Source of the DNA: a virus
Reading direction: 5' to 3' (one strand)
Virus record (IMG/VR): IMGVR_UViG_3300045996_000404
Coordinates: 1 to 32,430 of that record
DNA length: 32,430 nucleotides
In this document: one piece after another, positions 1 to 32,430 of the stretch
Layout: the number at the start of each line of letters is the position of its first letter
Numbering within the stretch: the first letter of the stretch is position 1
Notes under the pieces: model-generated
Database searches by the model: none
The model's input: the letters and a program-made list of their open reading frames with translations, nothing else
What the model was told of the DNA's origin: nothing
Position numbers and translations under genes: made by a program

Positions 1-83
1 GCCTGTACTCGCTCCCTGAGCCTTTAGAGGGAGAAGGGTGAGGAGTTTTGATGCTGTTTTTGGGCGCACGGCGTTGCTAAGCC

Positions 84-101
84 GGGGCTTCGCCCCTTTT
101 T
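84..101 (+). terminator. Intrinsic terminator upstream of the PAPS-reductase-like gene
   Basis: A GGGGC/GCCCC stem (84-88 with 92-96, three-base loop) is followed directly by five T residues (97-101), so it reads as a rho-independent terminator for plus-strand transcription entering from the left. It ends 22 bases before the ATG of the gene at 124. Whatever is transcribed from outside the window would therefore stop here unless antitermination or attenuation applies. A nine-codon reading frame with an AGGAG-like ribosome site (51-80) ends four bases before the stem. Confidence 0.7.
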
Positions 102-123
102 GGCTAGAAGTGTTTGGAGAGAA

Positions 124-984
124 ATGACCGACCCGTTCAAGATCGACGGCCCGACCTGCCTCCAATTCAGTGGCGGCCGGTCGAGCGCCTATTTGCTGTG
201 GCGCGCACTGAACGCGAATGGTGGGCTGCCGTCTGAGGCGGCGGTCTGCTTTGACAACACCGGCAAGGAGGAAGAAGCAACCTTGCGCTTTGTGGACCGC
301 TGTGCGCGTGAGTGGGGGGTCACGATTCATTGGCTCGAATACCGCCGGGGCCTATACGGCGATGGAGGTAGCGCGCCACTGTTCGGCGTTACGAACTTCG
401 ATGAGGCAAGCCGCAACGGGGAGCCATTCGAGGCGGTCATAGCGCAGAGAGGCGGGACACTGCCGAACCCCCGGTCACGGTACTGCTCGTCGGAGCTAAA
501 GACGCGCACGACACACCGATACCTCCGCCACCTCGGCTGGGACGAATGGGAAACGATGATCGGCGTTCGGGCCGACGAGCAGCGCCGGGTGGCGAAGTTT
601 CGCTTCAACCCGCACCCGGAAACCAAGGCGGAGTATGTGCGCATCCCGCTGGCTGATGCCTTCGTCACCGCGCAGGAGGTGGGCGACTTCTGGAAGCGCC
701 AGCCGTTCGACTTGGAGCTGCCCAACCACAACGGCAAGACGATGCACGGCAACTGCGATCTGTGCTTCCTGAAGCCGGCGCATCAGGTGTTCAGCCTCAT
801 TGCGGAGAAGCCGGAGCGCGCGGTGTGGTGGGCCAAGCAGGAGGCGGAATCGCGGGCGTCGCACGACGGTCGGTTCTTCCGCAACGACCGCCCAAGTTAC
901 GCAGAGATGTCGAAGTACGCGGCCAGTCAACGAGACATCTTCGATACCACCGAGGAAGCCATTGCGTGCTTCTGCGGGGACTGA
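124..984 (+). CDS. PAPS-reductase-like PP-loop family protein
   Basis: A 286-aa protein of the phosphoadenosine phosphosulfate reductase/adenine-nucleotide alpha-hydrolase-like fold. The PP-loop SGGRSSA lies at residues 16-22. It is followed by FDNTGKEE, a cysteine in RYCSSELK, a GNCDLCF pair and a C-terminal CFCGD, so several cysteines could hold a metal or Fe-S site. I chose the ATG at 124 because GGAGAG sits just upstream; the frame is also open from a TTG at 100, which has no comparable ribosome site. Members are frequent in phages, where they are thought to activate substrates with ATP for sulfur or nucleotide chemistry, but the substrate is unknown. It lies 22 bases upstream of the DUF4224-integrase pair on the same strand, so co-transcription is likely. 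Family call firm, biochemical role not. Confidence 0.85.
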   Translation: MTDPFKIDGPTCLQFSGGRSSAYLLWRALNANGGLPSEAAVCFDNTGKEEEATLRFVDRCAREWGVTIHWLEYRRGLYGDGGSAPLFGVTNFDEASRNGEPFEAVIAQRGGTLPNPRSRYCSSELKTRTTHRYLRHLGWDEWETMIGVRADEQRRVAKFRFNPHPETKAEYVRIPLADAFVTAQEVGDFWKRQPFDLELPNHNGKTMHGNCDLCFLKPAHQVFSLIAEKPERAVWWAKQEAESRASHDGRFFRNDRPSYAEMSKYAASQRDIFDTTEEAIACFCGD

Positions 985-1006
985 CCCGCTGACCTGGAGA
1001 AGTACC

Positions 1007-1201
1007 GTGCTAACGCTAACCGAGGCTGAAATTCGCGAGATAACGGACTACGTGCAGCCCGCTCGCCAGCTCGCCGAACTGCGACGGCAGGGCTTCTACC
1101 GGGCGCGTATGGGCCGGCATGGCGGCGTGATTCTGGAGCGGGCACACTACGAGGCTGTCGCCCAAGCCGAACTTAAAGAGCGCCGCCGAGCTGCCGCATG
1201 A
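1007..1201 (+). CDS. DUF4224-like small protein upstream of the integrase
   Basis: A 64-aa protein starting at GTG 1007, with the purine-rich sequence TGGAGAAG just upstream. It opens with LTLTEAEIREIT, then YVQPARQLAELRRQGF, which matches the DUF4224 pattern (short acidic helix, 'KPSAQ'-like turn, then a basic LRR..GF segment). DUF4224 proteins are commonly found directly upstream of phage tyrosine integrases; an excisionase or DNA-binding role is often suspected but is not established. Its TGA overlaps the integrase ATG (ATGA at 1198-1201), indicating translational coupling. The C-terminus is rich in Arg and Ala. No catalytic residues are apparent. Confidence 0.75.
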   Translation: MLTLTEAEIREITDYVQPARQLAELRRQGFYRARMGRHGGVILERAHYEAVAQAELKERRRAAA

Positions 1202-2157
1202 AACTACCCCCCTGCGTCTATCTCAAGCACGGCGCCTATTGGCTCGTGAAGCGGAACAAGTGGAACCGCCTTTGCTCCGAAGCCGCCGGGCTGCCAGCCA
1301 TGTACCGAGCGCTCGCGCACTTCACCGACGCCGAGCACATGCACGACTTCATGCCAGCAGTGGTCTGCCGCTGGCTGGAGTCAAAGCGCGACCGCATCGC
1401 GGCGTCAACCTTCGAGGACTATGAGCGTTACTGCGCGTTCCTGTGCGCCGAACTCGCCGGGCTGTCCCCGCATCAAGTGACAACGAAGATTTGCGCGGAC
1501 ACCCTGCGTAAGATTACGAAGGCGCGCACGTTCAACATCTATCACACCATCCTGCGCCAAGTGCTGAGTTTCGCGGCGACCGAAGGGCTGCGCGAGGGCT
1601 ACAACCCAGTGGACGACATCCCGCAGAAGGCCAACAAGGTGCGCAAGCGGCTCGTGCAGCCCAGCGAGCTGGAGGCGATCAAGGCCGAGGCACTGACCCA
1701 CCGCAACGGGGAGGCACTGGTGCAGATGATCGACCTTGCCACGATCACCGGCCAGCGAATCGGCGACTTGCTGAATCTGCGCTGGCAGGACGTGACCGCG
1801 CGCGGGGTCTACTTCAAGCAGCAGAAGACCGGCAAGGAGCTTTACGTGAAGTGGAGCCCCAAGCTGCACGCAGTCATCAACGCATGCGCCAAGGCCGGCA
1901 GGATCGGCCATGTGCTGAAGACGCAGACTGGCAACCGCTACACCTACAGCGGGATTCGCTCTGCGTGGCAACGCGCGTGCGATGCATGCGGCATCGAAAA
2001 CCTGAACATCCACGACTTGCGCAGGCGCGCCGGGATGGACGCCAAAGCGGCCGGAAACATGGAGGCAGCGCAGCGCCTGCTGGGCCACACCGACCCGCGG
2101 CAGACGGCTGATTACGTGGACGGAAACGAGCCGGACGAGGTTGTCCCGGCCGGTTGA
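1198..2157 (+). CDS. int: Phage tyrosine recombinase (integrase)
   Basis: A 319-aa integrase of the tyrosine recombinase family, which would catalyse site-specific recombination between phage attP and bacterial attB. All the expected catalytic residues are visible: Arg187 in TGQRIGDLLNLRW, Lys210 in QQKTGK, His272 and Arg275 in IHDLRRRAG, His297 in LLGHTD, and nucleophile Tyr306 in TADYV. Residues about 50-140 form the core-binding (SAM-like) domain, and the N-terminal 40 residues resemble a small arm-binding segment. Length is normal for phage integrases. The ATG overlaps the stop of the DUF4224 gene. The stop codon abuts a cluster of ATTCTTAGACA repeats that may be its arm sites. The gene looks intact and functional. 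Confidence 0.95.
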   Translation: MKLPPCVYLKHGAYWLVKRNKWNRLCSEAAGLPAMYRALAHFTDAEHMHDFMPAVVCRWLESKRDRIAASTFEDYERYCAFLCAELAGLSPHQVTTKICADTLRKITKARTFNIYHTILRQVLSFAATEGLREGYNPVDDIPQKANKVRKRLVQPSELEAIKAEALTHRNGEALVQMIDLATITGQRIGDLLNLRWQDVTARGVYFKQQKTGKELYVKWSPKLHAVINACAKAGRIGHVLKTQTGNRYTYSGIRSAWQRACDACGIENLNIHDLRRRAGMDAKAAGNMEAAQRLLGHTDPRQTADYVDGNEPDEVVPAG

Positions 2158-2322
2158 TTCTTAGACAATGTGCTCATTCTTAGACATCTGTCATAGGGTG
2201 AGCAACTAACGACGCCTTAGTAGCAGAATCTAGGCTTTATGCGGCCTAGCGCACGATTCGTCTAAGCGGACAGCGCTTGAACACCCACGGTTTGGCGCGG
2301 GTTTGCGGAAGTCTCTTAGACA
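2157..2322 (+). repeat. TCTTAGACA repeat cluster, candidate attP/arm sites
   Basis: Three direct copies of TCTTAGACA occur just after the integrase. Two are extended to ATTCTTAGACA (2157-2167 and 2176-2186, 19 bases apart start to start), and the third is at 2314-2322. An inverted CTTAGAC core (GTCTAAG) is at 2260-2266. A further small inverted repeat, CTAGGC/GCCTAG, is at 2230-2249. The stretch 2158-2352 has no convincing gene. Repeated short sites beside int are what arm-type integrase or excisionase sites look like, but operator sites for an unseen repressor are an equal alternative. The crossover core cannot be identified from one sequence. Confidence 0.5.
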
Positions 2323-2342
2323 GCGCGGACACGTTCCGCAAA
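2302..2342 (+). promoter_or_regulatory. 9-bp inverted repeat overlapping a ribosome binding site
   Basis: TTTGCGGAA (2302-2310) and TTCCGCAAA (2334-2342) are perfect inverted repeats around a 23-base spacer, which contains a TCTTAGACA motif (2314-2322) and a small GTCT-CTT-AGAC palindrome. The right arm runs into AAGGAG (2341-2346), the ribosome site of the GTG gene at 2353. The element could be a protein-binding palindrome or an RNA hairpin that partly hides the ribosome site. I see no convincing sigma70 promoter nearby. Confidence 0.45.
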
Positions 2343-2352
2343 GGAGCCCTGA

Positions 2353-2490
2353 GTGACCAAGACTGAGCACTGCCTTCAGATGGAGGCCGCGCGGCGATCC
2401 GCAGAGGTTTCGATGGCTGGTGCCGCGAGCAGTTCTTTCGTCGGGCTGGTGGCGCAGGTTCTTCGACTTCTAACCGGGAAGCACGCGTGA
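2353..2490 (+). CDS. Small hypothetical protein (45 aa)
   Basis: A short open frame beginning GTG at 2353, six bases after a good AAGGAG ribosome site (2341-2346), and ending in a TGA that overlaps the GTG of the next gene (GTGA at 2487-2490). It encodes 45 residues with a polar start (TKTEHCLQMEAARRS) and a mildly hydrophobic second half ending in VAQVLRLLTGKHA. I do not recognise a family. The strong ribosome site and the coupled overlap are the main support. The first eleven bases (GTGACCAAGAC) are repeated at the start of the following gene, so both proteins begin with the same four residues; local duplication is possible. Confidence 0.55.
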   Translation: MTKTEHCLQMEAARRSAEVSMAGAASSSFVGLVAQVLRLLTGKHA

Positions 2491-2867
2491 CCAAGACCCT
2501 TGATGTAGAACGGCTGGCGCGTGAGTCCGCCCGACATGTCGGAGTGGAGTTCATGGCCAACCGCGAATGGCTCGAACGGCTGGCCGCCCTCATCCGTGCT
2601 GAGGTACTGGAAGAAGTGTGGGAGGCAGCGGGGGGCGTCAAGCAGCCCGAGCCGCCAAGCGCAGAGTCAACCATTGCGCTGGTCCGGCAGCTCTATATCG
2701 TCGCCAGCAGCGTCAAGAACCCGCTGGGCGTCCTGAAGGCACACCAATATCGCGGCGAAGGTCTGGAAGAGGCGGCGCATGTCGTGCTCAACCACCAGTT
2801 GCCGAAAGGCACGGAAGGCTGCGACGTGCGCGACGAACTGGCCGCCGCCATCCGCGCACTGAAGTAG
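2487..2867 (+). CDS. Hypothetical phage protein (126 aa)
   Basis: A 126-aa protein from GTG 2487, coupled by a GTGA overlap to the small gene upstream. The sequence looks helical: an N-terminal part (LDVERLARESARHVG...EWLERLAALIRAEV) and a second part around ALVRQLYIVASSV, ending DELAAAIRALK. There is no signal peptide, membrane segment or recognisable catalytic motif. I do not know the family. Its place between the integrase and the convergent late operon, and its tight coupling, suggest a phage accessory or regulatory gene of the lysogeny side. Confidence 0.65.
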   Translation: MTKTLDVERLARESARHVGVEFMANREWLERLAALIRAEVLEEVWEAAGGVKQPEPPSAESTIALVRQLYIVASSVKNPLGVLKAHQYRGEGLEEAAHVVLNHQLPKGTEGCDVRDELAAAIRALK

Positions 2868-2898
2868 CTGCCCGAAAAACTCCTACATTCTTCGGACA

Positions 2899-3114
2899 GT
2901 GAAGCGAGTCCCCTACTACCGCTGGTGGATCCCTGACGAGCGCCGTCCCGGCAAAGTCAGGCTCACGTCCTGGCGCATGAGCGAGAAGGAAGCGCAAGGC
3001 TATCCCGGCGCAAAGCCCGACGAATCTGACGTGGAGTGGCGAGACATCGCAGAAACCGAGGATGAGCGCATTGCGGCTCACTCGCATTCGGTCAATCTGC
3101 CGAAACGTCGATGA
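2899..3114 (+). CDS. Small conserved phage protein (71 aa)
   Basis: A 71-aa protein starting GTG 2899 with KRVPYYRWWIPDE, then a basic SWRMSEKEA stretch and EWRDIAET. Small proteins with this opening (YYRWW, then a threshold-like 'TSWRMSEEEA' and 'EWRD') recur in phages of high-GC proteobacteria; no function is known to me. No clear Shine-Dalgarno sequence precedes the GTG. A TACATT that could be a -10 element lies at 2884-2889, without a good -35, so a very short or absent leader is possible but unproven. Its 3' end overlaps the 3' end of the minus-strand metallophosphoesterase gene by 23 bases. It is the last gene of the plus-strand group. Confidence 0.7.
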   Translation: MKRVPYYRWWIPDERRPGKVRLTSWRMSEKEAQGYPGAKPDESDVEWRDIAETEDERIAAHSHSVNLPKRR

Positions 3115-4081
3115 CGTGCCCGCGAAAATCGACCTTGCCGAACTCCAGTGTCCGGCACACCTCGGGCCAAAGGAGTTGACCTTTATGGAACGTAGCGACA
3201 GCGAAGCCACTGCGCCAGTCGGTGAAGCCGTCTTCGAGGTAGTCGGTGAACTGGGGGCCACTCGGATCAGCAAGCGTCCCTGTGTCTACACCCCATCGGG
3301 TGCCGTTGTAGTCATCGAGGGGCGTGACCTTGAGCTGGTGCAAGTGCCCGGTGAAGGTGGTTTTCCCCGCGTTCAGGGTATTGTTCCGCGTCGCGTGGAC
3401 TCCGCCACGCAGCCGGTGCTTTATTACCACCTCGTCATTGATCCAGACAGACCAGCATGGCGCCCAAGCAGTGAAGTGGTCTTTGAGACTAAAGCCACGC
3501 ACGCCCTCGTACTCGCCGGCATTCTGTGCGAGTCGGTTTTCGAAGCGGGCATCATGGTTCCCGAGGGGCCAGTAAAGCTTTGCTCCGCGCGCCGCGTCCT
3601 CGATCTCACCAAGTCTCTCCTTGCAAGCCGCCAACTCCTCGATGACGCTGGGCTTGCTGTCCCACCCGATACGCGGGTAGCGGCTGATTGATGCCCCGTC
3701 GAAGGCGTCGCCGTTGTTGATGATGGCCTTCGGCTTGAGTTCGGCGATGAACCGGAGCAGCGCCTTGAACGCCGTTGTCCGCACCCCGGGCCAGAAGTGC
3801 GCATCGCTGAATATGAGGACAACGCCGTCCGTCACTTCCAGTTGACGCCGGGCGGTGTGCTCCGTGGGGGACAGGTGCTTGTAGTGGTGGGCGCTGCCTC
3901 TGCTGCCCTCCAGCCGGATGTTGTATCGCTGCTCGATGCGCCGCCTGCGGTCGTGGACGTTGCGCGGATCGAGCTTCAGCACCTCGGCGAGCTTGGCCGC
4001 GCTCTGGTGCGTCTTCCAGAGTTCGATGAACTCCGGGTCGGTACAGCGCATGTTGGTGGTCTGCCCTTTGACGTGGCTCAT
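3092..4081 (-). CDS. Calcineurin-like metallophosphoesterase with N-terminal helix-turn-helix-like region
   Basis: A 329-aa protein. Residues 86-270 hold the full metallophosphoesterase signature: SDAHF (Asp93, His95), NNGDAFDG (Asp125), GNHDARF (174-177), His222 in VIKHRL and GHLHQ (245-248). These residues would bind two metal ions and hydrolyse a phosphoester; the substrate is unknown. Residues 10-60 (MRCTDPEFIELW...SAAKLAEVLKLDPRNVHDRRRRIE) look like a winged or simple helix-turn-helix, suggesting nucleic-acid binding. It is the last gene of the late operon. Its ATG overlaps the stop of the Ntn-hydrolase gene (ATGA at 4078-4081). Phage genomes often carry such enzymes near the lysis end. 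Family is certain, role is not. Confidence 0.9.
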   Translation of the reverse strand: MSHVKGQTTNMRCTDPEFIELWKTHQSAAKLAEVLKLDPRNVHDRRRRIEQRYNIRLEGSRGSAHHYKHLSPTEHTARRQLEVTDGVVLIFSDAHFWPGVRTTAFKALLRFIAELKPKAIINNGDAFDGASISRYPRIGWDSKPSVIEELAACKERLGEIEDAARGAKLYWPLGNHDARFENRLAQNAGEYEGVRGFSLKDHFTAWAPCWSVWINDEVVIKHRLRGGVHATRNNTLNAGKTTFTGHLHQLKVTPLDDYNGTRWGVDTGTLADPSGPQFTDYLEDGFTDWRSGFAVATFHKGQLLWPEVCRTLEFGKVDFRGHVIDVSAD

Positions 4082-4494
4082 AGCGTGTGGACGTGGATTT
4101 CGCCACCCGACCCGGCATCGACCTGAAGCGCGATCTCAACCGCCGTCTTAGCGTCATGGCCGGCGAGCATCACGGCCACCGCCGCAGAGCCACCAGAGCC
4201 AACAGCGTGGAAGCCACGCTCGACAAGCTGCTCCAACCCATCGGCACATATTTCGTAGAGCCCATCCTTGCGTAGCGCGAGGGCGACGAACTCCTCTGTC
4301 TTTGGTCGTGGCCCCTTCTTGCCTGCGCGATACCACTTGAGCCAAGCCTGGCCGTCCTTGACGTGGCCCGCCATGCCGACAAGCTCATCGCCCACGCGAT
4401 GAACCTTTGTCATCGGGTACCAATTGCCGCCGCCCGAGCACTTGGAGTCGCAGACCATCACACCAGCGCGATGGTCGCCCGCGATGGTCGTCAT
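4078..4494 (-). CDS. HslV/proteasome-like Ntn-hydrolase
   Basis: A 138-aa protein starting MTTIAGDHRAG at ATG 4494. Removal of the initiator Met would expose Thr2, the expected nucleophile of Ntn-hydrolases of the proteasome/HslV class (compare TTIV in HslV). VMVCDSK supplies the conserved acidic residue. The glycine-rich VGSGGSAAVAVMLAG followed by AVEIALQVDAGSGGEIHV matches the HslV-like fold near the C-terminus. The frame is open further upstream, but that part overlaps the lipoprotein gene and looks like noise. Length (138) is short compared with HslV (about 175). Phage copies are known near lysis or structural genes with unproven targets. It is coupled to the metallophosphoesterase downstream and starts one base after the stop of the small lipoprotein gene. 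Confidence 0.8.
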   Translation of the reverse strand: MTTIAGDHRAGVMVCDSKCSGGGNWYPMTKVHRVGDELVGMAGHVKDGQAWLKWYRAGKKGPRPKTEEFVALALRKDGLYEICADGLEQLVERGFHAVGSGGSAAVAVMLAGHDAKTAVEIALQVDAGSGGEIHVHTL

Positions 4495-4495
4495 G

Positions 4496-4624
4496 TCACT
4501 TCGCCGGGGGCGCCACAGTACAGCCGCCAACCTGCCCATACGGGATGTAGCAGGCCGCGCCCATCTTGAAGCTGGAGCAGCCGGCCAGCACGATGGCTGC
4601 GGCAATGATGAGGATGCGTTTCAT
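4496..4624 (-). CDS. Small lipoprotein (42 aa)
   Basis: A 42-aa open frame beginning MKRILIIAAA and continuing IVLAGCSSFK: a typical lipoprotein signal peptide with lipobox LAGC (Cys16), leaving a mature part of only 27 residues with two further cysteines. The ATG (4624) overlaps the stop of the preceding lipoprotein gene (ATGA), and the next gene starts one base after its stop. The position after the endolysin makes an outer-membrane role in lysis (o-spanin-like) conceivable, but it lacks the proline-rich stretch usual in Rz1 proteins and no inner-membrane spanin is evident, so function is open. Confidence 0.65.
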   Translation of the reverse strand: MKRILIIAAAIVLAGCSSFKMGAACYIPYGQVGGCTVAPPAK

Positions 4625-4842
4625 AGGTAGTCCTTGCACACGTCTTCGCCAATGGAGAGCTTCCACATGCCGGCCTCAGAGGTGGCGATGTAGATGCCCA
4701 CGAGATATCCGTTGTCGCAAATCGGCTTCACACCCAGCTCGGGCGGCGACATGGCCGGCACCTTCTGTTCAAGCGGCTCCGGCTTGGTGGTTGCGCAGCC
4801 GGCCAGTGCCGCCACGAGTAGCAGGGTCAGGCATCGCGCCAC
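4621..4842 (-). CDS. Lipoprotein (73 aa), possible lysis-related
   Basis: A 73-aa protein with signal peptide MARCLTLLLVAALAGC; lipobox LAGC puts the lipidated cysteine at residue 16. The mature part begins with a proline-containing linker (TTKPEPLEQKVPAMSPPE), then a short domain with two cysteines (ICDNGY and DVCKDYL) that could form a disulfide in the periplasm. The ATG at 4842 lies inside the 3' end of the DUF1353 gene (16-base overlap), and its stop overlaps the next lipoprotein start. Position downstream of the endolysin suggests a part in lysis or cell-envelope modification. I do not recognise a named family. Confidence 0.75.
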   Translation of the reverse strand: MARCLTLLLVAALAGCATTKPEPLEQKVPAMSPPELGVKPICDNGYLVGIYIATSEAGMWKLSIGEDVCKDYL

Positions 4843-5231
4843 GGTTCATCCTTTGCCGGTTGGTCAACATAGGCGGTCCATCCGCCGATTCGCACGCCGA
4901 GCCACATGAAGAACCGGCGCCACGCGGGCTCCTCGTTCTTCATCGCGGCCAGAAACACGGCGTCGGCGAACTCGCGGTCCCGGCGCTGTACGTAGAGGAA
5001 GTCATGCAGCACGGCGCTTTTGTTGGCCCTGCCGCCAAACAGCAAGTACGCGCCAGGCAGGCGGGGAACGCTGGCGAAGTCGGTCACGAACCCCATGGGA
5101 ACGCGAATCCACTCCTCCTCGCCGCCGTCGAAGAACACGCGCGCATTGAAGTCGGCATGGAGCACATGCTTGCCCTTGCCTGCATCGACGGTGATGAGAT
5201 CGCTCTCGAAGCGGACGACAGCGACTCTCAT
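4827..5231 (-). CDS. DUF1353 family phage protein
   Basis: A 134-aa protein matching the DUF1353 pattern: VPMGFVTDFASVPRL near the middle, YLLFGGRANKSAVLHDFLY, then the acidic EFADAVFLAAM segment and a GVRIGGW near the C-terminus. I start it at ATG 5231 (MRVAVVRFESDL), which overlaps the TGA of the polyproline microgene (ATGA); an extra 14 codons upstream belong to that other frame. DUF1353 proteins are widespread in tailed-phage lysis and tail regions. A peptidase or amidase-like fold has been suggested, from conserved His/Asp residues such as the LHD seen here, but no activity is established. Confidence 0.85.
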   Translation of the reverse strand: MRVAVVRFESDLITVDAGKGKHVLHADFNARVFFDGGEEEWIRVPMGFVTDFASVPRLPGAYLLFGGRANKSAVLHDFLYVQRRDREFADAVFLAAMKNEEPAWRRFFMWLGVRIGGWTAYVDQPAKDEPWRDA

Positions 5232-5347
5232 TTGCGCACCGGAGGAAACGGCCAACCCCAGAGACGCATGCACTCCTCGGTCGTCAACGGCGGCGGCGGC
5301 GGCGGAGGCTTGCGCATGATCGAGCGGAGAAGTTGCTCAGCGGTCAT
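5228..5347 (-). CDS. Polyproline microprotein (39 aa)
   Basis: A 39-codon frame fitted exactly between two genes: its ATG overlaps the endolysin stop (TGATG at 5345-5349) and its TGA overlaps the DUF1353 ATG (ATGA). The protein starts MTAEQLLRSIMRK, then seven consecutive prolines, then LTTEECMRLWGWPFPPVRK. The prolines are written as CCT followed by six CCG codons. There is no signal peptide or membrane segment. Exact coupling at both ends argues for a real gene; function unknown. The proline run would stall ribosomes without EF-P, which could tune expression of the gene behind it. Confidence 0.6.
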   Translation of the reverse strand: MTAEQLLRSIMRKPPPPPPPLTTEECMRLWGWPFPPVRK

Positions 5348-5814
5348 CACGCCTCCAGCAGATTCAGCGCAACCCGCTTTGCCCAGCCTCGCCCGAAGGC
5401 GGGCCAGGTGGTGAGGTCAGACATGAAGATGAGGCGGTGCGCGTTGAATCGCGCGATGAGTCGCGGCGCCGGCATGCTCTGCACGGCCTGCAGCGTGTGC
5501 GGCCCAAGCGTGCCGTCTTCGTGCTCGCCGACCGCGCGTTGCAGCGTGATGACAGCGCGAGACACTCCACTATTGACAGCCATGTCGAAGACTTGGAGGC
5601 GAAGCGCATCGGGCAGACAGTCGCACCCTGCCGGCCCCCAATAGTCGCGCTGGTAGATCTCCCTCGCGCGCTCCACCGTCATGTTCTTGATGTCTTCGTG
5701 GGGGTAGGAGCGCTTGGAGATTCCGAACTTTGTTTCACCCCCGGGGTCGGCGCGGTGGTTGACATAGCCGCCTTCATGGCCCAGCAGTTTCTCGAACGCT
5801 TCAGCGAAATCCAT
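5347..5814 (-). CDS. Endolysin, glycoside hydrolase family 108 (N-acetylmuramidase)
   Basis: A 155-aa peptidoglycan hydrolase. The GH108 hallmark is clear: KLLGHEGGYVNHRADPGGET, with catalytic Glu14 in HEGGY, followed by KFGISKRSYP. Residues about 90-150 (TLQRAVGEHEDGTLGPHTL...) match the C-terminal peptidoglycan-binding domain (PG_binding_3) that goes with this family. It would cleave the glycan strand between N-acetylmuramic acid and N-acetylglucosamine to release progeny. No signal peptide or anchor is visible, so export through a holin is expected, and the gene directly upstream is holin-like (nine bases between). Length is normal for the family. Confidence 0.92.
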   Translation of the reverse strand: MDFAEAFEKLLGHEGGYVNHRADPGGETKFGISKRSYPHEDIKNMTVERAREIYQRDYWGPAGCDCLPDALRLQVFDMAVNSGVSRAVITLQRAVGEHEDGTLGPHTLQAVQSMPAPRLIARFNAHRLIFMSDLTTWPAFGRGWAKRVALNLLEA

Positions 5815-5823
5815 GTCGGCCCC

Positions 5824-6036
5824 TTACGGCGTCTTGTTGAGAAAGTGCTCGGCCACAAACGTGACCACGGCACCAAAGAGGGACGCCACGGACATGCCCA
5901 TCCACAACCCCCCTTTGTGCTTGTTGGCGAGCGCCAGGAGGGTTTTCACGTCATCGCGCAGGTCGTTGACCTCGCGACGCAGGTTTGCAACCTCGGCGGT
6001 AATCGCGCCGTAGTGGACAGGGTCGATGTCACTCAT
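5824..6036 (-). CDS. Putative holin / XhlA-like membrane protein (70 aa)
   Basis: A 70-aa protein starting ATG 6036, two bases after the stop of the tail-fibre gene. Residues 12-40 (AITAEVANLRREVNDLRDDV...) form a predicted coiled coil. A single hydrophobic segment (LWMGMSVASLFGAVVTFVAE) spans about residues 44-63. This layout, N-terminal coiled coil plus one C-terminal membrane helix, is that of hemolysin XhlA-type phage proteins, which act with holins. It lies directly upstream of the endolysin. It could be the holin itself or an accessory; no other holin candidate is present on this strand. Confidence 0.7.
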   Translation of the reverse strand: MSDIDPVHYGAITAEVANLRREVNDLRDDVKTLLALANKHKGGLWMGMSVASLFGAVVTFVAEHFLNKTP

Positions 6037-6038
6037 GC

Positions 6039-7805
6039 TCAGCTCGCAGCGTTGTAGGTAAGCGATGCGCTCCAAGCCTTGCCTGCTCCGTTGGTCAGCA
6101 CTTGGTTGGCGGGAAAGGTCACCGTTACGTCGGCCGCGTTCGCTCCCGTGGTGTCCACCACGAAGCCAATGCCGGTGAACTGGATCTGTGCAATGCCCGT
6201 TGCCGGGTCTGTCGCGTTGCCCTGCGATACCGGCAGGGTCACGACGAAGCTCGTCAGCGTCGTGCCGGTGGTCACGGTCATCGTGCCCACCATCTGAATC
6301 GACACTTCGCGACCCTTCTTGGTGTAGGTCGCCGTGGTCACAACCACGCTGGAACAGTTGACGAGCGCGCCAACCGTGGGCGTCCAAGTCGTTGCCGAAT
6401 AGTTGAACCCGGCGCCGTTGTTGCCGGCGAGCGTCAGCGAAGGCGTGCCGCGTGACAGCGCGAGCCCTGCGCGGTCGCCTGCGCCGATGGTGGCGTAGGC
6501 CGTGGCGCTGGTGAAGTCGTACAGGCGCCCATCGGTGTAGTTGCCCGAGCCGGTGAAGCCCTCGCACGTCCCAATCTTCACTTCGTAGAAGTTGGTGTCC
6601 GCAAGGTTGGCGCCCAGGCTCTGCACATAGTTGCCGGTGTACGAAACGCCAGCCGTGGTGCCTTGCGAGAGGTCAACGAAGAGGTTCGTGTTGCCCTCGC
6701 CGTAGTTGCCGGAAATCTGGATGCCCTGCGGAGACGACAGACTCAGGAACGGCCCCGCGCAGCCTTCGAACAGGTTGCCGACGAAGCTGCAACCACGCGC
6801 GCCGGTCGCGAACGTGGCGTCGAACTCGCTGAAGCCCTTGCCGGTCGTTGCTTCCTCGAACACGCATTGATGCGCGTGCACGTCGTACATGCCCTTCGCC
6901 GACAGCACCCAATCCTTCCACTGCCGGAACTGACACATGTTGAAGTACCACGACTGCGCGAAGTTCGTACACTGCGCGGCGCCGAGGGCGCGGAAGTAGC
7001 AGTTGTTGAACTTCATGCGGCGGAACTTGTCGCCGTTGATGACGTTCGCATTCAGCGTGCGGTCGCTGCACTCGAAGTGCACCCGCTCGAACGTGACCCA
7101 CTCGGACACTGGCGCGCTGGTGTGCGCCGTGTTCGAGCTGAACATGTTGATTGCCGTCTTGACGTAGAACCCGCCGAGGTTGCCTTCGCCGACAAAGCGA
7201 AGTTCCGACTTCCACACGTCCGTCGCCCGGTCGATCATCACCGGGCTGCTCAGCAGCATCAGGTACGGGACCTTGATAATCGGCGTTACCCCGCCGCGGT
7301 CGGCGTGCAGCGCGTAGTCCACGGCTGCCTGTACCGCCGACCGGCAGTCCACCGCCACATCGCCCGCGATGCAGTCGGCGAGCTGGGACGCGGAGAGGAA
7401 TCGCGCGATGCTGATTTCCTCCTCGTTGATCTGGTGCTGGGTGGTGGCAACCGCGCCCGTGAACGTGGGCTTGACGCCGACCAGCGCATCCCCGAGGGAC
7501 AGCGTAGTGGCGCTCCCCAAGTCCACCGCAGAGACTGGGCTGGACAGGTTGTCCTTGTCCCACACGGTGACGCCTGCCGCGGTCTTGAGGATGCACCGAT
7601 AGGCGCTCGTGCCAAACCAGACGCTTGCTTGCCCGGCCGCGTCGCAGACAACGGGGTTCGCGTTGGAGCTGAGCCCGCCTTGGTCGGTGTAGGTGGCAAG
7701 CGGCGTGAGGCCACCGGCTGCGTAGGTGTAGAGCAGCGCACCAGGCAGCGCCAATCCGGTGCTGCCGATGGCCTGGAAAACACCGCCCACGAAGTTTGAA
7801 GCCAT
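6039..7805 (-). CDS. Tail fibre / tailspike protein with beta-helix-like body
   Basis: A 588-aa receptor-binding protein candidate. The N-terminus (FQAIGSTGLALPGALLYTYA, then a TDQGGLSSNANPVV segment) is the virion-attachment module found on many podovirus fibres. Residues about 150-420 show the short repeated strands and Asn/Gly turns of a right-handed beta-helix (for example FERVHFECSDRT, FNNCYFRALG, QISGNYGEGN, SYTGNYVQS). The C-terminal 130 residues are Thr/Val-rich and resemble a trimerisation or binding tip. It starts 16 bases after an intrinsic terminator and leads straight into the lysis genes. No hydrolase active site can be named. Confidence 0.85.
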   Translation of the reverse strand: MASNFVGGVFQAIGSTGLALPGALLYTYAAGGLTPLATYTDQGGLSSNANPVVCDAAGQASVWFGTSAYRCILKTAAGVTVWDKDNLSSPVSAVDLGSATTLSLGDALVGVKPTFTGAVATTQHQINEEEISIARFLSASQLADCIAGDVAVDCRSAVQAAVDYALHADRGGVTPIIKVPYLMLLSSPVMIDRATDVWKSELRFVGEGNLGGFYVKTAINMFSSNTAHTSAPVSEWVTFERVHFECSDRTLNANVINGDKFRRMKFNNCYFRALGAAQCTNFAQSWYFNMCQFRQWKDWVLSAKGMYDVHAHQCVFEEATTGKGFSEFDATFATGARGCSFVGNLFEGCAGPFLSLSSPQGIQISGNYGEGNTNLFVDLSQGTTAGVSYTGNYVQSLGANLADTNFYEVKIGTCEGFTGSGNYTDGRLYDFTSATAYATIGAGDRAGLALSRGTPSLTLAGNNGAGFNYSATTWTPTVGALVNCSSVVVTTATYTKKGREVSIQMVGTMTVTTGTTLTSFVVTLPVSQGNATDPATGIAQIQFTGIGFVVDTTGANAADVTVTFPANQVLTNGAGKAWSASLTYNAAS

Positions 7806-7821
7806 GTGTGACCCGTAAATG

Positions 7822-7853
7822 AAAAAGGCCCCGACCGTTCCCGGCAGGGGCCT
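7822..7853 (-). terminator. Intrinsic terminator inside the late operon
   Basis: On the minus strand AGGCCCC and GGGGCCT pair over seven bases (7847-7853 with 7826-7832), with a further CCG/CGG inner stem and a GGAA loop, followed by five T residues. It lies between the 486-aa virion protein gene and the tail-fibre gene and ends 16 bases before the fibre ATG, leaving no room for a promoter. Read-through or antitermination is therefore needed for fibre and lysis expression. It shares the TTTTTCATT tail with the terminator at 21806. Confidence 0.75.
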
Positions 7854-7864
7854 AAAATTGCGAA

Positions 7865-7957
7865 ATGGATTACTTGGACTGGCTGCTTGTGAAAGCTGGC
7901 GTCTTGCTGGTGATCGCCTTCATCGCCGGCTTCATGGGTTGGCTTCCGCCTGAATAG
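7865..7957 (+). CDS. Plus-strand 30-aa membrane microprotein
   Basis: An open frame on the strand opposite to the late operon, from ATG 7865 to TAG 7957. It encodes MDYLDWLLVKAG, then a hydrophobic stretch VLLVIAFIAGFMGW, ending LPPE: one clear membrane helix with an acidic start. It occupies the only gap between two late genes and overlaps the 3' end of the 486-aa gene by 26 bases. AGGGG lies about 13 bases upstream, a poor ribosome site. Similar very short single-helix ORFs occur in phages, but I cannot assign a function. It may be chance, although hydrophobicity this clean is unusual in a GC-rich shadow frame. Confidence 0.4.
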   Translation: MDYLDWLLVKAGVLLVIAFIAGFMGWLPPE

Positions 7958-9392
7958 CGGCGCCCCGCAGCAGCGGGTTGTTCGCTGCCCCGATGAGGCC
8001 CTGACCTGTACGGCCCGCCGCTGGCGCTGAGGCGTTGAGCATGCGAGCGGTAATCGCCTTGAACGCCGCACTCTTGTCGGCCATGAACGCGAGGAAGCTC
8101 ACCGGGTTGCTTGCCAGCAGCGCGAGCCCACCGGGGTTCTTGTTCAACTCCATGAGCGCGCGACGCTCCACGACATCGAGCGTGCGAATCAGGCGGGACT
8201 CCTCGGCGTTCAGCGCGCCCACCCCAGGAACGGCGGTCGAGATTTCCTCTTTCAGCCCGCGAGCCAGCGCCTTTTGCGCCTCAGTCTCCGCGCTGCCGAG
8301 CGTGCCGTACTTGCCGTCAAGCACCTTGTACGTCCCCTGCTTCATCTGCTGGGCCACCTGAACCGGGATGTCGTTGCCCGGCAGGTTCGGGTGCCGCGTG
8401 AAGTCGTCGGCGACACCTTGGATCGCGTTGAGGTCGGCGGTCGGGCTCACCTGATTGCCGAACTTCTGCCGGGTGCCGGCAAGCGCGTTGAGCACTTTGC
8501 CCTTGTCCACTGTGGCCGACGACGCCTTGATGTTGTTCGCAATCTCGTCGTTGAGCCTCGTGATGAGCGTGCGCAGCTTCTCGACGCCAGCCTGACTCGG
8601 GTTGATGCCGTGCTCAAGCATCGCTTGCACCGCGACAGCGGCGTCCCCGCTCTTGAGTTGCGCGAGCGTTGGCTTGATAGCGCTTTGCATCAGGCGGTTC
8701 GCGCCGGCCGATACCGCATTGCCCACCGCGGCCCCAGCGCGCCCAGCGAGGTTCACGCCCGGTGGCAGAAGGCCGCCGACCACGGCACCGCCTTGGGCTT
8801 GCTGCGGATCGACCAGCCCAGCCGACGCGCCTCCGGTCGCTGCGCCTCCTGCTGCGCGAATGCCCATGTCACCCGCGCGAGCGAGGGCGTTGGTCGCCCC
8901 CGTGGCGCCGAGGGACATGCCGCCCGAGGTGAGCGCGTTGCCAAGCCGGGTCATTCCGACCGCCCCTGCCCCGATCCCGAGCGCCGGTCCAACCCCGACC
9001 GTTCCGGCCACTTCGCCGGCCAGCTTGCCAGCCCCATAGGCCAGCGAATCCGTGTCCGCGCCCACGAGGTTACTCAGCGCGGCGTCCATGTCGCGGCGGC
9101 GCTCCGTGTTGCTGGTGCCGTTGAGCTTGTCAACGGGGTACATCAGCGTGGCGCCGATGCTGCCAGCGCCGCGCACGAGGCCCGCGCCCACGTTGGCGAG
9201 TTCCTTCGCGCGATCCCCAACTGCGCCCAGGATCGCGCCGCCGACAGAAGACTCCTTCTTGGCGGCCGGCGCAGGCTTCTCCGCCGCGAAGTGCTGTTCC
9301 ATCATGGACTGCGCCTGTTCGGGCGTCGTTCCATCCGGCACCTCGAAGCGGGCGATCCGCCCGTCCGGCATCTGGAAACGTGCGATGGGCAT
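7932..9392 (-). CDS. Probable internal virion / DNA-ejection protein (486 aa)
   Basis: A 486-aa protein. The N-terminus (FQMPDGRIARFEVPDGTTPE) is the short beta module 'DGRIARFEVPDGT...AQ' found at the start of many podovirus internal and ejection proteins. Residues about 50-240 are very rich in Gly and Ala with amphipathic helices (GGAILGAVGDRAKELANVGA), compatible with membrane insertion during DNA delivery. Residues 250-420 are more polar and helical. It is the third of three consecutive probable ejection genes, and its ATG abuts the stop of the 443-aa gene. It is followed by an intrinsic terminator. Assignment rests on composition, N-terminal motif and gene order, so it is moderate. Confidence 0.65.
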   Translation of the reverse strand: MPIARFQMPDGRIARFEVPDGTTPEQAQSMMEQHFAAEKPAPAAKKESSVGGAILGAVGDRAKELANVGAGLVRGAGSIGATLMYPVDKLNGTSNTERRRDMDAALSNLVGADTDSLAYGAGKLAGEVAGTVGVGPALGIGAGAVGMTRLGNALTSGGMSLGATGATNALARAGDMGIRAAGGAATGGASAGLVDPQQAQGGAVVGGLLPPGVNLAGRAGAAVGNAVSAGANRLMQSAIKPTLAQLKSGDAAVAVQAMLEHGINPSQAGVEKLRTLITRLNDEIANNIKASSATVDKGKVLNALAGTRQKFGNQVSPTADLNAIQGVADDFTRHPNLPGNDIPVQVAQQMKQGTYKVLDGKYGTLGSAETEAQKALARGLKEEISTAVPGVGALNAEESRLIRTLDVVERRALMELNKNPGGLALLASNPVSFLAFMADKSAAFKAITARMLNASAPAAGRTGQGLIGAANNPLLRGAAIQAEANP

Positions 9393-10708
9393 TACTCGAA
9401 TCCCAGGAACTTGGCTTTGCCCGCGGTGGCAGCGGGCGCGGCCGGCGCACCCCGCGAAGCGATGGCGTTGATGCGTTCGTCGCTGTGGCCGGCGTCGATC
9501 AGGTCCTGGCGCGCCGTCTCAAATACCTTGCGGGTCAGGTTCTCGCGTGTCTTGAGGTTCCGAGCCACAACGTCCGGGTGCATTCCCGGGGCGATGTCGG
9601 CCGACCGCCAAGAGCCTTGCTCAGTAGGCGTGAGCGCCGCGCCGAAAAGGGCGTGCCGCTCTACAAGCTCGGCCTCCTTGCGGTAGTTCTTCCACCACTC
9701 CACCGCGTCCTTGTCGGCGCCGACGTTTCCGCTGACGGCCATTTGCATGTCGCCGCCGAAGCCGAGCACGCCCTTACCAGCGTACTCAGGCTTGAACGAG
9801 GAGGTCAAACGCTCGATGGTCACCGCGTTGTCGCGGGCCTCGGTGATCTGCTTCAGCACCGCCTGAGGCAGCGGCTTGGCCGCCGCCTCCTTGGGGCCGA
9901 TAGGCTTGCCGTCCTGCGTCACCGGCGTAGCCTGCCCCGTGCGCGGATCGACGAGAACGCCGCGCGCAGGGTCATAGACGCCCTTCGGCTGGTTCCGGTT
10001 CAAGTCCAGCTCCTGCCGGCGAAGGCCGAGATTCGCCTGAGCCACGCCGAGGTGACCGGCGCTGATTCCCTCGGTGCGCTGGTTGTGGCGTGTCGTCTCC
10101 GCAAGCTGCGCCTGAGCATGCTTCTGCGCGAGGTGCTTCTCCATGCCCATGGCCGCCTGCTGGCGCCACTGCATGAACCCCTGAGGGTCTTGCGGGATGC
10201 GGGCGATGGCTTGCTGCGGGTCGCCCATGGCCGCCATCGTGTCGCGGGTGAGCGGGTCGGTGAACTGCGCTTGCAGCCACTGAGCCGCCGCTTGCGGGTT
10301 GTCGATGAGGTCGAGCGCCTGACGGTACTGCTGGAGCCGCGCGCCAGTCGCCTTGATGTTCGTCTCGGTGGTCTGCGCGGTCTTGTGACCAGCTTCGGCG
10401 TGATCCTTTGCCGCGTCGGCCTGCGCCTTCTCGTAGGCTTGCGCCTCGGTGAGATAGCCGGCCTTGTAGAGCATCAGCGCGTTCCGCTTGTGATCCTCGC
10501 CGAAGCCGCCGACTACGCCGGCCAGGGCGTTCGCCCGCTCGGTGGCGCGTTGCTTGTCGGCGAGCCCCATCTGCCCCGCCTGGAGGGCGAGCGCGTTGCG
10601 CTGGATGGACTGGTTTTGCAGGTCGTTCTGCGCGAACTCGGACTGATAGTCCATCATGGACCGAGGGCGAGCGCCCAGCGCGTTAAAGATGCTTGCGTCG
10701 ATGCCCAT
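9392..10708 (-). CDS. Probable internal virion protein (438 aa)
   Basis: A 438-aa protein starting MGIDASIFNALGARP at ATG 10708, which overlaps the stop of the gene before it (TAATG). A long Gln- and Ala-rich helical region (residues 15-220, with many LQNQSIQRNALALQAGQ-like heptads) suggests coiled coils, followed by a Pro/Gly-containing middle and a polar C-terminus ending GKAKFLGFE. Composition, size and position between two Gly/Ala-rich proteins fit an ejection or internal core protein such as those injected with the genome by P22-like phages. No enzymatic motif is visible. Confidence 0.6.
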   Translation of the reverse strand: MGIDASIFNALGARPRSMMDYQSEFAQNDLQNQSIQRNALALQAGQMGLADKQRATERANALAGVVGGFGEDHKRNALMLYKAGYLTEAQAYEKAQADAAKDHAEAGHKTAQTTETNIKATGARLQQYRQALDLIDNPQAAAQWLQAQFTDPLTRDTMAAMGDPQQAIARIPQDPQGFMQWRQQAAMGMEKHLAQKHAQAQLAETTRHNQRTEGISAGHLGVAQANLGLRRQELDLNRNQPKGVYDPARGVLVDPRTGQATPVTQDGKPIGPKEAAAKPLPQAVLKQITEARDNAVTIERLTSSFKPEYAGKGVLGFGGDMQMAVSGNVGADKDAVEWWKNYRKEAELVERHALFGAALTPTEQGSWRSADIAPGMHPDVVARNLKTRENLTRKVFETARQDLIDAGHSDERINAIASRGAPAAPAATAGKAKFLGFE

Positions 10709-11616
10709 TATTCGCCCTCCCACCCGTCACCACCGCTCCACCATGCCGGGCTCTGGAAGCCGCCCTGCGACGGGCTCGGCGTCTTATTGCCCCAACGCTG
10801 GTTCGCGTATGCGCCGAGCTGGTTGACAGCGTTGCTCACGATGTTCCCTTGGTTGAGCATGTTCGCGGCCTGCGCATTGCCGGCGCCCATGGCGTTCTGC
10901 CCGATCTGGTTCGCCGCGTACATGCCGGCTGTGCCGACTTGGCCGATTGCAGCCTGACCGCGCCCCATGGCGCCCAGCGCCGTGTTGAGCAGGTTGCCCT
11001 TCTCCTGCGCGTCGCGGTTCCACGCCTCACCGAACTTCGTGCTGGCGTAGTCCTGTGCGTACCGGGTGCCGGCCCGCAGCGCGTTGCCAGAGAACAGCCC
11101 ACCGCGCGCAGCCTGGGTGCGCTCCATCCCGCGCATGCCCTGGTCCAGCCCGAACTGGTAGCCCGGGTCAGAAGCCAGCGCGTTCCCGGTGAACCGCTTG
11201 GTCAGGAAGCCATACAGCGGGTTATTGGGGTCGCCGCCGACCGTGCCCGCGCCACCGCCCATACGGGCGTATTCGGCGTTTGTCGCAGCGTCGAGCTTCT
11301 TGTCGTCGATGCCGTTGCCGGCCGGGCCGTTGGCGAACTGAGGTTGCAGGCGGGCGCGGATCTGCTCCCACGTCTCGCCGCCCTTGTTCGTCGCGGGGGC
11401 CATGCCCAGCAGCGTGGCGAGCAGCGCGTTGCCGCCCAGGCCAGTCTGCATGAACGGTTGGTTGTCGCGCCGGACCTGTTCAGCGTTGCGGTTCTGGACG
11501 AAGGAAGCGTCAGCCGCTGCGTTGCCTTGCGCTGCCGCCGCATCGGACGATGCATCCGATTGGGCATTGGCGCTGATGGCGCCGGCCGCGACTGTTCCTG
11601 CTGCAATCCAGCTCAT
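10708..11616 (-). CDS. DNA transfer / injection protein, P22 gp7-like in type
   Basis: A 302-aa protein with an Ala/Gly-rich N-terminus (AAGTVAAGAISANAQSDASS) and a pattern seen in phage DNA-transfer proteins: QNRNAEQVRRDNQPFMQTG, then SDPGYQFGLDQGMRGMERTQ and GGLFSGNALRAGTRYAQDYA. These conserved blocks, 'P.Y.F.L.QG......AA..G...G', mark a family annotated as DNA transfer or injection proteins in P22-like phages, where they are ejected to help the genome cross the envelope. The C-terminus is Gly/Trp-rich. The start overlaps the end of the cupin-like gene by four bases, and the stop overlaps the next ATG. Confidence 0.75.
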   Translation of the reverse strand: MSWIAAGTVAAGAISANAQSDASSDAAAAQGNAAADASFVQNRNAEQVRRDNQPFMQTGLGGNALLATLLGMAPATNKGGETWEQIRARLQPQFANGPAGNGIDDKKLDAATNAEYARMGGGAGTVGGDPNNPLYGFLTKRFTGNALASDPGYQFGLDQGMRGMERTQAARGGLFSGNALRAGTRYAQDYASTKFGEAWNRDAQEKGNLLNTALGAMGRGQAAIGQVGTAGMYAANQIGQNAMGAGNAQAANMLNQGNIVSNAVNQLGAYANQRWGNKTPSPSQGGFQSPAWWSGGDGWEGE

Positions 11617-12044
11617 TTCGACTCCAGTTCCAAGTGCTTCTCGGGAGCGATCAACAACGCCTCAAGGCGCTGGAGATCGGTCTCCGCTGTGATGTGAACG
11701 TTCGTGCAGACCGTCTCGCTGTGGGCAAAGCCAGCGCGCTTGATGCCCGCCTTGCAGATGGCTTGGTAGGGCGCCTGCACGCGCTTCCGGCCCTCGTCGG
11801 TCACGAGCGTGATGTCGCCCTTGCTGACGAAGAAAATGTGTTCCGTGGCGTGCACCTTGCCGGTCAGCACGCCGCCTGCGGGGATGGTGATGGTCCGCGC
11901 GTAGAAGCCAGGCCCGTGCGTGTGCTCGGTCGGGATGTCGGCCTGCGGCATCTGGCGAATCTCCGCCTCCAGCCGCTCGATGCGCTGCCGGGTCGTGCTC
12001 AGGCCCAGCACGGCGCGCATGCTGTCGTCGTACGTGAGCTGCAT
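11613..12044 (-). CDS. Cupin-like phage protein (143 aa)
   Basis: A 143-aa protein starting MQLTYDDSMRAVLG at ATG 12044 (TAATG overlap with the gene upstream); sequence further upstream in this frame is the shadow of that gene. Residues 20-35 are a short charged helix (RQRIERLEAEIRQMP). Residues 48-125 have the strand and turn pattern of a double-stranded beta-helix (cupin): ITIPAGGVLTGKVHATEHIF, FVSKGDITLVTDEG and YQAICKAGIKRAGFAHSET. Two possible metal-ligand histidines are in KVHATEH. In phages of this gene order it is a small conserved protein next to the injection genes; whether it is structural or regulatory is not known to me. Confidence 0.65.
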   Translation of the reverse strand: MQLTYDDSMRAVLGLSTTRQRIERLEAEIRQMPQADIPTEHTHGPGFYARTITIPAGGVLTGKVHATEHIFFVSKGDITLVTDEGRKRVQAPYQAICKAGIKRAGFAHSETVCTNVHITAETDLQRLEALLIAPEKHLELESK

Positions 12045-12547
12045 TACCGCTCCAGTTGGTTCGTGAGTTGGAAGGGCGGCAGCGCCGTAGACGACGCGAC
12101 CCCAGCCGTCACCGCCGCTTCTCGCAACACCGCCGCCGCTTCGGCGTTCTGCGCCACTTGCTGCGATACGCCAGTGACCACGGCCGAGACCGTGGCCGCC
12201 TGCTCCTGTGTCGTGGTGACAGTCGTTTCGATGTCGCTGATCGTCGCCCCGTTGGAGCCACCCAGCCGGCGCTCGTGGATCTCGTCCACCAGGAAGCGCC
12301 GGAACTGCTCGTCCATGAGCACCGGCAGGCGTTGCCCGTTGAGCATCACATACCCGATGGCGTCGCCGACCGAGGGCGGGAAGACCTTGCGATTGCGTGA
12401 GTTGGTCGAGGCAGTCACGCCAGTGGTCGAGTAGAGCCCGGACAGGAAGCGCGCCGAGATGTACAGCGAAGCGCCCGTCCGGCGACGCGCGGACACCGTG
12501 ACGAACGCCCGTGGCTTGATGTAGAGGACGGCGCCTGTAGTTGCCAT
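12044..12547 (-). CDS. Virion-associated hypothetical protein (167 aa)
   Basis: A 167-aa protein from ATG 12547. The N-terminal 100 residues are basic with beta character (AVLYIKPRAFVTVSARRRTG, then GYVMLNGQRLPVLMDEQFRR). The C-terminal part is a Thr/Ala-rich predicted coiled coil (ISDIETTVTTTQEQAATVSA...). No known domain is recognised. It sits between the 194-aa tail-region protein and the cupin-like gene but is separated from the former by the plus-strand HNH gene. No good ribosome site precedes its ATG, perhaps because the HNH gene was inserted in front of it. Its stop overlaps the next start. Confidence 0.65.
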   Translation of the reverse strand: MATTGAVLYIKPRAFVTVSARRRTGASLYISARFLSGLYSTTGVTASTNSRNRKVFPPSVGDAIGYVMLNGQRLPVLMDEQFRRFLVDEIHERRLGGSNGATISDIETTVTTTQEQAATVSAVVTGVSQQVAQNAEAAAVLREAAVTAGVASSTALPPFQLTNQLER

Positions 12548-12580
12548 GACTTAGTCTGCCGTTATGGTAGGATTGGCGCC

Positions 12581-13084
12581 ATGGGTCGCCAAACACCAAT
12601 CACGTCCGAATATCTCAAGTCGATTCTTCGATACGACCCCGAAACTGGTCTCTTCTCGTGGATCCACATGCGTAACGGCGTTCGGCGAGACGGCCGGCCA
12701 GCAGGGAGCATCGACCGGCACGGCCATCGCCAACTCCGTATCGACGGGGCGATCCTGTTCGCTCACCGCCTCGCGTGGCTGTACATGAACGGTGAATGGC
12801 CGGACGGGAACATCGACCACATCAACGGCGTCCGAGACGACAATCGAATCGCGAACCTGCGAGTCGTAACGCAGGGGATCAACATGCAAAACCAGCGCGG
12901 CCCGGGTAGTCGGAATACGTCCGGCTACCTCGGTGTCACTTGGGACAAGAAGGCACGCAAATGGGTCGCGCAAATCATGCTCAAGAGAAAGCGCTACTGG
13001 CTCGGCGCTTTTGATGACCCAGCAATGGCGCATGAGAGGTATGTGCAAGCAAAGCGTCTTATGCATGTCGGCTGCACCATCTAG
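12581..13084 (+). CDS. HNH homing endonuclease with AP2-like DNA-binding domain
   Basis: A 167-aa free-standing homing endonuclease encoded against the direction of the late operon. Residues 15-60 (LRYDPETGLFSW) and the HRLAWLYMNGEWPDGNIDHI block are the typical N-terminal part of phage HNH enzymes: the first His is in FAHRLAW and the active-site His in IDHINGVRDDNRIANLR. The C-terminal SGYLGVTWDKKARKWVAQIM, then WLGAFDDPAMAHERY, is an AP2-type DNA-binding domain. TAGGA about 8-12 bases upstream may be its ribosome site. The gene fills the gap between two minus-strand virion genes, and TAGTC occurs at both borders (12552-12556 and 13082-13086). It would cut an empty allele in a competing phage and spread by repair. 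Confidence 0.92.
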   Translation: MGRQTPITSEYLKSILRYDPETGLFSWIHMRNGVRRDGRPAGSIDRHGHRQLRIDGAILFAHRLAWLYMNGEWPDGNIDHINGVRDDNRIANLRVVTQGINMQNQRGPGSRNTSGYLGVTWDKKARKWVAQIMLKRKRYWLGAFDDPAMAHERYVQAKRLMHVGCTI

Positions 13085-13665
13085 TCCGGGATCGCAAGAG
13101 TTGCAGTAGCCAACTGGTGCGTGCCCTGGACCGCATACACGTCTTCGGTGATCGCGCAGACCACGCAGCCGAAGGACGAGGCAGAAGTCAGGTCGATGGC
13201 CGCACCGCCCGAGGTCGCGGCGACCTTGAACGTGTCGGTGGCGGCATCGCGCACGAAGTAGGTCGTTCCCTCGGTCAGCCCGCCCGGGGGTGTGCCGTTG
13301 AAGAAGACGATCTTCTGGGTGTCGCTGTAGCCGTGCGCCGAGCTGTACACGAGGTCGGTCGAGGCCACAGCCATGAAGTTCTTGGGCGTCGCGCCACCGT
13401 TGGGCGCGCAGCCAACAAACGTCCCGACGTTCCAGAAGCCGATCCATTTCACCGTGCAGGCCGGGACATCGAACGTCACGGCGGCATTGAGCGCACGCGA
13501 GCCACCTGAGGCGGCGTTTATCGTGACGGCCATCTTGGCGTAGGCCGGGGCGCCGCCAGTCACTTCGTTCGCCCCGGTGGAGCCGGGGAAGTCGGTGTGC
13601 GCGCTGGCAAGCGTGATCGCTTGGCCGTCGAGCATCGAGTTTTTGGTGCCTACAGGCAGCGTCAT
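13081..13665 (-). CDS. Tail/virion structural protein (194 aa)
   Basis: A 194-aa protein beginning MTLPVGTKNSMLDGQAITLA and continuing AHTDFPGSTGANEVTGG, an opening common in small phage tail-fibre-like or virion surface proteins (the pattern 'H..DPG.TG.NEVSGG.YAR'). The middle is beta-rich. Residues about 120-160 contain FFNGTPPGGLTEGTTYFVRD followed by TFKVAATSGGAAIDL, a known short beta repeat of phage fibres and other surface proteins. The start overlaps the end of the gp10-like gene by one base. Probable decoration or minor tail protein; no enzyme motif. Confidence 0.7.
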   Translation of the reverse strand: MTLPVGTKNSMLDGQAITLASAHTDFPGSTGANEVTGGAPAYAKMAVTINAASGGSRALNAAVTFDVPACTVKWIGFWNVGTFVGCAPNGGATPKNFMAVASTDLVYSSAHGYSDTQKIVFFNGTPPGGLTEGTTYFVRDAATDTFKVAATSGGAAIDLTSASSFGCVVCAITEDVYAVQGTHQLATATLAIPD

Positions 13666-15074
13666 TAGCTGGTCCCTTTGTCAGAATCCGCGCGGGCATC
13701 AACGATGTTGAAAGGCGCGTTGCCGCTGAAGCGGACTTTCCAAACGCGATCCCGAGATGAGCCCAGGCGCGTCCACAGCAGCCGCGCGAATCGCTCACCA
13801 ACACGACCGAGCGGGCGCAGGACAGCGTTGCTCCATCGCGCGCCGCTGTCGTCGCTCCAGCTCAGTTCCACTTGCGGGTCAACGCCCTGCGGCGCCTCAC
13901 CTGTCGTGGCGTCGAGGTAGAACGCACTGAAGAACTGCATCACGCGGCCTGGCACCGCCTCATGTGGCGAAATGCGCTCACGAACCAGCGGCTGTCCGGA
14001 ATTCGTGTACGTATTTCGGTCGAGTTCGTACACATATCCGTCCTCATCGCCAACGAAGTGAGCGTCGAAGGCCGCCAGATGCACCCTTGCGCGGTGCTGC
14101 TTGAACTGCCCTTGTGCGTCCAGGTCAGCCCAGTTGTGCCAAGACCCTGATGACACCTCGTAGACCCAGGTCATCTCCACGCCGGGAGCATTGATGGCGT
14201 AGAACGTTTTCCCATCCATCTGAAAGGCGAAAGAGGTCGCCGAGGACAGGTCCGTGCTGGCCTGCATTGCTTGCTCTACCGCAGTCGTGCTCACCCGCTG
14301 CGGCCCGCCGCTTGCGTAGCGGTAGACCATGCCAGACCCGTTCTTGTCGCGGCCGATCCAGAACACGCTCGAATCGATCTCCTGCACCGAATACGCCGCC
14401 GCGCACCCAACTTCGAGAGTCGTGCCCTGCGAGCGCTCGAACGGGTAGTCAGCGCCGGACTGAGCAAGGTTGCGGTGCGTCTCTGTCGTCACCTCGCCGA
14501 ACTGCAACCACCGCTCATTCAGCACAGCCTGCGCGACGAGTTCGTCCGGGGAGCTTTCAGCGCTCGCGAAGTCGAGTGCGTCGTGCGTGGAGGCGTCGTT
14601 GATCGCGCTGATGTACGCGACTTGGCTGTTCGGCCGGATGAACAGAAAGTAGTTGTCGAGGAACCCGACGGTCTTCGAGCCCGTGAAGTCCCCGTCGCTG
14701 ATCTGCGCGAACGCATCGGTGGAAAGGGTGAGCACGTACCCGTTCGCCCCGTCCACGATCATGAGCTGCGACAGCCCGTAGGCCATCCGGACTGGCCCCG
14801 TGGAGGTCTGGAGCGTGCCGAGTTCTGTCGAGGCGTAGCCGCTGAACAGCTCGTACAGCGTGTTTCCGGCCACGACGAACGCCCGCGCGCCAACGCTGAT
14901 GGCCCCGCGAATCTCCGCGCCCAGGCTCCATCGCTGGATGAGCCCCGGCGTGCTTTCGAGCATCCACGGCGCTTTCCCGGGCGTCTCCAACGCCACAAGG
15001 TGCATGTTCACGCTGCGCTGGATGTCGGCCTTGCGGTTTGCCAATGCAGCCGATGGGCCGACAAATGGGATCAA
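13665..15074 (-). CDS. Packaged-DNA stabilisation protein, P22 gp10-like
   Basis: A 469-aa protein starting MIPFVGPSAALANRKADIQR then SVNMH..., with STPGL at residues 41-45: the opening of the P22 gp10 family ('IP..G......R.....QRCVN.Y.E........L..TPGL'). The body is a series of beta segments with propeller-like repeats (for example SVGARAFVVAGNTLYELFSG, LMIVDGANGYVLTL, FVGDEDGYVYELDR). In P22 this protein plugs the portal after DNA packaging and joins the tail hub. Its place near a gp4-like gene on the same strand fits. The stop overlaps the next start by one base. A plus-strand microgene starts 44 bases upstream of it. Confidence 0.85.
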   Translation of the reverse strand: MIPFVGPSAALANRKADIQRSVNMHLVALETPGKAPWMLESTPGLIQRWSLGAEIRGAISVGARAFVVAGNTLYELFSGYASTELGTLQTSTGPVRMAYGLSQLMIVDGANGYVLTLSTDAFAQISDGDFTGSKTVGFLDNYFLFIRPNSQVAYISAINDASTHDALDFASAESSPDELVAQAVLNERWLQFGEVTTETHRNLAQSGADYPFERSQGTTLEVGCAAAYSVQEIDSSVFWIGRDKNGSGMVYRYASGGPQRVSTTAVEQAMQASTDLSSATSFAFQMDGKTFYAINAPGVEMTWVYEVSSGSWHNWADLDAQGQFKQHRARVHLAAFDAHFVGDEDGYVYELDRNTYTNSGQPLVRERISPHEAVPGRVMQFFSAFYLDATTGEAPQGVDPQVELSWSDDSGARWSNAVLRPLGRVGERFARLLWTRLGSSRDRVWKVRFSGNAPFNIVDARADSDKGTS

Positions 15075-15118
15075 GGGGGAACTCCTGTAGACTGGCCGCT
15101 CACCTGAAGGGAGCCACC

Positions 15119-15223
15119 ATGCTGAAACGACTGTGGGCCGCCGTGCTTGCCCTGTGCGGCGCCCTTTACGCGGACCTGGAGCGCATCGACCCCGAGAACC
15201 GCGAGGAACTGAAGACCTACTAG
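15119..15223 (+). CDS. Plus-strand 34-aa microprotein with membrane/signal segment
   Basis: A 34-aa frame on the strand opposite to the late operon: MLKRLWAAVLALCGALYADL, then ERIDPENREELKTY. A basic start, a short hydrophobic stretch (residues 5-17) and an acidic polar tail suggest a small membrane or secreted peptide. AAGGGAG (15107-15113) is a strong ribosome site five bases before the ATG. It lies in the gap between the spike gene and the gp10-like gene, and its stop overlaps the spike stop by four bases. No promoter is evident; TAGACT at 15088 lacks a -35. Function unknown. It could be a superinfection-exclusion or moron peptide. Confidence 0.5.
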   Translation: MLKRLWAAVLALCGALYADLERIDPENREELKTY

Positions 15224-17283
15224 ACGAGCGCGGGCATGTTGAAGCCCTCGCGGAAGTAGTTCACGATGGCCTTGGCTGTCCAGTCATAGCGCCAGGTGCC
15301 GCGCTTGAGCGTTCGGGCCACCGAGCAGTATTCCGGCACGCCGTCCGCGCTCGTCACGGTCACGCCGCGCGCTTGAAGGTACGTCTTGAGGTTGCGCGCT
15401 GTGGTCGTGGTGCCAAGCGCTGCATTGGCAGCCGCGAGCGTCGCGAAGGTCTGCGTCTCGGTGTAGATGCTTTGGTCCGAACCACCCGTGCCGCCAGGGT
15501 ACGGGTCATAGCGTGTCGTCCCGCCAGTGAACGTGCCGATCACCGTGTTGTGCTTCCAGTAGTTCACACCCAGCGCCGGGTAATTCCAGACCGTGCCTGT
15601 GTACGTCACGCCCGTGTAGGCATCGATCGGGTTGTATGTCGCCGACGTGCTCGTGCTGCTGGTCGTGCCACCACCGCCCAGGCCGTCGCGAATGTTCATC
15701 GCGGCGCCAGTGTGCGACCCGCTGGTGAAGCAAATCACGTTGTTGCACAGCAGGTTTTCGGCCGTGGTGCGGTACTGGATCTCCTGCGCCGCCGTCGAGA
15801 TGCCGGCCAGCTGCATGCCGTTCAGCGTGTACGTGCCTGAAACGCCGCCATCGGTCACGATGTTGTGCATGACAGGAGCGCGGAAGATGCCGCCTCGAAT
15901 CTCGAAGCCCCAGCCCGGGTGCGCGCCGCCTGCTGCGTAGTACACCTGGTGCACGTTGTCGCGGACGTAGCCCGTTGGCACCTGATCGTCTCCACCGTGC
16001 GCGCCGGTCGCCAGGTAGCCCTGGAGGAAGAAGTTTCCTTCGAGGATCGGGGCGTTGCGGAACTGGTCACCCGAGGCGCCGACGATCGACACGTTATTGC
16101 GGAACCACGATTCGTTGTGGTTGCACGTACCCGACTGGTAGAAGTTGCGCGAGAAGGCATCCCAGCTGGTCGAGGCAGGCGGCCACGACAACGTGGTGTA
16201 GTCCTCGCCGTCATTGAAGCCGTTGCGGAAGCACAGGCAGTCCTCGAAGCGGATGCGGTGGAGTTCGGTGCCGTAGCAGTAGAAGCCGGCCGGGCCGCTC
16301 GACGTGGTGTTGTATGCGTCGGCGAGGATGCAGCGGCGAAACGTCTGCTCCCCGTTTTGCTTGATCGTCGCACCCGAGAAGTTCATCGCCATACCCTGGG
16401 TACGGTCGAAGAAGCAGTCCTCCCACAACACGCCGGTTTCGTCCACCGTGGCGTTCAGCAGGCTGCTGCCGTAGGACGAATTGGTGATCGCGCGCCCGGC
16501 CGTCGATGTCGAGCCGCGCACGCTGCCGTCCAGATGCAGGGACAGGTACTTGACGTTGCGATGCAGGTGCGTGCTGCCGGTCTGATTGCGCCCGAAGAAC
16601 CCCGATGACAACGGGTGGATGAACCGCGGCCTGGCCGTCGAAAGGTCGCCATAAGCGCCCGTCACTTGCGGGTATGTCGTGTCACTGCACCCCGGTCGGC
16701 TCAGCGCACCGAAGGAGTTCGCAGGCGTCGAAGTTGCGTCCCCTTCGAGGTTGAAACTCACGAAGTCGTCAACGATGTCCAGCGTCGTGCCGCGCTTGAA
16801 CAGGAACCAGTCCGGCCGGTTGTGGCGTCCGAGGTTGACGCCAGGGGTGATGGATGCCAGCTGAAGGCGGTTGTACGTGCCGATGTTCTGGCCGTCGCGG
16901 CGATGGCAGACGTAGGCGTAGCGCTTGTACGGCTTGATGGGGCCGGTCGGGTTCATCGGGTCGGTGCCGTAGGCCACGCCACCCGCGCCGGTCGGGGAGC
17001 CGGCGCTGTCGATGATGTCAGTGCCGTCGAAGAAGTAGTAGTCCGCCGCCTGGTCGAGAGCAAGCTCTGTCGTCACCACCGTTTGCGACGGGTCGATGTA
17101 GTAGATCCGCGATCCCGTCTGGTTGGCGAAGCTCGTCAACCCGCCCACGACGCCAGCATCAGGCGGGCGCGGCGTCGGGACGGTCCAGTCCCCGACATCG
17201 GCGGTCGATTCCGATGCCGCGCCGGGATAGACAACACCGACCGGGAGAAACGACCCGTTCGGACCCTTCAGGCCAGGACCCAT
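15220..17283 (-). CDS. Tailspike-like protein with right-handed beta-helix
   Basis: A 687-aa protein. A short N-terminus (MGPGLKGPNGSFLPVGVVYP) is followed by a beta-rich region. From about residue 200 to 560 there are repeating short strands and turns rich in Asn, Gly and Cys (HRNVKYLSLHLDGSVRG, GVLWEDCFFDRTQGMAMNFS, IRFEDCLCFRNGFNDGEDY, ESWFRNNVSIVGASGDQFRN), typical of a parallel beta-helix of the pectate-lyase/tailspike type. The C-terminus ends near WRYDWTAKAIVNYFREG. It starts within the stop of the upstream fibre gene (TAATG), so the two are coupled and may form one adsorption apparatus. Glycan depolymerase activity is possible but no catalytic residues can be assigned. Confidence 0.75.
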   Translation of the reverse strand: MGPGLKGPNGSFLPVGVVYPGAASESTADVGDWTVPTPRPPDAGVVGGLTSFANQTGSRIYYIDPSQTVVTTELALDQAADYYFFDGTDIIDSAGSPTGAGGVAYGTDPMNPTGPIKPYKRYAYVCHRRDGQNIGTYNRLQLASITPGVNLGRHNRPDWFLFKRGTTLDIVDDFVSFNLEGDATSTPANSFGALSRPGCSDTTYPQVTGAYGDLSTARPRFIHPLSSGFFGRNQTGSTHLHRNVKYLSLHLDGSVRGSTSTAGRAITNSSYGSSLLNATVDETGVLWEDCFFDRTQGMAMNFSGATIKQNGEQTFRRCILADAYNTTSSGPAGFYCYGTELHRIRFEDCLCFRNGFNDGEDYTTLSWPPASTSWDAFSRNFYQSGTCNHNESWFRNNVSIVGASGDQFRNAPILEGNFFLQGYLATGAHGGDDQVPTGYVRDNVHQVYYAAGGAHPGWGFEIRGGIFRAPVMHNIVTDGGVSGTYTLNGMQLAGISTAAQEIQYRTTAENLLCNNVICFTSGSHTGAAMNIRDGLGGGGTTSSTSTSATYNPIDAYTGVTYTGTVWNYPALGVNYWKHNTVIGTFTGGTTRYDPYPGGTGGSDQSIYTETQTFATLAAANAALGTTTTARNLKTYLQARGVTVTSADGVPEYCSVARTLKRGTWRYDWTAKAIVNYFREGFNMPALV

Positions 17284-19082
17284 TACTGCACCACGACGTT
17301 ATCGTTGGTGGCGACGGTCTGGATCGCCACGCGGTTGTATCGGGCGGCCGGCGTCACCGTGCCGGCATCCACGCCATCCAGCGTCACGCCGGTTGCGCAT
17401 GTGATCGTCGGGCGCCCAACGCCGCCCCAAATGACGGTCACGCCGTTGGGGAACGACTGGCCGGCAGCGATGGTGAAGCTCCCAGCGCCTGCCCCGGTGT
17501 AGCGCAGGACCGTGCCGTCATCGGCGCTCACCAGCGCGCGGGCCGCCGCCTCATCGACCGGCGTGAAGTTCGAGCTTCCGCCGCCGCCTGTGATGTTCAC
17601 CGTGACCGCGCCGCCGGTGTTGCTGGCGGTGACGCCAGAGCCGGTGAAGTCGATCGAGGTCAGCGAAGTGGTGAGCGTCGAGCCCTCATCCTTGACCGTG
17701 ATGGGGACCGTGGTGGTGGCGTCTGGATCGTAGATTTCGACCGTGTAGCCTTCCAGGCTCACCGTGTCGGATGTGCTCGCGCGAGTGAGTTCGATCGTGA
17801 CCGCAACACCCGCGACCCCGGTGGCCGCCGTTGCGGTGCCGAAGACCAGGGTGGACGAGCCTGTCAGACCCAACTGGGTCGAGGCCATGCCGATCTGCGA
17901 GGACGTGCTGTTGCGGTTGCGGAAGGCGATGCAGCCATCCACCGCAAGCGTTGAGGCGGCCGGCGACACCGCGCCGTTACCGTACAGGCTCGTGCCGCCC
18001 AACTTCACGTTGAAGGACAGCGTGCCGTTCGTGCCGACCTTCTTGACCTTGTAGCGGATGACGACTTCCGCATTGGCGCCAAGCGCCGGCAGGGAAATGC
18101 TCGCCACCTGCTCGGCCACCCCGGCGCCCGCCGAAATGGTGACCGTCGCACCGCTGGAGGCGTAGGGCTTGAACACCGAGCCATAGCCGGACGAGGCCAG
18201 CATGGTTTGCAGCAGCGCAGCCAGCGCGGTGAGCGTCACGTCGGAGGGCGCTGCGGTGCTGCCGCTGACGTTGCCCTTCACCGTGTTGTTCGCCATCGTG
18301 GCGAGCTTGGCGTTGCTCCACGAGGCGTCAGGCACTGTGACCGTGCCAGTCATCGTCGGGGAGGTGATCGTCGGCGTGTTGATCGTCGGCGAAGTGAGCG
18401 TCTTGTTCGTCAGCGTGGCCGCGTTGGTCCGCTCGGCGAAGACGTGCGCCGTAGTCGCAACCTGCGTGGTGTTCGTCGCAGCGGCTGCGGTGGGTGCGGC
18501 AGGCGTGCCGGTGAACGTCGGCGAAGCAAGGTTGGCCTTCAGGTCGAGCGCGGTTTGCGCTGCGGTGCTGACCGGCTTGTTCGCGTCCGAGGTGTTGTTG
18601 ACGTTGCCCAGGCCCACCATCGTCGCCGTGATGCCCGACACCGTGCCGGTGAAGGTGGGCGAGGCGATGTTGGCCTTGAGGTCAAGCGCGGCCTGCTGGG
18701 CGGTGCTGACGGGCTTGTTGGCGTCGGACGTGTTGTCCGCATTGCCAAGACCCACATCGCCCTTGACGATCCCGCTCGGCGTGGTGATGACGGGCGATGC
18801 CGCGATCAGCGTGCCGGTGGGGAACGTCTTGGCGGCAATGTTGGTCTGGATCTGATCCAGCACCATGTCGCCTGCGCCAGGCGGCGTGTTGAAGGTGCCG
18901 TCAGCACAGAGGTAGGTGGACGAGCCGCCCCCGGACGCAGGGACCAAGCCGGCAGCAACGGAGGTGAACGTGCTGGTGCCTGCTTTGGTCGCAAGCTCGT
19001 CGTTCACGCCATCGAAGTTCGCATCGACTTCTGCGGCCGTGAGATTGCGACCCAGGCCGACGCGGCGGGTTATGACTGCCAT
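17283..19082 (-). CDS. Tail fibre protein with phage-fibre repeats
   Basis: A 599-aa fibre. The N-terminus (VGLGRNLTAAEVDANFDGVN) is the attachment module shared by many fibres. Residues about 100-220 contain imperfect repeats around NNTSDANKPVSTAAQTALDL and LKANLASPTFTGTPAAP, a well-known trimeric shaft repeat. Then come Thr-rich repeats (SPTINTPTITSPTMTGTVTV) and, from residue 300, a beta-rich domain resembling a capsular or fibre knob. The stop overlaps the start of the spike gene behind it. It probably carries the spike or contacts the host surface. Confidence 0.85.
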   Translation of the reverse strand: MAVITRRVGLGRNLTAAEVDANFDGVNDELATKAGTSTFTSVAAGLVPASGGGSSTYLCADGTFNTPPGAGDMVLDQIQTNIAAKTFPTGTLIAASPVITTPSGIVKGDVGLGNADNTSDANKPVSTAQQAALDLKANIASPTFTGTVSGITATMVGLGNVNNTSDANKPVSTAAQTALDLKANLASPTFTGTPAAPTAAAATNTTQVATTAHVFAERTNAATLTNKTLTSPTINTPTITSPTMTGTVTVPDASWSNAKLATMANNTVKGNVSGSTAAPSDVTLTALAALLQTMLASSGYGSVFKPYASSGATVTISAGAGVAEQVASISLPALGANAEVVIRYKVKKVGTNGTLSFNVKLGGTSLYGNGAVSPAASTLAVDGCIAFRNRNSTSSQIGMASTQLGLTGSSTLVFGTATAATGVAGVAVTIELTRASTSDTVSLEGYTVEIYDPDATTTVPITVKDEGSTLTTSLTSIDFTGSGVTASNTGGAVTVNITGGGGSSNFTPVDEAAARALVSADDGTVLRYTGAGAGSFTIAAGQSFPNGVTVIWGGVGRPTITCATGVTLDGVDAGTVTPAARYNRVAIQTVATNDNVVVQ

Positions 19083-19094
19083 CTAGGGGAACCT

Positions 19095-19289
19095 CTATGC
19101 GTAGTTGTCGGCGTAGTTGTCGGCGTACAGGCTTGCGCCCTCGACGACTTCTTCCACCGGAGCGGTGCGGGCGCGCGGCTCGATGAACTTGCGGCCGTTG
19201 AATTCGTAGGCGGTTTCTTGGTCGCCCCACTCTTTGCCCCAGGCACGCTGGGACACTTCGAGCCAACTGAGTTGCCGGGTCTGCGTCAT
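19095..19289 (-). CDS. Small phage protein with YADN repeat tail (64 aa)
   Basis: A 64-aa protein starting MTQTRQLSWLEVSQRAWG, one base after the stop of the gp4-like gene and 12 bases before the tail fibre. The C-terminus ends ...SLYADNYADNYA, in which the four-residue unit YADN is duplicated; the DNA shows the matching 12-base repeat (19098-19121). No domain is recognised. Its place between the tail accessory and fibre genes suggests a small tail or chaperone-type protein. Confidence 0.6.
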   Translation of the reverse strand: MTQTRQLSWLEVSQRAWGKEWGDQETAYEFNGRKFIEPRARTAPVEEVVEGASLYADNYADNYA

Positions 19290-19290
19290 G

Positions 19291-20247
19291 TCAGTACGAG
19301 TCCGGCTCGCTCTGGTAGTACGCGGTCGATTTCGCAGGGTTGGCGTTCTTCGCCATCGCCAGCGATTCGTCGCGAACGGACTTCAATTCCGCCGTCAGCG
19401 GCTTGCCGAACGGCATGCACAGGTCCATCGACAGCTGCGCCGACAGCGGGCGGAACCACTCGGCCGGGAAGTCCACGTCATCGCCCGTAGCCGTCGAGTC
19501 CTCGATGGCCGACAGGTAGACGAAGCGCAGCACGTCGGTGAGTTCTTCCGGCGCGCGGTTGAGGTACAGCGTTGCGCCGGTCTTGCCCGCCTCGAAGTAG
19601 CCCGCCGAGGGGCGACCTTCGTTGCTCTTGGTCGGGATGAGTTCGTATTCGCTCACCGACAGATTCGGGTCGAACGGCACGTCATCGCCGTTGGTATCGC
19701 GCACCACCGCCGAGATGATCTCCAGCGGGCGCAGAATCTTGCTGGTGTAGGCGAACACCTGCGCGCCACCGGCAACCGCGCCCGTGAGCGCGGCCGTGAT
19801 CGTGACGGTCGATCCGCTGGGTGCCCCGTTGATGGTCGTCCACTGGAACGACCCGGAGTCCAGCAGCACGCCGATGCGCATGGCGCTTGCAAGCCCCGAG
19901 ATGGAACTCACCGTGAGCGTGGTTGCGCCCGCTATCGTCGCTGCCGTGGTCGTCGTGGAGACGTAGGCCTCGGAGGCGCACTCGTCGCCGGTCGGGCCGA
20001 GGTCATAGCCGACCTGGCCCGACTGCATGAACAGGTAGCCGCGGCGCCGGGTCCACATCTTCAAGCCCGGCGCGAAGTCCGCAGACCCCGACCACTGCTT
20101 GACGATCATGTTGAGCTTGCGGCGAGCCAGCACCACGTCTTCGGCGTTGAGCGTTTGCCCGGCCGCAGCAACGCCGATGTTCTCCAGCGCGTCGGTGATG
20201 ATGTCCAGCTCGGTGACGCTGAAACTGGTGGTGCCGCTAGTTGGCAT
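19291..20247 (-). CDS. P22 gp4-like tail accessory / head-completion protein
   Basis: A 318-aa protein. The N-terminus TELDIITDALENIGVAAAGQ and the following block (AEDVVLARRKLNMIVKQWS) match the gp4 family of P22-like phages ('DI...AL..IGVL..GE.....E...AL..LN.M...W'). P22 gp4 closes the portal after packaging and has a peptidoglycan-hydrolase activity in its family description. Residues 100-160 are an inserted Thr/Ala-rich beta module (TTTTAATIAGATTLTVSSIS), making it longer than P22 gp4 (about 166 aa); this insertion is common in beta-proteobacterial podophages. It follows directly after the methyltransferase-GT gene (no intergenic space). Confidence 0.8.
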   Translation of the reverse strand: MPTSGTTSFSVTELDIITDALENIGVAAAGQTLNAEDVVLARRKLNMIVKQWSGSADFAPGLKMWTRRRGYLFMQSGQVGYDLGPTGDECASEAYVSTTTTAATIAGATTLTVSSISGLASAMRIGVLLDSGSFQWTTINGAPSGSTVTITAALTGAVAGGAQVFAYTSKILRPLEIISAVVRDTNGDDVPFDPNLSVSEYELIPTKSNEGRPSAGYFEAGKTGATLYLNRAPEELTDVLRFVYLSAIEDSTATGDDVDFPAEWFRPLSAQLSMDLCMPFGKPLTAELKSVRDESLAMAKNANPAKSTAYYQSEPDSY

Positions 20248-21780
20248 TTAGGCCGCCTTCCTCAGAAAGCCCTCGAAGGCCTCCCAGACTTGATCGACGC
20301 TGATGTCGGCAGCGCAGGCGGCCGTCCCAGTCACCTCGTCTCGCTTGCAGTGCTCAAAGCTGTACTGCATGAGATGGCACGGGAAACATGCGGTGTTGCG
20401 CGGCTCGACGCTCGCGGTGTTCACCCAATACTTCGTCAGGTTCTCGCGCGATGAATGCGACAGAAGAACGATCTTCGGCATGCCCATATGGCCCGCCGCG
20501 TTCAGAATCCCCGTCTCCGCGCCAATCACCATGTCGCACTCGGCCAGCAGCGCCATGCTTTCGCGAATGGTGTACTTGCCCGACTTCTTGACGATGCGAG
20601 GCTCGTTCTCCCAGCCCTCCTCCAGCATCTGCGACAGCTCGTCGCCGACCGTCAGAATCCGCGCCGTGGGGTGCTTGACCATCACGCGCGCGAAGAAGGC
20701 GTCCTGATGCGGCCACACCTTGTGAACGCTGGAGCCAGCCAGCGAGTACATGATGAGCATGGACCCGCCGATCTTCTGGCGCTCCTTCTTGGCCCACGCC
20801 TTTTCCTCGGCCGTGGCGTAGAACATGGGCTTGGGCGGCATCGGCACTTCGGCCAGGTCGTGCTGAAACTCCATGTAGTTCGTGTCCATGCGCTTGCGGC
20901 GCACGCTGATCGGCCACGCATGGTTCGGGCGGCCGGGCAGTGCCAACAGCGTGCCCTCAACGGACTCGCTCAGGTTGATGAACTTCTCGTACTTCTTCTT
21001 CTCCCAGCCCCAAAAGTGCGGCAGGGCGAGGTTCGGCACCTGGTCGGTGTCCTGGATGTAGAACTCGTCAATGTGCGGGTCATGCCGCAGCACGTCTTGC
21101 GTGCGGGGCGTGCAGTAGAACGTGACGTGGTAGCCCTGCTCCTTCAGCGCCGGCAGGATGCTGCTGGCCTGGATGGCGTCACCGAACGCGCCATAGCGCA
21201 GCACGGCCGCTCGCTTGGCCGGCTTCGGGTTGCGGTGGCTGTACAGGTGCTTGCCGTCCGTGCGCTTTTTGAAGACGAAGAACAGCGAGTACTCGAAGTC
21301 CTCGTTCCGCTTCTCGCAGCGCACCAGATCCCAGCCGCCAACCTCTTTCATGGCCGCGAGCACCCGCTCGGTGTTCACGTTCCACTTGTGGTCGGGGTTG
21401 GCTCCTGGCTCGCCGACCTTGGGATACTCGTCCTCGTCGGGGAGGTACAGAACGAGGTAACCCGAGGGCTTGATGACGCGCCACCACTCCTTCAGGCACG
21501 CCGCGTAGTCGCTGACATGCTCCAGGCAGTGGCTGGAATACGCGAAGTCCATCGACGCCGAGCCGAACACGTCGAGCTTGGTCACGTCGGACACCACGTC
21601 CGGCTTCATCTGCGTGCCGAACTGGGCCGTGGCGGTGTAGTTGTCCACACCGATGAAGTGCGGAAACGCCTTGTTGGCGCCGCATCCGAGATCCAGGCCG
21701 CGACCACGGGTGTAGGGCACAAGCTCCCACATGATCTTTCCCGATTCGTTGCCTTGTGGATCTTCTGCGCGCCAGACCAT
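20248..21780 (-). CDS. Fusion of SAM methyltransferase and GT9-type (heptosyltransferase-like) glycosyltransferase
   Basis: A 510-aa protein from ATG 21780. Residues 1-170 are a class I methyltransferase: motif I LDLGCGANKAFPHFIGVD, an acidic motif II region and SSHCLEHVSDYAACLKEWWR, then VIKPSGYLVLYLP. Residues 195-500 match glycosyltransferase family 9 (ADP-heptose:LPS heptosyltransferase type): RYGAFGDAIQASSILPALKE near the start and MVIGAETGILNAAGHMGMPK near the C-terminus, where GT9 enzymes bind the nucleotide sugar. Six cysteines cluster near the end (FPCHLMQYSFEHC..). It lies inside the morphogenesis genes, between the decoration-like gene (with an intervening terminator) and the gp4-like gene. 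It may modify host LPS or a virion component; substrate unknown. No frameshift is seen. Confidence 0.85.
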   Translation of the reverse strand: MVWRAEDPQGNESGKIMWELVPYTRGRGLDLGCGANKAFPHFIGVDNYTATAQFGTQMKPDVVSDVTKLDVFGSASMDFAYSSHCLEHVSDYAACLKEWWRVIKPSGYLVLYLPDEDEYPKVGEPGANPDHKWNVNTERVLAAMKEVGGWDLVRCEKRNEDFEYSLFFVFKKRTDGKHLYSHRNPKPAKRAAVLRYGAFGDAIQASSILPALKEQGYHVTFYCTPRTQDVLRHDPHIDEFYIQDTDQVPNLALPHFWGWEKKKYEKFINLSESVEGTLLALPGRPNHAWPISVRRKRMDTNYMEFQHDLAEVPMPPKPMFYATAEEKAWAKKERQKIGGSMLIMYSLAGSSVHKVWPHQDAFFARVMVKHPTARILTVGDELSQMLEEGWENEPRIVKKSGKYTIRESMALLAECDMVIGAETGILNAAGHMGMPKIVLLSHSSRENLTKYWVNTASVEPRNTACFPCHLMQYSFEHCKRDEVTGTAACAADISVDQVWEAFEGFLRKAA

Positions 21781-21805
21781 TGATTGCGTTGCCGGTTGGT
21801 GAATG

Positions 21806-21828
21806 AAAAAGGGGACCCGAAGGTCCCC
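21806..21828 (-). terminator. Intrinsic terminator after the head genes
   Basis: A perfect seven-base stem GGGGACC/GGTCCCC with a TTCG tetraloop is followed on the minus strand by five T residues (21806-21810). It lies 21 bases after the stop of the 130-aa decoration-like gene and 25 bases before the start of the methyltransferase-glycosyltransferase gene. It would end or lower head-gene transcription, so tail genes would depend on antitermination or partial read-through. Confidence 0.85.
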
Positions 21829-21848
21829 TCTGCCGGGTGCGTGGCCGC

Positions 21849-22241
21849 TTACGCGGTCAGCGCGGCTCCCGGGGTCAGCTTGCACTCGACGGCGAAGCTC
21901 ATCACCGCGGTGGCGTCGGTGCCGTGGGTCAGGTAGACCTGATCGCCGGCAATCAGCGAAACCGCAGTGGCGAGTTCGTCACGCCGGGTGGCGCGCGAGG
22001 CAGACGTGAGCACCGTCAGCGTGGTGGTGGCGGTCGTGGTGCCGCTCACCGTGTACATCAGCGGTTGCGAGCCGGCAGCGGTCGATGCGATGTTCGGCGA
22101 GGTTTGAACTGCCTTGATCTGCATCGCCGTGAAGGCCGCGAACTTCTGGCTGATGCCGTTGGCGCCGACCGTGGTGTTGCCGGCGAAGACGTGCGGCGCG
22201 GAATACGCCGGGTTGTCGTATGCGAGGTTCTGTTGAGCCAT
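21849..22241 (-). CDS. Capsid decoration-like / head protein (130 aa)
   Basis: A 130-aa protein beginning MAQQNLAYDNPAYSAPHVFA, directly downstream of the major capsid gene. It is Ala/Thr-rich and beta in character (SQPLMYTVSGTTTATTTLTV, IAGDQVYLTHGTDATAVMSF), like small decoration or head-stabilising proteins that follow the capsid gene in many tailed phages. It shares the MAQQ start with the capsid protein. The gene is followed by a strong terminator. No enzyme motif; assignment by position and composition. Confidence 0.7.
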   Translation of the reverse strand: MAQQNLAYDNPAYSAPHVFAGNTTVGANGISQKFAAFTAMQIKAVQTSPNIASTAAGSQPLMYTVSGTTTATTTLTVLTSASRATRRDELATAVSLIAGDQVYLTHGTDATAVMSFAVECKLTPGAALTA

Positions 22242-22258
22242 GGATCACTTTCATTGCT

Positions 22259-22279
22259 CCTGCACGTCTCCCATGCAGG
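22259..22279 (-). promoter_or_regulatory. Small hairpin upstream of the decoration-like gene
   Basis: CCTGCA and TGCAGG (six-base stem, nine-base loop) lie in the 85-base gap between the capsid and decoration-like genes. One arm overlaps AGGAG, the only strong ribosome-site-like sequence here, which is about 15 bases from the ATG at 22241. There is no T tract, so it is not an intrinsic terminator. It might mark an RNA processing or translation-control site, or be chance. Nothing else is seen in this gap. Confidence 0.3.
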
Positions 22280-22326
22280 GCGTTGGTTGGCAGAGGGGGC
22301 AGACCCTTTGAGCCAAGTTCAGGAGG

Positions 22327-23310
22327 TCAGACCGCCGAATCCCACTTGATCACGCGGGCTTGGTCTTGAGCCGAATGCACCAAGCCGAAACCTTGCAGCG
22401 AGTACCACGCCACACCCTTGGACCGGCCGTAGTCGGTCGGGATCTTGGCGCGGATCTCCATCGGGATCGCGATGCCCTCGGCGACGGTTTCTTCACCGAG
22501 GAAGAAGATCCAGTCGCTGAAGCCGCCGTTCCACGCGTCCGCCGTGTTGGTGAACGGATTGAACGTGGTGGAGTCCGCGGCACCGCCCTTCGGGATGTTG
22601 GTCTGCTCGACATAGCGCATGTTCTCGTAACGGCCGATTTCGCCGTTGAAGATCATTTGCAGGCCGGTTTCCGTGTAGGTGTGCAGCGTTTCCAGCTGGT
22701 TCTTGATGGTGCGGAACGTGGTGGGCCAGCCCAGCGCGATGTAGTCATCGCCGGCATAGGCCGGGATGTTGCGCTCCTTCATGGTGTCCACGATCAGCTT
22801 CGCATGGCCGGTGTTGTACGCCTGCGAGTTCGTCGCGGTCGCCGTGCCGTTCGTGGTCAGCGTGATGGTGGTGGACGAGGTGCCGACGACGCGCAGCGGG
22901 GTGGCGTTGAACTGCTGGTGAGCAGCCGCGTCCATCACCTTCTTCGCGTCGTTCTTCAGCGCCTTCATGACGGGCTCCTTGACGCTGAACTGCGACAGCG
23001 CTTCGAGCTTGCCCGAGTAGGGGACCGAGTTGCCGTACTCCGTGATCGTCAGGGTGCCCTGCGTGATCACGAAGTTGGTTTCGGGCATCGTGTTCGTTTC
23101 CGTCAGGGTGTTGCCCTGAGTCTGGACGTTCGACACGATGTCCCAGGTGAAGGTGTTGCCCTTCCCCTTGCCTTGCTGCGACGCATCCTTCACGTCGCAG
23201 AATTGCCGGAATTTCATCTCCGGCTGGAGGGCTGTACGCAGCTCTTTCGAGAGGTTCAGCGAGTAGAAATAGCCGCCAAGGGAATTGACGGCCCACAGTT
23301 GCTGTGCCAT
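22327..23310 (-). CDS. Major capsid protein, N4-gp56-like
   Basis: A 327-aa protein starting MAQQLWAVNSLGGYFYSLNL. It has the family blocks of the N4-gp56/HK97-fold capsid group: NLSKELRTALQPEMKFRQFC at the N-terminus, GKGNTFTWDIVSNVQTQG, then TLTITEYGNSVPYSGKLEAL, AAAHQQFNATPLRVV in the spine-helix region, and a C-terminal SKGVAWYSLQGFGLVHSAQD. Order scaffold-capsid-decoration and a 12-base spacing from the scaffold gene support the call. Length is normal for the family. It would assemble the icosahedral head around the scaffold. Confidence 0.88.
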   Translation of the reverse strand: MAQQLWAVNSLGGYFYSLNLSKELRTALQPEMKFRQFCDVKDASQQGKGKGNTFTWDIVSNVQTQGNTLTETNTMPETNFVITQGTLTITEYGNSVPYSGKLEALSQFSVKEPVMKALKNDAKKVMDAAAHQQFNATPLRVVGTSSTTITLTTNGTATATNSQAYNTGHAKLIVDTMKERNIPAYAGDDYIALGWPTTFRTIKNQLETLHTYTETGLQMIFNGEIGRYENMRYVEQTNIPKGGAADSTTFNPFTNTADAWNGGFSDWIFFLGEETVAEGIAIPMEIRAKIPTDYGRSKGVAWYSLQGFGLVHSAQDQARVIKWDSAV

Positions 23311-23322
23311 TTGAGAAGACTC

Positions 23323-24309
23323 CTATCGTTTGACGGGCCGCCCCATCCGAGCCTTTCGTTCCGCCTCGATGATTTCGGAGACGGTAGGCTCACGGGGTGG
23401 CGCGGGGGGTGCCGGCCGCGCAGAGGCGGCGGGGACTGTGACAATGGTTCGCTTCTTCTCCGCTTTGTCGGCCAGGTTCACCGCCGGGCCTTTGCCCGAC
23501 AGCTTTCTCATCCACTCTCGAACCGCTTCGCCGTGCTTGCGATAGGCCTCGAAGGGGTCGCCGAAGCTCTCCCCGAGTGCCGTCGCCGTGCTCAGGCGTC
23601 GTTCTTCAAGATTGGCTGCCATGCCCATCAAATGCGGGTCAGCCGCGATGTCGGGGAACTCCTTGCGAAAGGATTCCGCCGCCTTTTGCGCATCACGCAT
23701 GTACAACTTGTTTTCCAAGTACGTATCGAGCGCCTGAGGGTCGAGCCCTTGGGTAGCTTGCTGATGCTGTTGGGGCGCGTCTTGCGATGGCGCCGTGTCA
23801 GTGGAAGCGGTGTCCGGGTTGGATAGCCGCTGTGCTTGCCGGAGAAGCTCTTCGGCTTGCCGTTTTGCTTGTGTCGCCTCTTGGAGACGGCGGTCGGCAG
23901 CCTGATCCTTTTGCAGGGTCCGCTTGCCGGCCTCGATGATTCGCGATTCCTCAACCTCGATGGTCTGCCCGTCAACGACGATGGCGACCATCTTGGGCGC
24001 AGCAGGCGCTGGAGCGGCGGGTTCTTCCTTCGCCTCTGGCTCTGGCTGCGACTCGCCTTCAGTCGCCAGCTCGGACGGCTCCTGATACGTGTCCGGCGCG
24101 GGTTCTTCCTTCGCCGGCTCGTTCGGGATGATCTCGCCCGTGTCCTCGTTGAAGGCGTGGAGGTCGGGCGCTACCTCGGCGTGCACCTTGGCGGCGATCT
24201 CTTCCTCGACGCTCGAGCGATTGGTGAGATGCTGGCTTTGTGCGCCGCTTTCGGGCTCGCCCTCTGTTTGGTTCAGGAGGCGATGGGTCTTGTAGACGTG
24301 CATGGTCAT
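23323..24309 (-). CDS. Scaffolding protein
   Basis: A 328-aa, highly charged, acidic and Glu/Pro-rich protein immediately upstream of the capsid gene. Residues 30-110 are acidic and proline-rich (EEPAPDTYQEPSELATEGES). Residues 115-180 form a long charged coiled coil (QKDQAADRRLQEATQAKRQA), and the C-terminus is basic (SEIIEAERKARMGRPVKR), as expected for a helix-turn-helix capsid-binding end. This composition and position are typical of podovirus scaffolding proteins. Translation may begin at ATG 24309 or the ATG two codons later. No protease domain is visible. Confidence 0.82.
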   Translation of the reverse strand: MTMHVYKTHRLLNQTEGEPESGAQSQHLTNRSSVEEEIAAKVHAEVAPDLHAFNEDTGEIIPNEPAKEEPAPDTYQEPSELATEGESQPEPEAKEEPAAPAPAAPKMVAIVVDGQTIEVEESRIIEAGKRTLQKDQAADRRLQEATQAKRQAEELLRQAQRLSNPDTASTDTAPSQDAPQQHQQATQGLDPQALDTYLENKLYMRDAQKAAESFRKEFPDIAADPHLMGMAANLEERRLSTATALGESFGDPFEAYRKHGEAVREWMRKLSGKGPAVNLADKAEKKRTIVTVPAASARPAPPAPPREPTVSEIIEAERKARMGRPVKR

Positions 24310-24343
24310 CAGCCGCCGTTAGGTAGGCTGGAGTTGGTGGAAA

Positions 24344-24613
24344 TCAGGCTTGTTCTTCGAGCGCGTGCTCGGCTTGGCGCCCGGAATTGATGAGTTCGGC
24401 GAGCCAGGACAGCACCGACTCCGCGCGCCACACCTCGGCTTGCAGCTGGCGGATGCGGTTGCGCCGCCACGGGGACACGCGGGCCAGTTGCGCGAGCGCT
24501 TCGGCCTTCTCTTGCTCCGCACGCCCGACCAAGTACCGGCCTAGATCGGTCGCAAGGAACTCCTGTGCATCACGCCCGAGGACCGCTTCGGCAATCAACA
24601 GGTCAGTGCTCAA
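24344..24613 (-). CDS. Small helical phage protein (89 aa)
   Basis: An 89-aa protein with a helical pattern rich in Leu, Arg and Glu (LLIAEAVLGRDAQEFLATDL, QLARVSPWRRNRIRQLQAEV, SVLSWLAELINSG). Its start overlaps the stop of the LamG-repeat gene by four bases (ATGA). A 34-base gap separates it from the scaffold gene. Small proteins of this kind are frequent between head genes of podophages and their function is not known to me; a scaffold or terminase helper is possible. Confidence 0.65.
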   Translation of the reverse strand: MSTDLLIAEAVLGRDAQEFLATDLGRYLVGRAEQEKAEALAQLARVSPWRRNRIRQLQAEVWRAESVLSWLAELINSGRQAEHALEEQA

Positions 24614-26271
24614 AAGAACTCCAAGATTTCTTCCTCTTCGATGCGCTCGCGGCGGATGGCTTGCACCCGGCGCATCGTTGCTTCGAGCTTCTGGCTCAGT
24701 TCGGCCGCTTCCTTGGCGAACGCCGCGTCGCGCTCGTCCTTGGGCAGTTCCACCACCACCGCAGGCGTTTCCACCACGGGGGCGGCTTCTGCCACCCGCT
24801 CGGCGATCTGCTCGAAGTCCTCGGGCAGCCCGACGTAGCGCTGGCCGTTGATGCGCAGCACGACCTTGCGCCTGCGCTTGGAGCCGCCACCGCCGCCCGT
24901 TGCCGCTGGCTGAGTGGCTACGCCGCTGGCATTCGCGGTGTCGCCTGCGTTGGTCGCGCTGACCGTCCCGCTAACGATTCCCGCCGAGCCCTGCCCCGCC
25001 GCCGCGTCGCTGGCGTTGGTCTGCGCAAGCGTGCCGACTACCGTTGTCGTGCCAGCTCCGGCGCTCGTGTCGGCGCCGTTCGTCGTTGCCAGCGCGCCTG
25101 TGACCGTCGTCGTGCCTGCGGCTGCGCTGGTGTCGCTCGCGTTTGTCGTCGCCAACGAGCCGCTGACTGCGCTGCCGCTAGACCCGCTAGCGACGCTCGT
25201 ATCGTTGGCGTTCGTTCTCGCCAGCGTGCCGGTTACCGTCGTGGTCCCGGTGGCCGCCGACGTGTCCGCCGCGTTGGTGCGGGCCAGCGTGCCGGTGACA
25301 GTGGTTGTCCCCGTCGCCGCCGACGTATCGTCCGCGTTGGTGGTGGCGAGGGTCCCGCTTACCGGGCTGCCAACCGAGCCACTGGCGGCCGAGGTGTCGC
25401 TTGCATTGGTCCGCGCGAGGGTGCCAACGACTGTCGTTGTTCCGCTGCCGGCCGACGTGTCGGCACCGTTCGAACGTGCCAGCGTGCCAACGATGGTGGT
25501 CGTGCCGCTTGCCGCCGAGGTGTCATTGGCGTTCGTGCGGGCGACCGAGCCGCTAACGCCGCTGCTCAGGTTCGGGCTTGTCTCAGTGGAGAGCGTGCCG
25601 TTGAGCGTCAACGAGCGCGAATTGCCCGAGTCGTCCGCGCTGTCGCTGCTATCGTCCAGCGGCCAAAAGCCCCAGTCCCCCGTGTCGGTGGTGGTGCTGC
25701 TGGCCCACGCAACCACATCGGACAGCGTGATGCTGGAGTCGTACCGCGCCCGGGCGTAGGCGTAGTGCCCCATCACCACCGCCGACGCGCCGGAATTGTT
25801 CCCGATGGTCAGCGTGTTGATGTACTGGCTGCCGGCGTTCGAGTTCGCCCGCGACAGCGTGACCGCGCCACTCGTCGTCAGGTCCGTCAGCGGAATCCAG
25901 CCCGCGTACTGCGTTCCCCCTGTTTCGTAGTAGAAGTAGTACGCCCAGGTGTCGAGCGCCGGCTTGGAACTGAATGTCTGCGTTGACCCGGCGCCGCCGC
26001 CGGAGTCGAAGATGATGTGCAGCAGCGGGTCTTCCGGCTGACCGCCACCGAAGGTGTTGTCGTACCCGAGCTTGATCTCTCGGGCGCCCGCCTGCCCGTG
26101 GATGATCGGGCCGTCGCTGGAGAGCGAGTAGGAGTTGCCCGAAGTCGGGCGGTACACCCACACGCCGACGAACGTGTTGGCAAACGCCCCGTCAGTCAGT
26201 GTCCCGGCGCCGCCTCCGGGGATACTTGAGCGCCGTAGGTACTCGGTATCGGCGTTAAGACCGATAGCCAT
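24610..26271 (-). CDS. LamG-like virion protein with ten tandem repeats
   Basis: A 553-aa protein in three parts. Residues 1-225 resemble a concanavalin A/laminin-G jelly-roll (ANTFVGVWVYRPTSGNSYSL, DTWAYYFYYETGGTQYAGWI, ITLSDVVAWASSTTTDTGDW). Residues 241-458 are ten imperfect repeats of 21-24 residues with core GTLARTNANDTSAASGTTT, ending in a Gly-rich linker. Residues 465-553 are a basic, then acidic, helical tail (SKRRRKVVLRINGQRYVGLP, ending RERIEEEEILEFF) with a predicted coiled coil. It lies between the portal-linked small genes and the scaffold. A head fibre or glycan-binding decoration protein is the likeliest role, but it is not proven. Start and stop overlap neighbours closely. Confidence 0.75.
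   Translation of the reverse strand: MAIGLNADTEYLRRSSIPGGGAGTLTDGAFANTFVGVWVYRPTSGNSYSLSSDGPIIHGQAGAREIKLGYDNTFGGGQPEDPLLHIIFDSGGGAGSTQTFSSKPALDTWAYYFYYETGGTQYAGWIPLTDLTTSGAVTLSRANSNAGSQYINTLTIGNNSGASAVVMGHYAYARARYDSSITLSDVVAWASSTTTDTGDWGFWPLDDSSDSADDSGNSRSLTLNGTLSTETSPNLSSGVSGSVARTNANDTSAASGTTTIVGTLARSNGADTSAGSGTTTVVGTLARTNASDTSAASGSVGSPVSGTLATTNADDTSAATGTTTVTGTLARTNAADTSAATGTTTVTGTLARTNANDTSVASGSSGSAVSGSLATTNASDTSAAAGTTTVTGALATTNGADTSAGAGTTTVVGTLAQTNASDAAAGQGSAGIVSGTVSATNAGDTANASGVATQPAATGGGGGSKRRRKVVLRINGQRYVGLPEDFEQIAERVAEAAPVVETPAVVVELPKDERDAAFAKEAAELSQKLEATMRRVQAIRRERIEEEEILEFF
24898..25551 (-). repeat. Tandem coding repeats (ten units of 63-72 bp)
   Basis: Codes for residues 241-458 of the LamG-like protein. 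Units begin at residues 241, 262, 283, 306, 327, 348, 371, 392, 413 and 435. Each has G[TS][LV]A-T/S-N-x-D-T/A near its start, followed by Ser/Ala/Gly and TTTV. Units 3 and 6 carry a two-residue insertion, replacing GTTTV by a GS..GS.VS form, so the array looks like an older block of three or more units that was duplicated. Units 9 and 10 have drifted most. It is coding sequence, not a CRISPR or a satellite. Confidence 0.85.
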
Positions 26272-26275
26272 AGGA

Positions 26276-26641
26276 TCAAGCGCCCGCCGACGCCACCCCC
26301 GCGACCATGCCGATGTTCACGAGCCCGGTTTCCAGCGCCTGCTGAAACGTCGCCATCGCGTTGCGGACATAGGTGATGCCGCCAGCGTTCAGCGCGATGG
26401 TGCGGTCATAGTCGAACTTGTCGATGCGCAGCTGGACCGTTGCCGCATTGGTGTCGATCACCAGTTGCCCCAGCACCGGCTGCATTTCAGGGTTGGCCTG
26501 GGACGTGATGCGCACCGTGCCGGAGCACGTTTGTTTCACGACATCGGCCGTCAGCGGCGCCAACACGGCGATGTTGTATAGCGCATTGGTGTTGCCACCA
26601 AGCGCCAGGACGACCGGAATCGGGTTCGACAGCGTGATCAC
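26276..26641 (-). CDS. Small virion/head-region protein (121 aa)
   Basis: A 121-aa protein beginning MITLSNPIPVVLALGGNTNA. It is hydrophobic and beta-rich in its first two thirds (VLAPLTADVVKQTCSGTVRI, GQLVIDTNAATVQLRIDKFD). The C-terminus contains ATFQQALETGLVNIGMVAGV. The ATG overlaps the stop of the 132-aa gene (ATGA), and four bases separate it from the LamG gene. I do not recognise a family. Size and position suggest a minor head or decoration component. Confidence 0.6.
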   Translation of the reverse strand: MITLSNPIPVVLALGGNTNALYNIAVLAPLTADVVKQTCSGTVRITSQANPEMQPVLGQLVIDTNAATVQLRIDKFDYDRTIALNAGGITYVRNAMATFQQALETGLVNIGMVAGVASAGA

Positions 26642-27036
26642 GGGTTGCCCTCGGTGATGACGAACGAGCTAACGCTCACCGGCTGGCCCGAGACAATGCT
26701 CGTGGTGGTCAGATTCAGGTCGGAGCCCGAGGTGCCCACATCGCCATCCAGCACGAACGTTGAGCCGTCCGACTGGACGATGCGGAACCACGTCGCCGTG
26801 CCGGTCGCGTTGGCGCTGGAGTCCTGGGTGATCGCGTTCAGCGTCAGCACGCCGTTGACCGCTGCCCCAGCGAACGGGGAGCCGCAGGTCAGCTCGGCCA
26901 GCAGCGTGGTCGCCGTGCCGCCAGTGGCTGGGCGTGAGCCGCTATAGATGCGCAGAAGCGCAGCGTTGCCGGCCCGCGTGGTGATCGCGTCCAACATCGC
27001 ATCGCGGAGGGTCGCCGCTTCGTATGCCAGTGCCAT
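26638..27036 (-). CDS. Small virion/head-region protein (132 aa)
   Basis: A 132-aa protein starting MALAYEAATLRDAMLDAITT, then a run of Thr/Ser/Gly-rich beta segments (LLRIYSGSRPATGGTATTLL, NGVLTLNAITQDSSANATGT, DGDVGTSGSDLNLTTTSIVS). The pattern 'R..ML.A.......A.LRIY.G..P' is common in small phage structural proteins downstream of the portal. It begins directly after the portal stop (TAAATG). A head-tail joining or decoration role is inferred from position only. Confidence 0.65.
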   Translation of the reverse strand: MALAYEAATLRDAMLDAITTRAGNAALLRIYSGSRPATGGTATTLLAELTCGSPFAGAAVNGVLTLNAITQDSSANATGTATWFRIVQSDGSTFVLDGDVGTSGSDLNLTTTSIVSGQPVSVSSFVITEGNP

Positions 27037-29286
27037 TTAGTAGCCTTCGATGGTTTCGCGGGCAGCAATCGCCCTGCCGGTTTCGTCACGCACCAGCGTT
27101 TTGATGCGCGGTGCCTTGATGTGCGTTGTCAGCGAGTCAATCGCCGCCATGAGCTTTTCCAGGCCGATCGTGGTCGCCGGCCCGTCCGACTCAGGGTCGG
27201 TCTTCTCGGGCTTGCTCAGTTGGCTCTGGATGATCCCTGCGGCGAGCTTCATCACTTCCTTGCTCTCCGCGCTCTGTGCTTTGATCTCTTCGAGGCGTTC
27301 GGACAGCAGCGCTTCCATCTGCTTCATGGCGAATTCGTGCTCGACGTTCGGGCCGTTGTCCTGCACCACTTGCGGCGCCTCTGGCTGGAGCACCTGAATG
27401 CGCTTCGTCTCGGCGTCGAACGCCTTCACCTGAAGCTCGCCGTCCTTGGCCTGAAGCTGGAGCTTCGCGGCGGCCAGTTCCTGCATCGCCTCTTGGTGGG
27501 CCTGCTGAAGCTCCTGCATCTGCTGTTGCAGCGCAATGGTTGCGGGATCGTCGGCTTGCTTGAAGAACCGACCGCCGCCCTTGTAGCCGGCCAGGCCGAA
27601 GATTTCGTTGCGGATCGCCTCGGGCTCTGCGTCTGGCATCATCTGCATCGCCTCGCCGTAGGTCTTGAGCACCGCCATGAACCGGCCGAGCTTGGCCTCG
27701 GGGTTGGTAGCGCCCACGCCCACGTTCACGCGCACGGTCAGCGACTGGTTCAGCAGGTCGTCGGTGATCGCGTCGATGCCGTACTTCTGCGAGAGTTCGG
27801 CCTTCTGCCCGGCAAGGCTCAGGATGACGGAATCCGTCTCGTAGGCCTGCTCCAGCTTCACCAGCTGGGTGAGCACCTTCTCCACCCACGTTTCAACGAT
27901 GGTGCGCAGCAGGTATTCGGTCATCTGCGAGGCAGACGAGCCCATCATCTGCATGCCGCCGACCGTCTCGTTGAGCTTGCGGTTGGTCTGGACCGAACCT
28001 TGGCTGAAGTTGCCGGTCAGCTCGTCGTAATCGACGTTCAGCCGGTCTTGCTCCTGGTACGCCGAGCCGGTGACATCAGCCATGTCTACCGGCAGGATGT
28101 CTTCGGCCGGGTTGTTGGCGAGCGTGACGCCACCAGGCACGTTGCGCAGCAGGGAATCGGTATCCACCTGGGCGCCGCGCCTGACGATGTACCGCTTGTT
28201 CAGCACCAACGACACGTTGTCGCGGCGCTGGTTGACCGTCTCGTTGACTTCCTTCTGAAGCTCCGAGCCCATGCCGACGATGGACTCGGGAACCGCCTTG
28301 TGCGCCTCGATGACCGCGCAGCCGATGACAAAAGGCCGCTCGCCGGTCCAATACTCGTCTTCCAGCGGGACTGGATCGGACAGCAGGTGCTGCGTGCCCA
28401 GCGTCCAATACACCACTTCCTTCCCGTTGAGGCGAATGAAGTTCTGGTGGCACCACACCATGTCGTAATCGGTGATGGGCGACTCGGACTCCGACAGCGG
28501 GTCCTGTCCCGGGTTCTCGCGGGATTGGCGGGTCGAGTCCACATCGACCAGCGCTTGGCGGATCTCGCCGTCTTCGAGCGTCTTCCAGCGCTTGTGCCCC
28601 GTCTTGGGGTCGTCTTCCTTCATGCGCTGGCGCACGTCATCGACGTACATGGGCACCATGCGGATGAAGTACGGGCTTGAGCCAACGACATCGGTCCAGT
28701 TGGCGCCCGGGTGGAAGCGGTAGCACTCTGCCGGCAGCAGTTCGATGCAGGGCTTATCGAGCAACACCTCGGGCTCACCCTCAACGGCCAGGATTTCGCC
28801 CTTCTCGTTGGTGAGCGGCTGGCCCATGTCGTCTTTGAGCGGCACCGGCTGGCCCGGGCGCTCCTTGTACAGCCACGACTGGTAGGAGCACACGATGCCG
28901 ATGACTTGCGCCTCTTGCACCGCGCCGATCAGCGTCATGAACCATGGGATGGTCTTCGTCAGCCGGTAGTTGACGATCTCGTTCATGACCGCAGCGGACG
29001 CAACCTGCATCTCGTCGGCGTCGTTCTCGGCCTCGATGCTCACCACGTCCACGTTCGCGAAGAACGCAGCAGCAGCAGCGGCCTCGTTCTTGCGCACGAC
29101 GCTCTTGGTCTTCGGGCGGAACAGGCGCGATCGGTTCTTGAACGCGGCGCTGTTGTACTTCGAGCCGTCAGGGTGCCGCGACTGGAAAAGCGCGATGTTG
29201 CGCTCCCACTTCTTGCGGTGGTTGGCGTCGAGGTAGTTCGTGCTGGACTCGAAGGAGTCGCGGGCGATCTGCAACCAGTCCGTCAC
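27037..29286 (-). CDS. Portal protein
   Basis: A 749-aa portal of the podovirus (P22-like) size class. Features: an N-terminal region KYNSAAFKNRSRLFRPKTKS; the wing/stem region with SVVRKNEAAAAAAFFANVDV; an EVNETVNQRRDNVSLVLNKR segment typical of portals; and a long C-terminal helical barrel region rich in Gln (QQQMQELQQAHQEAMQELAA) ending in a charged tail. It forms the dodecameric ring at one head vertex through which the terminase pumps DNA and to which the tail attaches. It follows terL with two small genes between, and its ATG overlaps the stop of the 114-aa gene. Confidence 0.9.
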   Translation of the reverse strand: MTDWLQIARDSFESSTNYLDANHRKKWERNIALFQSRHPDGSKYNSAAFKNRSRLFRPKTKSVVRKNEAAAAAAFFANVDVVSIEAENDADEMQVASAAVMNEIVNYRLTKTIPWFMTLIGAVQEAQVIGIVCSYQSWLYKERPGQPVPLKDDMGQPLTNEKGEILAVEGEPEVLLDKPCIELLPAECYRFHPGANWTDVVGSSPYFIRMVPMYVDDVRQRMKEDDPKTGHKRWKTLEDGEIRQALVDVDSTRQSRENPGQDPLSESESPITDYDMVWCHQNFIRLNGKEVVYWTLGTQHLLSDPVPLEDEYWTGERPFVIGCAVIEAHKAVPESIVGMGSELQKEVNETVNQRRDNVSLVLNKRYIVRRGAQVDTDSLLRNVPGGVTLANNPAEDILPVDMADVTGSAYQEQDRLNVDYDELTGNFSQGSVQTNRKLNETVGGMQMMGSSASQMTEYLLRTIVETWVEKVLTQLVKLEQAYETDSVILSLAGQKAELSQKYGIDAITDDLLNQSLTVRVNVGVGATNPEAKLGRFMAVLKTYGEAMQMMPDAEPEAIRNEIFGLAGYKGGGRFFKQADDPATIALQQQMQELQQAHQEAMQELAAAKLQLQAKDGELQVKAFDAETKRIQVLQPEAPQVVQDNGPNVEHEFAMKQMEALLSERLEEIKAQSAESKEVMKLAAGIIQSQLSKPEKTDPESDGPATTIGLEKLMAAIDSLTTHIKAPRIKTLVRDETGRAIAARETIEGY

Positions 29287-29627
29287 AGCAGCCTCATCCC
29301 AGCCATGTCCTTGTCGGGGATGCCCTCGACACGGGTCACCACGTCATCGGTCTTGGTGCCGCGGCGCAGGTTTGCCCGCTCCAAGAATTCGCCAGCAGCG
29401 CGCAGCAGCGAACGCTTGCGGTCCTGCGCGTCACCCTTGATCTGCGTGTAGTGCAGCACCATGCCCCACTTGTCGGACAGGTCGAGGTCTTTCACTTGGA
29501 CGACGCCGCCCTTGACCACGACGAACCATCCGTGGCCGGGGTAGGCCAGGCACAGGTCGCTGACCATCTGCCCGGCCATCGCCTCGTCACTGGCGTGCTC
29601 GCAGTCGAAACCGACGATGTTGGTCAT
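29283..29627 (-). CDS. Hypothetical phage protein (114 aa)
   Basis: A 114-aa protein starting MTNIVGFDCEHASDEAMAGQ. It is compact with a central GHGWFVVVKGGVVQVKDLDL and a basic helical C-terminus (RKRSLLRAAGEFLERANLRR). Its ATG overlaps the stop of the 43-aa gene, and its stop overlaps the portal start (ATGA on both sides). Conserved-looking small protein between terminase and portal; I do not recognise a domain. A role in packaging or head assembly is only inferred from position. Confidence 0.65.
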   Translation of the reverse strand: MTNIVGFDCEHASDEAMAGQMVSDLCLAYPGHGWFVVVKGGVVQVKDLDLSDKWGMVLHYTQIKGDAQDRKRSLLRAAGEFLERANLRRGTKTDDVVTRVEGIPDKDMAGMRLL

Positions 29628-29755
29628 TCGTTAGCCTTACGCCATTGCGCCACCGACCACGCCAGGGCGAGGTCAAACAGGTAGCCGTTTTTGCTGTCAG
29701 GTGAGCCTTCGACACACCACACACCGGAGCGATAGACCAGGCGCGGCTTAGTCAA
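29624..29755 (-). CDS. Small hypothetical protein with TTG start (43 aa)
   Basis: A 43-residue frame joining terL to the next gene. It starts TTG at 29755, overlapping the terL stop by eight bases, with an excellent GGAGAG ribosome site five bases upstream inside the terL end, and it ends TGA overlapping the ATG of the 114-aa gene. The protein (MTKPRLVYRSGVWCVEGS..., then GYLFDLALAWSVAQWRKANE) has an amphipathic helix at its C-terminus. Very short proteins with a 'GVW.V.G' turn occur between terminase and portal in related phages. Function unknown. Confidence 0.6.
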   Translation of the reverse strand: MTKPRLVYRSGVWCVEGSPDSKNGYLFDLALAWSVAQWRKANE

Positions 29756-31265
29756 TGAAGCTCTCCGGTTCCAGCGCGTCGCTGAAGTCGCTGGCATCGG
29801 GCCAGATCAGCGGGCGCTCGGGCTCGATCAGCCGGGAGAAGCCGTCCAGCATGTCGTCGTGGATCGCGACCGGGAACGGCTTGTATTCCTGCTGGATGAA
29901 GACTTGCGTCAGGTCTTCGCTCTTGCCCTGGTAGTCGGTGTAGTAGTGCGTGCGCGGCAGGTACACCCTGCCTTGCTCGAAGTACGGCACCAACCGCTTG
30001 ATCCGCTCATTCTTCGGCGTCGTGCCGCCCACCTCGAAGATGTCGAAGCGGTAGTTCTGCTGCTTCTGCACCTCTTGGATGTGCTCGATGTCGGCCTGCA
30101 TGCCGATCTTTTCGTAGCGCACCTCCAGCGGCTTCCACTTGCGGTGCCACCTCATCACCAGCGCAGCCCGCTGGGTCAGGTTCAGCCGGTCGCGCACCAT
30201 CTCCAGCACGTACAGGTTCTGGTCGGGGGCTAGCCCCACCACCCAGCCCGAGGTGTAGTCACTGCGCTTGTTCTTCGCGCCTGCCGGGTCGAACAGCAGG
30301 TAGACGTTCATCCCCATGCGGGTGAAGCCGTCGTGGTACTTGAGCCACTGCTCCTTGAAGCCCTGCGTCTCGTCGGCCTGTGGGTTTTGCAGCATCTGGC
30401 AGGCGAAGATGTAAGGCCCCATGTCCTTGCGCTTGCCCTGCACCCACTCCGCGCTTCTGAGGACCGGCTCGCCAGTGGCGGTGCCGTCCTTGGTCAGCAG
30501 GTGAATGCGGGGCTTGGCCGTGCCCGCGTCAATGACTTCCTTGTAGGCGTCGTTGGCGTGGTACCGGGTGCCGATGAACCGCCGCGCACCGCCATCCGCT
30601 CCCAGCGCATAGCTGAGCTTGAGCATGTCGCCGGTCTTCTGGATCATGTCCGGGGTGGTCACGCTCTCGGGCACCACCACGTCGTCGTAGATCAGCAGCG
30701 GGAAGTGCTTGCCGATGGGCTGGCCGTCCACCACGCCCCACGCTTCCACGGTCGCCTCGGCCGGGTTGCTCTTGCGCCGGACAACGATGCCGTCGTCCTC
30801 GCTCCACTTGGGACTCTGCTTCTGCGGGTTGTCCCACAGCACATCCGGGAACCACTCCTTGAGCTTCCCGTTGCTCTCGAACTCGAACTTGATCTGTCTG
30901 AGGAACCGCTTGGCGATGCCGCGGGAGTGGCTGAAGATGCCGACGCACACCTCGCGGTCCACCAGCGCCCCGTCGCCATGGCTCGCCAGGATGTCCTGGA
31001 TGGTCTTGGCGTAGGTGATGATCGCGGACTTGTAGTGCTCCCGGCTCCACAGGTCGAGGTAGCCATCGGGCTGGGCCTCCACCTCCCGGCAGCGGTCATA
31101 GATCCACTGGTGCTCGGCGTCCTTGCGGTTCAGGACGTAGCGCAGGAGGAAGTAGAGGTCAGTCCTGCACAGGTGGCGGGCTGATGGGATCACCAGCTCC
31201 GGCGCGCAGTCCATCCAGAAAGCGTGCAGTCTCCGCTGGTAGTCGGTGAGTGTGGTCGTGCTCAA
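29748..31265 (-). CDS. terL: Terminase large subunit
   Basis: A 505-aa DNA-packaging ATPase and nuclease. The Walker A-like loop WSREHYKS (73-80) and Walker B LLIYDD (190-195) mark the ATPase. Then come the RRFIGTRYHANDAYKE coupling region and a C-terminal RNase H-like nuclease, with acidic residues in VYLLFDPAG (Asp326), NKRSDYTSG (Asp336) and AIHDDMLDG (Asp470, Asp471, Asp474). I use the TTG at 31265, which overlaps the small-subunit gene by 107 bases. An ATG at 31214 is an alternative that removes 17 residues but still overlaps. It would cut concatemeric DNA and pump it through the portal. Confidence 0.93.
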   Translation of the reverse strand: MSTTTLTDYQRRLHAFWMDCAPELVIPSARHLCRTDLYFLLRYVLNRKDAEHQWIYDRCREVEAQPDGYLDLWSREHYKSAIITYAKTIQDILASHGDGALVDREVCVGIFSHSRGIAKRFLRQIKFEFESNGKLKEWFPDVLWDNPQKQSPKWSEDDGIVVRRKSNPAEATVEAWGVVDGQPIGKHFPLLIYDDVVVPESVTTPDMIQKTGDMLKLSYALGADGGARRFIGTRYHANDAYKEVIDAGTAKPRIHLLTKDGTATGEPVLRSAEWVQGKRKDMGPYIFACQMLQNPQADETQGFKEQWLKYHDGFTRMGMNVYLLFDPAGAKNKRSDYTSGWVVGLAPDQNLYVLEMVRDRLNLTQRAALVMRWHRKWKPLEVRYEKIGMQADIEHIQEVQKQQNYRFDIFEVGGTTPKNERIKRLVPYFEQGRVYLPRTHYYTDYQGKSEDLTQVFIQQEYKPFPVAIHDDMLDGFSRLIEPERPLIWPDASDFSDALEPESFID

Positions 31266-31470
31266 TGGGTCCGCCGCCTTCGCCGGTCAACTCCACCGCC
31301 GACAAGTCCGGGACGCTCTTGCGCAACAGGATCTCAATCGCCTTCATGCGGGTGGGAGTGATCTCTCCGTCCCCGCTAAGTGCATGATCCTGCAGGACAT
31401 TTATGAGCTGACTCGCCTGGATCTTGGCGCGGATGTCCTCTTGGTGGAGTTTGTTCAGGCGTGCAGCCAT
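31159..31470 (-). CDS. terS: Terminase small subunit (putative)
   Basis: A 103-aa protein immediately upstream of terL. Residues 1-60 (RLNKLHQEDIRAKIQASQLI, then MKAIEILLRKSVPDLSAVEL) are helical and match a group of small DNA-packaging proteins with 'HQ..IR.KIQ.SQLI..L..H.......PT...A..ILL.K..PDL...E..G..GG'. In packaging it recognises the pac or cos site and recruits the large subunit. Its last third (residues 69-103) is encoded over the start of terL (107-base overlap). About 400 bases of leader with strong inverted repeats precede it; a pac site could lie there or inside the gene. Confidence 0.75.
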   Translation of the reverse strand: MAARLNKLHQEDIRAKIQASQLINVLQDHALSGDGEITPTRMKAIEILLRKSVPDLSAVELTGEGGGPIEHDHTHRLPAETARFLDGLRAGAGDPISPPPVQD

Positions 31471-31513
31471 AGCTTGTGTCCGCCCGAGGGTAGGACCGTT
31501 GGTTGGGTTGTGG

Positions 31514-31613
31514 GCTCATCGAGGGGCGCCGCACGTCTCCCCGCTGCTATGCGCAATAGCAGCCGCGCCCACGTTCCGCCCTGCGCTGGGTCGGCTTTGG
31601 GTTCTCGATGAGC
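31514..31613. other. Nested inverted repeats, candidate structured RNA or packaging site
   Basis: In the 404-base stretch 31471-31874 without a convincing gene, three inverted repeats are nested. GCTCATCGAG (31514-31523) pairs with CTCGATGAGC (31604-31613), ten perfect bases. GGGCGC (31524-31529) pairs with GCGCCC (31565-31570). GCTGCTAT (31543-31550) pairs with ATAGCAGC (31556-31563) around a five-base loop. Either strand could fold. Just beyond, on the plus strand, is a small terminator (31627-31645). It lies between the leader terminator and terS, so it may be a terS leader structure, a plus-strand RNA, or a pac site. Confidence 0.5.
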
Positions 31614-31626
31614 GTTTGGGATGCCC

Positions 31627-31645
31627 AGCCGTCTAGCGGCTTTTT
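31627..31645 (+). terminator. Short plus-strand terminator-like hairpin
   Basis: AGCCG (31627-31631) and CGGCT (31637-31641) pair around loop TCTAG, and the run of T at 31641-31645 follows on the plus strand. It reads as a weak rho-independent terminator directed away from the late operon, which would suit an RNA made from the nested repeats at 31514-31613. The stem is only five bases and no promoter was found for it. Confidence 0.4.
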
Positions 31646-31688
31646 GTAGGACTGAGGTCGCGGCAACTGCGAGTCGCTGCGGCTGGGC

Positions 31689-31724
31689 AAGAGAAAGCCC
31701 GCCGAGATTGCTCCGGGCGGGCTT
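31689..31724 (-). terminator. Leader terminator of the late operon (tR'-like)
   Basis: On the minus strand AAGCCCGCC and GGCGGGCTT (31716-31724 with 31695-31703) form a perfect nine-base stem around a 12-base loop, followed by TCTCTT. It lies about 188 bases downstream of the start site predicted from the promoter at 31889-31917 and before terS. Without antitermination, transcription would give only a short leader RNA. This is the position of lambda tR' relative to pR'. Confidence 0.75.
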
Positions 31725-31874
31725 GTGTTGGGTGATGCCCCTGCTTCCCCATCGTAGCCAGCTCGGGGGAATGTCGAAGTGCTGGCCTACACCGCCAATC
31801 TCATGGGCATCGTGAGGCGGGAACGATCTGTCGGCTCCGCCTGCCCTACGGCATGCGAAAGCCACTAGTTTTGA

Positions 31875-32288
31875 CTAGGATTCGCGCGAGCCTAACACAG
31901 ATTCTTCGCGCCGGCAAGATGTATTTTTCAACATCGACCGCGCGTCATGCACCAGCTCGCACAGGTCCGGCCGGCTCATCCCGAACGCCCGGCATGCCTT
32001 GTTCACGCTGATGAACGAATATCGGTACGACCATTGCAGCGCCCACCTGTGCTTCTCTGGGATGTGCACGAACAGCTTTTGCAGCGCAACAGCGTCCAGC
32101 GTGTCGATGGGCGTTCCCCCGCCTGCCAGCTCGTGGTAGCCGTCCGGGCGGTAGTTCTGGAACATGGGGAGCATCCCGCCTCCGCCTCGCCCTCCCCTTG
32201 CCCATCGCGCCCAATTGCAGAGACGCTCGTGGATCTCGGCGTGAGCAGTCCGAACCGCGAAGAAATCGACGGGGTCACGTCCGCTCAT
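31875..32288 (-). CDS. Putative Q-type antiterminator / HTH regulatory protein (137 aa)
   Basis: A 137-aa protein beginning MSGRDPVDFFAVRTAHAEIH at ATG 32288; sequence upstream in this frame belongs to the previous gene. Residues about 85-130 (ALQKLFVHIPEKHRWALQWS, then SVNKACRAFGMSRPDLCELV) have the helix-turn-helix layout of sigma region 4-like or late-regulator proteins. The C-terminus is basic. It is the last gene before the terminase block. A sigma70-like promoter sits in its 3' end and a terminator lies about 190 bases beyond, the arrangement of lambda Q, pR' and tR'. That context is the main reason for calling it an antiterminator; sequence alone supports only a DNA-binding phage regulator. 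A glycine/arginine-rich stretch (WARGGRGGGGM) is at residues 30-40. Confidence 0.6.
   Translation of the reverse strand: MSGRDPVDFFAVRTAHAEIHERLCNWARWARGGRGGGGMLPMFQNYRPDGYHELAGGGTPIDTLDAVALQKLFVHIPEKHRWALQWSYRYSFISVNKACRAFGMSRPDLCELVHDARSMLKNTSCRREESVLGSRES
31882..31917 (-). promoter_or_regulatory. Predicted sigma70-like late promoter (pR'-like)
   Basis: Minus strand: -35 TTGCCG (31912-31917), a spacer of exactly 17 bases, and extended -10 TGT-TAGGCT (hexamer 31889-31894); the likely start is A at 31882. It lies inside the 3' end of the putative antiterminator gene and points to terS. Just downstream a small inverted repeat CTAGT-TTTG-ACTAG (31864-31877) covers the gene's stop. A Q-binding element would be expected here, but no specific sequence can be named. 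Confidence 0.55.
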
Positions 32289-32430
32289 GTAGTTCCTTTT
32301 CAAGTCGCTTAATCCACGCCCACACCAGCGTCCGCCCCTTGGCATAGTCCTCGCGGTTGGGCCACACCCTGCGCATGACACCTTGGATCGCCTGCGGGTC
32401 TGCCTCGCGCCTGTGGGCCTCAGGGCCTTG
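32275..32430 (-). CDS. Partial gene: small phage protein, 5' end outside or near the edge
   Basis: An open frame running in from the right edge of the window (51 codons visible) to TGA 32275-32277. It ends with MRRVWPNREDYAKGRTLVWA, then WIKRLEKELHERT, and overlaps the antiterminator ATG by 14 bases. The ATG at 32376, with AAGG a few bases upstream, could be the true start, giving a complete 33-aa protein; otherwise the gene is cut by the window. Basic, helical and Trp-containing. I do not recognise it. Tight overlap suggests it is co-transcribed with the regulator. Confidence 0.5.
   Translation of the reverse strand, partial: QGPEAHRREADPQAIQGVMRRVWPNREDYAKGRTLVWAWIKRLEKELHERT

Follow-up and report, generated by a model that had tools for sequence, protein, structure and literature searches.

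A methyltransferase-GT9 fusion fixed between the capsid and adaptor-like genes of uncultured phages may glycosylate the virion

What does a phage modify with a protein that joins a methyltransferase to a glycosyltransferase, when the gene for it lies among those for the head and neck? The question is raised by a locus in a 32,430-base virus record of IMG/VR, the whole of which is called the window here. A reading made from the sequence alone had offered two answers, modification of host LPS or glycosylation of a virion protein.

The gene, MT-GT9, is a minus-strand ORF with its ATG at 21780 and its TAA at 20250-20248. It had been placed, with no strand given, at 20248-21828; the left end is correct, but the ORF reaches no further than 21780, and a right end at 21828 takes in most of a terminator. 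The gene and its parts are:

20248..21780, minus strand: MT-GT9 fusion gene, 510 aa, ATG start, TAA stop (Pfam, AlphaFold2 (AF2) model, orthologues)
21256..21780, minus strand: class I SAM methyltransferase (MT) half, residues 1-175 (PF08241, conservation, PDB 3dli/1vlm), with motifs DxGxG 30-34, D46, SHxLEH 83-88 and NPDHK 128-132
20251..21216, minus strand: GT9 (GT-B) half, residues 189-510 (PF01075, hhalign to WaaF, residues), with motifs D201 (catalytic-base position), S350xxxK354, R406 and E422-T-G-x-x-N427
20314..20388, minus strand: Cys4 site of the C-terminus, C465-x2-C468(H)-x9-C478-x10-C489 (residue conservation)

It is clear that the ORF is real and not a product of chance, as a search with its protein gave 90 related viral contigs (80 kept, 41-67% identity), most with a full-length relative. 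Pfam, alignment to WaaF and the AF2 model agree with the proposal that a methyltransferase domain and a GT9-like domain are joined in one 510-aa protein. Methyltransf_11 (PF08241) matched residues 29-111 (1.6e-11, above the curated cut-off) and was found in all 36 family members searched. Glyco_transf_9 (PF01075) matched residues 302-477 (8.5e-6; 25.7 bits against a cut-off of 22), although by this model alone just 10/36 members reach E 0.01. In hhalign, E. coli K-12 WaaF aligned along the entire GT9 half (189-510; E 7e-8). The AF2 model, built with 36 homologues, has a mean pLDDT of 90 and a pTM of 0.83. In Foldseek its N-terminal half folds like class I SAM methyltransferases (PDB 3dli/1vlm). 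The top PDB folds for the GT half were 3tov (8.9e-16) and WaaF (1psw, 2.2e-13), with weaker GT9 matches to WaaC (2h1h, 3.5e-9) and TibC (4rap/4rb4, ~5e-9).

Both active sites are intact. Residues were counted in 119 proteins, comprising 100 non-redundant fused proteins and 19 split GT proteins, and the loss of SAM- or nucleotide-sugar-binding residues that had been named as the outcome to look for was absent from them. Among the 100 fused proteins the MT residues G32 (98), G34 (98), D46 (99), E87 (99), H88 (98) and H131 (100) are kept, and the MT half has the Pfam model, glycine-rich motif and acidic residue after beta-2 of a class I SAM methyltransferase. In the GT9 half, D201, S350, K354, R406, E422 and H442 are invariant (119/119, fused and split). 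By hhalign, D201 corresponds to WaaF D13 (base position) and K354 to the donor-phosphate lysine; a model score above cut-off, a GT-B fold and equivalents of WaaC D13 and K192 place this half in GT9. Each of C465, C468, C478 and C489 is kept in 97-99 of the 100 fused proteins, with gaps in the others, and 19/19 split proteins have all four; this Cys4 site is a probable metal site.

The GT9 half resembles the LPS heptosyltransferases WaaC and WaaF in its full-length homology and in keeping D13 and K192. In HepI, D13, K192 and D261 are important for catalysis and completely conserved in the species compared (PMC5713226). In MT-GT9, however, the D261 equivalent, which aligns to the WaaF D-S-G, is always Glu (Glu422, 119/119), and almost all members have Asn in place of the His that comes after it, so that the WaaF D-S-G-x-x-H is replaced by E422-T-G-x-x-N427 in the fusion family. 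MT-GT9 also differs in being fused to a methyltransferase and in lying in a phage structural operon. Identity as an LPS heptosyltransferase (WaaC/WaaF/WaaQ) was rejected on the D261 position and on scores of 24.5 bits against 134.6 for heptosyltransferase II and 23.8 against 185.3 for heptosyltransferase I.

TibC glycosylates a protein, as a dodecamer and with ADP-heptose as donor. It uses Asp110, Thr226, Lys230 and Arg286, and the cysteines 339, 342, 358 and 370 make up its iron finger (PMC4358343). MT-GT9 shares with TibC and AAH, the bacterial autotransporter heptosyltransferases (BAHT), the GT-B fold, the catalytic-base Asp, Ser/Thr-xxx-Lys and a C-terminal Cys4, and S350xxxK354 has the spacing of TibC Thr226xxxLys230. 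Nevertheless, identity in the structural alignment is 11-14%, the Cys spacing is x2/x9/x10 rather than the x2/x15/x11 of the iron finger, a Rossmann-type methyltransferase stands where TibC has its N-terminal barrel, and there is no autotransporter. BAHT/TibC identity was rejected for want of the N-terminal beta-barrel and for the different Cys spacing. Judged by sequence, the GT9 half is an intact GT9 family member, yet orthologous to neither WaaC/WaaF nor TibC.

The locus is a minus-strand operon. Its upstream part encodes the terminase large subunit, portal, two small genes, two unassigned genes and capsid, followed by the jelly-roll gene, the terminator, MT-GT9, phrog_12985, fibre-like genes, Hc3 (phrog_578) and a DNA-ejection protein. 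The features used below are:

22327..23310, minus strand: major capsid protein (MCP), phrog_1357
21849..22241, minus strand: 130-aa jelly-roll protein, candidate for capsid decoration and candidate substrate (AF2, Foldseek, covariation)
21808..21831, minus strand: intrinsic-terminator hairpin GAGGGGACC-UUCG-GGUCCCC followed by a U-run, upstream of MT-GT9
20244..20262, minus strand: Shine-Dalgarno-like GAGGAAGG within the 3' end of MT-GT9, then the TAAATG stop/start junction
19291..20247, minus strand: adaptor-like phrog_12985 protein of 318 aa, whose gene directly follows MT-GT9 in nearly all relatives
1198-2157, plus strand: integrase

Near the integrase are also a calcineurin-like metallophosphoesterase (PF00149, 1.4e-6; window 3092-4081, minus strand) and a weak PAPS-reductase-like match (window 100-984, plus strand).

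The position directly after a strong terminator, noticed in the sequence-only reading, was confirmed by the folding energy of the hairpin at 21808-21831 (-22.6 kcal/mol, z -5.0; 0/200 shuffles equally stable), which a simple terminator scan had missed. Hairpin-plus-T sites occur in the MCP-to-adaptor interval of 53/100 relative loci; some lie inside genes, and these are probably due to chance. In the record of the E. coli phage PTXU04 a terminator is annotated 3' of the capsid gene and two small genes. No sigma-70-like promoter was found within 19000-23500. At its other end MT-GT9 is coupled to the adaptor-like gene, its stop adjoining the next start directly in TAAATG. In relatives the gap from stop to next start is mostly -4, 0, -1 or +3, and 136/158 gaps are within 20 nt, a count in which some contigs enter repeatedly and the nearest in-frame start was used. 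The gene had also been described as lying between decoration and gp4-like genes. Jelly-roll and phrog_12985 neighbours are indeed there, and those names for them are plausible, if unproven: phrog_12985 shows weak similarity to the head-tail adaptor Ad3 in 4/28 family members. Profiles of the adaptor-like and jelly-roll families, searched against PDB sequences, returned marginal matches at best.

Relatives show the recurrent order capsid, jelly-roll, 0 to ~5 kb of variable genes, MT-GT9, phrog_12985 and Hc3. To avoid circularity, two further baits were used, the phrog_12985 protein and the capsid protein. With the former, all 64 contigs with at least 1.5 kb upstream carry the GT (61 fused, 2 with adjacent separate MT and GT, 1 with a GT and no detected MT). 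With the latter, 32 contigs had 6 kb or more downstream, and 30 of them carry the GT (22 fused, 7 split, 1 GT only), whereas 2 have none. The fusion sought elsewhere thus recurs in 61/64 and 22/32 contigs, respectively. In the capsid-bait loci without MT-GT9 (L193, L202, L206) the intervening ORFs have no MT or GT match; L193 (5.6 kb downstream) and L202 may end short of the gene, and L206 looks like a real absence or replacement. The sequence-only reading had set this placement against that usual for LPS-modifying phage genes, as morons or near the integrase. MT-GT9 is no misplaced moron: practically all relatives have it, strongly conserved, as a constant part of the morphogenesis operon.

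The arrangement of the two activities varies. MT and GT are separate genes in L067, L071-L080, L103, L104, L157, L166 and others, GT9-MT-GT9 triplets of three genes occur in L070, L073 and L074, and L143 has a GT without a detected MT. In L067 the MT (8001-8522) and GT (8516-9538) are in different frames with a 7-base overlap, either a natural split or a frameshift error. A TylF-type sugar O-methyltransferase is found in the same interval of L072, L004, L040 and L066, and a GT2 in that of L073; GT2 as a regular companion was rejected, with 1/15 larger contigs holding one besides L073. No sugar-nucleotide synthesis genes were noticed in the relatives' contigs, so the donor nucleotide sugar is probably made by the host.

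MT-GT9 appears to have been gained in this uncultured lineage. The 50,697 phage records searched gave no full-length relative and three methyltransferase-only matches. The cultured phages PTXU04 and Bas95 have a related capsid (~48% identity) and Rhodoferax phage P26218 a related Hc3. All three have a similar order, with small hypothetical genes alone annotated between capsid and adaptor or Hc3, which is why the gene looks like a gain when sequences are compared. The sole match in the bacterial genome collection was a short phage-like contig (L082) binned with Acidobacteriaceae bacterium BOG_194, and in 201 genomes of the family of G016 (Acidobacteriaceae) the only full-length relative was that bin's phage contig, besides short methyltransferase matches. 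The bin is the one host lead for this phage group. Literature searches found no description of this MT-GT fusion.

Conservation within the module was compared in 46 dereplicated loci (fewer for some genes), with the window as reference. Median identity was 63% for MCP, 51% for MT-GT, 43% for portal, 36% for adaptor, 35% for jelly-roll and 28% for Hc3, making MT-GT9 the second most conserved protein after capsid. Its similarity matrix correlated with those of the other module genes (Mantel, Spearman rho 0.45-0.63, above all permutations). After correction for the adaptor, MT-GT still tracked the jelly-roll protein (0.37) but not capsid, Hc3 or portal; with MCP and adaptor both corrected for, the partial rho was 0.37 (0/500 permutations), and with the genes > 1 kb apart it was 0.27 (p 0.008, 24 loci). 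MCP against jelly-roll given adaptor was -0.01. The covariation suggests an enzyme-substrate pair, a suggestion weakened by the linkage of the genes, the number of tests and the modest sample of 35 loci.

The jelly-roll protein was modelled by AF2 with a pLDDT of 92; in Foldseek it weakly resembled viral jelly-rolls and CBM6 modules, the best match having 4e-4. Its family has three invariant columns only, Thr70 among them, with Thr54 and Thr72 nearly invariant, and its divergence tracks MT-GT9 rather than capsid.

MT-GT9 is probably a bifunctional late enzyme that adds a sugar to a virion protein and methylates it (probability about 0.6). It would be produced together with the adaptor-like protein during morphogenesis. 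Its GT9 half would take a sugar from a nucleotide sugar supplied by the host and attach it to a residue, presumably Ser/Thr, of a head or neck protein; using SAM, its MT half would methylate this sugar or, with lower probability, the protein itself. Among possible substrates the strongest single candidate is the jelly-roll protein encoded next to it (21849-22241), with Thr54, Thr70 and Thr72 as candidate sites. We infer enzymatic activity, donor sugar, acceptor protein, order of steps and benefit, which may lie in particle stability, solubility or adsorption. A bolder form of the proposal is tentative: a single polypeptide that transfers and caps a sugar might be indispensable for assembling the virions of a widespread phage lineage not yet cultured, leaving an O-methylated sugar on conserved Thr residues of the jelly-roll capsid protein, and the E-T-G-x-x-N subfamily of GT9 might use a donor other than classical ADP-heptose.

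Virion glycosylation is favoured over the alternatives because the gene is fixed and highly conserved in a morphogenesis operon rather than variable in the manner of a moron. Comparative support comes from synteny recovered with two independent baits, from high conservation within the module together with the jelly-roll covariation, and from the additional glycan enzymes (TylF, GT2, GT9-MT-GT9) in the same slot of relatives. The presence of TibC among the fold matches of the model and a Cys4 site like the TibC iron finger point the same way.

The nearest reported precedent for virion glycosylation by an MT and GT is Corndog, a cluster O mycobacteriophage. An O-methyltransferase (gp35) and glycosyltransferases (gp36-38) are encoded among its structural genes between portal and protease, and capsid modification was proposed (PMC4351075). 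A statement in a later paper has the cassette modifying capsid and tail-tube proteins (PMC11600133, citing Freeman 2023). MT-GT9 loci likewise encode MT and GT inside the structural block, and the precedent favours virion glycosylation to that extent. In Corndog, however, the genes are separate, in the portal-protease interval of long-tailed mycobacterial phages, whereas MT-GT9 is one fusion protein with a GT9 half, encoded between capsid and adaptor in phages that are uncultured and whose packaging and neck genes are of podovirus type (P22-like).

Modification of LPS or another host surface glycan, late in infection or in lysogens, could block re-adsorption of progeny or superinfection. Synthesis of the LPS core is what GT9 enzymes are best known for, phages in general often carry LPS-modifying genes, and the best curated GT matches of MT-GT9 are heptosyltransferases I and II. 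The fold search fails to separate protein from LPS acceptors, 3tov and WaaF outscoring TibC; a fixed place in the late operon would equally suit a late host-acting enzyme, and with an integrase at 1198-2157 a lysogen could benefit from a changed surface. On the other hand, phage genes that modify the host surface usually vary between relatives, whereas MT-GT9 keeps its place and surpasses both portal and adaptor in conservation, and it abuts or overlaps the adaptor gene. Its scores lie far under the LPS heptosyltransferase cut-offs, with Glu at the D261 position throughout. Moreover, the relatives come from many metagenomes, one contig being in an Acidobacteriaceae bin, and a shared LPS acceptor therefore seems unlikely. 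Of the two answers first offered, the virion is the one that comparative evidence favours, and action on LPS is less likely.

Less likely still, the halves may have different targets, with GT9 acting on a virion or host molecule and the MT on a side chain of a virion protein. Fused and separate arrangements do both exist, and L143 has its GT without a detected MT, but most relatives have the two halves in one protein, and where these are split their genes lie side by side; the match of the MT to generic small-molecule and sugar methyltransferase models is weak, and TylF occupies the same slot. The fixed place and high conservation would also suit a scaffold or chaperone of head-neck joining that is no longer an enzyme, which is very improbable given that conservation falls on the residues that serve catalysis and cofactor binding in both enzyme families. 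DNA can be a target of phage glycosyltransferases, yet addition of sugar or methyl groups to phage bases is hardly credible for a gene within a capsid operon whose MT half has no match among the DNA methyltransferase models of Pfam and NCBIfam and whose GT9 family, to our knowledge, includes no DNA glycosyltransferase.

Only a few cultured phages, notably those of mycobacteria, are known to have glycosylated virions. In a large environmental phage group MT-GT9 is almost as constant as the capsid gene itself, which suggests that glycosylation of the particle may be common and basic, not an extra that turns up now and then. Its conserved Cys4 site, altered GT9 motif and adjacent candidate substrate make the proposed virion glycosylation directly testable, and MT-GT9 could be put to use as a compact enzyme for glycosylating proteins.

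Other insertions occur in the variable interval that follows the capsid gene. A glycine-rich protein related to tail-fibre-assembly phrog_863, possibly a head fibre, is a recurrent insertion between the jelly-roll gene and MT-GT9 (L026:6394-7692 and 15 cluster ORFs, 362-899 aa). Homing-endonuclease-like ORFs of HNH type are found at L005:4800-5357, L018:1151-1786, L018:3132-3575 and L202:4636-5202, and one judged by eye to be LAGLIDADG-like at L064:5275-5658; among these, L202:4636-5202 alone was confirmed by Pfam (HNH_3).

Follow-up and report, generated by a model that had tools for sequence, protein, structure and literature searches.

A putative Q-type late-gene switch with a conserved two-stem-loop leader RNA at the end of a viral record

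The locus and its Q-like protein

The window, by which we mean the whole stretch of DNA analysed here, is IMG/VR record IMGVR_UViG_3300045996_000404 with a length of 32,430 nucleotides. The module occupies the extreme end of this record, on the minus strand, and the genes upstream of P0001 fall outside the record. The module and the late operon comprise the following features:

31875..32288, minus strand: P0001, putative Q-like antiterminator gene, 137 aa (ORF, homologues, fold model)
31901..31931, minus strand: alternative, overlapping promoter TTGAAA-N19-AAGAAT, with a higher PWM score than TTGCCG/TAGGCT
31889..31917, minus strand: putative late promoter, -35 TTGCCG (31917-31912), 17-base spacer, extended -10 TGT-TAGGCT (sequence, aligned relatives)
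31865..31878, minus strand: leader stem-loop 1, CUAGU-CAAA-ACUAG (fold, co-varying pairs in seven loci)
31830..31864, minus strand: linker U and stem-loop 2 (GGCUUUCGCAUGCC-GUAG-GGCAGGCGGAGCC), then GAC (fold, covariation in seven loci, covariance models R1 and R2)
31695..31724, minus strand: leader terminator, perfect 9-bp stem, tail TTCTCTTG (fold energy, conservation)
31159..31470, minus strand: presumed small terminase subunit gene (terS), 103-aa ORF, assigned only by its position before terL
29748..31265, minus strand: large terminase gene terL (phrog_38, E 1e-53; PF17289, 5e-6)
21811..21828, minus strand: internal terminator candidate in the late operon (terminator scan)
7827..7852, minus strand: internal terminator candidate in the late operon, between two long ORFs (terminator scan)

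The first firmly identified gene of the late operon is terL. For the 103-aa ORF at 31470..31159, searches of family libraries gave no convincing match. The top three minus-strand terminator sites of the window are 7852-7827, 21828-21811 and 31722-31697, and the two internal terminators that a preliminary description of this DNA had proposed are present as strong candidates at the first two of these sites.

P0001 consists of an N-terminal segment with the pattern L..W..W...G(R), a middle loop region and a C-terminal HTH resembling sigma region 4. No Pfam or NCBIfam family matched it, and the PF06530 profile gave no match in P0001, L018Q or P0002 in the Pfam search. Comparison of P0001 with PDB sequences returned nothing useful, and the isolated-phage collection held no relative of P0001, P0002 or the Q-like protein of locus L153 (best chance matches E 0.2 and 1). 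The best PHROG is phrog_19609, annotated as of unknown function (E 0.029 for P0001, 0.0074 for L018 and 2.7e-5 for L003), in agreement with the earlier suggestion of a poorly described antiterminator family. Close relatives of the window were obtained by a terL search of IMG/VR (L002, L003 and L004, later L018). Homologues of P0001 are present in L018 (60-63% identity) and L003 (about 40%); the L002 record starts inside one and holds a fragment, and the L004 record begins too near terS for the module to be judged.

A three-sequence profile of the P0001 family, A5, gave one good match over 399 Burkholderiales genomes, L101 (E 6.4e-7). This homologue matches phrog_79, 'anti-termination protein Q-like' (1.5e-4), and phrog_19609 (1.3e-3), and appears to connect the P0001 family weakly to phrog_79. 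Weak matches of A5 numbered 10 and 3 over 399 and 369 genomes; L100, L101, L102, L103, L104 and L109 were kept as Q-like after reading, and L105-L108, L110-L113 and L099 were dropped. The Q-like ORF of L102 (1474-2046, plus strand), from Burkholderiales, contains a CxxC...CxxC insertion in the loop region, recalling the zinc finger reported for lambda Q. PF06530 was found in none of 150 Burkholderiales genomes. With hhalign, A5 aligned with ten PF06530 Q proteins on the N-terminal L..W..W segment at E 0.0015 and a probability of only 17, compared with 0.7 for a control alignment of A5 with terL. A profile search against Q families, the check proposed in the preliminary description, thus yielded no Pfam or NCBIfam family but the marginal links through L101 and hhalign.

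In the AF2 model, which is based on three sequences, residues 68-126 have a pLDDT of about 73-82 and residues 1-67 one under 50. A structure search with VIA matched residues 62-126 with sigma region 4 (Z 8-9), and the C-terminal half of P0001 is accordingly modelled as sigma region 4, as in 21Q. Such a fold is not specific to Q, region 4 being common among sigma factors. 21Q and AlpA are absent among the structural matches listed for the P0001 model, an absence that proves nothing. In the available part of the respective accounts, H3-H6 of 21Q form a sigma-region-4-like fold (PMC6606751), and AlpA, though not akin in sequence, folds like Q (PMC9371919). By profile, P0001 falls outside PF06530. 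Still, the view that it works like 21Q or AlpA, its activity being predicted, is well supported, as the modelled C-terminal fold is the one described for 21Q and AlpA is Q-like without kinship in sequence.

Promoter, leader terminator and the recurrence of their order

A promoter inside the 3' end of the gene had been proposed before, and TTGCCG, a 17-base spacer and the extended -10 TAGGCT are indeed found there and align with the relatives. The -10 lies at 31894-31889 with TGT just before it, and the presumed start is near 31882. The two hexamers are weak by themselves (7 of 12 consensus bases), and a sigma-70 scan of 29000-32430 reported no site. TTGAAA-N19-AAGAAT starts 13 bases upstream of the TTGCCG/TAGGCT pair and overlaps it; by inspection, it is not conserved in relatives. 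At the aligned place, L018, L002 and L003 carry TTGACA-N18-GACACT or TTGCAT-N18-CAGAAT, and in all three TGN precedes the -10. We prefer TTGCCG/TAGGCT because it is the pair to which these close relatives align, with the TGN in common. For Q, a binding site in the promoter spacer is to be expected; the spacers of the four close relatives show no obvious common word by eye, while 21Q has a direct-repeat binding site. Behind the -10, CGCG..AATC is conserved in the window (31886-31878, minus strand), L002, L003 and L018 and could serve as the -10-like pause sequence or belong to the start region.

From the start at about 31882 to the end of the terminator stem the leader measures 188 nt. The nine-base stem claimed about 188 bases on and before terS was confirmed as a perfect 9-bp stem, terS being placed by position. 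Folded alone, the stem reaches -20.6 kcal/mol (z -3.2 versus shuffles), and its T-run (TTCTCTTG) is poor. A standard terminator scan of 29000-32430 did not list the stem at 31724-31695 because its loop exceeds the 8 bases allowed. The leader terminator of L018 is 94% identical to that of the window over 35 bases, and the rest of the leader has diverged. A terminator core is common to the window, L002 and L123. This core, GCCCGCCCGGAGCAATCTYGGCGGGY, was found in seven stretches, among which the Q-like modules are L123, L124, L128 and L002; L124 and L128 repeat the L018 module or contig. The idea that the core is specific to the module was rejected, as L125-L127 use it as an ordinary intergenic terminator. 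In L125, L126 and L127, phages that seem unrelated, it separates genes and has a CGGAGCAATCT loop, in up to several copies, as if the terminator with this loop were exchanged or favoured among phages.

The combination of promoter and terminator was evaluated by a pair score in which both are scored together with a sigma-70 matrix and terminator weights of our own. The 420 bases at the end of P0001 score 24.6, the best pair in the window, and 1 of 306 control windows on both strands, some of which overlap the module itself, scored as high; this top score rested on TTGAAA-N19-AAGAAT (31931-31901) and not on TTGCCG/TAGGCT. In L018 the order is kept, with the promoter TTGACA-N18-GACACT inside the 3' end of the Q gene (1 of 110 control windows). 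L003 and L002 have small ORFs between Q gene and promoter. For these two and for L097 the test window was placed after seeing the leader and not at the Q stop, and the result was 2 of 96 control windows for L003, 4 of 40 for L002 and, after a different Q-like ORF, 1 of 126 for L097. Further Q-like ORFs came from L044, L053 and L059 (upstream of more distant terL genes or in other records) and from L123; L096 and L097 were picked by eye. The pair test gave 1 of 124 control windows for L059, 1 of 78 for L123, 2 of 88 for L053 and 2 of 124 for L044; L096 failed it (23 of 36). The order gene, promoter, terminator also occurs in L140, L153 and L165, again with different Q-like genes. Since it recurs after different Q-like genes, comparison supports the reading as Q gene, late promoter and leader terminator.

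When 82 related terL loci were screened with a profile of Q-like ORFs, 75 showed no such ORF ahead of terL; the upstream sequence was 1.5 kb or longer in 62 of the 82 and under 1.5 kb in 20. The seven loci with such an ORF are the seeds of the searching profile itself. Phages without a Q-like ORF at this place may rely on another form of control or carry the gene at a different site.

Two arrangements were observed in addition. In L123 (422-900, reverse strand), with an unrelated large terminase, a different Q-like ORF is followed by the terminator core of the window, without the two-stem-loop element described below. In L059 (3970-4110) and L053 (440-570), both AT-rich terL relatives, a near-consensus promoter lies directly at the stop of the Q-like ORF and is followed by a short leader and a strong terminator, a textbook module of another Q subfamily.

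Two stem-loops in the leader

Beyond what the preliminary description had noted, the leader RNA is structured. When the first 60-90 nt are folded, 31878-31830 on the minus strand forms two adjacent stem-loops with 1 nt between them, and the leaders of L018, L002 and L003 fold likewise. In folds of 120 nt or more of the window leader, the minimum-energy pairing replaces stem-loop 2, which is why stem-loop 2 is best supported for the nascent 60-90 nt. An attenuator switching between two folds was considered and dropped: there is no sign of it, because the terminator stem forms regardless in the 195-nt fold of the window.

Searches for the element extended it to further loci. A pattern for the 3' arm of stem-loop 2 occurred in 24 stretches of viral DNA; L124, L128 and L002 were already known, L140 was new and real, and the other 20 were judged from their context to be chance. 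In L140, terL and a Q-like ORF lie upstream of the element, and the extended -10 TGG-CACACT, stem-loop 1, the linker, stem-loop 2 and a strong terminator are followed by a portal gene. R1, a covariance model from four leaders, listed 11 matches in 10 of 399 genomes, one of them real (L153); the other 10 were judged to lie in genes. In L153 the stop of the Q-like gene falls within the spacer of the promoter TTGACG-N17-CAGGAT, followed by both stem-loops, a terminator and an HNH gene, with ORFs reading as small and large terminase further downstream. Its E value is 4.9e-4 per genome, with 399 genomes searched; we accepted L153 because of its context, as the score alone would not carry it. R2, a second model, gave 20 and 8 matches over 329 and 312 genomes, the real ones being L153 again and L165, where TTGCAA-N17-CATAAT spans the stop of a Q-like ORF and both stem-loops and a terminator are present. 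Inspection of R2 covered 21 full-length matches, with 6 partial ones outside it, and 20 of the 21 were rejected since they lie in long open frames without the module. In L153 and L165 the terminators were called by eye, as were the terminase labels in L153.

Seven distinct loci therefore carry the element: the window, L018, L002, L003, L140, L153 and L165. A Q-like gene lies upstream in all seven (a fragment in L002) and a terminator downstream in all seven; an extended -10 precedes the element in six, L165 lacking an exact TGN. None of these three features was part of any search for the element. In all viral instances the distance from the -10 to the start of stem-loop 1 is no more than about 20 nt, and in four of five it is 8-10 nt. 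In a MAFFT alignment of five leaders, not fitted to structure, 7 of 17 pairs have changed on both sides and 88.8% of cells pair (0 of 500 shuffles). The alignment of seven leaders fitted to the model has 11 of 17 pairs changed on both sides and 94.7% pairing, compared with 28-38% when partners are slid, and 0 of 500 shuffles reach its score; this alignment leans to structure, L153 and L165 were found with the model, and seven sequences are few.

The genes downstream differ among the loci (terS/terL, HNH then terminases, or portal), and the element therefore seems to travel with Q and not with the packaging genes. L140, L153 and L165 encode Q-like proteins of a second subfamily, A14, which aligns with A5 over 94 columns (E 0.0002) and with PF06530 (0.006). 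No match above the gathering score was obtained in Rfam 15 for the window and the six other loci, and in the open-licence PMC literature, of which our coverage is incomplete, we found no account of a Q leader that contains a conserved RNA structure. From the aligned sequences, there is good support for an undescribed RNA structure, made of two stem-loops, in leaders of Q-type switches, and the comparison suggests that the element is a structured RNA part of the Q-type late switch.

The proposed switch, its alternatives and known systems

Comparison among loci supports the existence of the gene family, the order in which the parts stand, and the two stem-loops, which recur next to Q-like genes. 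We consider it probable that the module is a Q-type late-gene switch in which read-through at the leader and internal terminators depends on P0001 and of which the stem-loops are a part. DNA binding, loading, read-through, control of the internal terminators and any role of the RNA are what we infer, in the following way. Transcription would start constitutively from the late promoter at the 3' end of P0001 and stop about 188 nt on, at the leader terminator. Once P0001 has accumulated, its sigma-region-4-like C-terminal domain would bind the promoter spacer and the protein would load onto RNA polymerase soon after initiation, its N-terminal segment sitting in the RNA exit channel. The polymerase modified in this way would pass the leader terminator and likewise the two terminators farther down the late operon. 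Within its first approximately 50 nt, the leader would provide two stem-loops belonging to the switch, the likeliest role of which would be to act on the elongation complex or the leader RNA just after Q has loaded.

P0001 could instead be a late activator or small sigma-like factor that stimulates initiation, as RinA, ArpU and ECF sigma factors do, with the hairpin before terS serving as an ordinary boundary terminator. Its sole well-modelled domain is sigma region 4, and weak hexamers are what would be expected of an activated promoter. However, if nothing read through it, a terminator placed between a promoter and the operon it serves would make no sense, and this order recurs with different Q-like genes; near-consensus promoters in several relatives (L059, L097) need no activator, and the link to phrog_79 points away from such a factor as well. 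We regard this explanation as unlikely. Coincidence or coding constraint in GC-rich DNA as the source of promoter, hairpins and terminator is less probable still and already disfavoured: the weak hexamers and the many chance matches inside genes (20 of the 24 pattern stretches belonging neither to the relatives nor to L140, and most model matches) would fit it, but both stems show compensatory changes (0 of 500 shuffles; 28-38% in slid controls versus 94.7%), the terminator is conserved, and L140, L153 and L165 carry a Q-like gene, a promoter and a terminator that had not been sought.

A more serious competitor, though one we would not favour, leaves the switch in place and gives the two stem-loops a function outside antitermination, either as a 5' stabiliser of the late mRNA or because the terminated leader is a regulatory small RNA. 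Stem-loop 1 would cap the 5' end of the RNA because it starts within about 20 nt of the -10, and small RNAs that are terminated Q leaders are known, such as lambda 6S. A general stabiliser would need no Q, yet the element stands beside Q-like genes in 7 of 7 loci even though the downstream genes differ; this company is weak evidence, because phages swap modules. A role within the Q-type switch could go as far as a new class of phage antitermination RNA that acts with a Q-like protein and is common to different Q subfamilies and packaging genes. It would be a cis RNA of Q leaders that binds the polymerase or the Q leaving the exit channel and makes late transcription resistant to terminators. 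We put this forward tentatively and think it rather doubtful.

Most phage late regulators have no assigned function, and the best PHROG here is itself of 'unknown function'. The conserved order of gene, promoter at its 3' end and leader terminator recognises such proteins by place and not by sequence.

The layout resembles lambda Q/pR'/tR' in the order of its parts and in a leader of similar length, 188 nt compared with the 194 nt of the lambda leader RNA (6S). The comparison with a lambda-like Q-pR'-tR' module made in the preliminary description holds for this layout, which is real and recurs in relatives. The protein, which that description had called not obviously lambda Q, is nearer to phage 21 Q or AlpA than to lambda Q: P0001 shows no sequence match to lambda Q and, by inspection, no zinc-finger CxxC pairs. 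Unlike in lambda, DNA packaging genes and not lysis genes come first in the late operon of the window.

With phage 21 Q (PF06530, phrog_79), P0001 shares a small size, the aromatic N-terminal L..W..W..G segment, a C-terminal sigma-region-4-like fold and a gene just before its promoter and leader terminator, as far as the available part of the account goes (PMC6606751). It differs in having no Pfam match and marginal profile similarity (E 0.0015, probability 17), and in the conserved leader stem-loops of the window, which that part of the account does not describe for 21Q (PMC6606751). AlpA of Pseudomonas aeruginosa (alpA/ABE/tB) is an antiterminator without sequence kin; in the available portions of the reports its binding site lies between the -35 and the -10, and it overcomes an intrinsic terminator that follows closely, and P0001 is likened to it by this description, although AlpA controls lysis genes of a chromosomal element (PMC9371919, PMC7969949).

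R1 gave no match up to E 10 over positions 26000-40751 of HK022, the phage whose put elements resemble the leader RNA in form. According to the accessible text on HK022, put comprises about 70 nt with two stem-loops, putL lies just behind its promoter, and put serves early operons and acts without a phage protein (PMC9378689). Like put (PMC9378689), the leader element follows a promoter directly and packs two adjacent stem-loops into about 50-70 nt, but, unlike at put, a Q-like protein gene adjoins it. Should the stem-loops take part, a single switch would combine antitermination led by a protein (Q) with antitermination led by an RNA (put).
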